A stretch of 64,000 bases of DNA from Geminocystis sp. NIES-3708. GTDB lineage: Bacteria > Cyanobacteriota > Cyanobacteriia > Cyanobacteriales > Cyanobacteriaceae. Below are positions 1 through 64,000 of this stretch, piece by piece; the stretch's first letter is position 1, and each line of letters begins with the position of its first letter. The position numbers were made by a program, and so were the translations under genes. The notes beneath the pieces were generated by a model. It was given only the letters and a program-made list of their open reading frames with translations. It was not told where the DNA came from and ran no database searches. The stretch is taken from NCBI RefSeq assembly GCF_001548095.1, contig NZ_AP014815.1, positions 1,983,656-2,047,655 of the forward strand. Direction: 5' to 3'.

Positions 1-268
1 TACTACTATCGATTTTTTTGACTGCACCAGAAGCACTTTTAACACCTTCTTTCATTTCGCCACTTAATTCTGTTAATTCTATGTTTGTAGCTTTTATAGC
101 TTCTAGTGTGTTGGGAAATTCTCTGTTTAAAGTATCAAATAATTTTTCAGCACTACGAGCGGCACGACTCAATTCTTTGGCAACAGGGATTAATACAATC
201 AGCACCGCCGTTAAGCTAATGGATACAAGACAAAGAGAAAATCCTAACCAGAAAATAGGTTCAGTCAT
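1..268 (-). CDS. DUF948 domain protein, 3' end outside window
   Basis: The reading frame starts with ATG at 268 and runs off the left edge, so only about 89 residues are visible. The start MTEPIFWLGFSLCLV is followed by a single hydrophobic segment (about residues 5-28) and then an amphipathic stretch with SRAARSAEKLFDTL and ELSGEMKEGVKSASGAV. This is the layout of DUF948 proteins: one N-terminal membrane anchor followed by helices facing the cytoplasm. It lies 11 bp downstream of the YtxH gene, so the two probably form an operon, a pairing common in cyanobacteria and Firmicutes general-stress loci. The molecular function of DUF948 is unknown. The family assignment is by pattern recognition. 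Confidence 0.75.
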   Translation of the reverse strand, partial: MTEPIFWLGFSLCLVSISLTAVLIVLIPVAKELSRAARSAEKLFDTLNREFPNTLEAIKATNIELTELSGEMKEGVKSASGAVKKIDSS

Positions 269-279
269 AATAGTTATAT

Positions 280-582
280 TTACTTATCATCTAGGTTAAC
301 TTGATTTTGACTGGCTTCAACTCCTGCGATAATAGCCGTTTTAAGACGATCAAGAGTATTATCCCATTTTTTTAAAGCTGATGTAGAAAGACGGTGACGA
401 TTAACTTGAAGAGTAGAGGAAAAATCTTGAGCTATTTCTGGTAATGCCTCGGCGGTTTTCTTTAAAACTTTTCTATTTTCTGAGCCATTGCGGGGAGAAA
501 ATAAAAGAGTTGCTATGGTAGCGATGCCACTACCCACTACTAACCCTATAATAAAATTGTTATTTTTTTGATCTTGACTCAT
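280..582 (-). CDS. YtxH domain protein
   Basis: A 100-residue protein with a short polar N-terminus, one membrane segment (about residues 9-29, FIIGLVVGSGIATIATLLFS) and then PRNGSENRKVLKKTAEALP. The hydrophobic-glycine segment followed by the SPRNG/SGxE turn is typical of YtxH proteins. The rest is a helical cytoplasmic tail. In Bacillus, ytxH belongs to a general stress operon; the biochemical role is not known. Here it sits directly upstream of a DUF948 gene in the same direction, and the pair probably acts together at the membrane. Start ATG at 582 has no competing upstream start. Confidence 0.75.
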   Translation of the reverse strand: MSQDQKNNNFIIGLVVGSGIATIATLLFSPRNGSENRKVLKKTAEALPEIAQDFSSTLQVNRHRLSTSALKKWDNTLDRLKTAIIAGVEASQNQVNLDDK

Positions 583-628
583 GAAACATTACCCGTTAAT
601 TGACTCTTACATTATTAAACAGAAGTTT

Positions 629-1111
629 CTACGATTTTACAAGAACATCCTTTAACAATGGTGGTAATTGTCGCATAATTTTACCTTTTTCTCGATCAAT
701 ACCTACTAAAGTCACTCTACCACTAACATAAATCAAAGAACTTTCTTCCGCTGTAATTTGATAATCCCAATGGATTCTTACCCCTTGAATTTCATTCATT
801 CTTGTTTTCACTATAGCACGATCACCCATTTTCATTGACTGGTGATAGCGGATATTTACTTCGATAACGGGTAAATCACACCCTAAATTAACCAAATCAG
901 CGTAATTTATACCTAGCGATCGTAAATACTCTACTCTTGCCTCTTCCATCCAAGTTAAATAATTGCCATGCCAAACTATTCCCGCATAATCTGTGTGGTG
1001 AGGATGAGCTACTACAGAATATTCAAACCATTTTTCGATAGTTGCTCGAAAACCATGATCTAATTCAATCTCGGTTATAGGAGGTAATTGAGGTTGATGT
1101 ATTTGAGACAA
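629..1111 (-). CDS. acyl-CoA thioesterase, YbgC/FadM hotdog family
   Basis: This 160-residue protein has the hotdog-fold thioesterase signature HHTDYAGIVWHGNYLTWMEE around residues 38-57, with the expected catalytic Asp at about 41, followed by EYLRSLGI and the strand pattern of 4-hydroxybenzoyl-CoA thioesterases. It should hydrolyse a cytoplasmic acyl-CoA; the substrate cannot be read from sequence. A role in DHNA-CoA hydrolysis for phylloquinone is possible but not supported by neighbours. No ATG is available: the frame opens with TTG at 1111, preceded by GGGAG eight bases upstream, and an in-frame stop lies just before. The first internal Met (residue 55) would cut the active site. Confidence 0.8.
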   Translation of the reverse strand: MSQIHQPQLPPITEIELDHGFRATIEKWFEYSVVAHPHHTDYAGIVWHGNYLTWMEEARVEYLRSLGINYADLVNLGCDLPVIEVNIRYHQSMKMGDRAIVKTRMNEIQGVRIHWDYQITAEESSLIYVSGRVTLVGIDREKGKIMRQLPPLLKDVLVKS

Positions 1112-1259
1112 TGTACTACTCCCAATCTAATTTTGATTATCAAAAATAATTTTATCATAAGATAAGTTTATATAGTATAACACTGACAAAAATTGACAAT
1201 AAACAATGGATAATTAACAATGAAAATAATTACTGATTACTCATTACTCATTACCCTAT

Positions 1260-2381
1260 ATGACTTTAACGAAAAAAACTATTTGTATTACTTTAGGAAC
1301 TCGTCCTGAAGCAATCAAACTTGCACCTGTGATCAAATGTTTTCAAGAAGCAGAGGATTTTGATACTAAAGTAATTTTAACAGGTCAACATCGGGAAATG
1401 GTAGAACAAGTAATGAATTTATTTGGGTTAGAGGCAACGACAGACTTAAACATTATGCAACCAAATCAGAGTTTAAGTGACATCACCTGTCGTAGTTTAC
1501 AAGGATTAGAAAAATTATTTCAAAATATTAAACCTCAGTTAGTTATTACTCAAGGAGATACTACCACAGCTTTTTCTGCCGCTTTAGCCGCTTTTTATCA
1601 GCAAATTCCCGTTGGTCATGTGGAAGCTGGACTACGAACAGATAACATTTATAATCCCTTCCCAGAAGAAGCTAATCGTCGTTTAATTTCTCAAATTGCA
1701 CAACTACATTTTGCTCCCACAACCTTAGCAGTGGAAAATTTACAGAAATCGGGAGTAACAGGAGAAATTCACCATACAGGTAACACCGTTATCGATGCTT
1801 TACTTTCTGTTGCTCAAAAAAATCCTCCTTGTGAGATAAAAGGCTTAGATTGGCAAAAATATAGAGTGTTATTAGTCACTGTGCATCGTCGAGAAAATTG
1901 GGGACAACCTCTAACAGATATTATTAACGGTTTACAATTAATTTTAGAGCAATTTCCTGATACTGCTATTTTATTACCTTTACATCGAAATCCTACCGTA
2001 AGAGAACCATTAAAAAAAGCCTTCGGTAATCATGAAAGAGTATTTTTAACCGAACCTTTAGACTATAAAGAATTAGTCGGTGCAATTAAACGTTGTTTTT
2101 TCCTTTTAACTGACTCTGGTGGTTTACAAGAAGAAGCCCCCAGTCTAGGAAAACCTGTTTTAGTTTTACGAGAAACAACAGAAAGACCAGAAGCTGTTAC
2201 TGGTGGTACAGCAAAATTAATTGGAACAAATGCGGAGCAAATTTTATCATTTGCCAGTGATTTATTAGCAAATAAAAACAGTTATGATCAAATGGCAGAA
2301 GCAATTAATCCTTTTGGAGATGGTAAAGCGTCTAGTCGAATTGTGGAAATTTCTCGTAACTATATCAATTCTGCTACCTGA
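1260..2381 (+). CDS. wecB: UDP-N-acetylglucosamine 2-epimerase (non-hydrolysing)
   Basis: This 373-residue protein is full length for the family. It shows GTRPE at residues 13-17, TQGDTTTAF near 97-105, HVEAGLRT at 120-127, and a C-terminal TDSGGLQEEAPSLGKPVLVLR nucleotide-binding segment followed by TERPEA. These are signature elements of the non-hydrolysing epimerase, which interconverts UDP-GlcNAc and UDP-ManNAc in the cytoplasm for surface polysaccharide synthesis. It stands alone, convergent with a GT2 gene about 290 bp away, so no dedicated operon is visible. The 5' flank is an AT-rich repeat-like stretch (TTACTCATTACTCATTA), with no strong ribosome binding site before ATG 1260. Confidence 0.93.
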   Translation: MTLTKKTICITLGTRPEAIKLAPVIKCFQEAEDFDTKVILTGQHREMVEQVMNLFGLEATTDLNIMQPNQSLSDITCRSLQGLEKLFQNIKPQLVITQGDTTTAFSAALAAFYQQIPVGHVEAGLRTDNIYNPFPEEANRRLISQIAQLHFAPTTLAVENLQKSGVTGEIHHTGNTVIDALLSVAQKNPPCEIKGLDWQKYRVLLVTVHRRENWGQPLTDIINGLQLILEQFPDTAILLPLHRNPTVREPLKKAFGNHERVFLTEPLDYKELVGAIKRCFFLLTDSGGLQEEAPSLGKPVLVLRETTERPEAVTGGTAKLIGTNAEQILSFASDLLANKNSYDQMAEAINPFGDGKASSRIVEISRNYINSAT

Positions 2382-2674
2382 TTTGTGAGATTTTGAGAGG
2401 TGTTTTAGCTATCGGCAGTCAGCGTTCTCCTAACTCCTAATTTCACTTACCCTGAGTGCGATAGAAGAAAACTGATGGGGGCAAGACAGGAAGAAAGAGG
2501 GATGACTTGGAGAAGGAGGTGATTGTTTTTAAAATGAACATCTAAATTAAATTTAACAAATAATTATCGAAAATCAATTTTAATCATGTTTAAATGAATT
2601 TTCTCCTAATCTTCTTGTCTGCTAGTCTTTTAGTATCACTTTTATTGATAATTTTAGATCGAACTCAGGTTCAC
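2382..2674. other. intergenic spacer with purine-rich low-complexity sequence
   Basis: No gene is visible. About 2480-2530 is purine rich (GGAAGAAAGAGGGATGACTT) and about 2600-2630 is pyrimidine rich (CTCCTAATCTTCTTGTCTG). This resembles the decayed purine-tract repeats common between cyanobacterial genes. It separates two convergent genes, so no promoter is needed here. Confidence 0.4.
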
Positions 2675-3343
2675 TTAATCTCTATGATTTTGATAGACTT
2701 TTGCCAAAGGATGATAAATTATTTCTGCTTCTACCTCATTTAAAATACGATTATAATAAGTACTTTCTTTCTCTTTAATATTAGATAAATACAAGGATTT
2801 TTGTTGCTGAAGAAATTCTTTTTTTATGGCAACATTAGCTATTTGACCATCAAATATATTACTACATTTAAACTTATCTTTTTTTATGAGTTTATGAATT
2901 AAGTAACTGATTTTTTTGAAAAGATGGAGAGTTTTAATTTCTTCAATTTCTCCAGCAATAATGTTAATATTTTTATCATTAAAAGGCTTGATTAAATTTT
3001 CTAACCAAGAATCTTCAGGATAACAATTCCCTTTTATAAAAATGAGAATCTCTCCCTTGACTACATTTAAAAGACTTTGATAAGTATCGTTAATCTCTTG
3101 ATTTTTATTAATATTAATAGGTATTATTTCATTTTCTTTATTACTATATTTTTTAGCGGTATCTAAACATAAATTAATGACTTTTATATCCCGATTATTA
3201 TTTAGCAATAAAGTCTGAGATTTTCCTAATAAATTAGATTGTTTAATGACCGTTTGAACTAGCTTATCTAAAGAACTGGGAAAATTATTAATAATGATAA
3301 TTATAGATAAAGATTGATGATGATTGAACAATGTTTTAGGCAA
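2675..3343 (-). CDS. GT2-like glycosyltransferase, short form
   Basis: A 222-residue protein with a GT-A/GT2-like layout: a hydrophobic first strand (SLSIIIIINNFPSSL), a mid-protein NVVKGEILIFIKGNCYPEDS at about residues 93-112 where GT2 enzymes carry GE.I.FLDaD..p..., then WLENLIKPF and a basic helical C-terminus. The usual DxD is replaced by KGN, so sugar-nucleotide and metal binding may be altered or the protein may be inactive. The frame has no ATG: it opens with TTG 13 bp after the stop of the upstream secreted-protein gene, so both may be co-transcribed. The family call is moderate; exact function is unknown. Confidence 0.6.
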   Translation of the reverse strand: MPKTLFNHHQSLSIIIIINNFPSSLDKLVQTVIKQSNLLGKSQTLLLNNNRDIKVINLCLDTAKKYSNKENEIIPININKNQEINDTYQSLLNVVKGEILIFIKGNCYPEDSWLENLIKPFNDKNINIIAGEIEEIKTLHLFKKISYLIHKLIKKDKFKCSNIFDGQIANVAIKKEFLQQQKSLYLSNIKEKESTYYNRILNEVEAEIIYHPLAKVYQNHRD

Positions 3344-3356
3344 ATTTAATTAAAGA

Positions 3357-3758
3357 TTAATTGTTAATTTCAGGGGTTTTTTGTTTTTGTAATAAAGGAA
3401 TTGCTCTTTGTATTGGTGGTAATTTTGAACGATCAACTTCTTTATTTTCTACAGCTGTATCATTATTATTTTGTGGTGATGGGACTGCTTGTGGTGGAAC
3501 AGTATTTGGCGATATATTCGGAGGATTAGTTGTTGTAGGAGTAGGATTAGTTGTAGGAGTGGGATTAGTGGTCGTTTTTGGAGATAAAACTTTAGCCGTA
3601 GGACATAAAAAGGATAAATTAACTTGTTTTCCATTAGCATCAATCATATAACAAAGAGGGTTTGCCGATGAAATATCACTCATAAGTAACATTCCAATAA
3701 TGCTTAAAGTAAGGGAATTGAAATAATTAAGCCAATGATGATTAAGGGGATCTTTCAT
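3357..3758 (-). CDS. small exported Pro/Thr-rich protein
   Basis: A 133-residue protein with an N-terminal signal-like hydrophobic segment (about residues 14-32, ending near SSANP), a short conserved-looking module NPLCYMIDANGKQVNLSFLC with two cysteines that could form a disulfide, and then a low-complexity linker built from TNPTPTTNPTPTTTNPP repeats. The short C-terminus reads RSKLPPIQRAIPLLQ. Small secreted proteins with an LCYMID.NG..v.L..LC module are widespread in cyanobacteria, without a known function. It lies 13 bp upstream of the GT2-like gene. The Pro/Thr repeats may vary in number between strains. Confidence 0.65.
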   Translation of the reverse strand: MKDPLNHHWLNYFNSLTLSIIGMLLMSDISSANPLCYMIDANGKQVNLSFLCPTAKVLSPKTTTNPTPTTNPTPTTTNPPNISPNTVPPQAVPSPQNNNDTAVENKEVDRSKLPPIQRAIPLLQKQKTPEINN

Positions 3759-3845
3759 TTTTTTAAGGATAAATATTTTTCAAATCAATTATAATCCGAT
3801 GATGATAAATATGATGATTAATTATTTTTTGGAAATCTCAACTCT

Positions 3846-4124
3846 TTACCAATTTTCTCTGTGGATAAAATCAGAGCAATCTATGGCAGATTCAGTGTTA
3901 GCAATTAAAGGTTGAAGAGTACATTTTAAGCGATAATTATTCGTAAAATATTGACACCGACTACAAGGAATTTTGTGCATAATTTCACTTCTTTTTTTTA
4001 TATCTCTTGAACTTGTGATTAATGTTGATAATAATAAACCTAAAAATATCCAAGCAATTAAGAAATAAATAGGTTGCAAATAAGAGTTATAAATCTCAAA
4101 AAAATTCTTTATAATCGGCAACAT
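3846..4124 (-). CDS. conserved membrane protein with Cys motif
   Basis: The protein has 92 residues when started at ATG 4124; a TTG codon four residues earlier is less likely. One membrane helix (about residues 15-37, YFLIAWIFLGLLLSTLI) is followed by a soluble tail with CSRCQYFTNNYRLKCTLQP and CSDF. The CxxC plus two further cysteines could bind metal or form disulfides; topology is not settled. It is similar in style to short cyanobacterial hypothetical proteins. No function can be inferred from neighbours (secreted protein upstream, Hpt protein downstream). Confidence 0.6.
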   Translation of the reverse strand: MLPIIKNFFEIYNSYLQPIYFLIAWIFLGLLLSTLITSSRDIKKRSEIMHKIPCSRCQYFTNNYRLKCTLQPLIANTESAIDCSDFIHRENW

Positions 4125-4207
4125 AGTAATTAACAATTAATAGTGAATAATTAAAACATATAATAATAGAAAATAAACAATAAAATTAATGATCAAGAAT
4201 TAATAAT

Positions 4208-5131
4208 TTAATGAACTGCTTGTAATAAATTAACTAATTTAGAAATTTGTTCTTTATTAAAAACCTTCGCCAGAGTTTCTGCGGCGATATTCGGATCGAC
4301 ACTCACTAAAATTTGTGGTAATTTAGAATAGGCAAGTTGTTCTAATCCTTGAGAAGGGGCAATTTCTGATCCTTTTCCTACTTCTAAACAATCTCCAGCT
4401 AACTTCACTTCTTTAATAATAACTGGTGCTAATAAACGGTAAGAATGTTTAGGATTACTAATGGCTTGTTTTGCACATTTAAGAATATTTTGCCAACCAT
4501 TTTCTTCGGGTGCAATATTCACTAATTTATCGCACATAGTTTGTAATTGTTGACGATTATTTGGTGTTGATTCTTGTTTAAAAATCACTAACATTTGTTG
4601 CAATATTTGTCTAACTTGCATTACCACTTCATCACTAGGAATTGCAGTGAGAGAAGGACTCATAGCACGAACAGAAGCTGATGTAACTTGAGGTGGTTTT
4701 GGTACTTCTCCATCAGCCAATTGTTGAATATAATTCTGTAATTCTACAAAATGAGGTTCAGCCGCTTCCATAATTTGTTCACCCTCTTCCTCTGATAAGC
4801 CAAAAGGACCTTGTAAACGTTCCAATAAATCCTGTAGAATATCATAGGCTTTCAAAAAAAGACTTTCCAAAGTTTGATCTGTTTCAAGAGGATCATCCCG
4901 TAATATTTTAAAAGCATCTTCAAGACGATGAGCTGTTTTTTGGATGCTAGTAAAATTGAGCATTGCCGCACCACCTTTGATGGAATGAGCCGCTCTAAAC
5001 AATTCATTTATACTTTCTTCATCATTCACTGCCGAAGATAAATCTAAAATACCTTTTTCGATGGTTTCTAAATGCTCTTTTGCCTCTTCAATAAAATACC
5101 CGACAATTCTTTCATTATTGGCACTATCCAT
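4208..5131 (-). CDS. Hpt (histidine phosphotransfer) domain protein
   Basis: The start is set at ATG 5131 (307 residues), which has TGGAG nine to ten bases upstream; a TTG eight codons earlier is weaker. The N-terminal 110 residues form an Hpt four-helix domain with the phospho-accepting His in AAHSIKGGAAML (residue 49 from this start). The remainder lacks the CheA kinase and CheW domains, so this is a stand-alone phosphotransfer module relaying phosphate between a hybrid kinase and a response regulator in the cytoplasm. The region after residue 165 is helical and unassigned. It may serve motility or light signalling, as PilL/Hik-type relays do in cyanobacteria, but no partner gene is adjacent. 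Confidence 0.85.
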   Translation of the reverse strand: MDSANNERIVGYFIEEAKEHLETIEKGILDLSSAVNDEESINELFRAAHSIKGGAAMLNFTSIQKTAHRLEDAFKILRDDPLETDQTLESLFLKAYDILQDLLERLQGPFGLSEEEGEQIMEAAEPHFVELQNYIQQLADGEVPKPPQVTSASVRAMSPSLTAIPSDEVVMQVRQILQQMLVIFKQESTPNNRQQLQTMCDKLVNIAPEENGWQNILKCAKQAISNPKHSYRLLAPVIIKEVKLAGDCLEVGKGSEIAPSQGLEQLAYSKLPQILVSVDPNIAAETLAKVFNKEQISKLVNLLQAVH

Positions 5132-5287
5132 ACTCTTTACTCCACAAACTGACAACTGCCTTAGTTTAGTCTTTTTTTACAATCATAACTTACAACAATC
5201 AGCATTGAATAATTAATAATTAATAATGAAAGAATAAAAACAATTATTCATTATTCACTATTTACTATTCATTATCTATTACTTATT

Positions 5288-6448
5288 ATGAATCGTCCCA
5301 TTTATCTGGATAATCATGCCACTACAAAAGTAGATCCTCAAGTATTAAAAGCTATGATGCCTTATTTTACTGAATATTTTGGCAATCCTTCTAGTAACGC
5401 TCACATTTACGGTTGGGAAGCGGAAGCGGCAGTAAAACAGGCTAGAAGTATTATTGCTCAAACTATTAATGCTGATGAAACAGAGATTATTTTTACCAGT
5501 GGTGCAACGGAAGCAAATAATTTAGCAATTAAAGGCATTGCCGAGGCTTATTTTACCAAGGGTAAACACATTATAACAGTACAAACAGAACATAAAGCAG
5601 TTATTGAACCTTGTCAATATTTACAGACTTTGGGTTTTGAGGTGACTTTTTTACCTGTAGAAAAAAACGGTTTATTAGACTTAAATTTACTGACTAAAAC
5701 TATTCGAGATGATACCATTTTAGTTTCGGTAATGACGGCTAATAATGAAATAGGTGTTATTCAAGATATTACTCAAATAGGAGCAATTTGTCGAGAAAAT
5801 GAAGTTATTTTTCATACTGATTCCGCTCAAGCTATCGGTAAAATTTCTTTAGATGTGCAAAAAATGAATATTGATTTAATGTCTTTAACTGCCCATAAAA
5901 TTCATGGTATAAAAGGTATTGGTGCTTTATATATTAGACGCAAAAATCCGAGAGTAAAATTAGCTTCACAAATTCAAGGAGGAGGACAAGAAAGAGGTTT
6001 TCGATCTGGTACACTATGTACACCCCAAATTGTTGGTTTTGCTGAAGCCATAAAAATTGCTTTACTAGAGTTAGATTTAGAAAATAAGCGACAAAAAGAG
6101 TTAAGGAATTACTTATGGCAAAAATTGAGTCAATTAGACGGAATTTATCTTAATGGTGACTTAAATCAACGATTATCAGGAAACTTGAACATCAGTATTG
6201 ACGGCGTTGATGGCTCTGCTTTATTATTAGCTTTACAATCTGTGATGGCAGTGTCATCAGGTTCAGCTTGTTCATCAAACTCAACAAAACCCTCTCATGT
6301 ATTAAAAGCATTAGGACATTCTGACAAATTAGCAAAGGCTTCCTTACGTTTTGGCATTGGTAGATTTAACACCCAAGAAGAAATAGAGAAAGTAGCACAA
6401 TTTACTGTCAAAACTATTAATAATTTACGTAAATTGCGTTCAATTTAG
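5288..6448 (+). CDS. cysteine desulfurase (IscS/NifS-like)
   Basis: This 386-residue PLP enzyme is full length. It begins with YLDNHATT (residues 6-13), has SGATEANN at 71-78, EHKAV at 101-105, TDSAQAIGK at 177-185, the PLP lysine in TAHKIHGIKG (K204) and the catalytic cysteine in SSGSACSS (C328). It removes sulfur from cysteine and passes it, as a persulfide, to Fe-S cluster and thiolation pathways. The loop around the active Cys is of the longer IscS/NifS kind, not SufS. No iscU or regulator is adjacent, as is usual in cyanobacteria, where these genes are scattered. The upstream flank is AT-repeat-rich with no clear ribosome binding site. Confidence 0.93.
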   Translation: MNRPIYLDNHATTKVDPQVLKAMMPYFTEYFGNPSSNAHIYGWEAEAAVKQARSIIAQTINADETEIIFTSGATEANNLAIKGIAEAYFTKGKHIITVQTEHKAVIEPCQYLQTLGFEVTFLPVEKNGLLDLNLLTKTIRDDTILVSVMTANNEIGVIQDITQIGAICRENEVIFHTDSAQAIGKISLDVQKMNIDLMSLTAHKIHGIKGIGALYIRRKNPRVKLASQIQGGGQERGFRSGTLCTPQIVGFAEAIKIALLELDLENKRQKELRNYLWQKLSQLDGIYLNGDLNQRLSGNLNISIDGVDGSALLLALQSVMAVSSGSACSSNSTKPSHVLKALGHSDKLAKASLRFGIGRFNTQEEIEKVAQFTVKTINNLRKLRSI

Positions 6449-6787
6449 ATCTGATCTTCTAAAATGCTTAGTAAGTAATGGGTAAGAGTTTCTTTGATTT
6501 TTTACTAGTTTTAAGAGATACAATTTCTATGGATTTTAGTTTATTTACCTTCATCAAAAAAAATCGTTTTTTCCTTGACTTTTTTGTTTGTTTTGGTAAT
6601 AATAAAAGTATAAATAATAATGGTAGTCTAACTACTTATGTTCAGAAAATAAAACATCCCTATTATATAAATAATATCATGAAATGCAACCCGTGACAAG
6701 GAAAACTTAAAAATTTTATATTTTTTTGAATGCGATCGCAAAAAAAGATTAATTAGTAAAGATAAAAGGCATTTACTTCCATAATTA
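6449..6787. other. AT-rich spacer with HIP1 site
   Basis: This spacer separates the convergent cysteine desulfurase and restriction-modification genes. It contains a HIP1 palindrome (GCGATCGC at 6732-6739). A 72-codon open frame at 6478-6696 is compositionally biased to Phe/Asn/Ile and resembles no family, so I do not call it a gene. Confidence 0.4.
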
Positions 6788-9580
6788 TTAATGGTTATTT
6801 TCGGTATCAGAAATTGCTAAGTTTAAAGCTAATATTTGGGTTAATAAATCATCATTTTCATCGAAATTATAAGCCTTCATTACTAACTTATCTAACTGTT
6901 GATGAAGTTGATATAATTTACTACTTGGCTCATGAAAAAAAGCATTATATAACTGCGTAATTCCCCATTGTTTTCTCTCCATTTGTTCTGTTCTATAATT
7001 ATGTAATTCTGTCATTTTCTTCCTTATTTGTTGCACAATTTTCTCAGCTTCTAAATCCCCCATAACGGCAAGATTTAACAAGGGGCTTAAGCCCTTTGCC
7101 TTGTTATTAATTACTCCTCCAGAATTAGAAGCAGAAGGGCAAATGAGGGGAAACGGGAAGGTTTCAAAACAAGTTGTATTAGTATATGCTGGAGTTTCTC
7201 CTAAAGTTGAACTTTGAGCCTTAGCCCAAATACGATGAATTTTTGATGTTAAAATACCTAAAATATAAAAATCATTAGAAGCAACAATGACTGATTTATC
7301 TCCTGCTAACCAATCAGGATAAAAAGGAATAAATACAAACCATTTAGACACTCTAGGCACAGCAAAACAGAAAGGTAAATCTTTAATTGCTGTTCGCATA
7401 TTTGGACGATAGCGTAAGAAAAGCCACCAGTTTTCTCTAGCTTTTTTATCTCTATTTTTATCTCTTTCTGGCTTAACATTTTCCCTAATATATTCAAAAG
7501 GTAATTTATAATCAGAAGCCGATTCAAGACTTAAATTATTGAAATCAATAATCCATCTATCAGGTTTTCCCTGAGGATTACTAGCTAAATTATCTCCCAT
7601 TGAAAATAGTTTAATTACTTCTTTATTTTTAGCATCTCTTTTCATAAATTCTTGGGCTTGTTTTTCCGTAATTATAAAACCTTTTCCTACGGGTAAAACT
7701 CCTTGAAAACAAAGATTTTGATTCGCTTTTATTTTCTTAGCTTGGGTAACATCAACTTCTGAAGTTAGAGAAGTATTAATACTATTTACGAACTGATTAT
7801 CTAAGATATAACTATTAGGAATAGTCTTACACCAATTAACAATACTAACATGAACGGCGGCTTCTCCTGACCATTCTTGAGTCGAAATTGCTTCATGAAT
7901 ATAACCTTTATTTTGCATAATATAATCAAGGGATGCTTTACGGCTTTTTCCTTGAGAAATAGAGTTAGTTGCTACTAATCCAGCCCTCCCATTTTCCTCT
8001 AAATTATCATGGGTAATTTTAAACCAATAACTACAAAAATCTACTGAATCTTTAACATCTTTAAACTTAGTAAATATTTTCTCTACATAATCATCGCTTA
8101 AATTTAGTCTCATGTGTTTCCCTCCTAAAAAAGGAGGATTTCCGATAATAGCATCGGCTTTTTGCCAATCAGTAAATAAAGCATCGGTACAAATTATGTT
8201 ATTATCTAAACTGTCTAAAGGTAAAGCAGGTTCAGTTAAATTAAACTTATCAATTGCCACTTTTCTAGCTATCATTAAAGTAACTTTTGCTAACTCTACT
8301 GCAAAGGGGTTAATGTCCATACCATAAAACTGATTTGGAGTAACAAAACTGAGATTAGTTTGTACATTTTTACCTTTACTTTTACTAGCAATTTTATCTA
8401 ATAATAACTGTTCAATTCTCTTTAATTCTTGATAGGCAACGTATAAAAAATTACCACTACCACAGGCAGGATCTAATACTTTATAATCTTGTAATTGAAT
8501 TTGTAAATTAGTCAAATCTTTGATGGTATTTGCACTGTCGATTAATTCCTCCCAATATTTGCTGATGGTGGGGCGTATAATTTTCATAATATCCGCTTCA
8601 GAGGTGTAGTGCATCCCGTAACTATGTCTTTCTTGGGCGTTAACAGTGCCTTCAAAAATGTTACCAAAAATTGCAGGACGTATTTTACTCCAATCTTGCT
8701 TCGCAACGGTGACTAAAATATCTAATTCTGGTTTAGTTAATTCAATGGCTTCTACGGTAGCGAATAAACCACCGTTAAAGTATTCCACCCCTTGATATTT
8801 TCCCGTTGGTGTTACTCCTTTATTATTCATTTCTCGAAATAAACCACCCAACACATCATAACTATTCGCCCCTTCTAGGCATTCTTCCACGCAACGAATA
8901 AACAGATTATTCGGTAATAAGCCTCTGTCTTCGGCAAACATCCCCAAGACGCATTGCAAAATAAATCTTTGTATTTTTAATGTGTGATTATTAGAATTAC
9001 TTTCACCCCCTAACTCTCTCTCCCACTGGCGAGAAGGAGTAAGACGTTTTTGTAGGATTTGGAATAATTCCCCTAGTCGTCGCCCTGCTTTTTCGGTGAC
9101 ATCCACTTGATTATTTTTAAAAATTGGCTTACTCTCACTCCTTGCCATGAAGTTAAAAGCCGAATCTCTTATCACTAAATCGGCGATCGCCACAACATCT
9201 ACAGGTTCATCTAATTGTAAGTCAAAGTCGAAAATCCAAAATTCATCAAAGTTGCATAAAATGACGTATCGAGGGCGATTTGGCACTAATCTTGACCAAT
9301 ATTCAAAGGCTTGAGGATAATGTTTAGATAAGTCTTCTCCTCGTTTTTTCATCTCGATTAATAACTTGGGTTTCCAAACTAAATCAGCAAAACCTGTATT
9401 TTTCTTTTTACTGCCTTTTTTTATGGCTTCTTCGTATTTCGCCCCCGCTTCTAATGCACCATCATAACCAAAAGCCTGAAAAAATCTGTCTAAAAATATT
9501 TGTGCTTCTTTTCTTTCTTGTCCTGTTATATGTTCTTTACAAAAGTTAATAAAAGTTTGCAGATTTTCTTTTGTGGTCAT
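6788..9580 (-). CDS. type IIG/IIL restriction-modification enzyme (MmeI-like)
   Basis: A 930-residue single-chain enzyme. The N-terminus has a PD-(D/E)xK-type nuclease core: GFADLVW (D66) followed by LIEMKKRG (E76, K78). A helical connector leads to an N6-adenine methyltransferase: VLDPACGSGNFLYVAY (SAM motif I, residues 369-384), YGMDINPFAVELAK, and ADAIIGNPPFLGG with the NPPF catalytic motif at 482-485. The C-terminal third should hold the target recognition domain. Such enzymes cut DNA on one side of their site and methylate one strand for protection. No separate methylase, specificity subunit or nuclease is adjacent, consistent with a self-contained system. All motifs look intact. The recognition sequence cannot be read from the protein. 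Confidence 0.88.
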   Translation of the reverse strand: MTTKENLQTFINFCKEHITGQERKEAQIFLDRFFQAFGYDGALEAGAKYEEAIKKGSKKKNTGFADLVWKPKLLIEMKKRGEDLSKHYPQAFEYWSRLVPNRPRYVILCNFDEFWIFDFDLQLDEPVDVVAIADLVIRDSAFNFMARSESKPIFKNNQVDVTEKAGRRLGELFQILQKRLTPSRQWERELGGESNSNNHTLKIQRFILQCVLGMFAEDRGLLPNNLFIRCVEECLEGANSYDVLGGLFREMNNKGVTPTGKYQGVEYFNGGLFATVEAIELTKPELDILVTVAKQDWSKIRPAIFGNIFEGTVNAQERHSYGMHYTSEADIMKIIRPTISKYWEELIDSANTIKDLTNLQIQLQDYKVLDPACGSGNFLYVAYQELKRIEQLLLDKIASKSKGKNVQTNLSFVTPNQFYGMDINPFAVELAKVTLMIARKVAIDKFNLTEPALPLDSLDNNIICTDALFTDWQKADAIIGNPPFLGGKHMRLNLSDDYVEKIFTKFKDVKDSVDFCSYWFKITHDNLEENGRAGLVATNSISQGKSRKASLDYIMQNKGYIHEAISTQEWSGEAAVHVSIVNWCKTIPNSYILDNQFVNSINTSLTSEVDVTQAKKIKANQNLCFQGVLPVGKGFIITEKQAQEFMKRDAKNKEVIKLFSMGDNLASNPQGKPDRWIIDFNNLSLESASDYKLPFEYIRENVKPERDKNRDKKARENWWLFLRYRPNMRTAIKDLPFCFAVPRVSKWFVFIPFYPDWLAGDKSVIVASNDFYILGILTSKIHRIWAKAQSSTLGETPAYTNTTCFETFPFPLICPSASNSGGVINNKAKGLSPLLNLAVMGDLEAEKIVQQIRKKMTELHNYRTEQMERKQWGITQLYNAFFHEPSSKLYQLHQQLDKLVMKAYNFDENDDLLTQILALNLAISDTENNH

Positions 9581-9644
9581 TATTTCAACATAAATGATTA
9601 TATAAGATTAATTCTTTAATACTAAGGCTTTTATCTTCAACAAC

Positions 9645-9674
9645 AAAAAAAAAGGAAGCATAACGCCTCCTTTT
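9645..9674 (-). terminator. rho-independent terminator after HLIP gene
   Basis: Read on the minus strand, AAAAGGAGGC-GTTAT-GCTTCCTTTT forms a 10-bp stem with one G-T pair and a 5-base loop, followed by a run of T. It ends the small HLIP gene at 9735-9878. Confidence 0.8.
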
Positions 9675-9678
9675 AGGT

Positions 9679-9696
9679 GCTGGAAACTTATCCAGC
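9679..9696 (-). other. small hairpin downstream of HLIP gene
   Basis: GCTGGA and TCCAGC are separated by 6 bases, giving a perfect 6-bp stem about 40 bp after the HLIP stop codon and just before the main terminator. It could protect the 3' end of a short, abundant mRNA. Confidence 0.45.
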
Positions 9697-9734
9697 CGAT
9701 GATATTTAATTAGTAAATAAGATAATTTCGTTGA

Positions 9735-9878
9735 TTACATTAAGCCTAGTTGGGCTAAAATGCCTTTTCCAGTTAATAATTCAGTAGCAATTCCGATTAC
9801 AAATCCCAACATTGCTAAACGACCATTCCAGTTTTCAGCAAAGGGGGTAAAACCGGCTTTAGATTCTTTGTTTTCCAT
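9735..9878 (-). CDS. high light-inducible protein (HLIP/SCP), 47 residues
   Basis: A short gene encoding 47 residues. The sequence AENWNGRLAMLGFVIGIATE carries the chlorophyll-binding ExxNGRxAMxGF motif of the LHC superfamily in a single membrane helix (residues 15-35). The stop is at 9735-9737, and CAGGAGA lies eight bases before ATG 9878. HLIPs sit in the thylakoid membrane, bind chlorophyll and beta-carotene, and protect photosystem II assembly intermediates and chlorophyll synthase under strong light. The gene has its own terminator and is divergent from a CYP38-like gene 230 bp away, also linked to PSII assembly. Induction by high light is expected from the family. Confidence 0.93.
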   Translation of the reverse strand: MENKESKAGFTPFAENWNGRLAMLGFVIGIATELLTGKGILAQLGLM

Positions 9879-10108
9879 GATGAGTCTCCTGATAGTATTA
9901 AAATTGCGTTTATGTCAATTAATCTATAAATAGCTTAACATAAAATTTTAAACTTAACAACAAAACTTTACATTAAGAAAAAAGAATAAAACGTTTCCCA
10001 AAATAAGGCTTAGTCATGACATCAGGAAATAACTCTCAAGATTAAAACCTAACTTTTTTGTGAAATAATGAGCTATAGAAGATTTATCACAAATTTTAAA
10101 ATATAAAT
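9879..10108. promoter_or_regulatory. divergent promoter region between HLIP and CYP38-like genes
   Basis: This 230-bp spacer must hold both promoters. Three TTAACA/TTTACA-like hexamers (about 9932-9975) recall half-sites of the HLR1 element bound by RpaB at light-regulated genes. Their spacing is not the 10-bp start-to-start of classical HLR1, so the match is only suggestive. Confidence 0.35.
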
Positions 10109-11230
10109 ATGATAGTTAATCAATGGAAACGGATATTAAAAATAACGATTACAACATTTTTGATTCTGATAGTTGCGATTGCTTTTAATCCTTTAGGGTT
10201 ACAAACCGCTCAAGCAGAAAATGTTAGAAAAAGTGTTTTAGCCCAAGGAGATGCTATTACTGATCCTGAAGCGATTTTAAGATATGCTTTACCCATAGAT
10301 AATGATATTATTAGACAAATTCAAGAAAATATTGAGAAAATTGCCAAAAATTTACGTTCAAAACGTTGGGCATTAGTAAAAAAAGAAATTAAAAATGCAG
10401 CTTTTTTGTTAAAGTTACATCAAGATGACTTAATAAGCAGTTTCCCTGAAACATTACAGTCTAAAGCTAAAGAATTAGTCATTGCCGTGACAGAAGATGT
10501 CTCAAAATTACAAGAATTAGCAGAAAAAGAAGATAGAGAGCAAATTTATCTTGTCAGAGCCAGAATTTTAGATAATATCACAGAACTAGAAGAAGATATG
10601 GTAACAGGTTATCCTTTTACTGTACCCAAAGAATATGCTAATTTACCGCAATTATTAGGTAGAGCAAAAGTAGAAGTAAAAACTACTCAAGGAAATTTAG
10701 TTATTGTTGTTGATGGTTATAGTGCACCTGTTACAGGTGGTAACTTTGTTGATTTGGTGGAGCGTAAATTCTATGACGGCTTACCTTTTAATCGTGCAGA
10801 AGACTACTATGTACTACAGACAGGAGATCCTGAAGGAGAAGAAGAGGGTTTTATTGATCCTAAAACGAATAAGTACAGATCTATTCCTTTAGAAATCCTT
10901 GTTAAAGGAGAATCTGAACCTATTTATGGATTTACCACAGAAGATATAGGAATGTATTTAGCCCAACCAGTGTTACCATTTAATGCTTTTGGTGCAGTAG
11001 CTTTAGCACGTCCTACGACTGATGCTAATGGTGGTTCATCTCAGTTTTTCTTCTTCAAATTTGATACAGAAGTAACCCCTCCGGGATATAACTTAATGGA
11101 TGGAAGATTTGCCGTCTTTGGTTATGTTACTGAAGGGGAAGAAGTCTTAAACAAATTAACTGCTGAAGACAAAATTATCTCAATGAATATTATTGAAGGT
11201 AAAGAAAATCTAGTCCAACCTGTTCAATAG
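10109..11230 (+). CDS. CYP38/TLP40-like lumenal cyclophilin-fold protein
   Basis: This 373-residue protein has an N-terminal signal peptide (hydrophobic residues 9-30, TAQA at about 31-35) for export to the thylakoid lumen or periplasm. It then has a helical bundle (residues 55-165) and a C-terminal cyclophilin-type domain starting near KVEVKTTQGNLVIVVDGYSAP. This two-part layout is that of plant CYP38/TLP40 and Synechocystis Sll0408, which help assemble photosystem II. Family members usually lack PPIase activity; here the canonical FHRVIxGFMxQGGD is changed to FNRAEDYYVLQTGDP, fitting a non-catalytic fold. It is divergent from the HLIP gene. The stop codon lies at the start of a 7-bp tandem repeat. 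Confidence 0.88.
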   Translation: MIVNQWKRILKITITTFLILIVAIAFNPLGLQTAQAENVRKSVLAQGDAITDPEAILRYALPIDNDIIRQIQENIEKIAKNLRSKRWALVKKEIKNAAFLLKLHQDDLISSFPETLQSKAKELVIAVTEDVSKLQELAEKEDREQIYLVRARILDNITELEEDMVTGYPFTVPKEYANLPQLLGRAKVEVKTTQGNLVIVVDGYSAPVTGGNFVDLVERKFYDGLPFNRAEDYYVLQTGDPEGEEEGFIDPKTNKYRSIPLEILVKGESEPIYGFTTEDIGMYLAQPVLPFNAFGAVALARPTTDANGGSSQFFFFKFDTEVTPPGYNLMDGRFAVFGYVTEGEEVLNKLTAEDKIISMNIIEGKENLVQPVQ

Positions 11231-11279
11231 TTAATAGTTAATAGTTAATAGTTAATAGTTAATAGTTAATAGTTAATAG
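11226..11279. repeat. tandem TTAATAG heptamer, seven perfect copies
   Basis: Seven exact copies of TTAATAG occupy 11231-11279, with a partial copy (CAATAG) before them that includes the TAG stop codon of the CYP38-like gene. The unit contains TAATAG, so stop codons occur in two frames. This is a likely slippage hot spot. Confidence 0.95.
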
Positions 11280-11341
11280 ACATCTACTTAAATTTCTTTT
11301 TAACTTATGAAAAAGTCTAATTGCTAATTAATTATTAATTA

Positions 11342-11929
11342 TTAATTCTCCTCATATTCTTCAAATAATAATTCTTCAAGAATCCAGCTTAATTCTTCTT
11401 CCTCCGCTTGGAATACTTCAATTTTTCCTAATTTTTTCCTTTCCCCTACAAACAAAATAGGAGTTAAAGGAGTACAAATATTGTATTTTTGTTCTAGGCA
11501 ATAAAAACTAGCTAAAAACTGTAATTCTTCGGGTTCGATTTCTGATATATGTTCTTCAATTTCAAGACTAATAATATTATTTTCTTCGAGGGGAGGTAAT
11601 TCACCACTGGCGGATAAGATAAAACCAGTACGTTTTAAGAAAAGATTTAATTCTCCTAATACTGCTTTGGCATCATCGAAAATAGCTTCAATTTCGTCAC
11701 TATCTTCTACCATGATGGTTTCGGCGTATTCTTCATCATCAGTGTTGATTTCTTCAGTGAGAATTACAATGGCTAAGTCGATAGGCATTAACAAGACATA
11801 GTTTTTGCCATCATACTCGATTTCGTTTTCGACGTAACAATCTAGTGATCGCCCTTCTTCATCATAAATAGTGACAATCTCGTTATCATCGTAAAGCCCA
11901 CTTTCAGAAGAAAATTGGGAGGAAGACAT
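11342..11929 (-). CDS. DUF3727 (DUF1292-like) protein
   Basis: A 195-residue acidic protein. Residues 15-75 (DNEIVTIYDEEGRSLDCYVE, then YVLLMPIDLAIVIL) resemble DUF1292, and the C-terminal half (KRTGFILSASGELPPLEE, ICTPLTPILFVGERK) is typical of the cyanobacterial/plastid DUF3727 family. No catalytic residues stand out. The very acidic segment around residues 60-85 (TEEINTDDEEYAETIMVEDS) is striking. The protein is soluble and probably cytoplasmic. The family is conserved in oxygenic phototrophs, but its function is not known to me. It is monocistronic here. Confidence 0.8.
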   Translation of the reverse strand: MSSSQFSSESGLYDDNEIVTIYDEEGRSLDCYVENEIEYDGKNYVLLMPIDLAIVILTEEINTDDEEYAETIMVEDSDEIEAIFDDAKAVLGELNLFLKRTGFILSASGELPPLEENNIISLEIEEHISEIEPEELQFLASFYCLEQKYNICTPLTPILFVGERKKLGKIEVFQAEEEELSWILEELLFEEYEEN

Positions 11930-12091
11930 AATTAGTTTCAGCTAAAATTTAGATTAAAGTTAGTTTGTAAAATTCAGAATATCATGGTTTGAGACATTAT
12001 TATAAATAAGTTTGTTAGTTTCTATGGGGGTAATGGTAATAAATAAGTAGATGTTTTTCGTAGCATCAATTTACGCCCTTGTTAAGTATAT

Positions 12092-12886
12092 TTAAAATGA
12101 CAATATATCTTTTTGTAATCTTTTAACAGTCACTACATCAGTTAAATTGTATTGTAAGGGAGTAATAGTAATATAATTTTCTTTATTAGCTTGAACATCT
12201 GTGGGTAAATCAGGTGGTAAGTAAATGTGTTCTGGTTGCTCAATTTCTTCTACTAATTCTCCTGCTAACCAATAATAGCTTCTCCCTCTAGGATCAAGTC
12301 TTTTTTGAAAATTCTCAATATAACGTCTAATACCTTGACGAGTAATTTTCACTCCTGCAATGTCATTTTCCGCTATAGGAGGAATATTTACATTTAGTAA
12401 TGTGGCTTCAGGGAAGGGATTTTCCGTTAGTTGTTGGATTAATCTTACGGCATAATTAGCTGCGGGTTGAAATTCTTTTTTAGTAAAACTAGCTAGACTA
12501 AAAGCAATACTTGTAATACCATCGATTGTACCTTCCATAGCGGCGGAAACTGTACCCGAATATAGTATATCAGTGCCTAAATTAGAACCTTGATTAATGC
12601 CTGAAAGGACAAAATCAGGTTTTTCTTGAAGTACAGCACTTAAGCCCAATTTAACACAATCTGAAGGTGTACCAGAACATGACCAAGCTGTAACTTCTGG
12701 GGCGAAAATTCCTTCAATAATATCCGCACGAATGGGATGATGAAGGGTTAAACCATGTCCTGTAGCAGATCTTTCTCGATCTGGAGCAACGACTGTAACT
12801 CTATGTCCATGATGAGCCATCGTATTAGCTAAAGTACGAATACCGAGGGCAAAAATGCCATCATCGTTACTAATTAAAATGTGCAT
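12092..12886 (-). CDS. surE: 5'/3'-nucleotidase SurE
   Basis: This 264-residue protein is full length for SurE. The N-terminus [16 protein letters not shown] gives the metal-binding D8/D9, [14 protein letters not shown] gives S40, and [11 protein letters not shown] gives N98, completing the metal site. SurE is a cytoplasmic acid phosphatase that dephosphorylates nucleoside monophosphates and is linked to stationary-phase survival. The start at ATG 12886 is unambiguous. The ABC-2 permease gene begins about 830 bp downstream in the minus direction but shows no functional link. Confidence 0.95.
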
Positions 12887-12948
12887 TTTTATTTAAGTAA
12901 TACATAAAGGAAAGATAAAAAGTATGATAATTTGTCAATTATTAATTA

Positions 12949-13722
12949 TTAAAGTGTTTTCTCTGATTTTATCATTTTTTCATAACAGCACCATCCTAAT
13001 AATATCATGGTAATAGCAAATATAATTAGGAAGAAAAAATGACCTTGAATTTCATCAAAATATTTTCCTTTTCCCCATACATCAATTAAAGCCTCATTCA
13101 TGTGAAAAATAGGGTTAAACTGTGCTATTTTTAAAAGTTTTTCAGGAAATAAAGAACTAGGAAAAAAAGTTCCTCCAAGAATTAACAAAGGTACACCAAA
13201 AGTTGCAACTATAGTATTAACATCTTCTGTTCTTTTTGCTAATTGAGTTCCTAAAATAAATCCTAAACCAACATAACTAATAATACTTAAAAAGATGATA
13301 ACGAAACCTAAAATTATTGAACCTGAGATATATTTTCCTGAGAAAAAAAGTAAACCATAAACTAAAATTGTTTGCAAAATACCGATGAAAAAATGAGCAA
13401 AAAAAATACCAAAAAAATAAGAAATTCCAGACAATGGTGAAATAAATAAACGTTTGAGAGTTTTTTGTTCTCTTTCAGCAACAATAGTAGCAATAGTACC
13501 TCCTAAACAGCTAAAAAATAATGCAGCACCGATAAGACTAGATGGAGCTGATATTTTCATCGCTAAAGTAGTTGTTATTTTTGCTCTTTCGGCAATGATA
13601 TAACTATTAATTAACAAGATAAAAATAGGAAAAATCATCCAAAAAATAATACTTCTTTTTCTAGTAAATAACTCTCTTAAAATTCTTTCTGTTACTGCTA
13701 ATGTTTGAGCAAAATATTCCAT
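12949..13722 (-). CDS. ABC-2 type transporter permease
   Basis: A 257-residue membrane protein with six predicted hydrophobic segments. It starts with a cytoplasmic helix (AQTLAVTERILRELFTRKRS), then has the typical ABC-2 features: the IVAEREQKTLKRLFISPLS loop at about residues 81-99, and LAKRTEDVNTIVATFGVPLLILGGTFFP in the second half. It would pair with an ATP-binding subunit to export a substrate such as a lipid, glycan or drug. No ATPase gene is adjacent, so the partner must be encoded elsewhere. The substrate is unknown. Confidence 0.85.
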   Translation of the reverse strand: MEYFAQTLAVTERILRELFTRKRSIIFWMIFPIFILLINSYIIAERAKITTTLAMKISAPSSLIGAALFFSCLGGTIATIVAEREQKTLKRLFISPLSGISYFFGIFFAHFFIGILQTILVYGLLFFSGKYISGSIILGFVIIFLSIISYVGLGFILGTQLAKRTEDVNTIVATFGVPLLILGGTFFPSSLFPEKLLKIAQFNPIFHMNEALIDVWGKGKYFDEIQGHFFFLIIFAITMILLGWCCYEKMIKSEKTL

Positions 13723-13889
13723 TATTTATTAACTATTAACACAAATTAATATAATTTTTTTACTAACTATAAATACATTGATTCTAAATCATTTATTCAT
13801 AATTAAAGATTAAAAGATTCATTGAAGATAATAAAATATAAATTTTAACGACTATTAACTATTGCCAATCGTTAATTATTAATTACCAA

Positions 13890-14258
13890 CTATCCTTGAG
13901 AATCTCGACGACCTAAATCATAAACAGCAGAAGAAATACAAGCTAAAATACCAATACTAATAGACCAATTCCTGCCTAAAGTTAATTCTACTAACCAATT
14001 AGCAATAATACCAATAATTAGAAAAGGAATAATACTCATAAAAGAAGCTAAAAAAGCATTTTGTGATTCTTTATCTTTGCGAGTGCGTTTAAACTCTGCA
14101 TCGGAAGTATATAAAAAACGTTGTGCAAAATTAAACCAATGATCTAATTTATCAATAATAGATTCTCTAAGGTTAGCTAAACAGATATATAAAGCTAAAC
14201 ACCAAAGACAACTACCCGCAATAATGGTTGTATTGATTTCCCAAGAGAATAACTCCAT
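13890..14258 (-). CDS. hypothetical membrane protein
   Basis: A 122-residue protein with three predicted membrane segments (about residues 10-28, 75-92 and 97-115). A cytoplasmic basic loop (DAEFKRTRKDKESQNAF) lies between the first and second. The C-terminus ends in YDLGRRDSQG. I recognise no family. It lies between the ABC-2 permease and amidase genes in the same direction, with 30-170 bp gaps, so co-transcription with the amidase is possible but unproven. Confidence 0.6.
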   Translation of the reverse strand: MELFSWEINTTIIAGSCLWCLALYICLANLRESIIDKLDHWFNFAQRFLYTSDAEFKRTRKDKESQNAFLASFMSIIPFLIIGIIANWLVELTLGRNWSISIGILACISSAVYDLGRRDSQG

Positions 14259-14291
14259 AATTTTTTTTTAATAAGTTTTTTGAGAATTATA

Positions 14292-15695
14292 TTATAAAGT
14301 AATTAGGGAAGGCTTATATTGAGCATAATTAATGATTTTTTCTAATTGATAAGCTAATTGTAATATAGTTGCTTCATCTGTTGGTTTCCCGACTAATTGA
14401 ACTCCTATGGGAATACCTTGCTCTGTGAATCCTGTAGGAATAGCGATGGCAGGTTGTCCTGTAGCATTAAAAGGGGGACAAGGAGTAATCCAATCAATAA
14501 TACTTTGTAAAGTATTTTCGGGAGATAAGTCTGCCCATGTATCAACTTTAATGGCAGGTTTTAGATAAGTAGGTAATAGTAAAACGTCAAAATCATCAAA
14601 AAAAGCAATTATTTGGCGAGAAATCATCTGCACTTGATGTAGTGCTCGTAAATAATTTCCTAAATCTTGAGAACGTTCTCTTAACCAACGATTCATGGGT
14701 GTAAGTATTTGTTCAGGAAAACCAGAACCTGTAATACTAGATTGCCAAATAGTAACAAAAGGTTCAACCAAAGAGGTAAAATCAGGACAAGCGTCTGTTA
14801 AAATATGTCCCATATCTTCTAAATGATGAGCAATCTTTTCAACTTGTTGTTTTATAATCTCATCAGCTTTACCACCAGGTAAAATAGAAGTGGCAAAGGC
14901 AATTTTTAATTTTTCTGTTTCTTGAGTAATACCATCTAAAAAAGAATTCTTGGGATTTGGCAACCAATAAGGATCACCTGTAACATATCCTGAAATAACA
15001 TCCAGTAAAGCCGCACTATCAGCTACAGTGCGACTAAGACAGCCATGAGTACCAATGCCCCCTTGATAATCCCCTACTGGTGCGTTAGAAACCCTACCCC
15101 GTGAAGGTTTTAATCCTACTAAACCACAACAAAAAGCTGGACCTCTCACTGAACCACCACCATCAGATCCATGTGCTACAGGAATTAATCCAGCCGCTAC
15201 TGCCGCCGCCGCCCCACCACTAGAGCCACCAGAAGTATATTCTAAATCCCATGGATTCCGACAAGGGGGTAAGCCAATAGATTCTGTATAAGGTAAAGAG
15301 CCTAATTCAGAGGTAGATGTTTTACCAAGAATAATAAAACCGCTTTGTTTGATTTTTTTCACAATACCGCAATCATATTCTGCAATTTTATCTTTAATAA
15401 AACCATTACCATAAGCAATAGGCATTCCTTCAACGGGATATAAATCTTTAATGGCGGTAGGAATACCAAAAAAGATAGGTAAAGTGGATGTATCTTGAGT
15501 TTTACCTAAAATTTCTGTTTTTATTTTTGCTTCTTCAATGGCATTTTCTATGGCTACATAAGCAAAACTACCAAGTTGAGAATCTATTAGATTAATTCTT
15601 TCTCCATAAAATTGGATTAATTCTAAGGGAGAAATTTCTTTGCGGTGGATTAAGTTACTTAAATCTAAAGCAGAACTAAATTCTAAGTTTTTCAT
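14292..15695 (-). CDS. amidase signature family hydrolase
   Basis: A 467-residue enzyme with the full Ser-cisSer-Lys triad: K83 in IPTAIKDLYP, the cis-Ser S158 in YTSGGSSGGAAAAVAAG, and the nucleophile S182 in HGSDGGGSVRGPA. It hydrolyses a carboxamide to acid and ammonia in the cytoplasm. It resembles GatA in the core but is shorter and stands alone, without gatB/gatC, so it is more likely a catabolic amidase than the tRNA-dependent amidotransferase subunit. The substrate is not identifiable. The C-terminal motif CPPFNATGQPAIAIPTGF is typical of the family. Confidence 0.88.
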   Translation of the reverse strand: MKNLEFSSALDLSNLIHRKEISPLELIQFYGERINLIDSQLGSFAYVAIENAIEEAKIKTEILGKTQDTSTLPIFFGIPTAIKDLYPVEGMPIAYGNGFIKDKIAEYDCGIVKKIKQSGFIILGKTSTSELGSLPYTESIGLPPCRNPWDLEYTSGGSSGGAAAAVAAGLIPVAHGSDGGGSVRGPAFCCGLVGLKPSRGRVSNAPVGDYQGGIGTHGCLSRTVADSAALLDVISGYVTGDPYWLPNPKNSFLDGITQETEKLKIAFATSILPGGKADEIIKQQVEKIAHHLEDMGHILTDACPDFTSLVEPFVTIWQSSITGSGFPEQILTPMNRWLRERSQDLGNYLRALHQVQMISRQIIAFFDDFDVLLLPTYLKPAIKVDTWADLSPENTLQSIIDWITPCPPFNATGQPAIAIPTGFTEQGIPIGVQLVGKPTDEATILQLAYQLEKIINYAQYKPSLITL

Positions 15696-15774
15696 AAATT
15701 ATTTTTGGAAAATTATTTATACTGTGATTGAGGTTATTCGCTTTTATCTGTATTGTCAATCATAATCAAATCTT

Positions 15775-16149
15775 ATGCTACAAACAAAGACAACTATGAA
15801 ATATTTATCCCCAATTATTTGGTTACTTATCTCTCTTTTTTTTAGTAATACGGCTCAAGCAGAAACATTACCATCAGCTTCAGAAGTTGGTAATTTTTTC
15901 GGCACTTATATGTGTGAATCATTGATAACAAAAGGGAATATGGATGATGATAAAATTATGGAACAATTTGCAGAAGATTTAATTCTCAAATATGGAGAAG
16001 AAACAACCCTGAAATTAATAGATAAAATGGAGTTGAGCGAAAAGAGCTTAGAAAGTGATAGCTATGGAATTAATTTAATGAAAGGTGCTTTTAATCATAT
16101 TATCAACAATGATCCTTGTTTTAAGATCTTTGTCGAACAAGTATTTTAA
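15775..16149 (+). CDS. small exported hypothetical protein
   Basis: A 124-residue protein, or 117 residues if translation starts at the second ATG (15796). That second Met fits a signal peptide better: MKYLSPIIWLLISLFFSNTA followed by QAE, with cleavage expected after AQA. The mature part is helical with two cysteines (YMCESL and NDPCFK) that could form a disulfide in the periplasm or lumen. No family is recognised. The gene is divergent from the amidase and followed by a GST gene 140 bp away. Confidence 0.65.
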   Translation: MLQTKTTMKYLSPIIWLLISLFFSNTAQAETLPSASEVGNFFGTYMCESLITKGNMDDDKIMEQFAEDLILKYGEETTLKLIDKMELSEKSLESDSYGINLMKGAFNHIINNDPCFKIFVEQVF

Positions 16150-16292
16150 TTGAGATAGACTACAAAAATTTTAAAAAAGAAGTTGTATATAAATCTCACA
16201 TCTATCTGTTTTTGATGTTGAGGATTAGACATCTTATTCAAAAAAAAAGTTAAAGTATAAATGTTAAGTTTTATAACAATTGAGGTTAATTG

Positions 16293-17102
16293 ATGTTAGA
16301 ACTGTATCAATTTGAATTATCACAGTTTTCTGAAAAAGTTAGGTTTATTCTCGACTATAAAGGATTAGAGTATAAAAAAATCGAAGTAACTCCTGGTATC
16401 GGACAGTTAGAAGTTTTCAAAGTTTCAGGACAAAGACAAGTTCCAGTATTAAAAGATGGTGATACTTACATTGCCGATTCCACAGAAATCGCTCTATATT
16501 TAGATAGTAAATATCCAGAAAAACCTTTAATCCCTAGCGATGGTATAACTAGAGGACAATGTTTGTTGATAGAAGAATGGGCAGATCAATCTCTGGGTTT
16601 AAATGGGCGTAAGGCATTTATGGGTGCATTAAATCATTATCCCAATTTTCGTACTTCTTTTTTACCGAAAAATACCCCTGATATTTTCAAAACTTTTGTC
16701 AGTGCCTTTCCATCTGAAGTGTTTAATGCTATTGGTATAGGTCTTACTTTAGGTACAGATATTTTAAAAGTAGGAGAAAAAACTTTAAAACGTGATTTAG
16801 AAGCCCTAACTTTAATTTTAAAAAATCAACCCTATCTAGTGGGTGATAAACCAACTTTAGCAGATTTCACCGTAGCGGCTTTAACTACTATTATTAAATT
16901 TCCTCCTGTTGCCTATTTTGATATACCAATTGATATTGAAGGTAAAGGTATCCCCGGAATAGCTGATAATAGTGATTATTTTACTTTTTTTGAATGGCGT
17001 GATCGTCTTTATGCAGATTTTCGTCAACCTGTCGATAAATCTAGTAGTAATTTTGGTGGCAGTAGTCAAGATAATAAGCCTACATCCATCGAAATAGATT
17101 AA
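16293..17102 (+). CDS. glutathione S-transferase family protein
   Basis: The start is ATG 16293 (269 residues), preceded by TGAGG at proper spacing; a TTG one codon earlier is less likely. The N-terminal thioredoxin-like domain reads ELYQFELSQFSEKVRFILDY, with the usual S/C-x-x-KVR start of helix 1, then GQRQVPVLKDGDTYIADS with the cis-Pro and the DS pair that binds the glutathione gamma-glutamyl group. The C-terminal helical domain includes LVGDKPTLADFTVAAL. The enzyme should use or bind glutathione in the cytoplasm. It has a serine-rich tail after residue 245. The substrate is unknown. Confidence 0.85.
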   Translation: MLELYQFELSQFSEKVRFILDYKGLEYKKIEVTPGIGQLEVFKVSGQRQVPVLKDGDTYIADSTEIALYLDSKYPEKPLIPSDGITRGQCLLIEEWADQSLGLNGRKAFMGALNHYPNFRTSFLPKNTPDIFKTFVSAFPSEVFNAIGIGLTLGTDILKVGEKTLKRDLEALTLILKNQPYLVGDKPTLADFTVAALTTIIKFPPVAYFDIPIDIEGKGIPGIADNSDYFTFFEWRDRLYADFRQPVDKSSSNFGGSSQDNKPTSIEID

Positions 17103-17347
17103 TCAATTATTAATTTTAAAGCAATTAGAAGTTAATTACTATTAGGCAATGTATAGTGGGCATTGCCCACAAATCACAATAAAAAGTTTTTAAACTTCCT
17201 GAAAATATTTTTTCTACGCAACTTCTAACTATCAATTATTTATTTTCTATCTCTTCAGATTATCTTCATCATTTTTCTTCTGTTGAACTGTAAAACCGCA
17301 TCATTGAGTCTAAAATATTGGTTAACAAAAATATATATTTAATAATT

Positions 17348-18466
17348 ATGTGGACAAAATTTCTCCTAAAAACAACTTCTAAATTAAGTTTTATCGCCCT
17401 ATTTTGGTTAATTTTTACAACTTCTGCCCATGCCGCTTTAGAGTTAAGAGTAGCCATCAAAAAAGGTGTTAATAATGTACAAATTGGAAGTTCAACTCCC
17501 GCAATCATTAAAGACAGTGGTGGACGAGTAGTAGGACAAGTAGAACAAATGAATTCTTTTGTTGCTAAGTCTAATGGTGCTAATGTTAACCTTGCTCAAT
17601 GGAACTCAAATCGTCTATGGTTAGAACCTACTGGAGATGGAGTTATTTGGATTGGCGATCGCTGGTATCGTGGTCGAGTATTATTAACTCGTCAAGGTAG
17701 CGGAATTACCGCCGTCAATTATGTAGATTTAGAAGATTATTTATATAGTGTGGTTGGTGCGGAAGCAGTAGCTAGTTGGCCTCAAGAAGCTCTAAAAACT
17801 CAAGCCGTCGCTGCTCGTACCTATGCTTTATACAAACGCAATACCAGTAAGAATAGTGTTTTTGATCTTGATACAACTACCGCAACCCAAGTATATAAAG
17901 GATTAGGCAGTGAATATACCACCACCCATCAAGCCGTAAAAGCTACCAATGGGCAAATTATGACCTATAATAACCAACCAATTTTGGCTGTATTTCACTC
18001 TTCATCAGGTGGACATACAGAAAACGTGGAAGATATTTGGACTTCCCCTCTACCTTACTTACGAGGAGTTGTTGATTATGATCAAACAGCCCCTGTTTTT
18101 CAATGGAATAAAACAGTTTCACCTTCTAGTATTAGTCGTGTTGCAGGTGGTGTTGGGAATATTCGTGCCTTAGTACCTCAAAAAACCACTCCTCAAGGTA
18201 GAATTGTGACGATGCAAGTAGTTGGCGATCGTAGTACGAAAACTGTAGCAGGAAGCGATTTAAGAAGTGCATTAGATTTACGTAGTACATTATTTAGGGT
18301 GTCATCAGGAGGCAACACTTTACAGGTATCAGGAAGAGGATTTGGTCATGGTTTAGGCTTAAGCCAATGGGGAACATACTACTTAGCTCAAAATGGTGTT
18401 AATTATCGTCAAATTCTCGGACATTATTATCAGAATGCAAGACTTGCAACCATGAAAACTAGATAA
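17348..18466 (+). CDS. SpoIID/LytB domain exported protein
   Basis: The start is set at ATG 17348, giving 372 residues and a clean signal peptide (LSFIALFWLIFTTSAHA) cleaved near residue 30; an upstream TTG would add ten non-signal residues. The SpoIID core contains YLYSVVGAEAVASWPQEALK, AVAARTYALYKR, AVFHSSSGGHTEN and the C-terminal GRGFGHGLGLSQWGTYYLA. In sporulating bacteria SpoIID is a lytic transglycosylase acting on denuded peptidoglycan; in cyanobacteria the homologues are thought to help septal or lateral wall remodelling in the periplasm. The glutamate in GAEAVA is the likely catalytic residue. A HIP1 palindrome lies inside (about 17657). Confidence 0.9.
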   Translation: MWTKFLLKTTSKLSFIALFWLIFTTSAHAALELRVAIKKGVNNVQIGSSTPAIIKDSGGRVVGQVEQMNSFVAKSNGANVNLAQWNSNRLWLEPTGDGVIWIGDRWYRGRVLLTRQGSGITAVNYVDLEDYLYSVVGAEAVASWPQEALKTQAVAARTYALYKRNTSKNSVFDLDTTTATQVYKGLGSEYTTTHQAVKATNGQIMTYNNQPILAVFHSSSGGHTENVEDIWTSPLPYLRGVVDYDQTAPVFQWNKTVSPSSISRVAGGVGNIRALVPQKTTPQGRIVTMQVVGDRSTKTVAGSDLRSALDLRSTLFRVSSGGNTLQVSGRGFGHGLGLSQWGTYYLAQNGVNYRQILGHYYQNARLATMKTR

Positions 18467-19040
18467 GTAGTCAATTGTTTCATGGTTTTTTGATGAAGAT
18501 AGGAATTAGGAAGATAGAAGAAATACTAGCTAGTGAGGTGTTTATCTTAGTAATCTGGTTGAAAAAATAATTTACTAAGATAATAAGATCAAAAATTATC
18601 TATTTTTGTCAAACTTAGGGGTTTATTATATTCAATCCCTGATTTTGTCTTCTGATTTATTCGGCGGCTATTGAGTAGGTAAATTTAGTGGAGAAAATAA
18701 GATAGGGAAAACTATAAAGCCTAAAAAAATTAGTGAAATGATATTGATATTTTTAAAGCGAATGTGTCTTAGTTTAACAACTTTTTCAAAAATAATTTAT
18801 AACACTCAAATAAAAAATAGTATCAGTTTTAAAAAGTAAATAATTAATCAATATTACTTTACAAAAATTATAAGTTACATTTTTTAAAATATCCATCAAA
18901 TATTTTTGATTGTATGATACACTGAGGGAAAAAAAATAAAACTGTATTGGAATTTATCATAATAGATAATTTATAGAATTGATAAATGTAAATCAAGTGA
19001 AAAATATGACTCCAAGACAGTACAAATCGAACCAAAAATC
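18467..19040. other. 574-bp spacer upstream of truncated signalling gene
   Basis: No coding frame, RNA gene or clear terminator was recognised. The sequence is very AT-rich. It probably includes the former promoter of the truncated gene that begins at 19041. Confidence 0.35.
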
Positions 19041-19262
19041 ATGCCTAATTCAAAAACAACAACTTTTGTTACATCACAATTAAAACTTTATACTCTTCTT
19101 TCTCAATTAAAATTTCCAAAAAGTTACTTAGGAAAAATAATGTTAGTTGCTTTTCTAGGTACTCACATACCCTTACTATCACTCTTTTTTTATGCTATTG
19201 CCGTTACCAGTTTAACTACCGATGCAAAAATCGGCGTTGCTGATTTAAGCTATGAACGGTAT
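19041..19262 (+). pseudogene. 5' remnant of a membrane signalling (GGDEF-type) gene cut by an IS
   Basis: The ATG at 19041 opens a frame whose KIMLVAFLGTHIPLLSLFFY (residues 34-53) matches, in style, the first membrane helix of cyanobacterial GGDEF/diguanylate cyclase proteins, where L/V-x-F-L-G-THIPL is common. The frame continues only to about residue 75 before entering the IS1-family remnant, whose terminal region overlaps from about 19250-19263. The sensor and catalytic parts are missing from the window. The family call rests on a short segment and is moderate; the truncation itself is clear. Confidence 0.55.
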
Positions 19263-19865
19263 GGTAAAGGTACATCTTTGCAACAAAAATAATGTATTAA
19301 GAGGCGAATGGAATAATTCAACATTTTTGCGGATTTAGAATCACATAGTGTTTTGCGATGTAGTCTTGCCAAATAATGTCTTAATCTTGTATTTTTGCCT
19401 TCTACTTTTGTAATATATATTTTACTGATAATGAGTAAGATCGACCTCAGGGATAAATTATGGATGTACTTTCCAACCATCTGTTACATAAAAATAGGAT
19501 TTCCATTTTTTCACTTCTTCCCATAACGGTTGAAACGTCTGTGCACTATGATCTCTACCTAATCTAAAATTCCTTGTTTAAAGTGATTTACTGCCGTCCA
19601 AATCCATATTTTGTTTTTTTTTCACTCACAAATGTTTCCAATTCATCTAATTCTCCGACTTGTGTTACAACCTCTGTTTGATAAGCATTTGGCAACGGAC
19701 TGCCAACTTGTTTAACCCATTTACTGTGGTGTAATGAACATCTTTAACCCGTTCAATGGCTCGAAAACCCATACCATTGACGTACATCTTTAGGCAATCT
19801 CGACGAATCTGGTCGGAATAACATCGTTGCCTTTCTTTGAGTACTGTTAATAAATTGACGAGAAC
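19250..19865 (-). mobile_element. IS1-family remnant (InsA/InsB-like, frameshifted, 5' truncated)
   Basis: On the minus strand, from the right, CYSDQIRRDCLKMYVNGMGF followed by RAIERVKDVHYTTVN is the InsA-type helix-turn-helix. After a frameshift near 19740, WVKQVGSPLPNAY and VGELDELETFVSEKK continue the transposase. A later segment, KVEGKNTRLRHYLARLHRKT, then LCDSKSAKMLNYSIRLLIHY, is the InsB catalytic C-terminus. At least two frame changes and a missing N-terminal zinc-finger part make it inactive. Its 5' end stops exactly at the left terminal repeat of the IS4 element at 19866, so the IS4 insertion or a later deletion removed the rest. Confidence 0.8.
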
Positions 19866-19879
19866 CTGAGGGGGCGACA
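19866..19879 (+). repeat. left terminal inverted repeat of IS4 element
   Basis: CTGAGGGGGCGACA. It differs at one position from the right repeat, and the second copy starts with CTGAGGAAGCGACA. Confidence 0.85.
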
Positions 19880-19975
19880 ATGAAGGTAAACAGACGATGG
19901 CATAAGAGATTGAAGCTGGTAATCTGGATAAAAATAAGATGTTTTTAGTTTTTATATTAATTACTATAGAAAAAG

Positions 19976-21127
19976 ATGTTTCAACTTCCCCAATTTTATC
20001 AGGAGTATTTAAAAAAACAGTTTAATTTACCTCAATATTTAACTCTTTGTCTTTTAGTTAATTTACTTCAAAATCTTAAAACTGTTAGGTTAGAAGAAAT
20101 GGCAAAACTTTTTCCTTATCCGATTAAATTAAGAAGTAGAATTAAAAAGTTACAAAGATTTTTAAGTCTGAAAAATTGGAAAGTTGAAACCATATGGTTT
20201 CCGATTTTAAAATCATGGATTATGAACCAATGGGAATCAAACAAAGTAATTTATTTAGTCATGGATAGAACACAGTGGCAAAACATTAATATATTGATGG
20301 TAAGTTTAGTTCATCATCAAGGAGCTATCCCTGTATATTTTATCTGATTAAATAAAAAAGGAAGTAGTAATTTATCAGAACAAAAACAAGTATTAGAAGC
20401 AAGTATTAATTTATTAATTGAATATAAAATAATCGTTTTAGGAGATAGAGAATTTTGCTCTGTGGATTTAGCAAAATGGTTATCAGTAGAGAAACAGGTT
20501 TATTTATCTCTACGTTTAAAAAAGAGTGAATATGTGGAGTTAGAAACTGATATATGGTTTCGATTGAGTGAATTAGGTTTATCTCCAGGATTCTCCGTAT
20601 ATTATCGAGGAATAAAAGTTACAAAAACCAAGGGATTCTCAGGAATTAATTTAGCAGCAAAATGGAAGAAAAACTATAGACATAAATCGAGTAAACAGCC
20701 ATGGTTTATTCTCACAAATTTAGAAAGTATGTCGGAAACAATCTCTGCTTATTCCAAAAGAATGGGTATTGAAGAAATGTTTAGAGATTTTAAATTAGGA
20801 GGTTATAACTTAGAAAGTACAAAACTTGAAAATGAACGACTAATTTCTTTAATTATACTGATAACATTATCCTATAGTTATTCAACATTTATAGGAGAAG
20901 AAATTAAAAGAAAAGGAATAAGTGAATATCTAGTTAGACCCACAGAAAAAAGAAGAAGATATAAAAGATATAGTGATTTTTCTATTGGTTTAAATGGGAT
21001 AAAATGGCTAAGTGAAATCTGCTTTTTTCAAGAACAATTAGATAAGTTAACCTCTTTATTTCCTCAGAAACAGTCCTATTATCGTCAAGGTATGAGGGCT
21101 ATTTCCCTTATCCAATCTGCATTCTGA
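19976..21127 (+). pseudogene. IS4-family transposase with one internal TGA
   Basis: A 383-codon frame is open except for TGA at 20345-20347, between PVYFI and LNKKGSSNLSEQ, a site where a Trp codon (TGG) is likely. All catalytic parts are present on both sides: first Asp in LVMDRTQWQ, second Asp in IVLGDREFCS, and the IS4 YREK signature in YSKRMGIEEMFRDFK (Y-x2-R-x3-E-x6-K). There is no frameshift. The simplest reading is a recent point nonsense mutation. Readthrough could restore a full transposase but there is no evidence for it. The second copy at 21911 carries different damage. Confidence 0.88.
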
Positions 21128-21133
21128 ATGTTC

Positions 21134-21147
21134 TGTCGCACCCTCAG
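21134..21147 (-). repeat. right terminal inverted repeat of IS4 element
   Basis: On the plus strand TGTCGCACCCTCAG, seven bases after the transposase stop codon region. It pairs with the left repeat with one mismatch. Confidence 0.85.
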
Positions 21148-21529
21148 GCTATCAACTCAATTAAGAGCTATTTCTCCCGATAATTTGTTGAAACTTTCAG
21201 AGTCACAATTAAGAGAATGCGAACTGTCTCGGCAAAAGATTAATTATTTGCAAAATATTGCTTCGGTTTTTATCGATGGATTTTTAACTCCTGAACAATG
21301 ACATGAAATGAATAATGAACAGGTACTTAAATAATTAACCCAAATCAAAGATATTGGACAATGAACCGTTCAAATGTTTCTGATTTTTTACTTACAACGT
21401 CCAGATCTTTTACCATTAAAAGACATCGGTTTAGTAAATATTATCAAACAACATTATGCTGATCTAACTTTATCACAGATAACCGAATTATCTAAAAAAT
21501 GGCAATCTTACAGAACCGTAGCCATATAA
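21148..21529 (+). pseudogene. AlkA-like DNA-3-methyladenine glycosylase remnant
   Basis: The frame immediately right of the IS4 end reads LSTQLRAISPDNLLKLSESQ, then SRQKINYLQNIASVF, then LTQIKDIGQ-stop-TVQMFLIFYLQRPDLLPLKD. This is the helix-hairpin-helix region of AlkA/OGG-type glycosylases, normally LxxIxGIGxWTAxMFLL.RPD.fP..D with the catalytic Asp last. Three internal stops interrupt it: TGA at 21298-21300, TAA at 21331-21333 and TGA at 21361-21363. The third sits at the invariant Trp. The 5' end is missing, replaced by the IS. The gene once removed alkylated bases from DNA. Confidence 0.8.
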
Positions 21530-21655
21530 TATAGTATCTCTGGCTATCTTATGATGGTGTTGCTATTTATTATTAATATAATAATTTTATGTGGTATTTT
21601 AAAAATGAAGATACTTCATTTCTCTTGAAAATATTAAATTAAGTACTCGGTAAAA

Positions 21656-21910
21656 ATGACCATAAATCAAACTATTAAAGAAAAGGTTAAATTATTAGCA
21701 CAAGAATCCTTACAAAATTCTAAACTTTCAGACTGGTTTGATCTTCTTTATAAACAAGCAGGAGAGGATGCGACACAAAATCCTTGGGCAAAAATGCAAC
21801 CTTATTCTTATTTTCAAAATTAGCTGAATGAACTTCAGCTCAATAAATTATGAGGATTAAATAGTCTGGTAATTGGTTGTGGATTAGGAGATGATGCTGA
21901 AGCCTTAGCT
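21656..21910 (+). pseudogene. thiopurine methyltransferase-like SAM methyltransferase, truncated
   Basis: The frame from ATG 21656 reads SDWFDLLYKQAGEDATQNPW, then AKMQPYSYFQN, a TAG stop (21821-21823, at an expected Trp), LNELQLNKL, a TGA stop (21851-21853), then SLVIGCGLGDDAEALAL. The last is the SAM-binding motif I of the TPMT-like class I methyltransferase family (VVGCGLGDDAEaLA). It is cut at that point by the second IS4 copy, whose left end begins at 21911. The rest of the Rossmann fold is absent. Inactive. Confidence 0.8.
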
Positions 21911-22238
21911 CTGAGGAAGCGACAATGAAGCTAAACAGACGATGCGATAAAGGATTGAACAGGGTAATCTGAATAAAGATGAGATGTTTTCAGTTTTTAT
22001 ATTAATTGCTATAGAAAAAGATGTTTGAACTTCCTCAATTTTATCAGAACCATTTAAAAAAACAGTTTAATTTATCTTAATATTTAACTCTTTATCTTTC
22101 AGTTAACTTACTCCAAAATATTAAAACTGTCAGGTTAGAAAAAATGGTAAAATGTTTTCCTTATCTGATTAAATTAAGAAGTAGAATTAAAAAGTTACAA
22201 CGATTTCTGAGTCTGGAAAATTGGAAAGTTGAAACTAT
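21911..22238 (+). mobile_element. partial second copy of the IS4-family element (left end only)
   Basis: It begins with CTGAGGAAGCGACA, matching the left repeat of the 19866 element at 12 of 14 bases, and stays clearly similar to it for about 330 bp, through the transposase start (ATG 22021) to GAAACTAT. The copy has a CAA-to-TAA change in the Leu-Pro-Gln-Tyr region and lacks the rest of the gene and the right end. It truncates the methyltransferase gene. Confidence 0.85.
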
Positions 22239-22367
22239 GATCTGATAAATAATTAACAGTATGTTTAGGATACAACCAACGTGCTAAATCTTTGAAATGA
22301 TTAATCATTAGTGATTTCTTAGAAGTTGGTATTTTTATGGAAAATGTCGAAACTCAAAATTTCTGTC

Positions 22368-22680
22368 TTAAAAGTTTGATCGAACTCTATGATGTTTTAA
22401 GAATCTTCTGCTTTTCAATTCTTGTATTTGACAATTAGCTTCTTTCCCCGCCAGTAAACTACATTTTTTGATCGTAGTTGTGAAGAGGAGATTAAGGAAT
22501 TGATTGCGGTTAAAATTACCCATAAATGTCCCATAAGCACAAATAGCTTCGGGATATTGAGTCACTAAACCATAGTTTAAATCACGAGGTATCTGGGGGA
22601 TATACTTTTCCCAACGAAACTCATCCACTGTTAACTATGCGGTAATAGCGATGGGTGCAATAACTTGATTTTTTCGGCAT
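22368..22680 (-). pseudogene. unrecognised coding remnant
   Basis: On the minus strand an open segment reads QVIAPIAITA, a TAG stop (22633-22635), then TVDEFRWEKYIPQIPRDLNY and GLVTQYPEAICAYGTFMGNF. The composition and the continuity across the stop look like real protein, with the stop probably a CAG-to-TAG change. I do not recognise the family. Both ends are lost, one near the partial IS4 copy and one near the group II intron. A different frame just upstream (DAPLCFANAEKIK, about 22670-22710) resembles the STAS end of SulP sulfate transporters, which may mean two fused remnants. Confidence 0.45.
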
Positions 22681-22727
22681 TAGCAAAGCACAGAGGGGCA
22701 TCTTGACATTCACTCGTTACAGTCAAA

Positions 22728-24524
22728 CTAAGCATAGATGTCACCATCTACCCTTGTCTTCAGAACGGAACGTGAGACTTTTACCTCATTCCGCTCCTCT
22801 GGAATAAACCCTTTGTCATGGGTACAATTCAGACTTCCATCTCTGGTTGTCTTATCATCGTGGCAATGTCTATGTAGAGCTTGTAGATTGTCATATTTAT
22901 CCTTTCCGCCTTTCGATTTGGGGATAATGTGGTCGATTTCTAACAAGTCTCCAGCTTTGAAGTTCAGTTTGCAGTGATTACATTTTCCTTTTTGTTTCTT
23001 TAATAATATTGCCATTCTTGTAGAAACTTCAGGATGTTTGCCTATTCTTGCCGTCCAGTAAATCCAGTCACCATCGTAAGGTGATTTCTCTCCTTTAACT
23101 TTAGTGTGACGCTTGATTTCTGTTTTGCTATGGTTTAATAGTCTTATTCCATCTTCATCTCTGGTTGAGAACGTCCAGTTATCTTCTCCATAAGTACGCC
23201 AATATTTCTTGACTACCCATGATTTCGATTTATTGGGGTGTCTTCTTTCACTCCATCTTTTCAACTGTTTATATATCAGGTGGTCACATTTAGAGTAAGT
23301 CTCTTTACTGCACACAGAGCTATAGTAATTTGCCCAACCTCTTATTACTGGGTTAAGTTCCATTATCAGGGCTATTTGTGGACTTGATTTATGACTTCTG
23401 ATTATATTTCCAGTCTTATTAATGTGAGTTTTTATTTTTTCCTTTGATGGTTTTATTATGGTCTTAAATCCAAGAGGTACACCTTGACTGTTAATTCTAG
23501 TGTGTGTTTTACCTACTTCATATTGTCGGATGTTGAATCCTAAGAAGTCAAACCCTATTTTTTCTTCGTACTCATAAAGAGTGTGAGATATTTGGGTTTT
23601 GCTTGGTTTAAGTTCAAGTCCTATTTCTTCTAACCAGTTCTCGATGATACTTTTACATTGGAAAATAACCTCTATATCTCTATGAAGAATGACGAAATCA
23701 TCTGCATATCGAATAAGAGATAGGCTAGATTCATTTGCTTTCTTGTCACCTTTTAATGTTCTGGCAAACTTTTTAATTTCTAGTTCCATACCGTGAAGGG
23801 CAATATTTGCAAGTAGTGGAGATATGACTCCTCCCTGCGGAGTGCCTTCCTTAGTAGGAAACCATTGTTTGCTGTCCATTACTCCACTTTTTAACCATGA
23901 TTTTATCTCACGTTTTAATTGTGGGTAGGTTTCCAGTTTAGCGAGTAATTTTTCATGATTGATTTTGTCAAAGCATTTAGCAATATCAGCGTCTAATACA
24001 TATTTCGGTTGTAGCCTTATTGAATTAAATATAGCTCTTATTGCGTCATGACATGACCTTGCTGGTCGAAAACCATAGCTATTCGGCTCGAATTTGGCTT
24101 CCCATTGTGGTTCTAATGCTAGTTTTACTTGGCATTGTTTTACTCTATCTTCCATACACGGTATTCCAAGTGGTCTTTTTTCTCCATTCGCTTTTGGTAT
24201 CCATACCCTACGAGTAGGTTTTGATTTACCTTTTAACTTTAGGTTTTTGACCATTTCAACACGTTGTTTCTGAGTGAGTGATTTAATACCATCAACACCT
24301 GCTGTTTTCTTGCCTTGATTATCTTGTGCTACCTTTGTGGTTGCCAAGAGTTTACCATAGTAGGATTTGATTAGTAATCTTTGCAGACTATGAACCAATT
24401 TAACATCGCCTCTTTGACTCGCTCTGTAAATTCTTTTTTGTAGCCGAAATACTTGTTTCTCTACAACTTTCCAGTTGATAGATGACCACTTATTAATTTT
24501 ATCAATCGGTTGTACCGTTGTCAT
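22728..24524 (-). CDS. ltrA: group II intron-encoded reverse transcriptase/maturase with HNH nuclease
   Basis: A 598-residue protein with all domains in order: N-terminal RT0 region (TRRVWIPKANGEKRPLGIPC near residue 104), RT core with DADIAKCFDKINH (178-190), GTPQGGVISPLLANI (228-242) and the catalytic YADD at 273-276, the maturase/X domain with NPVIRGWANYY near 391, and a C-terminal HNH endonuclease with CNHC (515-518), EIDHIIPKSKGG (529-540) and HRHCHDDKT (551-559). It splices the intron RNA and, by target-primed reverse transcription, inserts it into DNA. No frameshift or stop is seen, in contrast to the surrounding genes. Confidence 0.95.
   Translation of the reverse strand: MTTVQPIDKINKWSSINWKVVEKQVFRLQKRIYRASQRGDVKLVHSLQRLLIKSYYGKLLATTKVAQDNQGKKTAGVDGIKSLTQKQRVEMVKNLKLKGKSKPTRRVWIPKANGEKRPLGIPCMEDRVKQCQVKLALEPQWEAKFEPNSYGFRPARSCHDAIRAIFNSIRLQPKYVLDADIAKCFDKINHEKLLAKLETYPQLKREIKSWLKSGVMDSKQWFPTKEGTPQGGVISPLLANIALHGMELEIKKFARTLKGDKKANESSLSLIRYADDFVILHRDIEVIFQCKSIIENWLEEIGLELKPSKTQISHTLYEYEEKIGFDFLGFNIRQYEVGKTHTRINSQGVPLGFKTIIKPSKEKIKTHINKTGNIIRSHKSSPQIALIMELNPVIRGWANYYSSVCSKETYSKCDHLIYKQLKRWSERRHPNKSKSWVVKKYWRTYGEDNWTFSTRDEDGIRLLNHSKTEIKRHTKVKGEKSPYDGDWIYWTARIGKHPEVSTRMAILLKKQKGKCNHCKLNFKAGDLLEIDHIIPKSKGGKDKYDNLQALHRHCHDDKTTRDGSLNCTHDKGFIPEERNEVKVSRSVLKTRVDGDIYA
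22763..22796 (-). ncRNA. group II intron domain V
   Basis: The 34-nt hairpin has an 8-bp lower stem, AGC triad, CG bulge and an upper stem TGAG/CTCA. This is the catalytic core of the intron RNA and confirms the element and its orientation. Confidence 0.9.
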
Positions 24525-25146
24525 AATTTTAATACAAAAGTTGACTTTACATTGTTTATCACAGTGACTACGTCAGCAAATCCTTTACATTACATAAAGG
24601 CATTGGCTTCTTAGTCAATCCTTCCCCTCATAACCTTACGCTGGTTACTACTCCTAGTTTTCACCTTTCTAAGAGAAGTTACGAGAGGTTACTTCGTTCC
24701 CTATATCCTTTTTCTTTCTGACTTTAGACCTCCTCTTTCCACCAGACTCTGTGTATTTGACCCCAGTTTAGATTTGATATTCTACTGGTACAATAGAGCA
24801 GTACCATTTTGGTCTAGCCTATCAGCCTTATTTGGCTAGTTTACAATTACGATGGTTCAGACAAGGATTCCTTTCGTAGTCATGGTCAGTGTGCTAGACG
24901 GGATTCCGATTTAGGCTATCAGTTACCGCCGTTTAGCCCAGCTTCAGCGTATGAGATACCACCTCAGGTCACTGTGAGCTATGCTGTCACACGGTCAAAT
25001 CGTGGATAGGATTTTCACCTACAAGGATATAAAGTTATCAAGGTACATTAGATGTAAACCTTGTCTAGCTTACGTTTTGGCTATTTTGCCTAGACTTTGG
25101 CTAGAACGAATCGCACATCAAAGATTATAATGACTATTAATCGATT

Positions 25147-27357
25147 TTATTCGACTATGACAAAGCCAAGAAAATTAAGGTTATAAGTCTGAATTCTTTG
25201 TATTGCTTCGGTTAATAAACTATGAGATGTTTCTTTTAATTTGACCACAAAAACAATGCCTTGGGTTTTTTCTGCTAATAAACTGAGATCATAAGATTGA
25301 AGAAAGAAAGAGCTGTTATATAAAATTAACGTATAATCTTCACTGATAGAATGAATTAAAGATTGGGTTTCTTCTCCTCCAATACTAAAAGGTAAATCAG
25401 CATCGTTAGTGCCGACGGTAAGGATTGAAACATTTTGTTCACAGCCTATTTCCGTGATAATAGAATCTTGAATAATCGGAAACTGCAATAAATCAGTTAA
25501 GCCTTTGCGAATAGGTTGGTCAAAATATTCTTGAATCTCTGGCTGTATAATATTAGTGTCTATTAGCAATACTTTCTCGTCAAGTTTAGCCGCCGTTTTT
25601 GCTAAATTAGCTGCAATATATGCTTGTCCATCATCAGGATTTAGAGAAGAAATCAGTAGATAATTTTTATTATTATGGGGTAATTGAAAATATATATTCG
25701 TATAAATTTCTGATAAAGAAACTTGAGATGGAGGTATAGTTTTATGAACACGAGAAGATTCTTCAAAAAAGTTTCCTTCTTCTAAATTTGACTTCTTTTT
25801 CCCTTCAGGATCTAATAATATTTTTCCTAAAATGGGTAATCCAAAATAGTATTTTAAATCACTTTCTTCATAGAAAATATCTCGTTTTTTTTCAATAGCA
25901 ATGGCAGCAATAATGCCTAATATTAAACCTGTACCAATACCGAAACTAATTTTTTTTGTGGGATCTGATTTAGCTCCTTTTATATTACCATATTCATCAA
26001 TAGGAATCTGTGGCTTTGACAGTAATTGCCAAGGAATTTGTTTTTGAGCGATTTCTACTGCTAAAGTTTCTCGTTGTGCGGTGAGTTGATTAAGGATAGC
26101 GGTATCAAGACTAATTTGTCGTTCTAATTCATTATATTTTTTAATTACGTCTGGTATTATCTCTAAATTATTCCCAGTTTGAATTTGGTTTTGACTTAAG
26201 GATTGATAACGAGAAGAAAGAGTATCAATTTGATTTTGAGTTTCAATTAATTTTTGAATTAAATTAAGGCGATTATTATCTTGAAAAGCAAATACTCTGG
26301 GGTTAATATTAGGATTAATATTATTTTGGTTTAAAATTTTTGTGGTTTCTTGATTAACTAAATTACTAATATTATCTCGTTGTTCTTTCAGGTTTAATAA
26401 AGTAGGATGATTTGATGTTAATTTTGCAGATTCTAAAGCAATTTGAGATTCTATTTGTTGTAATTGAATTAATAATTGTTGTCTTTTTGGTTCTTGACTT
26501 AATGTTGAAGCAATAAGAGATTCTTCTACCGATAATCCCAGATCTTTTTGTAAATTATTTGATAAGACATTTAACTCTTTTAATTGAGATTCTAATGTTA
26601 ACAATTCTTGGTTAGATGCTGTATTTATTTGAAATAAACTATCTCCTTTAACGGCAGGATTAACCAATTGATTTTCTAATTGTAACTTTTGTTGTTGATT
26701 TTGTAAGTTATTAATCCTATTCTTTATTTTTGGTAATTGTTCATTAATAAATTTTACTCCTGAATCCAGACTTTTTTCTCGTTCTGTTTTACTATATTCT
26801 AAATATTTATCAGCAATTGTATTTAATACTAATAGTACAAAATCAGGATCTAAACTTTTATATCTAACAGTAATAATTTTTGTGGTATCAAGTCTATTTT
26901 TTTGACCTTCTTTTGCCTGTTCCACTATCAAACTATCATTAAAACTATCTAATAGAAAATCTTTAGGAATATTAGAATATCTATTACTAATATTTGTGGC
27001 AATGTCATTTAATATTTCTCTACTTTTTAAAATCCTTAAAATAGTGGGATAATCTATACTTAAAAGACGCTCATCAACATTACCTCCAGTTCGTGCTAAA
27101 GTACTAGCATCTGTTATTTTGTCTGCGGAAGTTGCTGGTTCAACTAACATTTCAAAATTACCAGAATAAGTTATAGGATCTCGACTAGAAATGGCAAAAG
27201 CAGGAAAAAAACCAATCATAATAAATCCTACAATAATTAACCATTTACGTTTTAAAATATTTAGATAAAATCTTAATTTATTTCTCTGATTTATTGCTGA
27301 AGTTTGGTTAACATTTTCAAGTTCTTCACCAGAGAATTTATCAATTTCATATATCAC
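25147..27357 (-). CDS. Wzc-like polysaccharide co-polymerase with degenerate kinase domain
   Basis: A 736-residue inner-membrane protein: first membrane helix at about residues 34-53, a long periplasmic Wzz/GNVR region with coiled coils, a second helix at about 470-490, then a cytoplasmic domain with the fold of bacterial tyrosine kinases (BY-kinases). It should control chain length and export of a surface polysaccharide. The P-loop is lost: the usual PGEGKST is replaced in SSLNPDDGQAYIAANLA (about 569-585). The second Walker motif reads VLLIDTNIIQP and the Walker B Asp is absent (YTLILYNSSFF). There is no tyrosine cluster at the C-terminus. The start is GTG 27357; no ATG is available before residue 47. 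Confidence 0.85.
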   Translation of the reverse strand: MIYEIDKFSGEELENVNQTSAINQRNKLRFYLNILKRKWLIIVGFIMIGFFPAFAISSRDPITYSGNFEMLVEPATSADKITDASTLARTGGNVDERLLSIDYPTILRILKSREILNDIATNISNRYSNIPKDFLLDSFNDSLIVEQAKEGQKNRLDTTKIITVRYKSLDPDFVLLVLNTIADKYLEYSKTEREKSLDSGVKFINEQLPKIKNRINNLQNQQQKLQLENQLVNPAVKGDSLFQINTASNQELLTLESQLKELNVLSNNLQKDLGLSVEESLIASTLSQEPKRQQLLIQLQQIESQIALESAKLTSNHPTLLNLKEQRDNISNLVNQETTKILNQNNINPNINPRVFAFQDNNRLNLIQKLIETQNQIDTLSSRYQSLSQNQIQTGNNLEIIPDVIKKYNELERQISLDTAILNQLTAQRETLAVEIAQKQIPWQLLSKPQIPIDEYGNIKGAKSDPTKKISFGIGTGLILGIIAAIAIEKKRDIFYEESDLKYYFGLPILGKILLDPEGKKKSNLEEGNFFEESSRVHKTIPPSQVSLSEIYTNIYFQLPHNNKNYLLISSLNPDDGQAYIAANLAKTAAKLDEKVLLIDTNIIQPEIQEYFDQPIRKGLTDLLQFPIIQDSIITEIGCEQNVSILTVGTNDADLPFSIGGEETQSLIHSISEDYTLILYNSSFFLQSYDLSLLAEKTQGIVFVVKLKETSHSLLTEAIQRIQTYNLNFLGFVIVE

Positions 27358-27493
27358 GATCTTTACTTAAATTTTAATTAAAAATTGTTTTTTATGTAGC
27401 CTATCAGAACTGATTAATAGCTTGATTATTAGAAATGATAACACAACAAAAAAAATCTGTAAGTAAAACAAGAATAATTATAAGTGACAGTTA

Positions 27494-28327
27494 TTACCAA
27501 ATCCTAGGTTTAAAAAGGGGATTAAACCCATATTTTTGTCGTAATAGTTGCCATATTGCTGTTAAAGAAATTTTAGCCTCACTGACAGAATCACCGTGAT
27601 AACGACATAATAAACCGTGTTGTAAGGTTGTTACTCCTAAAATTAGATCATTAAATTGACTATTAATTAATTCTCGAATCTCATCAATAAAATTAAAATT
27701 GTTAGAAGTATTTGTTGAAATCAAAATTAAACTGCCTACTACTGGTTTGTTTGCTAAACCATTTATTGCTGAAAAAAGTTGACTTTCTCCCCAAAATGAT
27801 TGTCTATCTATCCATAAGGGTTTATTCTTATGGTAAATTTCTGTATAGTTAAGCCATTCACCTTCCGTAAAAGTTTCTCCCCGTGCACTTCTACCAAAAC
27901 GAATTATTTCCCATCCTAACCATATAGCATTATCTTCTAATCTTACTTTTAATTTTTGTTGATATTGACATTGGTTAAAAACAATTGTTTCTTGGGGTAA
28001 ATATTCTAAATATGTATCATTTTCTAGGTTAATAATAATTTCTTGAAAAGCTTTTTTTTCTGAAGTCCGATAAATTTTAGTAGCCGCAGGAGTAGTAATA
28101 AATACTTGAGAATGGGGAAATAAATGAATATTTTGGCTTAAAACATCTCCTCCCACAATTCCTCCAGCCGTATGTAAAATAACACTATGACAGATTGAAT
28201 TTCCTTCAGGATAAAAAGGACGTTGAATATTGAAAGGTGCTTGATGATATATTGATTTTATTTTTGTCTTATTTTCTTCATGTTTATAAATAAGATTAAT
28301 TTTCCCTTGCCAACTTCCTGTTAACAT
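27494..28327 (-). CDS. ureD: urease accessory protein UreD
   Basis: The start is set at ATG 28327 (277 residues); the open frame extends upstream only to a TTG. Family features include APFNIQRPFYPEG (residues 29-41), HTAGGIVGGDVL near 52-63, TPAATKIYR, WLGWEIIRFGRSARGE and ALLxR-like RYHGDS near the C-terminus. UreD works with UreF and UreG to load nickel into urease. Urease structural genes are not in the window, as expected for cyanobacteria, where ure genes are scattered. Its presence suggests the organism can use urea. Confidence 0.93.
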   Translation of the reverse strand: MLTGSWQGKINLIYKHEENKTKIKSIYHQAPFNIQRPFYPEGNSICHSVILHTAGGIVGGDVLSQNIHLFPHSQVFITTPAATKIYRTSEKKAFQEIIINLENDTYLEYLPQETIVFNQCQYQQKLKVRLEDNAIWLGWEIIRFGRSARGETFTEGEWLNYTEIYHKNKPLWIDRQSFWGESQLFSAINGLANKPVVGSLILISTNTSNNFNFIDEIRELINSQFNDLILGVTTLQHGLLCRYHGDSVSEAKISLTAIWQLLRQKYGFNPLFKPRIW

Positions 28328-28519
28328 TTTTTTCTTGATTTTATTAAATAATTTATGTGAGAAAAATTTTATCAAATTACTAAAATATAGAAAAATATTC
28401 TTCTCTATCTGAGTTGTGAGATTTTCAAAGATGTTATGTTAGCTTTTTGGTATAACTAAATTGCTATAGTATTTATTTAACTAACATATATTCATTCATC
28501 ATCACATTAATATTTTTAT

Positions 28520-28945
28520 ATGAAAATTTATCAGGAAATAATTGAAATCAAAACCAGTGGTAAATGTCTTCATAACATTACCCCAAAGATAAAACAAGTT
28601 GTTATCGACTCAGAAATCACAACAGGTTTATGTACAGTTTTCCTTCTCCATACTAGTGCTAGTTTAATTATCCAAGAAAATGCCGATCCTGATGTCTTAG
28701 CTGATTTAACCAATTTTTTTAGTAAACTTGTTCCTGAAAATAATAATGATTATCTTCATAGTGCGGAAGGTGTTGATGATATGCCTAGTCATATTCGCTC
28801 AGTATTAACAAGTACTTCTGAAAATATTATTATTCGTCAAGGTAAATTATTATTGGGTACATGGCAAGGTTTATATTTATGGGAACATAGAATGCGATCG
28901 CATATTCGACAAGTAGCAATTCACATTCAGGGAAATAAAAACTAA
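28520..28945 (+). CDS. YjbQ/UPF0047 family protein
   Basis: A 141-residue protein, full length for the family. It has IKTSGKCLHNITPKI at the start, then the conserved LLHTSASLIIQENADPDVLA, the HxxEGxDDMPSHI region (LHSAEGVDDMPSHIRSVL) and GTWQGLYLWEHR near the end. UPF0047 proteins have a conserved His/Glu-rich site, and a weak thiamine-phosphate synthase activity was reported for YjbQ. The physiological role is uncertain. It is divergent from ureD and followed 85 bp later by the NurA-like gene. Confidence 0.9.
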   Translation: MKIYQEIIEIKTSGKCLHNITPKIKQVVIDSEITTGLCTVFLLHTSASLIIQENADPDVLADLTNFFSKLVPENNNDYLHSAEGVDDMPSHIRSVLTSTSENIIIRQGKLLLGTWQGLYLWEHRMRSHIRQVAIHIQGNKN

Positions 28946-29029
28946 AAATAAAAAAATTATCTATGATTAAGTTTAAACCTGTTAAAAATTAGGATAGATA
29001 AATTCATGATTTATTATGTTCTCTAAAAT

Positions 29030-30226
29030 ATGCTTGATTTAGCGAAATTAGCCTCAAAAATGCCGAATATGGGGCAAGAAATGCAAAAAGACGCCCTAGC
29101 TAGTGTCGAAAGATTACAACTAGCACAATCTTTACTGATTAAAACTCAGCAACAACAGGATACCCTTATTAAAACACAGGAAGAATGGAGCGATCGCTTA
29201 ATTTTTACCCCTGCAACCCCTATCGAACCAATTACAACTTGTGTTGATATAGAATTAGCTGATTATAGTCATAGCGTATTTTCTGCCGATGGCTCACAAA
29301 TTGCCCCCTCTCACCATGAAATCGCCTACTGTTATTTAATTAATATTGGGCGGATTATGTTGCATTATGGACAAAATTTACACCCTCTTCTCGATACTTT
29401 ACCAGAAATTTATTATAAAAGTGAAGATTTATACGCTTCTCGAAAATGGGGTATTCGCACAGAAGAATGGATGAGTTATAAACGCACGGTTGCTGAAGCT
29501 GAAGTATTAGCTGAAATGGCTTGTACTTGGGTTAATCCTCCCGGTGCTCATCTTAATATACCAAATTTAGCAATGACTGATGGTTCTTTGATATTCTGGT
29601 TTTTAGAAACTATCGCCACCGAAGCTAGAGAACAGATCTTAACCCCTATTTTACAAGCATGGGAGCAATTACGATCTACTAAAATTCCCTTAGTGGGTTA
29701 TATTAGTGCTTCTCGCAGTATGGAAGCTGTTAATTTTCTGCGTCTTCCTCAATGCACTTATGATAATCCTAATTGTGTAGTTTATTGTGGTGAAGAAATT
29801 AATAAAACTCCTTGTCAGAAAATTGAGCCTATACGAGATGCTACTTTATGGAGTAGTACATTAAAGCTTCGTCAAAGAAGTGCTATCTTTCGTAGTAATT
29901 CTCGGATTTTAGATTTATATGGAGAAAAACAACATATTTATTTTTGTTATCTTCATGTAGGTACAGAAGTTGCCCGTGTGGAATTTCCTCAATGGGTAGG
30001 AGAAGACTCAGTTTTACTTAATCAGGCTTTAAGTATCACACTCACCCAAGTTAATAAAGGTTTTGGTTATCCTGTTGCTTTAGCAGAAGCCCATAATTTA
30101 GCAGTAGTGAAAGGTAGCGATCGTAGTCGTTTTTTTGCACTACTTGAAGATCAAATGATTAGGGCAGGATTACGTAACGTTGGCACATCCTATAAAGAAG
30201 CGCGTAAACGAGGTAGTATTGCTTAA
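29030..30226 (+). CDS. NurA-domain nuclease family protein
   Basis: A 398-residue protein. An N-terminal helix is followed by the NurA signature VFSADGSQIAPSHHEIAYCY (about residues 83-102), where the Asp starts the metal-binding site, and later by TDGSLIFWFLE and YISASRSMEAVNFLR. NurA in archaea is a 5'-3' nuclease that resects DNA breaks with HerA. Bacterial and cyanobacterial members lack an adjacent HerA; here the neighbour is a large GTPase gene 36 bp downstream, a pairing seen in other cyanobacteria as far as I recall. HerA is not in this window. DNA-repair activity is inference from the family. Confidence 0.85.
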   Translation: MLDLAKLASKMPNMGQEMQKDALASVERLQLAQSLLIKTQQQQDTLIKTQEEWSDRLIFTPATPIEPITTCVDIELADYSHSVFSADGSQIAPSHHEIAYCYLINIGRIMLHYGQNLHPLLDTLPEIYYKSEDLYASRKWGIRTEEWMSYKRTVAEAEVLAEMACTWVNPPGAHLNIPNLAMTDGSLIFWFLETIATEAREQILTPILQAWEQLRSTKIPLVGYISASRSMEAVNFLRLPQCTYDNPNCVVYCGEEINKTPCQKIEPIRDATLWSSTLKLRQRSAIFRSNSRILDLYGEKQHIYFCYLHVGTEVARVEFPQWVGEDSVLLNQALSITLTQVNKGFGYPVALAEAHNLAVVKGSDRSRFFALLEDQMIRAGLRNVGTSYKEARKRGSIA

Positions 30227-30262
30227 CAATTCATAATTCATAATTAATAATTAATTAACTTT

Positions 30263-32173
30263 ATGATTCGCTTAAAATCTTGGCAATGGTTTATTTTAGC
30301 TACTCCCATCATTCTATTAGTGAGTTTTTTTGTCATCGCCACAGGGATGCAAATTCATGCTTGGGGTATTAACTGGATATGGGCAATTTTTGTCGCTTTT
30401 TTTGTCGGTTGGCGGTGGTTATTAGTAAAATGGACAAAACCTCTTTTCTTTGATGTAGAAAATGTCATTTTAGAAGCACAACAGGATTTGAAAAATAGCC
30501 CTTTATCTTTTACTAATAATAATCCTGAAGCGATTACGAAGTTAGAAGAAGCCTTACAAAGTATTATCACTAAAACTAGAGAAGATAAACCAATCTGGGA
30601 AGATTTACAGTTATTTTTTCAACGTTGCCAAGAATTAGTAACTGCGATCGCCAAAATTTATCATCCTGAAGTGGAATACCCATTGTTAAATATTTATATC
30701 CCTCAAGCCTATGGATTAATTCGAGGTACAGTAGATGATATGGATAAATGGATGAAGCAACTTTCTCCAGCCTTGAATCAAGTTAGCATTGCCCAAGGTT
30801 ATCAAGGTTATCAACTATATCGCAAACTTGAACCATCTGCCCGTAAATTATGGCAAGTTTGGAATTGGGCGCAATGGGTTATAAATCCTACAGTTGCAGC
30901 CGCAAAATTAGCCAGTCAAGGAAGTAATAAACAAGCTAATCAGGAATTATTAATCAATCTCAGTCAAGTTTTAAGAGAAGTGGCTTTGCGTAATCTTGCC
31001 CGTCAAACTGCTTTACTCTACGGCGGCGATAATTTACCCCTTGACAAATTTACCTCCGATACCCAAATTTTACCCACTGCGAAAACTCAGACTTTACAAG
31101 AAATTTTTAAGGAATCTCAAAACTCTGAAAAAATTGAGCAAAAACCCGTTAATATTTTATTAGTCGGTAGAACAGGGGCAGGAAAAAGCAGTTTAATTAA
31201 TACTCTTTTTGATGCTCAAAAGGCTGAAGTTGACGTTTTACCCAGCACAACGGAGATAACCAGTTATCAATGGGAAGCGAAAACAGGAGAAACTTTAAAT
31301 CTCCTCGATACCCCCGGATATGAGCAAATTAATCGCCCAGAATATCAAGAAAAAGTTTTAGATTATGCCCATCATGCTGATCTTATTTTACTTTTAAATC
31401 CTGCTCTTGATCCTGCTTTACAAATGGATAAGGATTTTTTGCTTAAGTTACCAACAAATTTACAAGAAATTCCCATTTTTACTATTATCACCCAAGTCGA
31501 TCGCCTTCGTCCTCTTCGTGAATGGCAACCTCCTTATAATTGGTTAACAGGAAATTTACCCAAGGAAATCTCTATCCGAGAAGCCGTTAAATATCGTCAA
31601 GAAAATCTAGGAAAATTTTGCACTCAAGTTTTACCTATTGTTACCGCCGACTATCTCACTTCCCGACAATCATGGCATGATGAAATTTTAGCTATCAATA
31701 TTTTAGAGGCGATCGCTCCTGCCAAACAAATAAGGTTAGCTCGTTTTTTCCGCAATATCGAAGTTAAAAGTATCGCCGCCGCCAAGATTATCGATAAATA
31801 TTCTTTTCAAATGGCAACCAGTCAAGGATTAACAACTTTATTAAAAAGTCCTGTTTTACAATTTATTTCAACTTTAACGACAGGATCGCCTCGTTTAGCT
31901 TATTTATTAGCAGAAAAAATACCCATTGAACAATTACCTGTAGTTATTGGAAAACTGCAATTAGCCTATGATTTATTCTCTTTATTAAGCACTAATCAGG
32001 AAGATAAAATGCAATTTGATTTACTATCTTTATGGACTTTATTAATAGAAATTAATGGCAATCCTGAACAAGATGCTTATGCTTTTGGTCATGCTTTAGT
32101 AGAATATTGGACAAAAAATCTTACTTTTAATCAATTAGAAGAAAGATATAAATTTTATTTGAAAAACTGTTAA
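30263..32173 (+). CDS. large membrane-associated GTPase (YcjX/DUF697-like, Era-like fold)
   Basis: A 636-residue protein with two hydrophobic segments at the N-terminus (about residues 10-28 and 35-50), a helical middle region, and then a GTPase domain: P-loop NILLVGRTGAGKSSLINTLF, G2 Thr in PSTTEITSY, G3 LLDTPGYEQ, and the G4-like TIITQVDR. The C-terminal region is helical. The layout fits bacterial dynamin-like or Era-like GTPases that act at the membrane. It lies 36 bp behind the NurA gene and is probably co-transcribed. Function is unknown; the GTPase site looks intact. Confidence 0.85.
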   Translation: MIRLKSWQWFILATPIILLVSFFVIATGMQIHAWGINWIWAIFVAFFVGWRWLLVKWTKPLFFDVENVILEAQQDLKNSPLSFTNNNPEAITKLEEALQSIITKTREDKPIWEDLQLFFQRCQELVTAIAKIYHPEVEYPLLNIYIPQAYGLIRGTVDDMDKWMKQLSPALNQVSIAQGYQGYQLYRKLEPSARKLWQVWNWAQWVINPTVAAAKLASQGSNKQANQELLINLSQVLREVALRNLARQTALLYGGDNLPLDKFTSDTQILPTAKTQTLQEIFKESQNSEKIEQKPVNILLVGRTGAGKSSLINTLFDAQKAEVDVLPSTTEITSYQWEAKTGETLNLLDTPGYEQINRPEYQEKVLDYAHHADLILLLNPALDPALQMDKDFLLKLPTNLQEIPIFTIITQVDRLRPLREWQPPYNWLTGNLPKEISIREAVKYRQENLGKFCTQVLPIVTADYLTSRQSWHDEILAINILEAIAPAKQIRLARFFRNIEVKSIAAAKIIDKYSFQMATSQGLTTLLKSPVLQFISTLTTGSPRLAYLLAEKIPIEQLPVVIGKLQLAYDLFSLLSTNQEDKMQFDLLSLWTLLIEINGNPEQDAYAFGHALVEYWTKNLTFNQLEERYKFYLKNC

Positions 32174-32225
32174 AATAAATGATAAATATTTTAAAAAATT
32201 TATTTAATTTAAAAGAAACTATTTC

Positions 32226-32702
32226 ATGACTATTATAATTCGTAATCTTAAACCTGATGATTATGAACCGATTATTATGGTGGTAAATAAATGGTGGAAT
32301 GGACGACAGATGAGTCAGATGTTACCTAAACTTTTTTTTACTCACTTTAATAAAACCAGTTTTATTCTTGAAAAAGAGAAAAAAATAATTGGATTTTTAA
32401 TCGGTTTTTTATCCCAAACTAATTTAGAAGAAGCATATGTTCATTTTATTGGTATTGATCCAAGTTTTAGAGGACAAGGTTTAGGAAATTTACTTTATCA
32501 AAACTTTTTTCAAATAGTTAAAAAATTCCATTGTAAACAAGTTAAATGTGTCACATCTCCAGTTAATTATAATTCAATTGCGTTTCATTTACATTTAGGC
32601 TTTCAAATAGAGACAGGAAATGCAATAAAAGATGATATTTCTTATTTTCTTAACTATGATGGACATGAAGAACATCGAGTATTATTTATTAAATATATTT
32701 AG
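32226..32702 (+). CDS. GNAT family N-acetyltransferase
   Basis: A 158-residue protein with the GNAT fold: IRNLKPDDYEPIIMVVNKWW at the start, a central strand ILEKEKKIIGFLIGFLS, and the acetyl-CoA pyrophosphate loop FRGQGLGNLLYQ (R/Q-x-x-G-x-G/A type, about residues 81-92), then NSIAFHLHLGFQ. It transfers an acetyl group from acetyl-CoA to an amine or other acceptor; the acceptor is unknown. It lies about 50 bp after the GTPase and 30 bp before the peroxiredoxin, all in the same direction. Confidence 0.88.
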   Translation: MTIIIRNLKPDDYEPIIMVVNKWWNGRQMSQMLPKLFFTHFNKTSFILEKEKKIIGFLIGFLSQTNLEEAYVHFIGIDPSFRGQGLGNLLYQNFFQIVKKFHCKQVKCVTSPVNYNSIAFHLHLGFQIETGNAIKDDISYFLNYDGHEEHRVLFIKYI

Positions 32703-32730
32703 TTTTATTAACATTTTCAGTCAGTAAAAA

Positions 32731-33318
32731 ATGTCAAATCAACCGAATATTCCTTCAGATTTTCTGCGTACAATTCCTGATAATCTACCTATTCCCATAA
32801 ATGATAACGCTTGTTGTCACTTAACAGGTTTATTATTACCTAACATAAACCTAAATTCCACATCTGGAAACACAGTCAATCTTTCTCAAATTAGTGGTTT
32901 AGTAGTCATTTATTGTTATCCGATGACAGGTAAACCGAATCAAACTCTTCCCGAAGGATGGATTTTAATTCCGGGGGCGGCTGGTTGTACACCTCAATCA
33001 TGTTCCTTTCGAGATCATTATCAAGAATTGATAGACTTAAATGTAACTGTCTTTGGAATTAGCACTCAATCTACAAATGATCAATCAGAAGCAGTTAATC
33101 GTCTTCATCTCCCTTTTGAACTTTTAAGCGATATTTCTTTGATTTTTGCGAATATACTTAAACTACCGATGTTTGAAGTAGAAGGAAGACAACTTCTCAA
33201 GCGTGTAACCCTAATTGCTAAAGAGGGTAAAATCCTCAAGTATTTTTATCCTGTCTTTCCCCCAGACAAAAATATAGACGATGTTATACTTTGGCTGAGA
33301 GAAGAAAAACTTGAATAA
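32731..33318 (+). CDS. peroxiredoxin, PrxQ/BCP-like
   Basis: A 195-residue thiol peroxidase with the redoxin fold. The active site appears in PGAAGCTPQSCSFRDHYQEL (about residues 84-103): the first Cys is the peroxidatic residue and the second, five residues on, the likely resolving Cys of PrxQ-type enzymes. YCYPMTGKPNQ is the strand before it. It reduces hydrogen peroxide and organic peroxides using thioredoxin in the cytoplasm. The start at ATG 32731 is clear. It is the last gene of the 30263-33318 run. Confidence 0.88.
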   Translation: MSNQPNIPSDFLRTIPDNLPIPINDNACCHLTGLLLPNINLNSTSGNTVNLSQISGLVVIYCYPMTGKPNQTLPEGWILIPGAAGCTPQSCSFRDHYQELIDLNVTVFGISTQSTNDQSEAVNRLHLPFELLSDISLIFANILKLPMFEVEGRQLLKRVTLIAKEGKILKYFYPVFPPDKNIDDVILWLREEKLE

Positions 33319-33630
33319 GATTTTATAAAATCAAAAAAAAAGCTATGGCACATTAAAATGAAGACTGATAATCAAGGGGTTTTGCCGATTATTGAGATAC
33401 TCCTGTTCTCGATTTGACTTCTGCTTTTTTTTAATATTTCTTTACAAAAAAAACAAAAATTGTAAAAAATTCGTGAAAAACTATAATTTTTAATCATTTC
33501 AGCGTTTTATCATGTAATATCAGATCTAGTGTTAAAAACAGTAAAACACTGAGTTGATGGTAATTTCAGCTAATTAATCTCATTAACTCTATTTCATGAC
33601 CATAACGTTAAATCAATTGGAGATTCATTT
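33319..33630. other. 312-bp leader region upstream of the HU gene
   Basis: No gene is visible. A weak hairpin (AGTGTT at 33528-33533 with AACACT at 33545-33550) and a purine-poor leader lie before the HU start. A long 5' UTR or multiple promoters would fit an abundant, growth-regulated protein. TTGGAG (33616-33621) serves as ribosome binding site. Confidence 0.4.
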
Positions 33631-33915
33631 ATGAACAAAGGCGAATTAGTAGATGCAGTAGCGGCTAAGGCAGATGTTACTAAAAAACAAGCTGACACCG
33701 TTATCAGTGCCGTAGTAGAGTCTATTATGGAAGCGGTTTCTTCTGGTGATAAAGTAACCTTAGTCGGTTTTGGTTCTTTTGAAAGTCGTGACAGAAAAGC
33801 CCGTGAAGGACGTAACCCCAAAACTGGTGAAAAAATGGAAATTCCAGCCACAAAAGTTCCTGCTTTTTCTGCTGGTAAACTTTTTAAAGAAAGAGTTGCA
33901 CCTCCTAAGTCTTAA
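33631..33915 (+). CDS. hup: HU family DNA-binding protein
   Basis: A 94-residue nucleoid protein, typical length. It starts MNKGELVDAVAAKADVTKKQ, followed by GFGSFESRDRKAREGRNPKT (about residues 48-67, the beta-arm with the RNP tip) and ATKVPAFSAGKLFK. As a homodimer it bends and compacts DNA. A TTGGAG ribosome binding site lies about nine bases before ATG. It is monocistronic, with a long leader. Confidence 0.96.
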   Translation: MNKGELVDAVAAKADVTKKQADTVISAVVESIMEAVSSGDKVTLVGFGSFESRDRKAREGRNPKTGEKMEIPATKVPAFSAGKLFKERVAPPKS

Positions 33916-34016
33916 TTTTTTTTAAGGGAAGAGGGATAGAGAATTTGAAAACAATGTATCGTTTATAATATATATAGTTTTCGATTTACTCTTACCCTTA
34001 CCCTTTATTTAGTTTA

Positions 34017-35066
34017 TTGTTTAGACCAACTCACGGAGGAAATTTAGATTGGGCTATTAGTCTTGTTAATTGCCCTCCTTCCGCTATTATCGATTTTTCT
34101 GCTAGTATTAATCCTTTAGGACCTCCTGATAGTGCGATCGCAGCTATTCATGAAGGTGTTTCCCTATTACAAAATTATCCTAACCCCGACTATCCGCAGT
34201 TTTGTGAAGCCATCAGTAATCATCATCACATCGAAATCGATTGGGTTTTACCGAGTAATGGGGCGGCGGAATTGTTAACTTGGGTGGGATGGGAAGCTCA
34301 TCACTTAGATGGAGTTTTGCTTCCTTCTCCTTGTTTTGCTGATTATAAAAGAGCGTTAGCAACCTTTAATCTTCCTTATCAATTTTATAATTTAGAAGAT
34401 TTAGAAACAGGATTAAATCACCACAAAAATTTTGCCTTATTAATCAACAATCCCCATAATCCGACGGGCAAACTTTGGAGTAAAAATACTCTCAAGCCTT
34501 ATTTACAAGAATTTCCTTTAGTGATCGTGGATGAAGCCTTTATGGACTTTTTATCACCACAAAAGCAAGAAACTTTAATAGACTTAGTTAAAGATTATGA
34601 TAATTTAATAATTTTACGATCGCTGACTAAATTTTACAGTCTGCCAGGCTTAAGAATCGGTTATGGCATTAGTAACTTTGAGAGAATAAAAAAATGGCAA
34701 AAATGGCGAGATCCTTGGAGTGTAAACTCTCTAGCAGTTCTAGCTGGAATAGCTTCTTTAAAAGATACTAATTTTCAGGAAAAAACATGGCAGTGGTTAC
34801 AACCTACCAAAACAAAATTAATGCAAGAGTTAGACATGATTGAAGGATTAAAACCCTTTGATAGTAGTGCTAACTTTATTTTAGTTAAAACAAAGATACC
34901 CAGCACAACATTACAATTAAAACTACTTACACAAGAACAAATTTTGATCCGTGACTGTGTTAGTTTTCCCGATTTAGGGGAAAAATATTTTCGGATTGCC
35001 GTCAAAAAAGACGAACAAAATCGGCGGTTAATCTGTGGATTAAAGAAAATTTATGGCAATATTTAA
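34017..35066 (+). CDS. cobD: CobD-like L-threonine-O-3-phosphate decarboxylase
   Basis: A 349-residue PLP enzyme of aminotransferase fold type I. The N-terminal THGGNLDWA is characteristic of CobD/CobC-type proteins, and IDFSASINPLGPP and NNPHNPTGKLW follow the HisC/CobD pattern. The PLP lysine is in LRSLTKFYSLPGLRIGYG. CobD makes (R)-1-amino-2-propanol phosphate, the linker of the cobalamin (or pseudocobalamin) loop. A histidinol-phosphate aminotransferase is the alternative, but HGGN favours CobD. No ATG exists at the 5' end: the frame opens with TTG 34017, six codons before HGG, and an in-frame stop lies about 40 bp upstream. No other cob gene is adjacent. Confidence 0.85.
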   Translation: MFRPTHGGNLDWAISLVNCPPSAIIDFSASINPLGPPDSAIAAIHEGVSLLQNYPNPDYPQFCEAISNHHHIEIDWVLPSNGAAELLTWVGWEAHHLDGVLLPSPCFADYKRALATFNLPYQFYNLEDLETGLNHHKNFALLINNPHNPTGKLWSKNTLKPYLQEFPLVIVDEAFMDFLSPQKQETLIDLVKDYDNLIILRSLTKFYSLPGLRIGYGISNFERIKKWQKWRDPWSVNSLAVLAGIASLKDTNFQEKTWQWLQPTKTKLMQELDMIEGLKPFDSSANFILVKTKIPSTTLQLKLLTQEQILIRDCVSFPDLGEKYFRIAVKKDEQNRRLICGLKKIYGNI

Positions 35067-35138
35067 TTAAATGAATTAGAAACAAAAACTACCAATTCGG
35101 TATTAATTATTCATTATTCATTATTAACTGTTAATTAT

Positions 35139-35372
35139 TTAATCATTATCCCAATTTTCACAGGCAATTAAGTCACCGATTTGATCTCTGAGAAGATAAT
35201 CTGACTGCTCTAATTCACACTCCACACAAACCCACTCTCTGGCAGGAATATATTGACAAAGAATGTATATTGGTTGATGACGACTAACTGTTCCTGCTTC
35301 AACTAAATGACGTGCTTCGTCTTTAATCATCTCGATGGAGTAATCCGTTGCAGTTTTTTCTAAAGTTTTCAT
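35139..35372 (-). CDS. DUF4327 family protein
   Basis: A 77-residue soluble protein with YSIEMIKDEARHLVEAGTVS and PIYILCQYIPAREWVCVECE. This is the conserved body of the cyanobacterial DUF4327 family. Three cysteines are present (in ILCQY and VCVEC), the last two as a CVEC pair, and could bind metal. Function is unknown. The gene is small and stands alone, convergent with cobD. Confidence 0.85.
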   Translation of the reverse strand: MKTLEKTATDYSIEMIKDEARHLVEAGTVSRHQPIYILCQYIPAREWVCVECELEQSDYLLRDQIGDLIACENWDND

Positions 35373-35522
35373 CTGCTTTTCCCCATAAACTTGAATTGGT
35401 TAATCTTTAATATAGTCTAACAAATCAAGATCGTAAAGACCTACTTAATGTATATTTTGTTACCATTTATGGAGATATTCTCAGTAACAAGTGTTTAATA
35501 GCAAAGGTTTCTGTTAATTTTG

Positions 35523-37118
35523 TTACAAAAAATCACCTTTATCAATGTCATAATTTGTTGATAAACCAAAAAGTACTTGACAGGATAAACTTTGAGCTTC
35601 AGACATTTGACCATAATTAAATACCCAAGGAATTTCGGATTTAAGGTATTTTCTAAACCACTCTAAAATATATGGGCTACCATAAATAATGATACCTTTA
35701 AGGCGATCGCTTTCTAATAGTTTTTGATAAAATATTTTTGTTGATTCTGTTAAACCACCATTACCTAAGAAAGGATTTCCACGAATAAAAGCCTGTAACA
35801 ATATTGGTTGCTCTTGATATTGTGCTAGATGTAAATTACGATGATCAAAAAGTTGAGTTTTATAGCCATAACTTTCAGGAATTGTCACCGCAGGAGTTTG
35901 GCGATCAAGAAAATCACAATTTAACAAATCATGTACCACTACTAAATTTATTCCTCTATTGGTCAATTTTAGAGGTATATTTCCACCTTGACTCATGCTT
36001 TGCCTTAAAACTTCATTTACGATAGTTGTCGATTCAGAGGTCGAAATAACATTCATCGAAAGGGAAACTGGATTTTCAAATAATTTATTCTTAGCTTGAG
36101 AAATTCTTGCTAAACTCTCCTCAATTCTTGCCTCCGATAGAATACCGTTATGAATAGCTTTTTCGATAGAATTAACCGCAATTTCGGGATTTTCAGGCAT
36201 TAAGAGAATATCTGCCCCCGCTTGAATAGCTTTAACGGCAATTTCTTCAGCAGAAGCGTATTTTGCTACACCACCCATAATCAAAGCATCTGTCACAATT
36301 AATCCTTGAAACTTCATCTGCGATCGCAACAATTTCGTTAAGATGGAATAAGATAAGGTAGCAGGATTATGAGAATCTAAAGCCTCAACTAATAAATGAG
36401 CAGTCATAATACTATCAACGCCTTTATTAATAGCCTGTTGAAAAGGTAATAATTCGATATTTTGCAAACGCTGTAAATGGTGACTAATTTTGGGTAAGTC
36501 TAAATGGGAATCAGTAGAAGTGTCGCCATGTCCTGGAAAATGTTTCGCAGTGCTTAATATAGGATAAGATTGGCAACCGTCAATAAATTCCTCGGCTAAA
36601 TCTGCTACTAATTGAGGATTATCCCCGAAAGCACGTACATTAATCACAGGATTATCAGGATTATTATTAACATCAGTTATGGGTGCTAAAATCCAGTTAA
36701 TCCCGATAGCTAAAGCTTCTTTAGCAGTGATATTACCCATTGCTTGAGCGTATTTTTTAGCTAATGAGAGGTTATCTTCCGCAATTTTTGATAATGCCAT
36801 AGGCGGTGGAAACCATGATGCACCCGTAAATCTTTGCCCGACACCTTCTTCAATATCGGCGGCAATGAAAAGAGGAGTTTTTGCCCAAGATTGTAACTGT
36901 TTAGTACGATAAGCAATTTCTGCACAACTACCTCCTAGGAGAATAATGCCACCGAGATTTAATTCTTCTAACCATTTTTTTAGTTGAGATTGGGTGGCTT
37001 CCCATGCAGGATAGCGAATTTGATGATCAAAGATGTAACCTGTTGTGCGCACAACAATTAATTGTCCAATTTTTTCCCTTAATGATAATGTTTTTGTTGA
37101 TTTTTCTGTATTCATCAT
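35523..37118 (-). CDS. glycoside hydrolase family 3 (beta-N-acetylhexosaminidase, NagZ-like)
   Basis: A 531-residue protein. The GH3 domain contains AADIEEGVGQRF, then STAKHFPGHGDTSTDSHLDL with the His-Asp dyad of the NagZ group (DSHxxLP), and LIVTDALIMGGVAKYA with the catalytic nucleophile Asp. It is longer than E. coli NagZ (341) and has a C-terminal alpha/beta domain like Bacillus-type NagZ. It should remove GlcNAc from muropeptides for cell-wall recycling. It sits directly upstream of a glycosyltransferase pair (37119 on), with no gap, so the three genes form an operon read from 39451 down. ATG at 37118 or 37115. Confidence 0.88.
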   Translation of the reverse strand: MMNTEKSTKTLSLREKIGQLIVVRTTGYIFDHQIRYPAWEATQSQLKKWLEELNLGGIILLGGSCAEIAYRTKQLQSWAKTPLFIAADIEEGVGQRFTGASWFPPPMALSKIAEDNLSLAKKYAQAMGNITAKEALAIGINWILAPITDVNNNPDNPVINVRAFGDNPQLVADLAEEFIDGCQSYPILSTAKHFPGHGDTSTDSHLDLPKISHHLQRLQNIELLPFQQAINKGVDSIMTAHLLVEALDSHNPATLSYSILTKLLRSQMKFQGLIVTDALIMGGVAKYASAEEIAVKAIQAGADILLMPENPEIAVNSIEKAIHNGILSEARIEESLARISQAKNKLFENPVSLSMNVISTSESTTIVNEVLRQSMSQGGNIPLKLTNRGINLVVVHDLLNCDFLDRQTPAVTIPESYGYKTQLFDHRNLHLAQYQEQPILLQAFIRGNPFLGNGGLTESTKIFYQKLLESDRLKGIIIYGSPYILEWFRKYLKSEIPWVFNYGQMSEAQSLSCQVLFGLSTNYDIDKGDFL

Positions 37119-38405
37119 TTAATGTGTAATAAATTCGATAACTTCACTGATATTAGTTAAATTTGAGTTTGAGGGAATATTAGGATTAAGATAATTTAAT
37201 TCTTGTGCTACTCTTTGAACTATGCGATCAACTGCTGAATGATGTCTATATTCGCAAACTTGTTTTGCCACATCAATAATGGCTTGGGCATATAATTGAG
37301 GATTATGATCATTTTTCAATATTTGTTTTCCTTTTATTCCCATTTGTTGATATTTACGAGGATTATCGAGAAAGTTTTGTAAATGTTGATGAATATCTTC
37401 AATTTCCGAGTCATATCTAATAAAAGCAACAGCTTCAGGGTTTAAATCTCCATACCAATCAATTTTAGTAACGAGGGAAGGTAAGCTATGATTCCAAATA
37501 CGTAATTGACTACCAGAAGCTTCTCCCATGGTGGGGTAACGCAAATTAATGGCTAAATCGGCATGGGATAAGGCAGAATCTAATTCATTATCAGTTACAA
37601 AACCATGAATTTTGACAATACTTTCTAATCCTAATTCTTCTACTTGATTTCTAATATAATTTTCATCCCATAATTGTCCATAAATATTTAGCTGAAAATT
37701 ATCTCTATGTTTAAATTGGGCTAAACTTTTGAAAATGACATCTAAACGGCGATTTCTGCCAATAAAACCGAAAATGATTAATTGATAAGGAATTTTTGTT
37801 TTTTTTTCTTCAATATTTCCTCTCAAATCATCATTAATATAGGGTAAGGGATTATATGCTGTTAACCATTGATTTTGTTGAGATAAAGAAATATAAGTCT
37901 CTCGATTGTGGGTAATGACTGCTAAAGCATTTTTTAAAGCTAAAGATGTTAAAGGATAATTTTCGGCAATAAATTCCATGGAATAATATTCATTAAGAAA
38001 TAATCGAGCGACTTTACCACCTTTTTCTCCATAAATCCTTCTCATTTGTTCAATATATTCATTTTTATCAGCAGATAACATATAAAAAAAATCTTGTAGC
38101 TTATAGTCATGTAAAACAACTAACCCCGGCGATTGTTGACTAATTTTCCAGATGTCACCGTGAAAAGTTGCATTATTACCAAGATGATAGATATTAATAT
38201 CTCCTTGATTCAACTCAAACCAAGGCATTTTATCTAATTGATAATATTTAACTGTGGTATATTTTTCTAATTCTTGATTCCACTCTTTTTGATTTGTCCA
38301 TAGAGTTATATCTATTTTCTGCTGTAAATAATAGATAATTCTCTGGGTATAGTTAGCAATATCTGTTTTAGCTGGTGGTAGAGGAGAAAACCAATTTATT
38401 TTCAT
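37119..38405 (-). CDS. GT4-type glycosyltransferase
   Basis: The start is ATG 38405 (428 residues), overlapping the upstream gene stop as ATGA; this makes the upstream extension to 38438 unlikely. The N-terminus MKINWFSPLPPAKTDIANYT is typical of GT-B enzymes, and the C-terminal domain has LIIFGFIGRNRRLD, VKIHGFVTDNELDSALSHAD and LNLRYPTMGEASGSQLRIW with the EASG donor-binding variant of the GT4 EGFG motif. It adds a sugar to a cell-surface glycan using an NDP-sugar. Translational coupling with the next-upstream GT gene is likely. Confidence 0.85.
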   Translation of the reverse strand: MKINWFSPLPPAKTDIANYTQRIIYYLQQKIDITLWTNQKEWNQELEKYTTVKYYQLDKMPWFELNQGDINIYHLGNNATFHGDIWKISQQSPGLVVLHDYKLQDFFYMLSADKNEYIEQMRRIYGEKGGKVARLFLNEYYSMEFIAENYPLTSLALKNALAVITHNRETYISLSQQNQWLTAYNPLPYINDDLRGNIEEKKTKIPYQLIIFGFIGRNRRLDVIFKSLAQFKHRDNFQLNIYGQLWDENYIRNQVEELGLESIVKIHGFVTDNELDSALSHADLAINLRYPTMGEASGSQLRIWNHSLPSLVTKIDWYGDLNPEAVAFIRYDSEIEDIHQHLQNFLDNPRKYQQMGIKGKQILKNDHNPQLYAQAIIDVAKQVCEYRHHSAVDRIVQRVAQELNYLNPNIPSNSNLTNISEVIEFITH

Positions 38406-39451
38406 ATAGTTGTCAATTTTTCGATAACATTTGACCAAGTTATATTCATCCCTTCATAGTGTTTTCTGGCATTTTTTCCCATCACCACTGATTGATTACG
38501 ATTATCCCATAATTGATCCATTGCTTCAGCTAAGGCTTCTGGTGTAGAATCAGTGATAATTCCAGTTTCTTGGTGGGTTATAAATTCTAAAGGTCCTCCA
38601 GAGTCACTACAACTAATTACAGGTTTTGAAGATAACATTCCTTCTAAAGTTACATAACCATAATCTTCATCCAAGGGGGGATAAATTACCCCTAAACACT
38701 CAGCATAATATTTAAGTTTTTCTTTTTCAGAAATTCTATTTAAAAAAAGCGTACGATGAGATATTCCTAGTTTTTCTGATATTTCTTTTAATTGTTGATC
38801 ATATTTTCCGTCATCAGCACTACCAGCAAAAATCACTTTGACTTCGTGATGAGTTTTTGCCATAGCATTTAAAACTAATTCTTGTCTTTTTATTTTCGTT
38901 AAACGGCTGGGAAAAAAGAAATAACTTTGAGAATGATGAGAATAAAATTCTTCTGCATTTTTGGGAGGGTGATAAAGGGGAGTAGAGTCAAAATTGTTAA
39001 ATTTCTTCAATCTTTTCGCTACATTTTGAGAATTAGCATATATTTTACGACACTCGGCCAAAGCATTATTATCCGCATTAATAATCGTATCTCGAATTTG
39101 TTGCCCATCAGCATTTTGAGCTAAACCACATATTTGATTATTCCATAAGTCATAAGCATCTCGATGTTGATGTAATAACCAAAGTATTTTATTCGGATGA
39201 GGAGTTAAATAAGCTGGAAATTTAAGAGGAATAATTAGATCTATTGTTCTATCACTAGATTCTGTAATATCTAAAAGCCGAAACATTAACATACTATCCA
39301 AAATTCTTTGATTAGGATAAGTTTTAAAAGGAATAGTTACCAACTCCGCCTCATAACCGAATTCTTTTAGCATATTCACTAATGAATCTGCATGAATTTC
39401 AGCCCCTCCCATGACAAAAGGTGCATTTACTGATACAACTATAATTTTCAT
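38402..39451 (-). CDS. GT4-type glycosyltransferase
   Basis: A 349-residue GT-B protein. The N-terminal domain has NAPFVMGGAEIHADSLVNML, a classic GT4 start with the GG loop, and the C-terminal domain has YFFFPSRLTKIKRQELVLNA, EKLKYYAECLGVIYPPLDED and YGYVTLEGMLSSKPVISCSD, where E in LEGM binds the NDP-sugar. It overlaps the downstream GT gene by four bases (ATGA). It is the first gene of a three-gene minus-strand operon. Confidence 0.88.
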   Translation of the reverse strand: MKIIVVSVNAPFVMGGAEIHADSLVNMLKEFGYEAELVTIPFKTYPNQRILDSMLMFRLLDITESSDRTIDLIIPLKFPAYLTPHPNKILWLLHQHRDAYDLWNNQICGLAQNADGQQIRDTIINADNNALAECRKIYANSQNVAKRLKKFNNFDSTPLYHPPKNAEEFYSHHSQSYFFFPSRLTKIKRQELVLNAMAKTHHEVKVIFAGSADDGKYDQQLKEISEKLGISHRTLFLNRISEKEKLKYYAECLGVIYPPLDEDYGYVTLEGMLSSKPVISCSDSGGPLEFITHQETGIITDSTPEALAEAMDQLWDNRNQSVVMGKNARKHYEGMNITWSNVIEKLTTI

Positions 39452-39704
39452 AGATAAAAATAATGATTAAATCTATCGGCTAATTAGCTTCTACATAAAA
39501 CATTATCAGGATTTGGTATTGGTTAAATAGACATGAGTGCAAAATAAAAATAAAAATCTATTTTAGGTGGGAAATTATCAATTTTAATAACTATTGCCCA
39601 TTCTCCATTACCTGACTTCTGCAAGAAGTCCAATAATTAGAGTATCTGATTTACTTTGCCTTTATCAAAATAATTTTTATTTTCTTCTGATGTCAACAAT
39701 TTTT

Positions 39705-40193
39705 CTATTTTTCTTCTAAATAATTAATTTTTTCTATTAAATACTCATATTTATCTTTTAAATCTGAATCGATAAATTTTAAACTAATTAAATCTTCTTC
39801 AGTATTTTTATTAATAATTTTTATTTGTTGCACTAGCATTTGATTAATTTTAACCGATTCTTCTAAAGCCTGTAAAACATTAAAATTTACTTCTCTTTGA
39901 TCTTTAAATAAAAAATTTAAAATCTTGAAAAAGATAAAAGTAAAAGGTTTTAGTAAAAAAATAAATGGCTTTTTTGTCCATGAGTTAGGTAAGTTATTCC
40001 GTCTCGCAGATCTAGATTTTGCTGTATTAATAAAACCTTGAAAATATTTAATTTGTTCTTCAATATTATGCCACAATAATTGTTCTTCAGAATCTAATTT
40101 TTTTTGTTTCTCTATACAATTTATTTCAGCTTTAATTTTGTTTTTAATAATTTTGATACCAATATTAGGGATATTAATTTCTAGCATAACCAT
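39705..40193 (-). CDS. hypothetical coiled-coil protein
   Basis: A 162-residue protein with two helical coiled-coil parts: residues 15-55 (KNKIKAEINCIEKQKKLDSE) and 105-162. Between them is a basic/aromatic stretch KKPFIFLLKPFTFIFFKILN that may touch or enter the membrane. No enzyme motif is visible. Similar helical pieces occur as tails on cyanobacterial glycosyltransferases and FkbM methyltransferases in such loci, including the FkbM protein at 42936, so it may be a scaffold of the same glycan machinery. This is inference. Confidence 0.55.
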   Translation of the reverse strand: MVMLEINIPNIGIKIIKNKIKAEINCIEKQKKLDSEEQLLWHNIEEQIKYFQGFINTAKSRSARRNNLPNSWTKKPFIFLLKPFTFIFFKILNFLFKDQREVNFNVLQALEESVKINQMLVQQIKIINKNTEEDLISLKFIDSDLKDKYEYLIEKINYLEEK

Positions 40194-40344
40194 CTATTTA
40201 TAACAATTAATTTTATTTTACTCTATGTGACTATTAACTATAGCAATCTTACTATGTGAGTTATCAGATTTTTATAAATGTTAGCTATCAGTAGTAACCT
40301 TTGGCAGTATCGTAAAGTTTACACATTTATTTTTTTATATATCT

Positions 40345-40369
40345 CTTTTCTTTCTTCTCCTTTCTTTTC
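40345..40369. repeat. polypyrimidine near-mirror repeat
   Basis: A 34-base all-pyrimidine run (40342-40375) contains CTTTTCTTTC...CTTTCTTTTC, a 25-base near-mirror with two mismatches at its centre. Such tracts can form triplex (H-DNA). It lies 115 bp before the large glycosyltransferase gene. Confidence 0.6.
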
Positions 40370-40483
40370 TTTCTTATCCTTATAGATAATAATATTATTT
40401 TCTCCAAAGCATAGTATGATATTCTATTGTTTTGTCCCCATAAAATAAAATTAGCTTTAATCTACTAGAAACTTTAAGAAATA

Positions 40484-42892
40484 ATGAGCAATAACTCTAT
40501 TGTATCTTTAACAAAATCGAACCATCATAAAAAAAGAGCAATTATGAGTATTTGCTCTAACAATTATTTTCCTTATGTTAGAATATTATTTAATTCACTG
40601 CTAAAATATCATCCTGAATCTAAACTTTTTTTATGTTTAGCTGATAAACAAGATTCTCTCTTTCCTTTAGAAATAGAAAATATCACCATTATAGAAGCTG
40701 AAAAATTAAATATTCCTGATTTTTATGACTTTGCTTTTCGTTATGATATTATGGAATTTAATACTGCGGTAAAACCATTTATGATGCAGTTATTAATTGA
40801 AGAATATAATTTTGATCAAGTAGTTTATTTAGATCCTGACATTGAGCTATTTTCCCCGATGGAATCAGTATTTTTAGCCTTAGATAATGGTTCAAATTTT
40901 GTCATTACTCCTCACATTACTAAACCTTCAGAAGAAAACACTTATCCGGGGGATATTGGGGTAATGCAATCAGGAATTTATAATTTAGGATTTATTGCTG
41001 TAAATAATAGTCATCAAGTCATTAATTTTTTACATTGGTGGGGAAGAAAATTACGTTTTTATTGTGTAAATGAACAACATAATGGGATTTTTGTTGATCA
41101 AAAGTTTGTTGATTTGTTACCTGCATTTTATGATAATGTCAAAATTTTAAAAGATACTAATATTAATGTTGCTTATTGGAATTTATTACAAAGAAATTTA
41201 GAAAAAAAAGAGCAAAGTTGGTTCGTTGATGGACAACCTTTAGTATTCTTTCATTTTAGCGGTATAAATATTAATAATAATCAAAGATTATCAAAACATA
41301 CTAATGCTTTTCATGGCAATTTATCTGAAGATTTACAAGAGTTAATTGATAATTATATCTCTAAACTTAAATATTATAGTTTTCAGAATAATATTATGCC
41401 TAAATATTGTTATGGTAATTTTACTAACGGTGTTTTTATTTCTACTATTATTAGGCAAATATATCGAAAATTAAAAAATGTTTGGTATGAAAATCCTTTC
41501 CTTTCTTTCTGTGATTACTTGAATCAATTTAATCGGAGTTTTAATAATAATTTATCAGATTTTCCCTTAACTAACTTGATGGTTTTTTTCTGGGAATCTC
41601 GCTTAGATTTGCAACAAAGTTTTAATATTTTTAATAATAATAAAGATAGAAAAAGATATACTTTTTGGTTTTTAGAAACAGCAGAAGAAAATCAATTTGA
41701 ATATTATTTTTTACAACCAATTTTAGATAAGATTTCTGGTAAACTTAGTCATTATAAATCTCTTTCTTTTTCACAAAAAAAATCCCAGTTTCCCATCAAT
41801 GTTATTGGTTATTTAAAAACTGAAACTGGTGTGGGACAAGCTGGTAGAATGGTTATTAATAGTTTACAGTCTGTCAATATCAACGTTAAAGGTTATCATA
41901 TTGATAATAATTTTGTCCGTCAAAATGACTTTCAAGTACGTGATTTATTGGTGTCAAAAATTAATTCTCCTATACATATTTATAAAGTAAATGCCGATCA
42001 ATTAGGAATAGTACAACAAGAAGTAAAAAATTATAGGAATAAACCTGATTTTACCATTAATATGCCAGCTTGGGAATTAAGTAAGTTTCCTCAAGAATGG
42101 GTAGCTAATTATGGTAATATTGATGAAGTTTGGGTAGAATCTAAATTTGTACAAGTTGCTTTACAAGCTAAACTTTCGCTTCCAGTTTTATTTATGCCAC
42201 CAGCAGTAGTTATTGGAAATGTTAAAGCAGTAAATCGTGAATATTTCAACTTACCAAAAGATCGATTTTTATTTCATTTTAATTTTGATTTTGCCTCTTT
42301 TTCTAGTCGTAAAAATCCTGAAGCTGTTATCACTGCATATCGAAAGGCTTTTCGTCATCAAAAATCAGATATTTCTACTGGTTTAGTTATCAAAACTAGA
42401 GGTTATGATCCTGATAATAAAAACTATCAAAAATTGTTAGAAATAATTGAAGAAGAGGACGATATTATTGTTATCAATGAATATTTAAATCATAGTGAGG
42501 TTATGGCTTTAATGAATTGTTGTGACTGTTATGTATCCCTGCATTGTTCTGAGGGTTTTGGTTATACTTTAGCAGAAGCAATGTTATTAGGTAAACCAGT
42601 AATTGCTACTAATTATTCAGGTAACTGTGATTTTATCAATCAAGAAACAGGTTTCCCTGTAGATTATAAATTAGTTTCTTTAAAACCAGATGAATATCCT
42701 TTTGCACAAGGACAAAAATGGGCAAAACCTGACTTAAATCATGCTGCTTGGATTATGCAAAAAATAGTAGAAAATCATTCTGAAACTCAAAATATTGCTT
42801 TAGCTGGACAAAATAAAATAGCCGTTGATTATTCTCCTATAAATGCCGGTAAAAGATATATAAAACGTTTACAAAAATTAGGTTTAATTTAA
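40484..42892 (+). CDS. two-domain glycosyltransferase (GT-A-like N-terminus, GT4 C-terminus)
   Basis: An 802-residue protein. The N-terminal domain (residues 18-270) has a GT8-like nucleotide-diphospho-sugar transferase fold with FDQVVYLDPDIELFSPM; the DPD at 117-119 is the metal-binding motif. The C-terminal half is a GT-B/GT4 unit starting near INVIGYLKTETGVGQAGR (about 434) and carrying SLHCSEGFGYTLAEAMLLGK and PVIATNYSG. Two different fold types in one chain suggest sequential addition of two sugars. It is followed 43 bp later by an FkbM methyltransferase, so both likely modify the same surface glycan. Confidence 0.88.
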   Translation: MSNNSIVSLTKSNHHKKRAIMSICSNNYFPYVRILFNSLLKYHPESKLFLCLADKQDSLFPLEIENITIIEAEKLNIPDFYDFAFRYDIMEFNTAVKPFMMQLLIEEYNFDQVVYLDPDIELFSPMESVFLALDNGSNFVITPHITKPSEENTYPGDIGVMQSGIYNLGFIAVNNSHQVINFLHWWGRKLRFYCVNEQHNGIFVDQKFVDLLPAFYDNVKILKDTNINVAYWNLLQRNLEKKEQSWFVDGQPLVFFHFSGININNNQRLSKHTNAFHGNLSEDLQELIDNYISKLKYYSFQNNIMPKYCYGNFTNGVFISTIIRQIYRKLKNVWYENPFLSFCDYLNQFNRSFNNNLSDFPLTNLMVFFWESRLDLQQSFNIFNNNKDRKRYTFWFLETAEENQFEYYFLQPILDKISGKLSHYKSLSFSQKKSQFPINVIGYLKTETGVGQAGRMVINSLQSVNINVKGYHIDNNFVRQNDFQVRDLLVSKINSPIHIYKVNADQLGIVQQEVKNYRNKPDFTINMPAWELSKFPQEWVANYGNIDEVWVESKFVQVALQAKLSLPVLFMPPAVVIGNVKAVNREYFNLPKDRFLFHFNFDFASFSSRKNPEAVITAYRKAFRHQKSDISTGLVIKTRGYDPDNKNYQKLLEIIEEEDDIIVINEYLNHSEVMALMNCCDCYVSLHCSEGFGYTLAEAMLLGKPVIATNYSGNCDFINQETGFPVDYKLVSLKPDEYPFAQGQKWAKPDLNHAAWIMQKIVENHSETQNIALAGQNKIAVDYSPINAGKRYIKRLQKLGLI

Positions 42893-42935
42893 GTAAAAAT
42901 TATCGTTAGTTTATTATTCAAATTCAGAAAATATT

Positions 42936-44018
42936 ATGTTTATCTCTTACGCACAAAATTTTGAAGATGTTTTATTAAATCGTATTTTTAAAGATCAAAA
43001 AAGAGGTTTTTATATTGATATTGGGGCTCATCATCCCATTTATGATTCTGTTACAAAGGCTTTTTATGAAAAAGGATGGACAGGTATTAATATTGAACCA
43101 GTGTCTAAATTTTTTCACTTACTTGAAAATGATCGCCCCAATGATATTAATCTTAATATAGCGATTAGTGATCAAAAAGGAGAATTAAATTTTCATGAAT
43201 TATTAGATACTGGATTATCAACTTTTGATGGTGAAATGGCGGAAAAATTAGCACAAAAAGATGGTTTTTCTTTACATGAATATCCTGTTGCGATGAAGAC
43301 ATTGGCTGATATTTGTCGTCAATATGTAAATCAACCCATTGATTTTTTAAAAATAGATGTTGAAGGTTGGGAAGAAAAAGTAATTTTAGGTAATGATTGG
43401 CAAAATTTTCGTCCAAAAATAATTCTTTTAGAGGCAACTATTCCTAATTCTCCTATTAAAAAAGAAACTAATATTTCTGATTTTTTAGCTAGTCATAATT
43501 ATCAATATATTTATTTTGATGGTTTAAATGATTTTTATTTAGCCAAAGAATTTTCCCATTGGTGTAACTTTTTTACTACTCCAGTTAATGTATTTGATAA
43601 TTTTATTCGTTTTTCAGAGTATGACAAAAAACATCATATTAATAATTTAGAAAATAACATTAAAATTAAAGATGAAGAATTAGAAGATTTAACATTTAAA
43701 ATAGGTAACTTAGAAAAAACTATCCATATTAATAAAAATGAGAAAGAAGATTTAAACTTTCAAATTAAACATTTAGAACAAATATTAGTTGAACAACAAA
43801 AATTCATAGAAAAACAAAATAGTGAAGTTTTAAATATACATCATATTATTGATAAATATCATCAAGATAAAATTAGTTTAGAAAATAATTTAAAATATTT
43901 ACAAACACAATTAGAGGTAAATAAAGAAGTAATTAAAGCAATGGAAAGTAGTAAATTTTGGAAACTAAGAAAAAAATGGTTTAAAATAAAAGAAAAAATG
44001 GGTTTATCCACTGATTAA
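42936..44018 (+). CDS. FkbM family methyltransferase with C-terminal coiled coil
   Basis: A 360-residue protein. Residues 1-215 form the FkbM SAM-dependent methyltransferase: YAQNFEDVLLNRIF at the start, FYIDIGAHHPIYDSVTKAFY (SAM motif I), INIEPVSKFF, and FLKIDVEGWEEKVILG. Residues 225-340 are a long coiled coil (IKDEELEDLTFKIGNLEKTI), and the end reads KFWKLRKKWFKIKEK, a basic motif common at the ends of cyanobacterial glycan enzymes. It would O-methylate a sugar hydroxyl of a polysaccharide. It is in an operon with the two-domain glycosyltransferase upstream. Confidence 0.88.
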   Translation: MFISYAQNFEDVLLNRIFKDQKRGFYIDIGAHHPIYDSVTKAFYEKGWTGINIEPVSKFFHLLENDRPNDINLNIAISDQKGELNFHELLDTGLSTFDGEMAEKLAQKDGFSLHEYPVAMKTLADICRQYVNQPIDFLKIDVEGWEEKVILGNDWQNFRPKIILLEATIPNSPIKKETNISDFLASHNYQYIYFDGLNDFYLAKEFSHWCNFFTTPVNVFDNFIRFSEYDKKHHINNLENNIKIKDEELEDLTFKIGNLEKTIHINKNEKEDLNFQIKHLEQILVEQQKFIEKQNSEVLNIHHIIDKYHQDKISLENNLKYLQTQLEVNKEVIKAMESSKFWKLRKKWFKIKEKMGLSTD

Positions 44019-44244
44019 TTCATCAAAAAAATCCTATTCTATAGAAGTAAGATAAATTAATTTTCCAAGTATTTTTTTGTTAATAATTTAAAATATTCAA
44101 AAACTATATTTCATCATTATAAAAAAAGATAGACTCGATCACAGTTTTTTATCAGTTGTAAATCTTGATTTAAGATCAGGAACTTTTTTTGGTGTAGATA
44201 GTCGATTTAAGTACAACTATTCTTAAATCAGCTTAGAATATATT

Positions 44245-44910
44245 ATGGTATCATCTAGTTCTCTATCTTGGTCTAATTTTTCTATTCCATTTATACAGCA
44301 AAGAGTGAAAGTTGAACAATTATCTAACCCTGATTTAATTTTACGCTGTCAAGAAGGTCATCAACCTGATAGGGCTGCTTTTTCTGAATTATTACGCCGT
44401 CATCAAAGTTATGTAGATAAAATTTTGTATAATTTAGCACCTGATTGGCAAGATAGAGGTGATATATCTCAAGAAGTTTGGATTAGAGTCTATAAAAAAA
44501 TCAACAGTTTACAAGATCCCACTAAATTTAAAGGCTGGTTGAGTCGTATCACGACAAATCTATTTTATGATCAACTTCGCAAAAAGAAACGATTTGCAAC
44601 TCCCTTATCTTTGGATGCTTCCATCACTACCGAGGATAATGAGTTAAAATGGGAAATAGCATCAGATTTGCCTTTACCTGATGAAAATTTGACTACTGTA
44701 GAATTTTATGATCAACTAAAACAAGCTATTGCCGATTTACCCGATACTTTTCGCATCACAATAGTTTTACGGGAAATACAAGGTTTAAGCTATGAGGAGA
44801 TTGCGGAAATTACCCAAGTATCCCTAGGTACGGTAAAATCAAGAATAGCAAGAGCAAGAAATAGACTGCAATTATTATTACAACCTTATCTCGATAATCA
44901 CCATAATTAA
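44245..44910 (+). CDS. sigG: ECF-type RNA polymerase sigma factor (SigG-like)
   Basis: A 221-residue sigma factor. Region 2 spans AFSELLRRHQSYVDKILYNL through DISQEVWIRVYKKI and FKGWLSRITTNLFYDQLRKK. Region 4 has LPDTFRITIVLREIQGLSYE and EIAEITQVSLGTVKSRIARA, the helix-turn-helix that binds the -35 box. The N-terminal extension and neighbouring anti-sigma gene match cyanobacterial SigG. It directs transcription in response to envelope or oxidative stress; the anti-sigma gene 35 bp downstream would hold it at the membrane. Confidence 0.9.
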   Translation: MVSSSSLSWSNFSIPFIQQRVKVEQLSNPDLILRCQEGHQPDRAAFSELLRRHQSYVDKILYNLAPDWQDRGDISQEVWIRVYKKINSLQDPTKFKGWLSRITTNLFYDQLRKKKRFATPLSLDASITTEDNELKWEIASDLPLPDENLTTVEFYDQLKQAIADLPDTFRITIVLREIQGLSYEEIAEITQVSLGTVKSRIARARNRLQLLLQPYLDNHHN

Positions 44911-44945
44911 TTTTTTATTCTATTTTTAAGTTAAGGAGACATCAT

Positions 44946-45461
44946 ATGATGACTAATCATTCACACCCCCCTGATAAATGTACATTTGAACTTTTAAGTG
45001 CTTATTTAGATGGTGAAGTAACTGCCGAACAACGTCAAGAAGTGCAACAATTATTGTCCCATGATCCTGAAATTCAAGGTTTATATCGAAGATTATTATA
45101 CTTACGTCAAGAAATAAATAATTTACCGACTCCTCAATCTGAATATTCATCTAAAGAACTTTCAGAAGCAGTTTTTGCAAAAGTAGATCAACAAAACCAA
45201 CAAAGAAAAATTTGGTTATGGGGTGGTGGTGCGATCGCCGCTCTGGTATTAACAGCTATTGGTAGTGTTTTTAATGATAACAGAATGCCTTTAATGCAAA
45301 TGGCACAACAAAATCAACCAACATCCAATAATGAAAGTTTAATCATTGCTTTAAATGAGCCTATCATCGAAATAGAACCTAAGACAAGTAATGAAGAAGC
45401 TTTAATGATTCCCTTAGATCATTCTCTTATGGAAGTAATCGAGATTAATAAAAAGAACTAG
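44946..45461 (+). CDS. anti-sigma factor, membrane anchored
   Basis: A 171-residue protein. The cytoplasmic N-terminal domain reads FELLSAYLDGEVTAEQRQEV and then LYRRLLYLRQEI, the anti-sigma helical fold; the zinc ligands HxxxCxxC of ZAS domains are missing, as in other cyanobacterial members. A membrane helix follows at about residues 84-103 (IWLWGGGAIAALVLTAIGSV), then a periplasmic tail of about 65 residues. It should bind SigG and release it on stress. A strong AAGGAGAC ribosome binding site precedes ATG 44946. It is co-transcribed with sigG. Confidence 0.85.
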   Translation: MMTNHSHPPDKCTFELLSAYLDGEVTAEQRQEVQQLLSHDPEIQGLYRRLLYLRQEINNLPTPQSEYSSKELSEAVFAKVDQQNQQRKIWLWGGGAIAALVLTAIGSVFNDNRMPLMQMAQQNQPTSNNESLIIALNEPIIEIEPKTSNEEALMIPLDHSLMEVIEINKKN

Positions 45462-45539
45462 GAATGAAAACAGATTAATTCTAGGAAATTATAATTTAAA
45501 ATACTATTATTAAGGATATGACATTATAAAATAAAAAAA

Positions 45540-46016
45540 ATGAGTAAAAACGCACCTGTAAATATTGGTATTGAAGAAAACGATAGAAAAGATATTGCTG
45601 ATGGATTATGTCGTCTTTTAGCTGATACCTATACATTATATTTAAAAACTCATTATTTTCACTGGAATGTTACAGGTTCACTATTCAATTCCTTGCATTT
45701 GATGTTTGAACAACAATACACCGAATTAGCTTTAGCCGTTGATAGTATTGCTGAAAGAATTAGAACTTTAGGATATATTGCACCCGGTAGCTATAGTGAA
45801 TATGCAGAGTTGTCTTCTATTGAAGAAACCCGAAAAGTACCAAAAGCAGAAGAAATGGTCAAGTTATTGGTAGAAGGTAATGAGGCAGTAGTAAGAACGG
45901 CAAGAAGTGTATTTCCTATTGCTGAAAAAGCTAATGATGAATCCACAGCCGATTTATTAACTCAAAGAATGAGTCTCCATGAGAAAAATGCTTGGATGTT
46001 GAGAAGCATTCTTTAG
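45540..46016 (+). CDS. dps: Dps family ferritin-like protein
   Basis: A 158-residue Dps (MrgA-like) protein. KTHYFHWNVTGSLFNSLHLM gives the ferroxidase His residues (38, 41 nearby) and the later DSIAERIRTLG gives the Asp/Glu ligands (D68, E72). The N-terminus lacks the long lysine-rich DNA-binding tail of E. coli Dps. It oxidises ferrous iron with peroxide and stores it as a 12-mer, protecting DNA. It follows the SigG/anti-sigma pair by about 80 bp; joint stress regulation is plausible but unproven. Confidence 0.92.
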   Translation: MSKNAPVNIGIEENDRKDIADGLCRLLADTYTLYLKTHYFHWNVTGSLFNSLHLMFEQQYTELALAVDSIAERIRTLGYIAPGSYSEYAELSSIEETRKVPKAEEMVKLLVEGNEAVVRTARSVFPIAEKANDESTADLLTQRMSLHEKNAWMLRSIL

Positions 46017-46058
46017 TGTTTTCTTTGCTGACAAAAAAAATAACTAATTTTTAACTCC

Positions 46059-46790
46059 ATGACTACTGATACATTTTTATACCGTTATCCTTCATTAACA
46101 TCAGGTATTTTAAAAAAAAGATATAAACGCTTTTTAGCAGATATTGAATTAGAAACAGGGGAATTAATTACTGCTCATTGTGCAAATACCGGTCCGATGT
46201 TAGGATTATGTGCCGTAGGTAGTCATGTAATGGTATCTAAAAGCGATAACCCTAAGCGTAAATTAGCTTATACATGGGAAATGATAGCCGTTGGCGAAAA
46301 TAATCCCATTTGGGTGGGAATTAATACTGCTTTACCTAATCGTATTATTAAAATAGCCTTACAGCAACAATTAATTCCTGAGTTAGCGTCACAATATACT
46401 CAAGTAAAAAGCGAAGTAAAATTTGGTCATGATGGAAAAAGTAGAATTGATTTTGTTTTGACTGGTGATGAATTTCAACCACCAATTTATGTAGAGGTAA
46501 AAAATACAACTCTCGCTGAAAACGAAGTAGCTTTATTTCCTGATACTGAAACTCTTAGAGGACAAAAACACTTACAAGAATTAATGGCATTACCACAAGA
46601 TGTTAAACCAGTGATGTTATATTTTATCAATCGAGAAGATTGCGAAACTTTTGCCGTTGGCAAACAATATGATGCTACTTATGGAGATTTATTTAATGAA
46701 GCGATGAATCAGAGAGTAAAAATCTTACCCTGTCGTTTTCAAGTTAGTCCTGAAGGTGTTAAATATTTAGGAGTAGCAAAAATAATTTAA
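46059..46790 (+). CDS. sfsA: SfsA family DNA/RNA-binding nuclease-like protein
   Basis: A 243-residue protein, usual length. Features are KRYKRFLADIELETGELITA, HCANTGPMLGLCAVGSHVMV, DFVLTGDEFQPPIYVEVKNT with the PD-(D/E)xK-like E-V-K, and FPDTETLRGQKHLQELM. SfsA (sugar fermentation stimulation protein) has an N-terminal OB fold and a nuclease-like C-terminal domain. Its true function is unsettled. It is convergent with gcvH, separated by 33 bp. Confidence 0.93.
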   Translation: MTTDTFLYRYPSLTSGILKKRYKRFLADIELETGELITAHCANTGPMLGLCAVGSHVMVSKSDNPKRKLAYTWEMIAVGENNPIWVGINTALPNRIIKIALQQQLIPELASQYTQVKSEVKFGHDGKSRIDFVLTGDEFQPPIYVEVKNTTLAENEVALFPDTETLRGQKHLQELMALPQDVKPVMLYFINREDCETFAVGKQYDATYGDLFNEAMNQRVKILPCRFQVSPEGVKYLGVAKII

Positions 46791-46823
46791 TTGTTGATTG
46801 TTAATTGTTGATGGTAGATTGCT

Positions 46824-47222
46824 TTATTCTTCTTGCGGTTCAACTAAAGATTTATATTCAGAAGCTGATAAAATATCTTCTAAATCATCATCTGGATTAT
46901 CTAACCTAACTTTAATTAACCATCCTTCACCATAAGGATCATCAGCTATCATTTCAGGGGATTCAATTAGCATCTCATTACGATCAATTACCGTACCAGA
47001 AACAGGAGAATAAAGTTCAGAAACAGCTTTAACTGATTCAACTGTACCAATATTATCTTCAACACCAATGGCATCCCCTAATTCTGGTAATTCGAGAAAA
47101 ACTATATCCCCTAATTCTTCAATAGCGAAAGCACTGATACCGATAGTTGCTATTTCTCCGTCTAAGCGTACATACTCATGAGAATCAAGGTATCTTAAAT
47201 CTTCTGGATATTCTAAGGTCAT
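46824..47222 (-). CDS. gcvH: glycine cleavage system H protein
   Basis: A 132-residue protein, full length. The lipoate attachment lysine is K65 in [20 protein letters not shown]. The N-terminus [20 protein letters not shown] and the [11 protein letters not shown] segment are typical. It carries the aminomethyl group between GcvP, GcvT and the L protein, which in cyanobacteria helps recycle photorespiratory glycine. Other gcv genes are not nearby. Confidence 0.95.
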
Positions 47223-47356
47223 GTGGAATAACTTTATTTATAGATCAATAACTCATTATTCATGATTAATGAACAATTGACAATTATTAATTAGCAATGT
47301 ACAAAAATCTTAAATATATTATTCATAATAATTAAAAGTTTACATATTTTTTAAAT

Positions 47357-48502
47357 TTATTTATTTTCGATAAAGTTAATTTTAAATTGATGAGCAAAAC
47401 TTGAAATATTATGAAAATCCCGATAAGATTTCTGCATAATCTTTAATTTTATTTGGGTTTGTTGACACTTAATAATCTGCTCAATTTCTTGCCAAACTTT
47501 TTGTGGATTATCCCAATTAATGATTAATTTATCTAAACCAAACTTTAATAATTCTTTTGCCATCCAAGTATCCTTCATTGTTAAAGGAATATTTCCAGCA
47601 ATGACTGATTCAGTAAAAACTCCTGATGTTCTTTCTTGATACGCGATCTCATCATAAGGTATTAACATAATATCCGTTTTTGCCAACCAAGAAATATATT
47701 GTTCACGGGGTAAATTATCTTCTGTTGCAACAACTTTTACCCCATGATTAATAGTAATTAAATCAGCACTTTTTGCCGCCACTAAAATAAACTTATCAGC
47801 CAAAGAAGTTTGACATTGGCTTAAATTTTTAATAATTTGCCAACCTTTTTCCTCTCTTGGAGGCCCTGCCCACCAACAAATTATATTATCATTATCATGA
47901 GATCTCTTTTCTACAAATTCAGTATGAGGAATCGGCATCACAGTAAAAGATTCTTCAAAATATTTACTCATAGAATCAGCTAATAATTCACTATCACTAA
48001 ATAAATGAAAATGATTTTTTTTTACAGCTTTTTTTAACAGTTTATTTAAAAGTTTATAGATAAAATTTGTTTTATGTTGATGAAAATTGTGTCTATATAA
48101 AACCCAAATATATAAGTTGTCTTTTGGTAAAAATAAAACTGATAACCATAAAGCCAACAATTGTAAATGAATAAATCTTTCTATAAAAATAATATAATTT
48201 TGAGATGATTTACTATTAAATAATTTTTTTTTTAAATAAGATTGAATACTATCAGTAAATATTTTTATTTGCCTTAATTTATGCCAAAAATTTTCATCTA
48301 TTTCTAATTTATTGCCTCTTAATTCACCATACCAATTGTTAGGCAAATCAGGTAAATTTTCTTCAGGAGAATACACTACCTCATGATGCCAACCAAGAAT
48401 TTTTGTTGCTTCAGTAATAGAGATATGATAAGGAATAATATGCCCTTCTCCACCCATTAGATTGGGAATCAAAGAGATAAATATAGGAGGATAATTGATC
48501 AT
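47357..48502 (-). CDS. glycosyltransferase-like protein (GT-B fold)
   Basis: The start is set at ATG 48502 (381 residues), one codon after a TTG. The N-terminus FISLIPNLMGGEGHIIPYHI has the GG-H loop of GT-B enzymes. The C-terminal domain has CWWAGPPREEKGWQIIKNLS and SVIAGNIPLTMKDTWMAKEL, where the glycine and acidic donor-binding residues usual for GT4 are weakly kept. It may act on the same surface glycan as the genes at 37-44 kb. The substrate is unknown. Confidence 0.7.
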   Translation of the reverse strand: MINYPPIFISLIPNLMGGEGHIIPYHISITEATKILGWHHEVVYSPEENLPDLPNNWYGELRGNKLEIDENFWHKLRQIKIFTDSIQSYLKKKLFNSKSSQNYIIFIERFIHLQLLALWLSVLFLPKDNLYIWVLYRHNFHQHKTNFIYKLLNKLLKKAVKKNHFHLFSDSELLADSMSKYFEESFTVMPIPHTEFVEKRSHDNDNIICWWAGPPREEKGWQIIKNLSQCQTSLADKFILVAAKSADLITINHGVKVVATEDNLPREQYISWLAKTDIMLIPYDEIAYQERTSGVFTESVIAGNIPLTMKDTWMAKELLKFGLDKLIINWDNPQKVWQEIEQIIKCQQTQIKLKIMQKSYRDFHNISSFAHQFKINFIENK

Positions 48503-48679
48503 CAATAATTAGGATTTTCGGTTAGTTTTTAGTAATTATATCAGGGGATAGGGAAGAGAGAAAAGGTAAACTTTTAAGTCAAGACAAAGTTAACAATGGG
48601 CTTGAGCATCGTTGCCTTGTTAGAAGTTAGAAAAAAATGTAAGTTAAATGAGTCTGCTTTATTATATTTTTCAGCATAA

Positions 48680-48714
48680 ACAAAAAGCCCTACTTGAATT
48701 AACAAGTAAGGCTT
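48680..48714 (-). terminator. rho-independent terminator of the porin gene
   Basis: On the minus strand AAGCCTTACTTG-TTAATT-CAAGTAGGGCTT forms a 12-bp stem with one T-G pair and a 6-base loop, followed by TTTTTG. It lies about 30 bp after the porin stop codon. Confidence 0.88.
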
Positions 48715-48745
48715 AGTATATTTCAGATAATTTTCAAGGACTATC

Positions 48746-50512
48746 TTAGAATGTAAAGGTAGTTCTTAAAGTACCAATAACTTGGTCATCACTATTTCCT
48801 TGGTTAGTGGAATTAACCCAAATAACACCGGGAGTTAAAGAGATATTGTCAGTTAATTGGTATCTGTAGAATGCCTCAATGTGAAGAGGAACAGTATCAT
48901 TAGAAATACGAGTTTGACGACTTACGCCATTATCATTAATGAAGTAAGATGCAGAACCATTATATGGTTGAACACCAGCGAAGATACCTAAAACACTACC
49001 TTCTTTGAATAAATCAGGGAATGCGATACCACCACCATAGCTCCAAATATCATCATTTCCACGACCGATTCTGGTAAGATTAGTATAGTTGAAGAAAGCA
49101 CTTAAGCTAACACCATCACCTACACGCCACGCAAATTGTGCACCATAAGAATTACTGATTTTATCTTGCTGATCAACAGTAACACCAGGTCCAAAGTTAT
49201 TTTCGAGAACACTATTTAACTGAGAATTACTTTGGTTTGCCAATTGTGTACCAACAATGCCAAAACCACTACCAGCACCGCCTCCAAATACGGGGCTATC
49301 TGATTTATGGAAACCATTAACATAAGTGAAACCAAGAGCAACACTGTCAGAGATATTGAAATTAAGTTGACCAAAGAGAGAATAGTCACCATTAAATAGA
49401 CCTTGTCCGTCTAAAGGAGAATTAGGAGATCCACCAGCTAAATAACTGATTGTCGCGGTGCTAGGACCCAACAAACTTTCGAGGAAACCTAAACGATAGC
49501 TGAATGCAACCCCAGTACCACCACCAATACGGTAGATAGGACTTTCAGACGCAAAAGGACTTAATGCACCATTACCACCATCATAATCTTCAAAGAAAGG
49601 ATTTAAAGTAGGGGCATAGTCACTATGAATACCACCAAAAGCAGCTACATAGGTTTTGATTTCGCTATTTTCACTTAATTTAATAGGTGCATAATAAGCT
49701 AACCAATCAACTTGAACATCATTATTTTGACCAGGATAAAGGTTAAAAGTCTGATTTAAAAGTGCACTATTACCACTTCCATCCACTCTAGTCACAGGAT
49801 CTCCGCTAGTTCTGAAACGGTTGTTATAATCAGCATTGAAAGCACCAGCATTACCTGCAGATAAACGAGTAACTAAATTATCTTCTCCAGTGAAACTGGT
49901 ATTTAAGGCTAAACGGACACGATCAGCTAAAATAGCTTGGTTACCACTGCTGAAATTCTGGGTTAAAGCCATGATAACTTCCCCTTTCAACTTGGTGGTA
50001 GTAGAAAACTGGTGATCTTCTAAGAAAGCAACTCTACCTTCTAAGTTATCTACTCTTGCACCTAACGCAGCTAATTCAGATTCAAATTCAGCCATTAAGC
50101 GTTTTAGTTTTTCGATGTCTTCTTTCATTACCGCTTCACTAGCCGCAATCAAACGTTCCATTTGCTGCATACAAGCGTTTAAACCTGCGGCAAACTCATA
50201 ACGACTTAATGCACGATTTCCTCTGAAGGTACGATCAGGATAACCAACGATACAACCATAACGTTCTACTAAACTACGGAGAGCTTCAAAAGCCCAATCG
50301 GTAGGAGATACGTCTCTGAGTTGAGATACGCTGGTTACTTGATCCTTAGATGTGCTACTACCTTCAGTACTATAACTATCTAATTGATTAATGATTTGTG
50401 CATCAGCATTTACCTGAGCAATTTCTTCAGCTTTTACCTGAGAGGTAGCTAAAAGACTAGCACCCACTAATACGGGAGTTAATTTGATCGAATTCCAAAA
50501 ATTTTTTTTCAT
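48746..50512 (-). CDS. outer-membrane porin with SLH domain (OprB family, iron-uptake type)
   Basis: A 588-residue protein. A signal peptide covers the first 28 residues (VLVGASLLATSQVKAEE). An SLH domain follows (VSPTDWAFEALRSLVERYGC, IVGYPDRTFRGNRALSRYEF, about residues 65-110), which binds peptidoglycan-linked polysaccharide. A coiled-coil segment (about 115-155) leads to the beta-barrel with alternating hydrophobic strands, ending in Phe (IGTLRTTFTF). It is the major porin type of cyanobacterial outer membranes; some members mediate inorganic iron uptake. It is single-gene, with a strong terminator and a long upstream region. Confidence 0.93.
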   Translation of the reverse strand: MKKNFWNSIKLTPVLVGASLLATSQVKAEEIAQVNADAQIINQLDSYSTEGSSTSKDQVTSVSQLRDVSPTDWAFEALRSLVERYGCIVGYPDRTFRGNRALSRYEFAAGLNACMQQMERLIAASEAVMKEDIEKLKRLMAEFESELAALGARVDNLEGRVAFLEDHQFSTTTKLKGEVIMALTQNFSSGNQAILADRVRLALNTSFTGEDNLVTRLSAGNAGAFNADYNNRFRTSGDPVTRVDGSGNSALLNQTFNLYPGQNNDVQVDWLAYYAPIKLSENSEIKTYVAAFGGIHSDYAPTLNPFFEDYDGGNGALSPFASESPIYRIGGGTGVAFSYRLGFLESLLGPSTATISYLAGGSPNSPLDGQGLFNGDYSLFGQLNFNISDSVALGFTYVNGFHKSDSPVFGGGAGSGFGIVGTQLANQSNSQLNSVLENNFGPGVTVDQQDKISNSYGAQFAWRVGDGVSLSAFFNYTNLTRIGRGNDDIWSYGGGIAFPDLFKEGSVLGIFAGVQPYNGSASYFINDNGVSRQTRISNDTVPLHIEAFYRYQLTDNISLTPGVIWVNSTNQGNSDDQVIGTLRTTFTF

Positions 50513-51093
50513 GGTTAGGTATCCTCACACCTTAAGATTTTACTATTTACTGGTTTATAAAACTTTTCAGCTATTTCAGTCAACAGATTTACTTTTTATT
50601 CATCATAACATAAAAAGATTTTTTTATCGCTTAGTTTTTTGGATTATGTTAATGTTTCTTAACTTTTTCTTAAACAACTTGATTTAGTTGGATGTTGGAT
50701 TTGAATGCAATAAAAAATGTTTTTAGTATAAATGCTCTCTAGCTTTTACCATTGGCAAGAGTTATAAGAGCATTTATTTGTGCAGTGGGTTTTTAGTTGT
50801 TCTAGTGTCAGACTGCTGAGTGGAATTTCAAGCTAAATCAAAAACTATTACTAAAACCTTTGGCTTTTTGTTGTTTCAATTTTCTTGGTTAAACAGCCTC
50901 AGCACACAGCCGAGTTTGAATCACCTTAAAACCCACCATCTTACTACTTTCTATCATGGGCACCACCTCCTTTATTCCTAAACGGTATTTATTCTTTTTG
51001 ACTGAAAACATCCTAGCTCATAATTTTTAAAATGGCAAGACAAAGGAATTAAAGAATTAAAATATTTTCTCTAAGATAACTTTGCTCTTTAAC
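50513..51093 (-). promoter_or_regulatory. 581-bp upstream region of the porin gene
   Basis: This stretch lies between the ABC1 kinase stop and the porin start, both minus strand, so it should hold the porin promoter and 5' leader. It contains the strong Shine-Dalgarno and 22-codon frame listed separately, and a CAAAAAGCCAAAGGTTTTAG hairpin-like segment. No other gene is seen. Confidence 0.5.
50889..50957 (-). CDS. possible 22-residue small protein or leader peptide
   Basis: A 23-codon frame encodes MIESSKMVGFKVIQTRLCAE followed by AV and stop. It is preceded by AAAGGAGGTG, seven bases before ATG, one of the strongest ribosome binding sites in the window. It lies about 375 bp upstream of the porin start. 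No family is recognised. It could be a translated leader controlling the porin or an independent small protein; the frame is short enough that chance cannot be excluded. Confidence 0.4.
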   Translation of the reverse strand: MIESSKMVGFKVIQTRLCAEAV

Positions 51094-52728
51094 TTATTTT
51101 AGTCCACCAGATCTGATAATACTAACGATTAACCATAGTCCGAGTAAACTAGCAACGGCAAACAGAATGTTACTTAATAATATCAGTTGTCTTGTAGTTG
51201 CCCCTGTGGAAATAATAGCAGCACCTATGGTTAATGAACCTACGACAATACTAAAAGATAGTCGATTCGCTGAATCATCTAAGCTACGCCTTAAACCGCC
51301 TAATTCTTTGATGCGTATGTTCCAAAGAAATGTCTCTGAGCTTAAACGATCTAATATTACATCTATTTGACGAGGCGATCGCAAAGAAATAGATTTTAAA
51401 TCCAAAACCGTCCTAAAAAGAGTTTGAAAGGGTGTGTCACCTAAAAATTGACGACGAAAAAGATCTGTTATGAGGGGTTTAATTTCTTCAAGTAGGTTGA
51501 TATTTGGATTAAATTTACGAGCGACACCTTCTAAATTAGCTAAACTTTTAGCAAATAATCCCATGTTGCCGGGTAATTTAATTTTATTATTTCGAGCAAC
51601 CTGCAAAACTTCGTAAAAAACTTCACTAAAATTTAATTGAGAAAGACTGAGATTATAATATTTTCTCAACATTCTCTGATAGTCATTTTCGAGTTGAGAT
51701 AAGTTTGTATTAGCGGTGTTGCTGTCAGATAATTCTAAGGTTAATTGTGCACATCTTTGAGCATCAATATCGACTATCGCTAGTAACATTTCTGTTAATA
51801 ATTGTTGAGTATGGGGATCAAGTCTGCCAATCATGCCACAATCGATAATGCCTAATTTACCGTCATCTAAATAAAAAATATTACCCGGATGAGGATCAGC
51901 ATGAAAGAAACCATCGATAAATATTTGTTGAAAAAAAGCTCTAAACAATAGAGTACTTACTTCTTGACGTTTACTGCTAGTATCAGGAATATTAGCGGAT
52001 AGAATAGGTTTACCGTCTAACCATTCCATAAACAATACTTTATTTGTGGTAAATTGCCAGTATATTTTAGGAATTACTAATTGTTCAGTATCAAACCAAC
52101 TACTTTGACTAAGATTTAAACGTAATTTTTCGGTAAAATTTCCTTCTTGACGAAAATCTAATTCAGCTAATACCGCTTTGGTGAAATCATCGGCTAAATT
52201 GATGAAGTCGTAATCGTTACCAAAATCAGTTAAGGCAATAATTTCTGCAACACCTTTAATAAGAATAACATCTTGATTGACGATGCGATCAATATTTGGA
52301 CGTTGAACTTTAATGGCGACTTCTTCTCCCGTAATCAATGTACCTCGATGGATTTGGGCGATCGAACCAGCGGCGATAGGATTTGGATCAATTATACTAA
52401 AAACCTTATCTAAAGGTTGATTAAGTTCTTCTTTTAAAGTTTGTTCAATTAATCCCCATGCTACAGGGGGAACTTGAGCTTGAAGTGCGGTTAAGGCTTC
52501 GATATATTTTGGTGGTAATAGATCAGGACGAGTACTTAATAATTGACCGAATTTAACGTAAAAAGGACCTAGTTGCACAAGAATTTTACGAAATACTTCT
52601 GGTGGAGGGAGTTGTGGTTTATCGGATTTTCCGACTGTGAGAATTCCCCGCATATAATCCCAACCATTACCTAAGACTATTTCAACTATTTCTCTTTGTC
52701 GTGAGCTGGTTTTAGTTAAAGAAAACAT
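51094..52728 (-). CDS. ABC1/UbiB family atypical kinase
   Basis: A 544-residue protein with the ABC1 (ADCK/UbiB) kinase core. The KxGQ-containing N-terminal signature is in LGPFYVKFGQLLSTRPDLLP. The nucleotide loop is IAAGSIAQIHRGTLI (alanine-rich in place of the glycine loop), the lysine is in VAIKVQRPNI, and FHADPHPGNIFYLDDGKLGI with IDCG gives the catalytic and metal residues. Two C-terminal membrane helices span about residues 490-540. The family supports quinone synthesis or lipid homeostasis; plastid homologues (ABC1K) act in plastoglobules and photoprotection. All key residues look intact. Confidence 0.92.
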   Translation of the reverse strand: MFSLTKTSSRQREIVEIVLGNGWDYMRGILTVGKSDKPQLPPPEVFRKILVQLGPFYVKFGQLLSTRPDLLPPKYIEALTALQAQVPPVAWGLIEQTLKEELNQPLDKVFSIIDPNPIAAGSIAQIHRGTLITGEEVAIKVQRPNIDRIVNQDVILIKGVAEIIALTDFGNDYDFINLADDFTKAVLAELDFRQEGNFTEKLRLNLSQSSWFDTEQLVIPKIYWQFTTNKVLFMEWLDGKPILSANIPDTSSKRQEVSTLLFRAFFQQIFIDGFFHADPHPGNIFYLDDGKLGIIDCGMIGRLDPHTQQLLTEMLLAIVDIDAQRCAQLTLELSDSNTANTNLSQLENDYQRMLRKYYNLSLSQLNFSEVFYEVLQVARNNKIKLPGNMGLFAKSLANLEGVARKFNPNINLLEEIKPLITDLFRRQFLGDTPFQTLFRTVLDLKSISLRSPRQIDVILDRLSSETFLWNIRIKELGGLRRSLDDSANRLSFSIVVGSLTIGAAIISTGATTRQLILLSNILFAVASLLGLWLIVSIIRSGGLK

Positions 52729-52877
52729 AATTCAACAATTAACGATTAATTCTTTATGTTAATTGCTTATTTTGTAAATGAGGGTATTTTTCTTCGTTAT
52801 TATCATATTTTTAATATTATGAAAAGAGCTTAAAAATATTTAGTAATACCAATTATGTATTTATGTTTTGTAATCTT

Positions 52878-53321
52878 TCAAATCTTTCTAATAATTGTTA
52901 CTTTTCTACCTAGTTTGTAATCCATTTCTAAATTTATTTTCATATATTTAGGTGGTAAATTTGGTAATAATTCAGACCATTCAATGGCAGTTATTCCAGC
53001 GTCAAATTCTATACCTTGCCAATAATTTTCTAAGTATAATTCTTTTATTTGTTGGGAGTTTAAACGATATAAATCAATATGGTAAAGGGGAATTTTTCCC
53101 TCAAAATATTCATTAATTAAAGTAAAAGTAGGACTAACAATCGCCTCTTTTATTCCTAATGCTTCTCCTAATCCTTGAATTAAAGTTGTTTTTCCTGCCC
53201 CTAAATTACCACTTAGTAATAAAACGCTATTAGCTGTTAATTCTTCTGCTAATTTTTGTCCTAATTTTCTTGTTGCCCATTCATCAGGGAGTAAAATAAT
53301 TTCCTCATTTTTTTCACTCAT
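52878..53321 (-). CDS. tsaE: tRNA threonylcarbamoyladenosine biosynthesis protein TsaE
   Basis: A 147-residue ATPase with P-loop SGNLGAGKTTLIQGLGEAL (about residues 37-55), VSPTFTLINEY, LYHIDLYRL, and the conserved AIEWSELLP. It works with TsaB and TsaD to form t6A37 in ANN-decoding tRNAs in the cytoplasm. Length and motifs match the family. It lies 150 bp downstream of the frp-ocp region but is functionally unrelated. Confidence 0.95.
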   Translation of the reverse strand: MSEKNEEIILLPDEWATRKLGQKLAEELTANSVLLLSGNLGAGKTTLIQGLGEALGIKEAIVSPTFTLINEYFEGKIPLYHIDLYRLNSQQIKELYLENYWQGIEFDAGITAIEWSELLPNLPPKYMKINLEMDYKLGRKVTIIRKI

Positions 53322-53548
53322 ATAACGTATTTTATTTTTTAGTAAATATAGATAAATTAGAATTAATCGCCAAAAGTATTTTTATGGTAAAAAAGATAAA
53401 AAATAAGAATCTGATCATAAACCTAAATTTATCAGCGAGATAATTATTTTCTCTATTTATTAACGAAGTTAAAGGAAATAAAGAAAAGTTATTTATTTGA
53501 TTAATTTAGGCTTACTATATGTTTTATAATAGCGGAATAAAGTAGATT

Positions 53549-53881
53549 TTATATTTTAGATAAAGAAGAAACTTTAGCTAGTTTTGCTTGATCTAAACCG
53601 TGTAATTCTTCTAAACTTATCCAGCCTTCTTTTAGAAGTTGAGCAAACGTAAAAATTAACATCGATTCTCTGGCATCATATTTACCATCAAGATCATAGC
53701 GTTTAGCACTTAAAAGATCATGGACTTGCCACAATTGTGCTATGTCAGTCATGTTATTGATTTGGTGTTGTACCTGTGCCACTAAAGTTTCTGTTTCTCG
53801 CTGATAAGCTTTATTTAAAATTTGTTGACTAATTTCTATTTCTTTAGTTGTCCATCCTGATTCAGTAATGATCGTAGTCAT
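53549..53881 (-). CDS. frp: fluorescence recovery protein FRP
   Basis: A 110-residue protein matching FRP in length and motif: AYQRETETLVAQVQHQINNM, then AQLWQVHDLLSAKRYDLDGK with W51, H54, D55 and R61, corresponding to the W50/H53/D54/R60 active patch of Synechocystis FRP. It binds the C-terminal domain of activated OCP, speeds its return to the inactive orange form and detaches it from phycobilisomes. It lies 147 bp downstream of ocp in the same direction, with a hairpin between. The start at ATG 53881 corresponds to the short, functional FRP form. Confidence 0.93.
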   Translation of the reverse strand: MTTIITESGWTTKEIEISQQILNKAYQRETETLVAQVQHQINNMTDIAQLWQVHDLLSAKRYDLDGKYDARESMLIFTFAQLLKEGWISLEELHGLDQAKLAKVSSLSKI

Positions 53882-53950
53882 AATATTGTATTAAAAAAGA
53901 TAAGAAAATTTAAACATCCTCATATTTTATCAATATACTTGAGAAAAAAA

Positions 53951-53984
53951 CAAAAAAAGAGTCTCTCATTAAAGAAAAACTCTT
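53951..53984 (-). terminator. hairpin with T-run between ocp and frp
   Basis: On the minus strand AAGAGT (53984-53979) pairs with ACTCTT (53962-53957), with inner TCT/AGA pairs, followed by a run of T. It lies about 45 bp after the ocp stop. It could end most ocp transcripts or attenuate readthrough into frp. Confidence 0.7.
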
Positions 53985-54027
53985 AGGATTAATGTTTTTA
54001 TTAGATCAATTTTTTGGGCAGGAAAAT

Positions 54028-54987
54028 TTAGCGTATTAAGTTTAATAATTCTTTAGGAGATGCTAGTAAATCGATCGCAACGAAGAAAATTTTGCCTTCG
54101 GGATTAAGAAGAAAACGCCATGCAATATCCATACCGACGTTACCGCCAAACCAAGGAGTTTGTACTTTTCCTGTTACTTTAATTTGAGTGTAACCGCCAT
54201 CTGCTGGTTCAGTAATACCGTGTTGAGGGATTAATTTAAGGTTTTGACATTCTTCTTTAAAGAAACGAAGGATATTATCTTTACCAACGATAGGACGTTT
54301 AAAAGGAGGTTGTAATGCACCATCGGGAAGGAATAATTCAATTAAAGTATCAAAATCATTGGCGTTTAAATTATCCATGTAGTTGAGAACTGTAGAGTTA
54401 GTAACACCTTCAATGGTCACTTTAGTACGTTTAGATACTTCTTGAGGAGGGACAACAGGCTCAGATATAGCAGTATAGTTACCAAGTTTGCTAACATCAT
54501 AGCCCATATCAACTACTGCGTTACGAAGTACAGTGATTTGTTGACCAGGTTCTAATTTTTTGATAGCATCTAATACTGAATTCGCATTAGCGGAAAGTTG
54601 ATAACCTTCAGGAATAGGAGCAACGATACCTTTTTCCATAAATTCTCCTAATTGATACCAAAAACCAAGTTTGACGTTAGCAGACCAAACAGCATAAGTA
54701 CGACAAACAGGGGTATCTGCACGGTTAGCTAAATCACACATTAACTGTGATTGCTCTTGAGGAGTCATAGTTTTGATTTCGTTGAGGGTTGCTTCAGCTA
54801 AAACCATACTGGCAGCACCTGGAGCAGCAATGGTAATGGTTTTACCCATTTCTAAGTAAGCGAACCAAATTAATGCTAATTGATCTTCTGCACTTAGTTG
54901 TATAAATCTGGCAATAGTAGCAGGTACTACGTCAGCCGCTAGAGTTTGAGGAAAAATTGTACGAGCTGAATCGATAGTAAAAGGCAT
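54028..54987 (-). CDS. ocp: orange carotenoid protein OCP (OCP1-type)
   Basis: A 319-residue protein with the carotenoid-binding all-helical N-terminal domain (residues 15-165) and an NTF2-like C-terminal domain (195-319). Functional residues are kept: W41, Y44 and W110 around the carotenoid, R155 and E246 (the interdomain salt bridge, R155/E244 in Synechocystis), Y203 and W290 (the Y201/W288 pair that hydrogen-bonds the keto group). In strong blue-green light it turns red, binds the phycobilisome core and dissipates energy as heat. The gene precedes frp, and crtW is divergent 190 bp away. Confidence 0.97.
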   Translation of the reverse strand: MPFTIDSARTIFPQTLAADVVPATIARFIQLSAEDQLALIWFAYLEMGKTITIAAPGAASMVLAEATLNEIKTMTPQEQSQLMCDLANRADTPVCRTYAVWSANVKLGFWYQLGEFMEKGIVAPIPEGYQLSANANSVLDAIKKLEPGQQITVLRNAVVDMGYDVSKLGNYTAISEPVVPPQEVSKRTKVTIEGVTNSTVLNYMDNLNANDFDTLIELFLPDGALQPPFKRPIVGKDNILRFFKEECQNLKLIPQHGITEPADGGYTQIKVTGKVQTPWFGGNVGMDIAWRFLLNPEGKIFFVAIDLLASPKELLNLIR

Positions 54988-55175
54988 AAGTTAAACCCCA
55001 AATTTGTAAAATTATGTAACTAATTTAACATTCTTTCTCTAAAAAATATTTAGTGTTGAGGTACGGATTTTGCCACAGCAACAGAGGAGAATATCGTGAT
55101 ACCCTAGAAATCTCGATTTATTTGTTTATTTTCTGGATTTAAAGATAAATTTTGCTAGAGAAAAAGAAAAATATT
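54988..55175. promoter_or_regulatory. divergent promoter region of ocp and crtW
   Basis: A 188-bp spacer between the ocp start and the chosen crtW start must contain both promoters. No regulator site was recognised with confidence. Shared control of OCP and its ketocarotenoid supply would be logical. Confidence 0.45.
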
Positions 55176-55877
55176 ATGGGTAATTACTTGGGTTTAGTTA
55201 TTGCTTTAGTGATTATTGCCCTTTGGATACTAACATTTTCAATGTATCAAATCAATGATTTAACTAAAATTAATTATCTTATTATTTTATTATTAATTCT
55301 ATGGCAAACTTTTTTGAATACGGGATTATTTATCATTGCACACGATGGCATGCACGGTCTTATATTCCCTACTAATATAAAATTAAATCATTTTATTGGT
55401 AGTTTTTGCCTCACCTTATATGCTTGTTTATCTTATGAAAATTTAAAAGAAAAGCACTTTTTACATCATCGTTTTTCGGGAACAAATCTTGATCCTGATT
55501 TTCATAATACTAATAATATAAGTTTTTTAAGGTGGTATGGAGAGTTTATGAATAAATATTTGAGTGTTAAACATTTATTTCGCTTATCCGCAGTTGTATT
55601 ATTTATTGCTTATTTTTGTAAAATTACTTGGGTTTATTTATTATTATTTTGGGCATTACCTTTAATTTTAAGTTCATTACAATTATTTTTTTTTGGCACT
55701 TATTTACCCCATCGTCAATGCAATCAAAAAGAAGAAATATTATCCATTAAAAGTCTTTATTTACCAGTTTTTTTATCATTAATTGCTTGTTATCATTTTA
55801 GTTATCATCGAGAACATCATCAATATCCTTTCGTGCCTTGGTGGCAATTACCTTCTTTAGCTTTTGTTAAAAAATGA
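55176..55877 (+). CDS. crtW: beta-carotene ketolase CrtW
   Basis: The start is ATG 55176 (233 residues); a TTG eight codons earlier is less likely. It is a membrane di-iron oxygenase with the histidine motifs HDGMHG (about 58-63), HHRFSGTNLDPDFH, and HREHHQYPFVPWW, plus FFGTYLPHR, all typical of CrtW. It adds keto groups at C4 of beta-ionone rings to make echinenone and canthaxanthin. OCP binds 3'-hydroxyechinenone, echinenone or canthaxanthin, so this enzyme can supply OCP's pigment. It is divergent from ocp. Four hydrophobic segments are visible. Confidence 0.92.
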   Translation: MGNYLGLVIALVIIALWILTFSMYQINDLTKINYLIILLLILWQTFLNTGLFIIAHDGMHGLIFPTNIKLNHFIGSFCLTLYACLSYENLKEKHFLHHRFSGTNLDPDFHNTNNISFLRWYGEFMNKYLSVKHLFRLSAVVLFIAYFCKITWVYLLLFWALPLILSSLQLFFFGTYLPHRQCNQKEEILSIKSLYLPVFLSLIACYHFSYHREHHQYPFVPWWQLPSLAFVKK

Positions 55878-55998
55878 GATTTTCAGTTAAAAAATTTAAA
55901 TTCATTATCCTAAACTATCTATAAACCCATCATGGGGGGATTGAAAAAAAATTAAGGCTAAATCATTATCAAATTAAAAACAAATTTTTATAAATAAC

Positions 55999-56838
55999 GT
56001 GAGCATAGTCAAAAAATTTCCTTCTATTCCTATTAGAAATATCATCATCGCCATAATTCTATCTAGTTGTAGTACAAAAAATGAAGTTGACACCACTGAA
56101 TCTAACCCTCAGAATCAAATTTCACAAGGAGAAACTTTAACTTTAGTCGCTAACGGAGAAGATTTTATTCGCCAAGGATTTGTCAGTAAAGATGGATGGC
56201 GTATAGATTTTAATCATGCTTACGTTACTTTAGCAGATACGATCGCTTATCAAACTAATCCCTCTTTTAATGCCGAGAAAGAAAAAGAGATAAAACCCAT
56301 AGAATCCGTTACCTTAATTAATACAGCAACTACGATTGACTTAGCACAAGGAGATGAAAATGCACCACCCATAAAAGTGGCACAAGCCAATGCTCCTGTC
56401 GGTAATTATAATGCTGTATCATGGAAATTAGTTAATAATCCAGAAAATACTGGTAGTATAATCCTCGATGGCACGGCAGTTAAAGACAATAAAATTATTA
56501 AGTTTTTGATTAGTTTGCCTGTTAATTTAGAATATAGTTGTGGAGAGTTTGTGGGTGATGAAAGAAAAGGAATTTTAGAAGCAGGAAAAACTGCAGAAAT
56601 AGAAACTACTTTTCATTTCGATCATCTTTTTGGAGATGCTCAAACTCCCCCTGATGATGATTTGAATATGGGTGCATTGGGATTTCAATCTTTGGCAACT
56701 TTGGCCCAAAATGGAGAATTAAAAACAAATTTAGCGACTCTCGAAAAAACTTTAAACCCTGAAGATTATCAAAAATTAATGAATAATCTTAACTCATTAG
56801 GTCATGTTGGAGAAGGACATTGTCGCTTAAACTCTTAA
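55999..56838 (+). CDS. putative lipoprotein
   Basis: A 279-residue protein starting at GTG 55999. A short hydrophobic segment ends in a lipobox-like LSSC (IIIAIILSSCSTKNEV), suggesting lipid attachment at Cys 24. The mature part is all-beta in appearance, with GWRIDFNHAYVTLADTIAYQ, ITTFHFDHLFGDAQ-like acidic and histidine residues, and a C-terminal GHVGEGHCRLNS. The pattern GW.i.f....v.l resembles MbnP/DUF4382-type periplasmic proteins, some of which bind copper; this is a suggestion only. It follows crtW by 120 bp. Confidence 0.6.
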   Translation: MSIVKKFPSIPIRNIIIAIILSSCSTKNEVDTTESNPQNQISQGETLTLVANGEDFIRQGFVSKDGWRIDFNHAYVTLADTIAYQTNPSFNAEKEKEIKPIESVTLINTATTIDLAQGDENAPPIKVAQANAPVGNYNAVSWKLVNNPENTGSIILDGTAVKDNKIIKFLISLPVNLEYSCGEFVGDERKGILEAGKTAEIETTFHFDHLFGDAQTPPDDDLNMGALGFQSLATLAQNGELKTNLATLEKTLNPEDYQKLMNNLNSLGHVGEGHCRLNS

Positions 56839-56927
56839 AGAATTACTAATCACTGATTAAGCCTTTTATAAGGATGCTCTATGATAAAATGAAGAGTTGT
56901 TAATTAAATAAACTATTAGAAATTATC

Positions 56928-57128
56928 ATGGAAGTAGGACAAAAAGTTAAAATTTGTCGTTTAAAAGAAAAAGTAGCTCCTGAAATTATTGAAAAAGCAC
57001 AACAAGGACAACAAGGGGTAATCAAATCCTTTAAAATGACTGATGGTAGTGGTATCGGAGTTTTTGTACAGTTTTCTGATTCTACTACCAACTGGTTTTT
57101 TGAAGATGAAATTCAGGTAGTAAATTAG
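56928..57128 (+). CDS. DUF2862 family protein
   Basis: A 66-residue soluble protein: MEVGQKVKICRLKEKVAPEI, then GQQGVIKSFKMTDGSGIGVF and FSDSTTNWFFEDEIQ. This is the compact SH3-like DUF2862 family found in cyanobacteria and some plastids. Its function is not known to me. It is followed by a terminator-like hairpin 15 bp downstream, so it is probably transcribed as a single gene. Confidence 0.85.
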   Translation: MEVGQKVKICRLKEKVAPEIIEKAQQGQQGVIKSFKMTDGSGIGVFVQFSDSTTNWFFEDEIQVVN

Positions 57129-57142
57129 ACATTGATAATGTG

Positions 57143-57166
57143 TCGGGGTGAATTGGTTTCACCCGA
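57143..57166 (+). terminator. hairpin after the DUF2862 gene
   Basis: TCGGG-(G)-TGAA pairs with TTCA-CCCGA, giving a 9-bp stem with one bulged G and a 5-base loop. There is no T-run after it (ATAACTAAC), so it may be a processing or 3'-protecting structure more than a classical terminator. Confidence 0.5.
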
Positions 57167-57508
57167 ATAACTAACTATCAGAAATTACGGGCATTTCAAG
57201 TCTTTATGTTTCATACATTTAAGCCTTCAATTACAAGATAAAAAATCTTTAAACTTGTAAAAATAAATAATTTTTTCTAAAAATTTCTGAATTTTTGCAT
57301 AAAATCCTAAAACGACACTGATAGATATATAGTGGAATTATTTTTTCGTAAGTTAGTAAATTGTATTTTAATAAAATTCTTATGTAATAGCCGACTTTCG
57401 TAAATTAAGTAAATTCGGCAGTCATTAATATAAAAAATCTCAAGATTTGGATAAAGCCCGTCAGGTGATTGCATAGCTCATAAGTACTAATATCGTTCTT
57501 ACTTCCAT
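57167..57508. other. 342-bp spacer
   Basis: No gene is visible. An imperfect inverted repeat (GCCGAC near 57393 and TTCGGC near 57414) is the only structure seen. It lies between convergent genes. Confidence 0.35.
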
Positions 57509-58513
57509 CTACCAAAAGTCACTTTTTCCATAGGTTCTAAAATATAATAAATACATTCTGATGATTTTATCTTTAATAGTAAGATTATTTATCTTTTCAA
57601 TGATGGTTAATTCTTGAATTTCTAATGGTGTTATTTTTAAATTTTTAAAGCTATTTACTATTTCTTTTAAGAGTATATCTTTTTTTATTTTTAATAATTC
57701 TTCTAGTATAAGTTGATAACTATAATTAAACTGATATTCTTTTATTCTTTTTGTTAATAATTGCCAGTCAATTTCTGATGAATGATTAATTAATACCTGA
57801 GTTAAATCAACAATTAATCTAGTCAAATAATTATATTTTAAAAAAATATTCTCTAAACAAATTGCTAAAATTTGCGGAACGGGCTTTAAAATATAACCCG
57901 TATAATCTCCTATCTTTATTGTTTGAGATATAGAGACAATATCTTCTTGATTCTTAATGGATAACTTTTCAATCCATAATTGCCAATATAGAATTAAACA
58001 TTGTCCTTGGGTATTAGTCAACAATAACTTAGAATAAATATTTGCCTTAACTTTAGTTAGTTTAAATGTAGATTTCCATCCTAATTTTTCTAGTTTTTCT
58101 ATGGCTAAATTAACTTGATTAGGTAAAATAAATAATTCATATTTATAAATAGGGCGAAGGGCTATTTCTTGATAATAATGAGTTGCCATTACTAAATCTC
58201 CTAAAATTATGGGGAAAATATTATCTTGATTAAAACTAGCTAAAATATCCTGAAGATTTTTATAATGTAATTGATTATTGTACCAACTGCGACGATAAAT
58301 TCCTTTTAATCTATTTTCTTCTTCCGTTTTAATTTGATAAGATGATAAAGTAAAGTAAAGTAAAGGCAATAAGTGATAAATTTCTGAGTCAATATCATTT
58401 TCAATATCAATTTTTTTATACCATTTTTGCCATAATAATAATTTTTCTTCTTCCTCAAAAATAATTTGTAACAGTAATTTTTTTTGTTCTGTTAAACAGT
58501 GATTTATTTTCAT
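57509..58513 (-). CDS. PF14907-like nucleotidyltransferase, degenerate active site
   Basis: A 334-residue protein whose fold pattern follows the uncharacterised nucleotidyltransferase family (PF14907). The segment LGDLVMATHYYQEIALRPIYKYELFILP (residues 104-131 in part) aligns with the family's KGaaLa..YY...lRpmxDiDlLV, but the Lys-Gly is Gly-Asp and the two catalytic Asp are K124 and E126. It is probably inactive as a nucleotidyltransferase. It is divergent from the intact-looking paralogue at 58672 (158 bp apart). Such proteins often occur near glycan or peptide-modification loci. Confidence 0.65.
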   Translation of the reverse strand: MKINHCLTEQKKLLLQIIFEEEEKLLLWQKWYKKIDIENDIDSEIYHLLPLLYFTLSSYQIKTEEENRLKGIYRRSWYNNQLHYKNLQDILASFNQDNIFPIILGDLVMATHYYQEIALRPIYKYELFILPNQVNLAIEKLEKLGWKSTFKLTKVKANIYSKLLLTNTQGQCLILYWQLWIEKLSIKNQEDIVSISQTIKIGDYTGYILKPVPQILAICLENIFLKYNYLTRLIVDLTQVLINHSSEIDWQLLTKRIKEYQFNYSYQLILEELLKIKKDILLKEIVNSFKNLKITPLEIQELTIIEKINNLTIKDKIIRMYLLYFRTYGKSDFW

Positions 58514-58671
58514 TATTATTTACTTAACTACTTTCACATACCAATAACACTTACGCATTTGCTGTTAAATTAATCCTTCTCAACAGAATTGCATAACTGA
58601 TTTAATTTAGACCTACTATAGTATAATTAGCAGTCAATCAGATTGTCAATTAGAGTTTTATTTTAAAATTA

Positions 58672-59913
58672 ATGGTATCCCAATTAAAAAATCAAGCGTT
58701 AATACAAAATAGTATTAGTGATAAATTTTCTCCTGAAGTTCAATTATTATTATTAGCAAGTCGTAAAATTTTATCCAAATCAAATATTAACAAAATTCAA
58801 GTTATTACTTCTCAAATAATTGATTGGCAACAATTAATTAGTTTAGCTAAATCTCATTCTGTTATTCCTTTAGTTGCTCATAATTTACAGAAATATTGTG
58901 TCAAAAATTTACCTGATAATATTAAAAATATATTAAAAATAGAATTTCGCAAGAATGCCTTAAAAAATATTTATTTAAGTAAAGAATTATTAGAAATTGT
59001 ACAGCTATTAAAAGTTAATAATATTAACTATATTTGTTTTAAAGGTGCAACTTTAGCAGCTTCAATATATGGTGATATTTCTTTGAGACAATTTAATGAT
59101 ATTGATATTTTAATTGCTAAAAAAGATTTATTAAAAGCAAAAAAAATATTGTTATCAATGGGAGGATATTTTTCTTTAAGATTATTGGATAATCTTAAAA
59201 AAGAATATATAACTAATGATCATATGTTTGTAAAATTTGCCAAACATTTAGCTTATACAATTTATTGGAAAAATAAAAAAATAGAAGTAGATTTACATTG
59301 GCAAATGTTTTGTTATTATTTTCCTTTATCATTACCTATAGAATATTTAAACCTAAGTTTAGAATATTCTATAGTATTTAATCAAAAAATATCTACTCTT
59401 TCACCTGAAAATAATTTATTATTATTATGTGGTCATGGAACTAAAGATGGTTGGGATAAATTATCAAGAATTTGTGACATAGCAGAATTGATTAATTTTT
59501 ATCCACAATTAGATTGGAAATTACTCATAAAAGAAGCAAAAAATAGAGGTGCATTAAGATTACTATTAGTTGGATTATCTTTAGCTAATCATTTATATCA
59601 AATATCACTGCCTGATTTTATCTCTCTAGAAATAATCAATGATAAAAAAATTAAACATCTAACATATAAGATAGAAAACTTACTTTTTTCTGAATCTAAC
59701 AAACCAATAAAAAAAATAAATAATTTTCTATTTACAATACAATTTAGGGAAAGATTAATAGATCAAATTAAGTCTATATTTTTCTTATTATTTGTCCCAA
59801 CTCATGATGATTGGGCATTATTTGCATCTCATGAGTTACCTATGATATTTTATTATTTTATCAGACCATTTAGATTATTATATAAATTTGTTATTAAAGC
59901 TAAAAATCAATAA
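58672..59913 (+). CDS. PF14907 family nucleotidyltransferase
   Basis: A 413-residue protein of the uncharacterised nucleotidyltransferase family. FKGATLAASIYGDISLRQFN followed by DIDILIAKK places the catalytic D143 and D145, with K124-G125 upstream. Then VKFAKHLAYTIYWKNKKIEVDLHWQMF (third acid in VDLHW) and LLLLCGHGTKDGWDKLSRIC D follow the family pattern. It should transfer a nucleotide to an unknown small molecule or protein. It faces away from the degenerate relative and toward the ABC exporter and decayed sulfotransferase genes, which suggests a role in modifying a secreted product. Confidence 0.8.
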   Translation: MVSQLKNQALIQNSISDKFSPEVQLLLLASRKILSKSNINKIQVITSQIIDWQQLISLAKSHSVIPLVAHNLQKYCVKNLPDNIKNILKIEFRKNALKNIYLSKELLEIVQLLKVNNINYICFKGATLAASIYGDISLRQFNDIDILIAKKDLLKAKKILLSMGGYFSLRLLDNLKKEYITNDHMFVKFAKHLAYTIYWKNKKIEVDLHWQMFCYYFPLSLPIEYLNLSLEYSIVFNQKISTLSPENNLLLLCGHGTKDGWDKLSRICDIAELINFYPQLDWKLLIKEAKNRGALRLLLVGLSLANHLYQISLPDFISLEIINDKKIKHLTYKIENLLFSESNKPIKKINNFLFTIQFRERLIDQIKSIFFLLFVPTHDDWALFASHELPMIFYYFIRPFRLLYKFVIKAKNQ

Positions 59914-59923
59914 ATTTTTGATA

Positions 59924-60120
59924 TTAACTTTGTTGAAGTTTATCAATTATTTCTTCATAGTTTTCTATCTCATCTGCTAAATTATCAGAGGAAACTTTTT
60001 GATATTTACTTTTAACAGGATGAGATTCTAAACTTTTAAGAATATCAGATTCTAACCCTAAATATTGACACACTTTATCTTCTGTAATTTGATAAGGAAT
60101 ATAGAAAATGATTAAAGCAA
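59924..60120 (-). pseudogene. C-terminal remnant of a sulfotransferase-like gene
   Basis: On the minus strand the frame ending at TAA 59924-59926 reads ITEDKVCQYLGLESDILKSL, then KVSSDNLADEIENYEEIIDK. It matches in pattern the end of the sulfotransferase pseudogene at 62886 (NIIFDYLGLQSV, then DDVENAQEVIDF): an I-C-x-Y/F-L-G-L helix and an EN..E(I/V)ID ending. The upstream part continues only in another frame (IKEYITAFKIRIREE). The front of the gene is gone. Assignment is by comparison within the window. Confidence 0.5.
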
Positions 60121-60210
60121 TCTAATTCTTCTCTAATTCTAATTTTAAAAGCAGTAATATATTCTTTTATCATTATCGATATTTATCAAAATAAAAAATC
60201 TTTTTAGCAG

Positions 60211-62007
60211 TTATTTTACACCATTAAGTTTCATAAATTTATCACAATTTGTTGATAATTGATCATAATTACCACTGCTAACAATTTTACCTTTTTCCAT
60301 TAAATAAAGATGATCACATTTTTGCACTGTAGTTAAACGATGGGCAATAATAATAATAGTTTTTTTACCACTAAATCGATCTAATGCTTTGATAAATTCT
60401 CTCTCCGTTTCATTATCTAAGGCGGTGGTGGCTTCATCCATTACTAAAATTTCGGGATTGTGATATAGTGCTCTAGCAATACCTATTCTCTGTTTTTGTC
60501 CACCTGATAAACGAATACCTCTATCACCCACTTTCGTCTCTAATTTTCGAGGAAGACTATCAATTAATTCTTTTAATTGTGCGGCTTCTAAAGCTTGATA
60601 AACTTTTTCCTTATCAATTTTTTCTGCAGGTAAACCGAAAGCAATATTAGCTAGAATCGAATCATCCGCTAGATAAATATTTTGGGGAATATAACCGATT
60701 TTTTGTTGCCAATCTTTGAGATAGTCTTGAATATTATTACCATCTACTAACACTTTTCCTTGAATAGGGGTTAATAAACCTAAAATTATATCGACTAAAG
60801 TAGTTTTTCCAGCACCTGAAGTGCCAATAAAGGCGATAGAATGATTTTTAGGAATAGAAAGACAAATATTTTCAAGAGAAGAATAAGAAGAATTAGGATA
60901 TTGATAGTGAATATTTTTGATGCTAATAGAATCGGTAAATTGTAATATTGTTTCCGGTGATTGATTTGATTGATTTTTCGTTTTATTTTCAGAAATTAAC
61001 TCTAAATCATGATGAATAACATCTATAGAATTATAATGAGAACGAATAGAAATTAATGATACCAAAATTCGATTAGCCGAAGGTATTAAACGAAAAGAAG
61101 CGATGGCGAAAAGAGAGATTATTGGAAGAATAGAGTCAATATTTTTACCTTGAATTAAGATGATAATAACTATCAATAAAATGGACGTAACCGCTATAGT
61201 TTCTAAAAATAATCGAGGAGTAGCGTTAATAGTTGTTATCCAAAGGGAAATATTGTTATATTTACGGGAATGATTAATAAATTCATCGATAAAAAATTTT
61301 TCTCGTCTTAAAACTTTTATCTCTTTTATGCCACCTAAACATTCATTAATTCCTTGAATCATTTTGCTATGATGGTACTGTCTTTTTTTTCCTAAAATTT
61401 GAGCTTTTTTATGAATAAACTTATAAAAAATAGAAACACTTATTCCAATTAAACAGACGGATATTAAAGAAGCTAAAGGTTGAACTATAATCAAAAAAAC
61501 TACAATAAAAGTAACAATAATTAACTCTGTGGCTAAAGTCATTATGGGAATTATTACCTGACGAAAAGCAGTATTTACTTCATTGTTAAGATGAAAAATT
61601 AATTCCGCAGAATTTCGTTCAAGATGAAATGTATAAGAGTAAGATAAATAACTACTAAATAAACGACGAGATAAGTTAATTTGTTGAGTAAAAATAAAGC
61701 GAGATTGAATATAAGCAAAAAAAGTTAAATAAGTGTTTTTAAAAACATAAATGATGATTAAAGCGATGGTTAAATAAATCAGAAATTGTTGATTAGAATT
61801 TACCCTTAAAAGTTGAGATAACCAGTGAAGGTAGACATTATTTTCGATAATATCTGGTTTATTAAGTAAGTAAATAAATGTGGGAATAATACCGATACTA
61901 AAAGTTTCTAATATTGCACCAATAATCATGAAAATAACAAGACTAAATGCGTGAAATTGTGCATGAGAATCAAATAGTTGTAAAAATTTTAAATTAACTT
62001 TTGCCAT
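60211..62007 (-). CDS. ABC exporter, MsbA-like (membrane plus ATPase)
   Basis: The start is ATG 62007 (598 residues). Residues 15-310 hold six membrane helices, and the C-terminal ATPase has IAFIGTSGAGKTTLVDIILG (Walker A), LSGGQKQRIGIARALYHNPE (signature), ILVMDEATTALD (Walker B and catalytic Glu) and IIIIAHRLTTV (H-loop). All parts look intact. It works as a homodimer to export a lipid, glycan or peptide. Flanked by decayed sulfotransferase and SDR genes, it may have moved a sulfated glycolipid or polysaccharide precursor; this is inference. Confidence 0.92.
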   Translation of the reverse strand: MAKVNLKFLQLFDSHAQFHAFSLVIFMIIGAILETFSIGIIPTFIYLLNKPDIIENNVYLHWLSQLLRVNSNQQFLIYLTIALIIIYVFKNTYLTFFAYIQSRFIFTQQINLSRRLFSSYLSYSYTFHLERNSAELIFHLNNEVNTAFRQVIIPIMTLATELIIVTFIVVFLIIVQPLASLISVCLIGISVSIFYKFIHKKAQILGKKRQYHHSKMIQGINECLGGIKEIKVLRREKFFIDEFINHSRKYNNISLWITTINATPRLFLETIAVTSILLIVIIILIQGKNIDSILPIISLFAIASFRLIPSANRILVSLISIRSHYNSIDVIHHDLELISENKTKNQSNQSPETILQFTDSISIKNIHYQYPNSSYSSLENICLSIPKNHSIAFIGTSGAGKTTLVDIILGLLTPIQGKVLVDGNNIQDYLKDWQQKIGYIPQNIYLADDSILANIAFGLPAEKIDKEKVYQALEAAQLKELIDSLPRKLETKVGDRGIRLSGGQKQRIGIARALYHNPEILVMDEATTALDNETEREFIKALDRFSGKKTIIIIAHRLTTVQKCDHLYLMEKGKIVSSGNYDQLSTNCDKFMKLNGVK

Positions 62008-62026
62008 CAAATTTTCTTCAAAAGGG

Positions 62027-62882
62027 TTAGGAGAATACTAAATAATTACGTAAAGATAAACCTCCATCAATAGTTATCACTGTACCAGTGGTAAAATGAG
62101 AAAAATAATTGTGGAGGCTAAATAAACGGCACTTCTACCGATATAACAAGGATTGATGGAACTTTGATGAAAGGGTATATATTGGTGATAATATGGTTTT
62201 TTTTTTTCATCTTCGGCTACCCATCCGGGCGCAATACCATTAACTCTAATATTATAAGGTGCTAAATTGATCGCTAATTCTTTGATTATCATCGCTAATG
62301 CCGTTTTCGATGCACTATAACTAACGAAACGAGATATTGCAGATTTATGGGTTGATGTAATAAATACTATACTTTTTTCTTGTGGATTATTAATCATCAT
62401 TTCTACTATTTTTTGCGTCAAATACATGGGTTTAAAAACATTTGTATTAAATATCCTTTCCCAATCTTCTAAATCTATATCTTTAATGCCTTTTATATAA
62501 TTATTAATGCCAATATTATTAATTAAAATATCAATATTAATATTATTTTCTTGAAAAACTTATCAACAAATCAATCTCTTGGGTGTTATTTATATCAAAA
62601 ACAAAACTTTTATATTTGATGAAATAATTCTCTAATTCTAACTCTAATTGTTGACATCTTTACCTTATCTTTGTCCATAAAATAAATGTTACCGCCTTGT
62701 TTTGCCATTTCTATAGCGATACTTTTACCGGCACCAGTAATTAAGATATTTTTATCAGCTAATAATTGATTATCATAAACTTTACTGGGTTCTTTTTCTT
62801 TTAATTGAATAACTTGTTTAATGCTTTTTTCAGGATTAATAAATGTATTAATCGCAATTCTAAACCTATCTTTAATTTTCAT
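62027..62882 (-). pseudogene. short-chain dehydrogenase/reductase, multiply frameshifted
   Basis: The pieces in order on the minus strand are: ATG 62882 with NILITGAGK-SIAIEMAKQ, where the Rossmann TGxxxGxG has lost about four residues; a frameshift near 62650, then ENYFIKYKSFVFDINNTQEI; a second shift near 62560, then NINIDILINNIGINNYIKGI and the active-site SIVFITSTHKSAISRFVSYS with ASKTALA (the YxxxK Tyr and Lys present); and a third shift near 62100, then HFTTGTVITIDGGLSLRNYL. It was an SDR acting on a sugar or other substrate. Four lesions make it inactive. Confidence 0.88.
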
Positions 62883-62885
62883 AAT

Positions 62886-63713
62886 TTATAAATATATACT
62901 ATATTCAGTTCCTTTAATAAAATCTATGACTTCTTGAGCATTTTCTACATCATCTCAGACACTATTTAAGAAAACTTTTTTCATTTTTGTAGTTACCGAA
63001 ACAGACTGCAATCCTAGATAATCAAAAATAATGTTAGCAGTATTTTGATGCTCTTTTGAGTGTAAGAGATTGTTTTTATCGATTATTTTTAAATGAGGTA
63101 TTTTCTTCATAATTTCTTGTTCTTGTATTGCTAAAGATTCTGACGATTTCATCTGCTTAATTAATTTATTTACATCAATATTAATAGAATTTCGTTTTAA
63201 TTTATCTTCTGGTCGATCATGCCATTTTTGACGAGTATTTGCTTGAATCTTAGAAATAACTTTATTTAACAAATTCTCCCTATGTAAATAGATAATTTTC
63301 CAGTTATTTTGATGAAAGTCATTAATAATATTTTTTAGAGTAAAATTGAGTTATTTTATAGAAATTTTTACTAATTGATCAAGTTTTACATCACAACCAT
63401 AATTTTTTTTATTACTTTTTAAACTCTGACTTTCCGCATATATACAAGGAAAAAATACTTTTTTAAAATGGACATTTATAAATTTTAGGAAAATTTCACC
63501 ATCACAAAAAATATCAGGATGACAATTTAATAAATTTGCCAATAAAGTACTACCCGTCCGATAATGAGCAAAAACAATAAATTTTTTTTCGAGTATATTA
63601 GACTCATTTACAAAAAATTTTATATAATCACTTAATTCATTTTTTCTAATGCCAGCAAAAATTTTAAAATTATTCAAAAATTTATTCATAGAATTGGAAT
63701 TAGAATTAGACAT
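62886..63713 (-). pseudogene. sulfotransferase with two premature stops
   Basis: The frame from ATG 63713 shows the PAPS 5'-phosphosulfate motif FIVFAHYRTGSTLLANLLNC, then HPDIFCDGEIFLKF, and after a TAA at 63351-63353 continues in the same frame through NDFHQNNWKIIYLHRENLLN (the 3'-phosphate-binding region) and KWHDRPEDKLKRN to a TGA at 62955-62957, then DDVENAQEVIDFIKGTEYSI. Only point nonsense changes separate it from a normal gene of about 275 codons. It lies 3 bp before the SDR pseudogene. It once moved sulfate from PAPS to a carbohydrate or lipid. Confidence 0.88.
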
Positions 63714-63850
63714 CCACAGAATTTTCAATTTAAATTAATTTAAGTATTGAAATCATTAAAATTATATCCTATAGTTTATTGTTATTTATGATTAATATAG
63801 TCTCGCTAAAATTTTTTATACAATAATTATTGAAGAGGTTTATATTAATA

Positions 63851-64000
63851 TTAAAATTTGGGTGACATACCTATATATTGAAGAAGACTAATATTAGAAT
63901 TACTCAATATTTTACCTTGTTCTTGACAACGAAGAGAATGCTGTCTGAGAATTTTTAATAAACCCAATTCAATAACATTTTTATCTTTAGTCATATTAAA
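63851..64000 (-). CDS. partial reading frame at window edge
   Basis: A frame ends at TAA 63851-63853 and is open to the right edge. The visible part includes an ATG at 63994 (47 residues: MTKDKNVIELGLLKILRQHS, then LRCQEQGKILSNSSISLLQY). It may be the C-terminus of a larger gene or a short frame. No family is recognised. Confidence 0.35.
   Translation of the reverse strand, partial: FNMTKDKNVIELGLLKILRQHSLRCQEQGKILSNSNISLLQYIGMSPKF

Follow-up and report, generated by a model that had tools for sequence, protein, structure and literature searches.

A remnant tract in Geminocystis sp. NIES-3708: ordinary decay and a transposase stop codon that probably spread among insertion-sequence copies

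The tract at 19286-22727 of the window, by which we mean the whole 64,000-nucleotide stretch of DNA analysed here (the freshwater cyanobacterium Geminocystis sp. NIES-3708, contig NZ_AP014815.1, positions 1,983,656 to 2,047,655 of the forward strand), is a pile of remnants lying beside an open reading frame for a group II intron reverse transcriptase. The host genome, labelled G000, consists of six contigs. The parts of the tract, in window coordinates, are as follows.

19286-19802, minus strand: IS1-type insertion-sequence remnant with 71% identity to the query element (genome place G000:C1:2002941-2003457; the family name comes from a Pfam DDE_Tnp_IS1 match on a related copy, L226)
19866-21147, plus strand: copy 1 (L009) of an IS4-family, IS10-type insertion sequence, 1282 bp, with the ends CTGAGGGGGCGACA and TGTCGCACCCTCAG
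19976-21127, plus strand: transposase frame of copy 1, broken by TGA at 20345-20347, codon 124 of 383, which is Leu in the sister element
21149-21532, plus strand: 3′ part of an AlkA-type DNA-3-methyladenine glycosylase pseudogene, with stops at 21299, 21332, 21362 and 21527
21656-21910, plus strand: 5′ part of a methyltransferase pseudogene, with stops at 21821 and 21851
21911-22238, plus strand: copy 2, a truncated, older copy of the same IS4-family element, 88% identical, with TAA at 22078
22377-22670, minus strand: conserved-protein remnant that matches neither Pfam nor NCBIfam, with TAG at 22635-22637
22728-24524, minus strand: group II intron reverse transcriptase/maturase with an HNH domain, open frame of 598 aa, forming the right edge of the tract

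Large truncations mark several of these parts: the AlkA remnant lacks its 5′ part, and the methyltransferase remnant and copy 2 are cut short. An earlier description based on the letters of this stretch, here called the sequence-only reading, had taken the AlkA, methyltransferase, copy-2 and conserved-protein parts for pseudogenes, and this is supported. It had also described frameshifts as few, which agrees with the alignments to the nearest homologues: these contain no gap over 384, 243 and 294 bases, nor is there one in the 328 bases of copy 2. The aligned stretches of the tract thus hold no indel, compared with seven events in seven decayed pieces of the IS4-family element elsewhere in the genome. 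NIES-3708 also encodes a methyltransferase paralogue with an open 258-aa frame and Pfam methyltransferase domains (L095; matched part G000:C1:1708587-1708736), and a relative of the conserved protein with an open 233-aa frame (matched part G000:C1:2257410-2257670). Longer open frames related to the conserved-protein remnant at 22377-22670 (relative L102) occur in genomes G002 (on a 49,712-bp contig), G009 and G004 as well as in NIES-3708.

All eight stops named in the sequence-only reading are present, some of them one or two bases from where it had placed them: TGA at 20345, TGA at 21299 (given as 21298), TAA at 21332 (21331), TGA at 21362 (21361), TAG at 21821, TGA at 21851, TAA at 22078 in copy 2 and, on the minus strand, TAG at 22635-22637 (22633). 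The AlkA remnant carries a ninth, a TAA at 21527, which was absent from that account. Codons at these sites were compared with homologues from four of 13 other places for AlkA, four of 15 for the methyltransferase and five of seven for the conserved protein. Codons 51, 72 and 127 of the AlkA remnant are TGG in all four homologues and codon 62 is CAA or CAG in all four; that is, the four AlkA stops face, in order, Trp, Gln, Trp and Trp, the last of them (TAA at 21527) being two changes away from Trp. Codon 56 of the methyltransferase remnant (TAG at 21821) is TGG in all four homologues, the TAG of the conserved-protein remnant stands at a TGG in all five homologues used, and the TAA of copy 2 corresponds to CAA in copy 1. 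The idea that the stops arose from Trp or Gln codons by transition therefore fits six of the eight named stops, or seven of nine with the one at 21527, but not the TGA at 21851 and the TGA at 20345. The former, at methyltransferase codon 66, faces Ser (TCA) in the intact NIES-3708 paralogue, a transversion, and GGG, ACT and CAA in three distant homologues. The latter is a T-to-G transversion of the Leu codon TTA, which stands at codon 124 in the sister element and in the two long NIES-3708 copies without TGA; in 21 family members this residue is Leu in 16, Phe, Val, Ile or Ser in five, and Trp or Gln in none.

A transition can create a stop only from CAA, CAG, CGA or TGG, that is, from Gln, CGA-Arg or Trp codons, and a Trp/Gln pattern thus follows from transition bias. 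Our yardstick for the bias of this genome was the seven decayed pieces of the IS4-family element mentioned above, hence decayed insertion-sequence pieces rather than synonymous sites of many genes, with changes counted only at sites where copy L018 of NIES-3708 matches the sister element. Matches of 30-51 bp (L032-L034, among 27 element matches) were left out, and pieces from other genomes (L005, L006), tallied at first, were excluded from the total. C-to-T changes on either strand made up 88 of the 201 polarised changes in the seven pieces, and with the element's base make-up taken into account the rate of C-to-T per G:C site was about seven times that of T-to-C per A:T site. Within the tract, C-to-T was likewise the commonest change, as had been claimed, with 37 of 67 (copy 2, 13/22; AlkA, 12/25; methyltransferase, 6/13; conserved-protein remnant, 6/7), but it is not peculiar to the tract. 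On the decayed pieces used for comparison, its share elsewhere is not significantly lower, either against the total (p=0.12) or against copy 2 (Fisher p=0.18), and the excess over the rest of the genome that would mark deamination hypermutation confined to the tract was not found. The tract count became 29 of 59 with stop codons left out (p=0.55) and 40 of 69 with another methyltransferase outgroup (p=0.050); AlkA polarised with two outgroups rather than three gave 16 of 36, which was kept out of the totals.

The stops themselves can be weighed in the same way. Under the genome spectrum, Trp and Gln codons are expected to supply a share of nonsense changes of 0.72 in the AlkA homologue, 0.59 in the methyltransferase paralogue and 0.53 in the sister insertion sequence, and with 53-72% of nonsense so expected, seven of nine is unremarkable: the probability of at least seven Trp/Gln stops among nine is 0.09-0.46 at expected shares of 0.5-0.7. 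With the insertion-sequence stop omitted, the probability of at least seven among eight is 0.035-0.26, the value of 0.035 applying when the expected share is only 0.5. The counts show decay under the genome's spectrum, with stops therefore mostly at Trp and Gln codons, and once that spectrum is allowed for, the Trp/Gln stops are no more than chance. An effect specific to the tract is unnecessary, and a mild excess may still be compatible with the counts that gave p=0.050 and a probability of 0.035. Mutation in bacteria is reportedly AT-biased (Hershberg and Petrov 2010, listed among the references of PMC10710837). Such a bias, acting in ordinary bacterial pseudogene decay, leaves C-to-T/G-to-A as the largest class and stops mostly at Trp and Gln, as here, and we found no difference between the tract and decay of this kind. 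The stop pattern of the tract is ordinary gene decay; striking as the run of Trp/Gln stops is, it needs no special mutator, and the genome's decay spectrum suffices.

The TGA of copy 1 stands apart from this pattern and leads to the element that carries it. IS10-type elements are characterized, in the available text of PMC2266710, by a length of 1200-1350 bp, CT ends and 9-bp direct repeats. The NIES-3708 element is 1282 bp long, has CT ends (CTGAGG) and is flanked by 9-bp repeats at eight of its 12 long copies. It also shares the DDE and YREK motifs of that description, since D97, D157, Y258, R261, E265 and K272 of the D..D..E and Y-(2)-R-(3)-E-(6)-K signatures are nearly invariant in the alignment, and the NCBIfam IS4 transposase model scores 164.4 bits for the part beyond the stop (cut-off, 152). 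It differs from the description, as far as that text goes, in lacking a single uninterrupted transposase gene: the frame is broken in all 12 long copies. The broken frame is a loss within a member, not the mark of another family.

The 12 long copies were found in a search that scored 40 of 161 candidates. Ten of them (L009-L017 and L020) have TGA at codon 124; L018 and L019 retain TTA at that codon yet are stopped elsewhere, at Trp codons 86 and 101. Extra damage is seen in L017 (one base lost), L019 (without its first 36 bases) and L020 (split by another element of the IS1-type group). The eight copies that keep a 9-bp target duplication, one with a mismatch, include seven of the ten with TGA. 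Three full-length copies, L009 (window 19866-21147), L010 and L012, are without a matching 9-bp duplication, which suggests recombination or deletion at their flanks; beside L009, the 5′ part of AlkA is missing. The haplotypes are nested: TTA gives way to TGA, a change at position 398 follows, and two subgroups split off last. The stop thus either predates most of the present copies or was copied between them, and no four-gamete violation was seen at the four shared sites.

In the sister genome G002 all four long copies have an open frame, and no internal stop occurs in any of the 15 elements that form four clusters, each within one genome of another cyanobacterium (80 of 136 relatives were retained for this comparison). 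A single broken element is nothing unusual in the family: in the first clustering nine of 54 long ones had a stop. L158, which has one stop and comes from the genome of the largest cluster, joined that cluster in neither clustering. The possibility that a plasmid carries the source copy was considered and rejected, since among the 40 of 161 candidates scored only 30- and 43-bp element pieces lie outside the chromosome. Among deposited plasmids, the 24 records with relatives were all 60-80% identical and none covered 80% of the element. No publication on this element was found among the top literature matches listed.

We consider it very likely that the tract is made up of dead insertion sequences and gene fragments in ordinary decay, and that the copy-1 stop spread among the copies of its element. 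That the TGA is common to ten of 12 long copies points to spread rather than to local decay. The AlkA, methyltransferase, copy-2 and conserved-protein remnants would have decayed under the genome's normal spectrum, which favours G:C to A:T transitions, and the copy-1 TGA would be a separate T-to-G event at a Leu codon that was then passed on. The spread may have run through help in trans from an open copy since lost, or through gene conversion between copies, two routes that look alike in these data. With no four-gamete violation at the four shared sites, the IS4-type family gives no sign of its own of conversion. The IS1-type family of the same genome behaves otherwise. Ten of its copies were looked at; L227 (cut by a contig end), L234 (of another length) and L224-L226 (another subgroup) were dropped. 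Over the six copies compared base by base, all four combinations occur at five of the ten site pairs, and a TAG is common to two of the six. The copies with TAG, L230 (G000:C1:455005-455706) and L231 (G000:C1:534407-535108), differ in background. With two of six copies sharing that stop the family is mixed, and it was rejected as a healthy control. Its mosaic sites make gene conversion or mis-assembly plausible in this genome.

Two described systems resemble the proposed spread. ISAm1 of Acaryochloris marina CCMEE 5410 is a cyanobacterial insertion sequence with nine nearly identical copies, most of them broken, and in the available part of their report its authors state that broken copies may be mobilised by the complete one (PMC8763236). 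According to the same text, ISAm1 retains one complete copy and owes its stops to frameshifts, whereas in NIES-3708 none of the 12 copies is open and ten have a common nonsense codon. Insertion-sequence copies in Wolbachia wBm, highly similar and broken by stops or frameshifts, are kept alike by gene conversion, according to work cited in the accessible portion of PMC3196728; the NIES-3708 element differs in that target duplications persist at eight of 12 copies. What deserves keeping is this family of near-identical long copies, none of them intact and the majority stopped at one shared nonsense codon: if the copies are correctly assembled, it offers a natural test of help in trans for cis-acting transposases against gene conversion that keeps dead copies alike.

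An unlikely alternative that still carries some weight is selection for silencing, in which a burst was followed by an advantage for hosts whose copies were broken, so that nonsense changes became over-represented and every long copy is dead. On open-frame branches, all three polarised in-frame point changes are nonsense (the stem of the TGA group, L018 and L019), an outcome with a chance of about 0.0008 if 9.4% of changes are nonsense. To place the stops, a structure was predicted for a relative (L115, mean pLDDT 77.7); in it the helices span residues 6-85, and the first three core strands lie at 91-124. On this model, the stops at codons 86, 101 and 124 of 383 would all fall past the N-terminal helical domain, and each would leave it whole. 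However, the numbers are very small and the test was picked after the data were seen; over all nine in-frame point changes within the clade (six amino-acid changes, three stops, none silent), a nonsense count of three gives p=0.045. We take selection for silencing as a hint only.

It is also quite unlikely, although errors in repeats are a real possibility given in-silico gap closure, that the common stop is over-represented because a consensus pooled over the repeats was used to fill the copies in. The NIES-3708 assembly combined 454 with MiSeq reads, used 8-kb paired libraries and had its gaps closed in silico (PMC4424290). The use of gap closure and the mosaic haplotypes of the IS1-type copies would favour such an artefact. 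Against it, individual copies differ by changes of their own and codon 124 is still TTA in two of them, so they were at least partly resolved, and the 8-kb paired libraries can span a 1.3-kb element.

The sequence-only reading had called stop-codon readthrough a less likely alternative. For the genes of the tract this judgement stands; for the transposase, readthrough or a two-piece enzyme is unlikely too, with two small observations in its favour. On such an account the TGA at 20345 is tolerated, some transposase is made, and copies with the stop kept moving. The ten of 12 long copies with TGA, their nested haplotypes and the target duplications at seven of the ten would agree with it. So would the residue at position 116, the first of the two observations: it is Arg in L013 and L020, as in all 21 other family rows, and Gly in the remaining NIES-3708 copies. 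The second is that the transposases of Tn10, Tn5 and IS911 are described as cis-acting in the available text of PMC6182136, which would make help in trans less easy. Against readthrough, the open G002 copies and the stop-free clusters of other cyanobacteria indicate that the TGA is not a conserved device; the sister element has TTA, and the stop is absent from 21 of 21 family rows. TGA also ends three of the 40 window ORFs of at least 150 aa (3/37 under a less clean choice of ORFs) and so works as a stop, and the nine in-frame point changes, six amino-acid changes and three stops, include none that is silent. Ordinary readthrough requires no suppressor tRNA. For suppression by tRNA, ARAGORN called no stop-reading anticodon at 43 tRNA places, two fewer than the 45 tRNA genes counted in the genome paper (PMC4424290); with TGA ending window ORFs as above, suppressor tRNA or recoding is unlikely. 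IS4 transposase genes are described as without frameshifting in PMC2266710. The Arg at codon 116 of L013 and L020, both TGA copies, is encoded by CGA, the other NIES-3708 copies having GGA and the sister element AGA, and is apparently a return to Arg by a codon other than the sister's.

A related and highly improbable idea is a self-limiting element, in which leaky termination or a two-piece transposase would leave the element slightly mobile while the 123-residue product competed at the terminal repeats and kept transposition low, so that such copies might outlive open ones. A role of the truncated 123-residue product as a repressor would be speculation built on the predicted fold.

The AlkA remnant bears on the sequence-only proposal that loss of a repair glycosylase lay behind the C-to-T changes. 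It is 70% identical over 128 codons to homologue L067, whose place agrees with a gene annotated as DNA-3-methyladenine glycosylase 2 on plasmid pGM3709_07 of NIES-3709, and with its four stops it is an AlkA-type pseudogene. The G002 homologue lies on a 37,779-bp contig. A 54-aa piece of AlkA matched 12 of 40 genomes, NIES-3708 included, and had no match in G001 and G003, two of the other four same-genus genomes; this patchiness suggests an accessory gene. Within NIES-3708 the piece had no second match, and an HhH-GPD search of the genome gave one other match, with an open frame. Uracil repair does not appear to be lost, as a uracil-DNA-glycosylase-family gene is present with a PF03167 match above cut-off and an open 226-aa frame. 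AlkA is a glycosylase for alkylpurines, with hypoxanthine as a further possible substrate, as the available text of a review has it (PMC8307549), and its loss is therefore not expected to raise C-to-T. That deaminated bases persisted in this tract for want of AlkA and C-to-T accumulated there is thus barely credible: C-to-T is the largest class at 37 of 67 and the one AlkA-type gene matched by the 54-aa piece is broken, but losing a diffusible repair enzyme would affect the whole genome rather than one tract, the share elsewhere (88 of 201) is similar, the uracil-DNA-glycosylase-family gene is open and the AlkA substrates described in that review are different ones.

Beyond the tract, a 736-aa ORF beside the intron (window 25147-27357) has no Pfam match at E 0.001, and window 6788-9580 encodes an MmeI-like restriction-modification protein of 930 aa.
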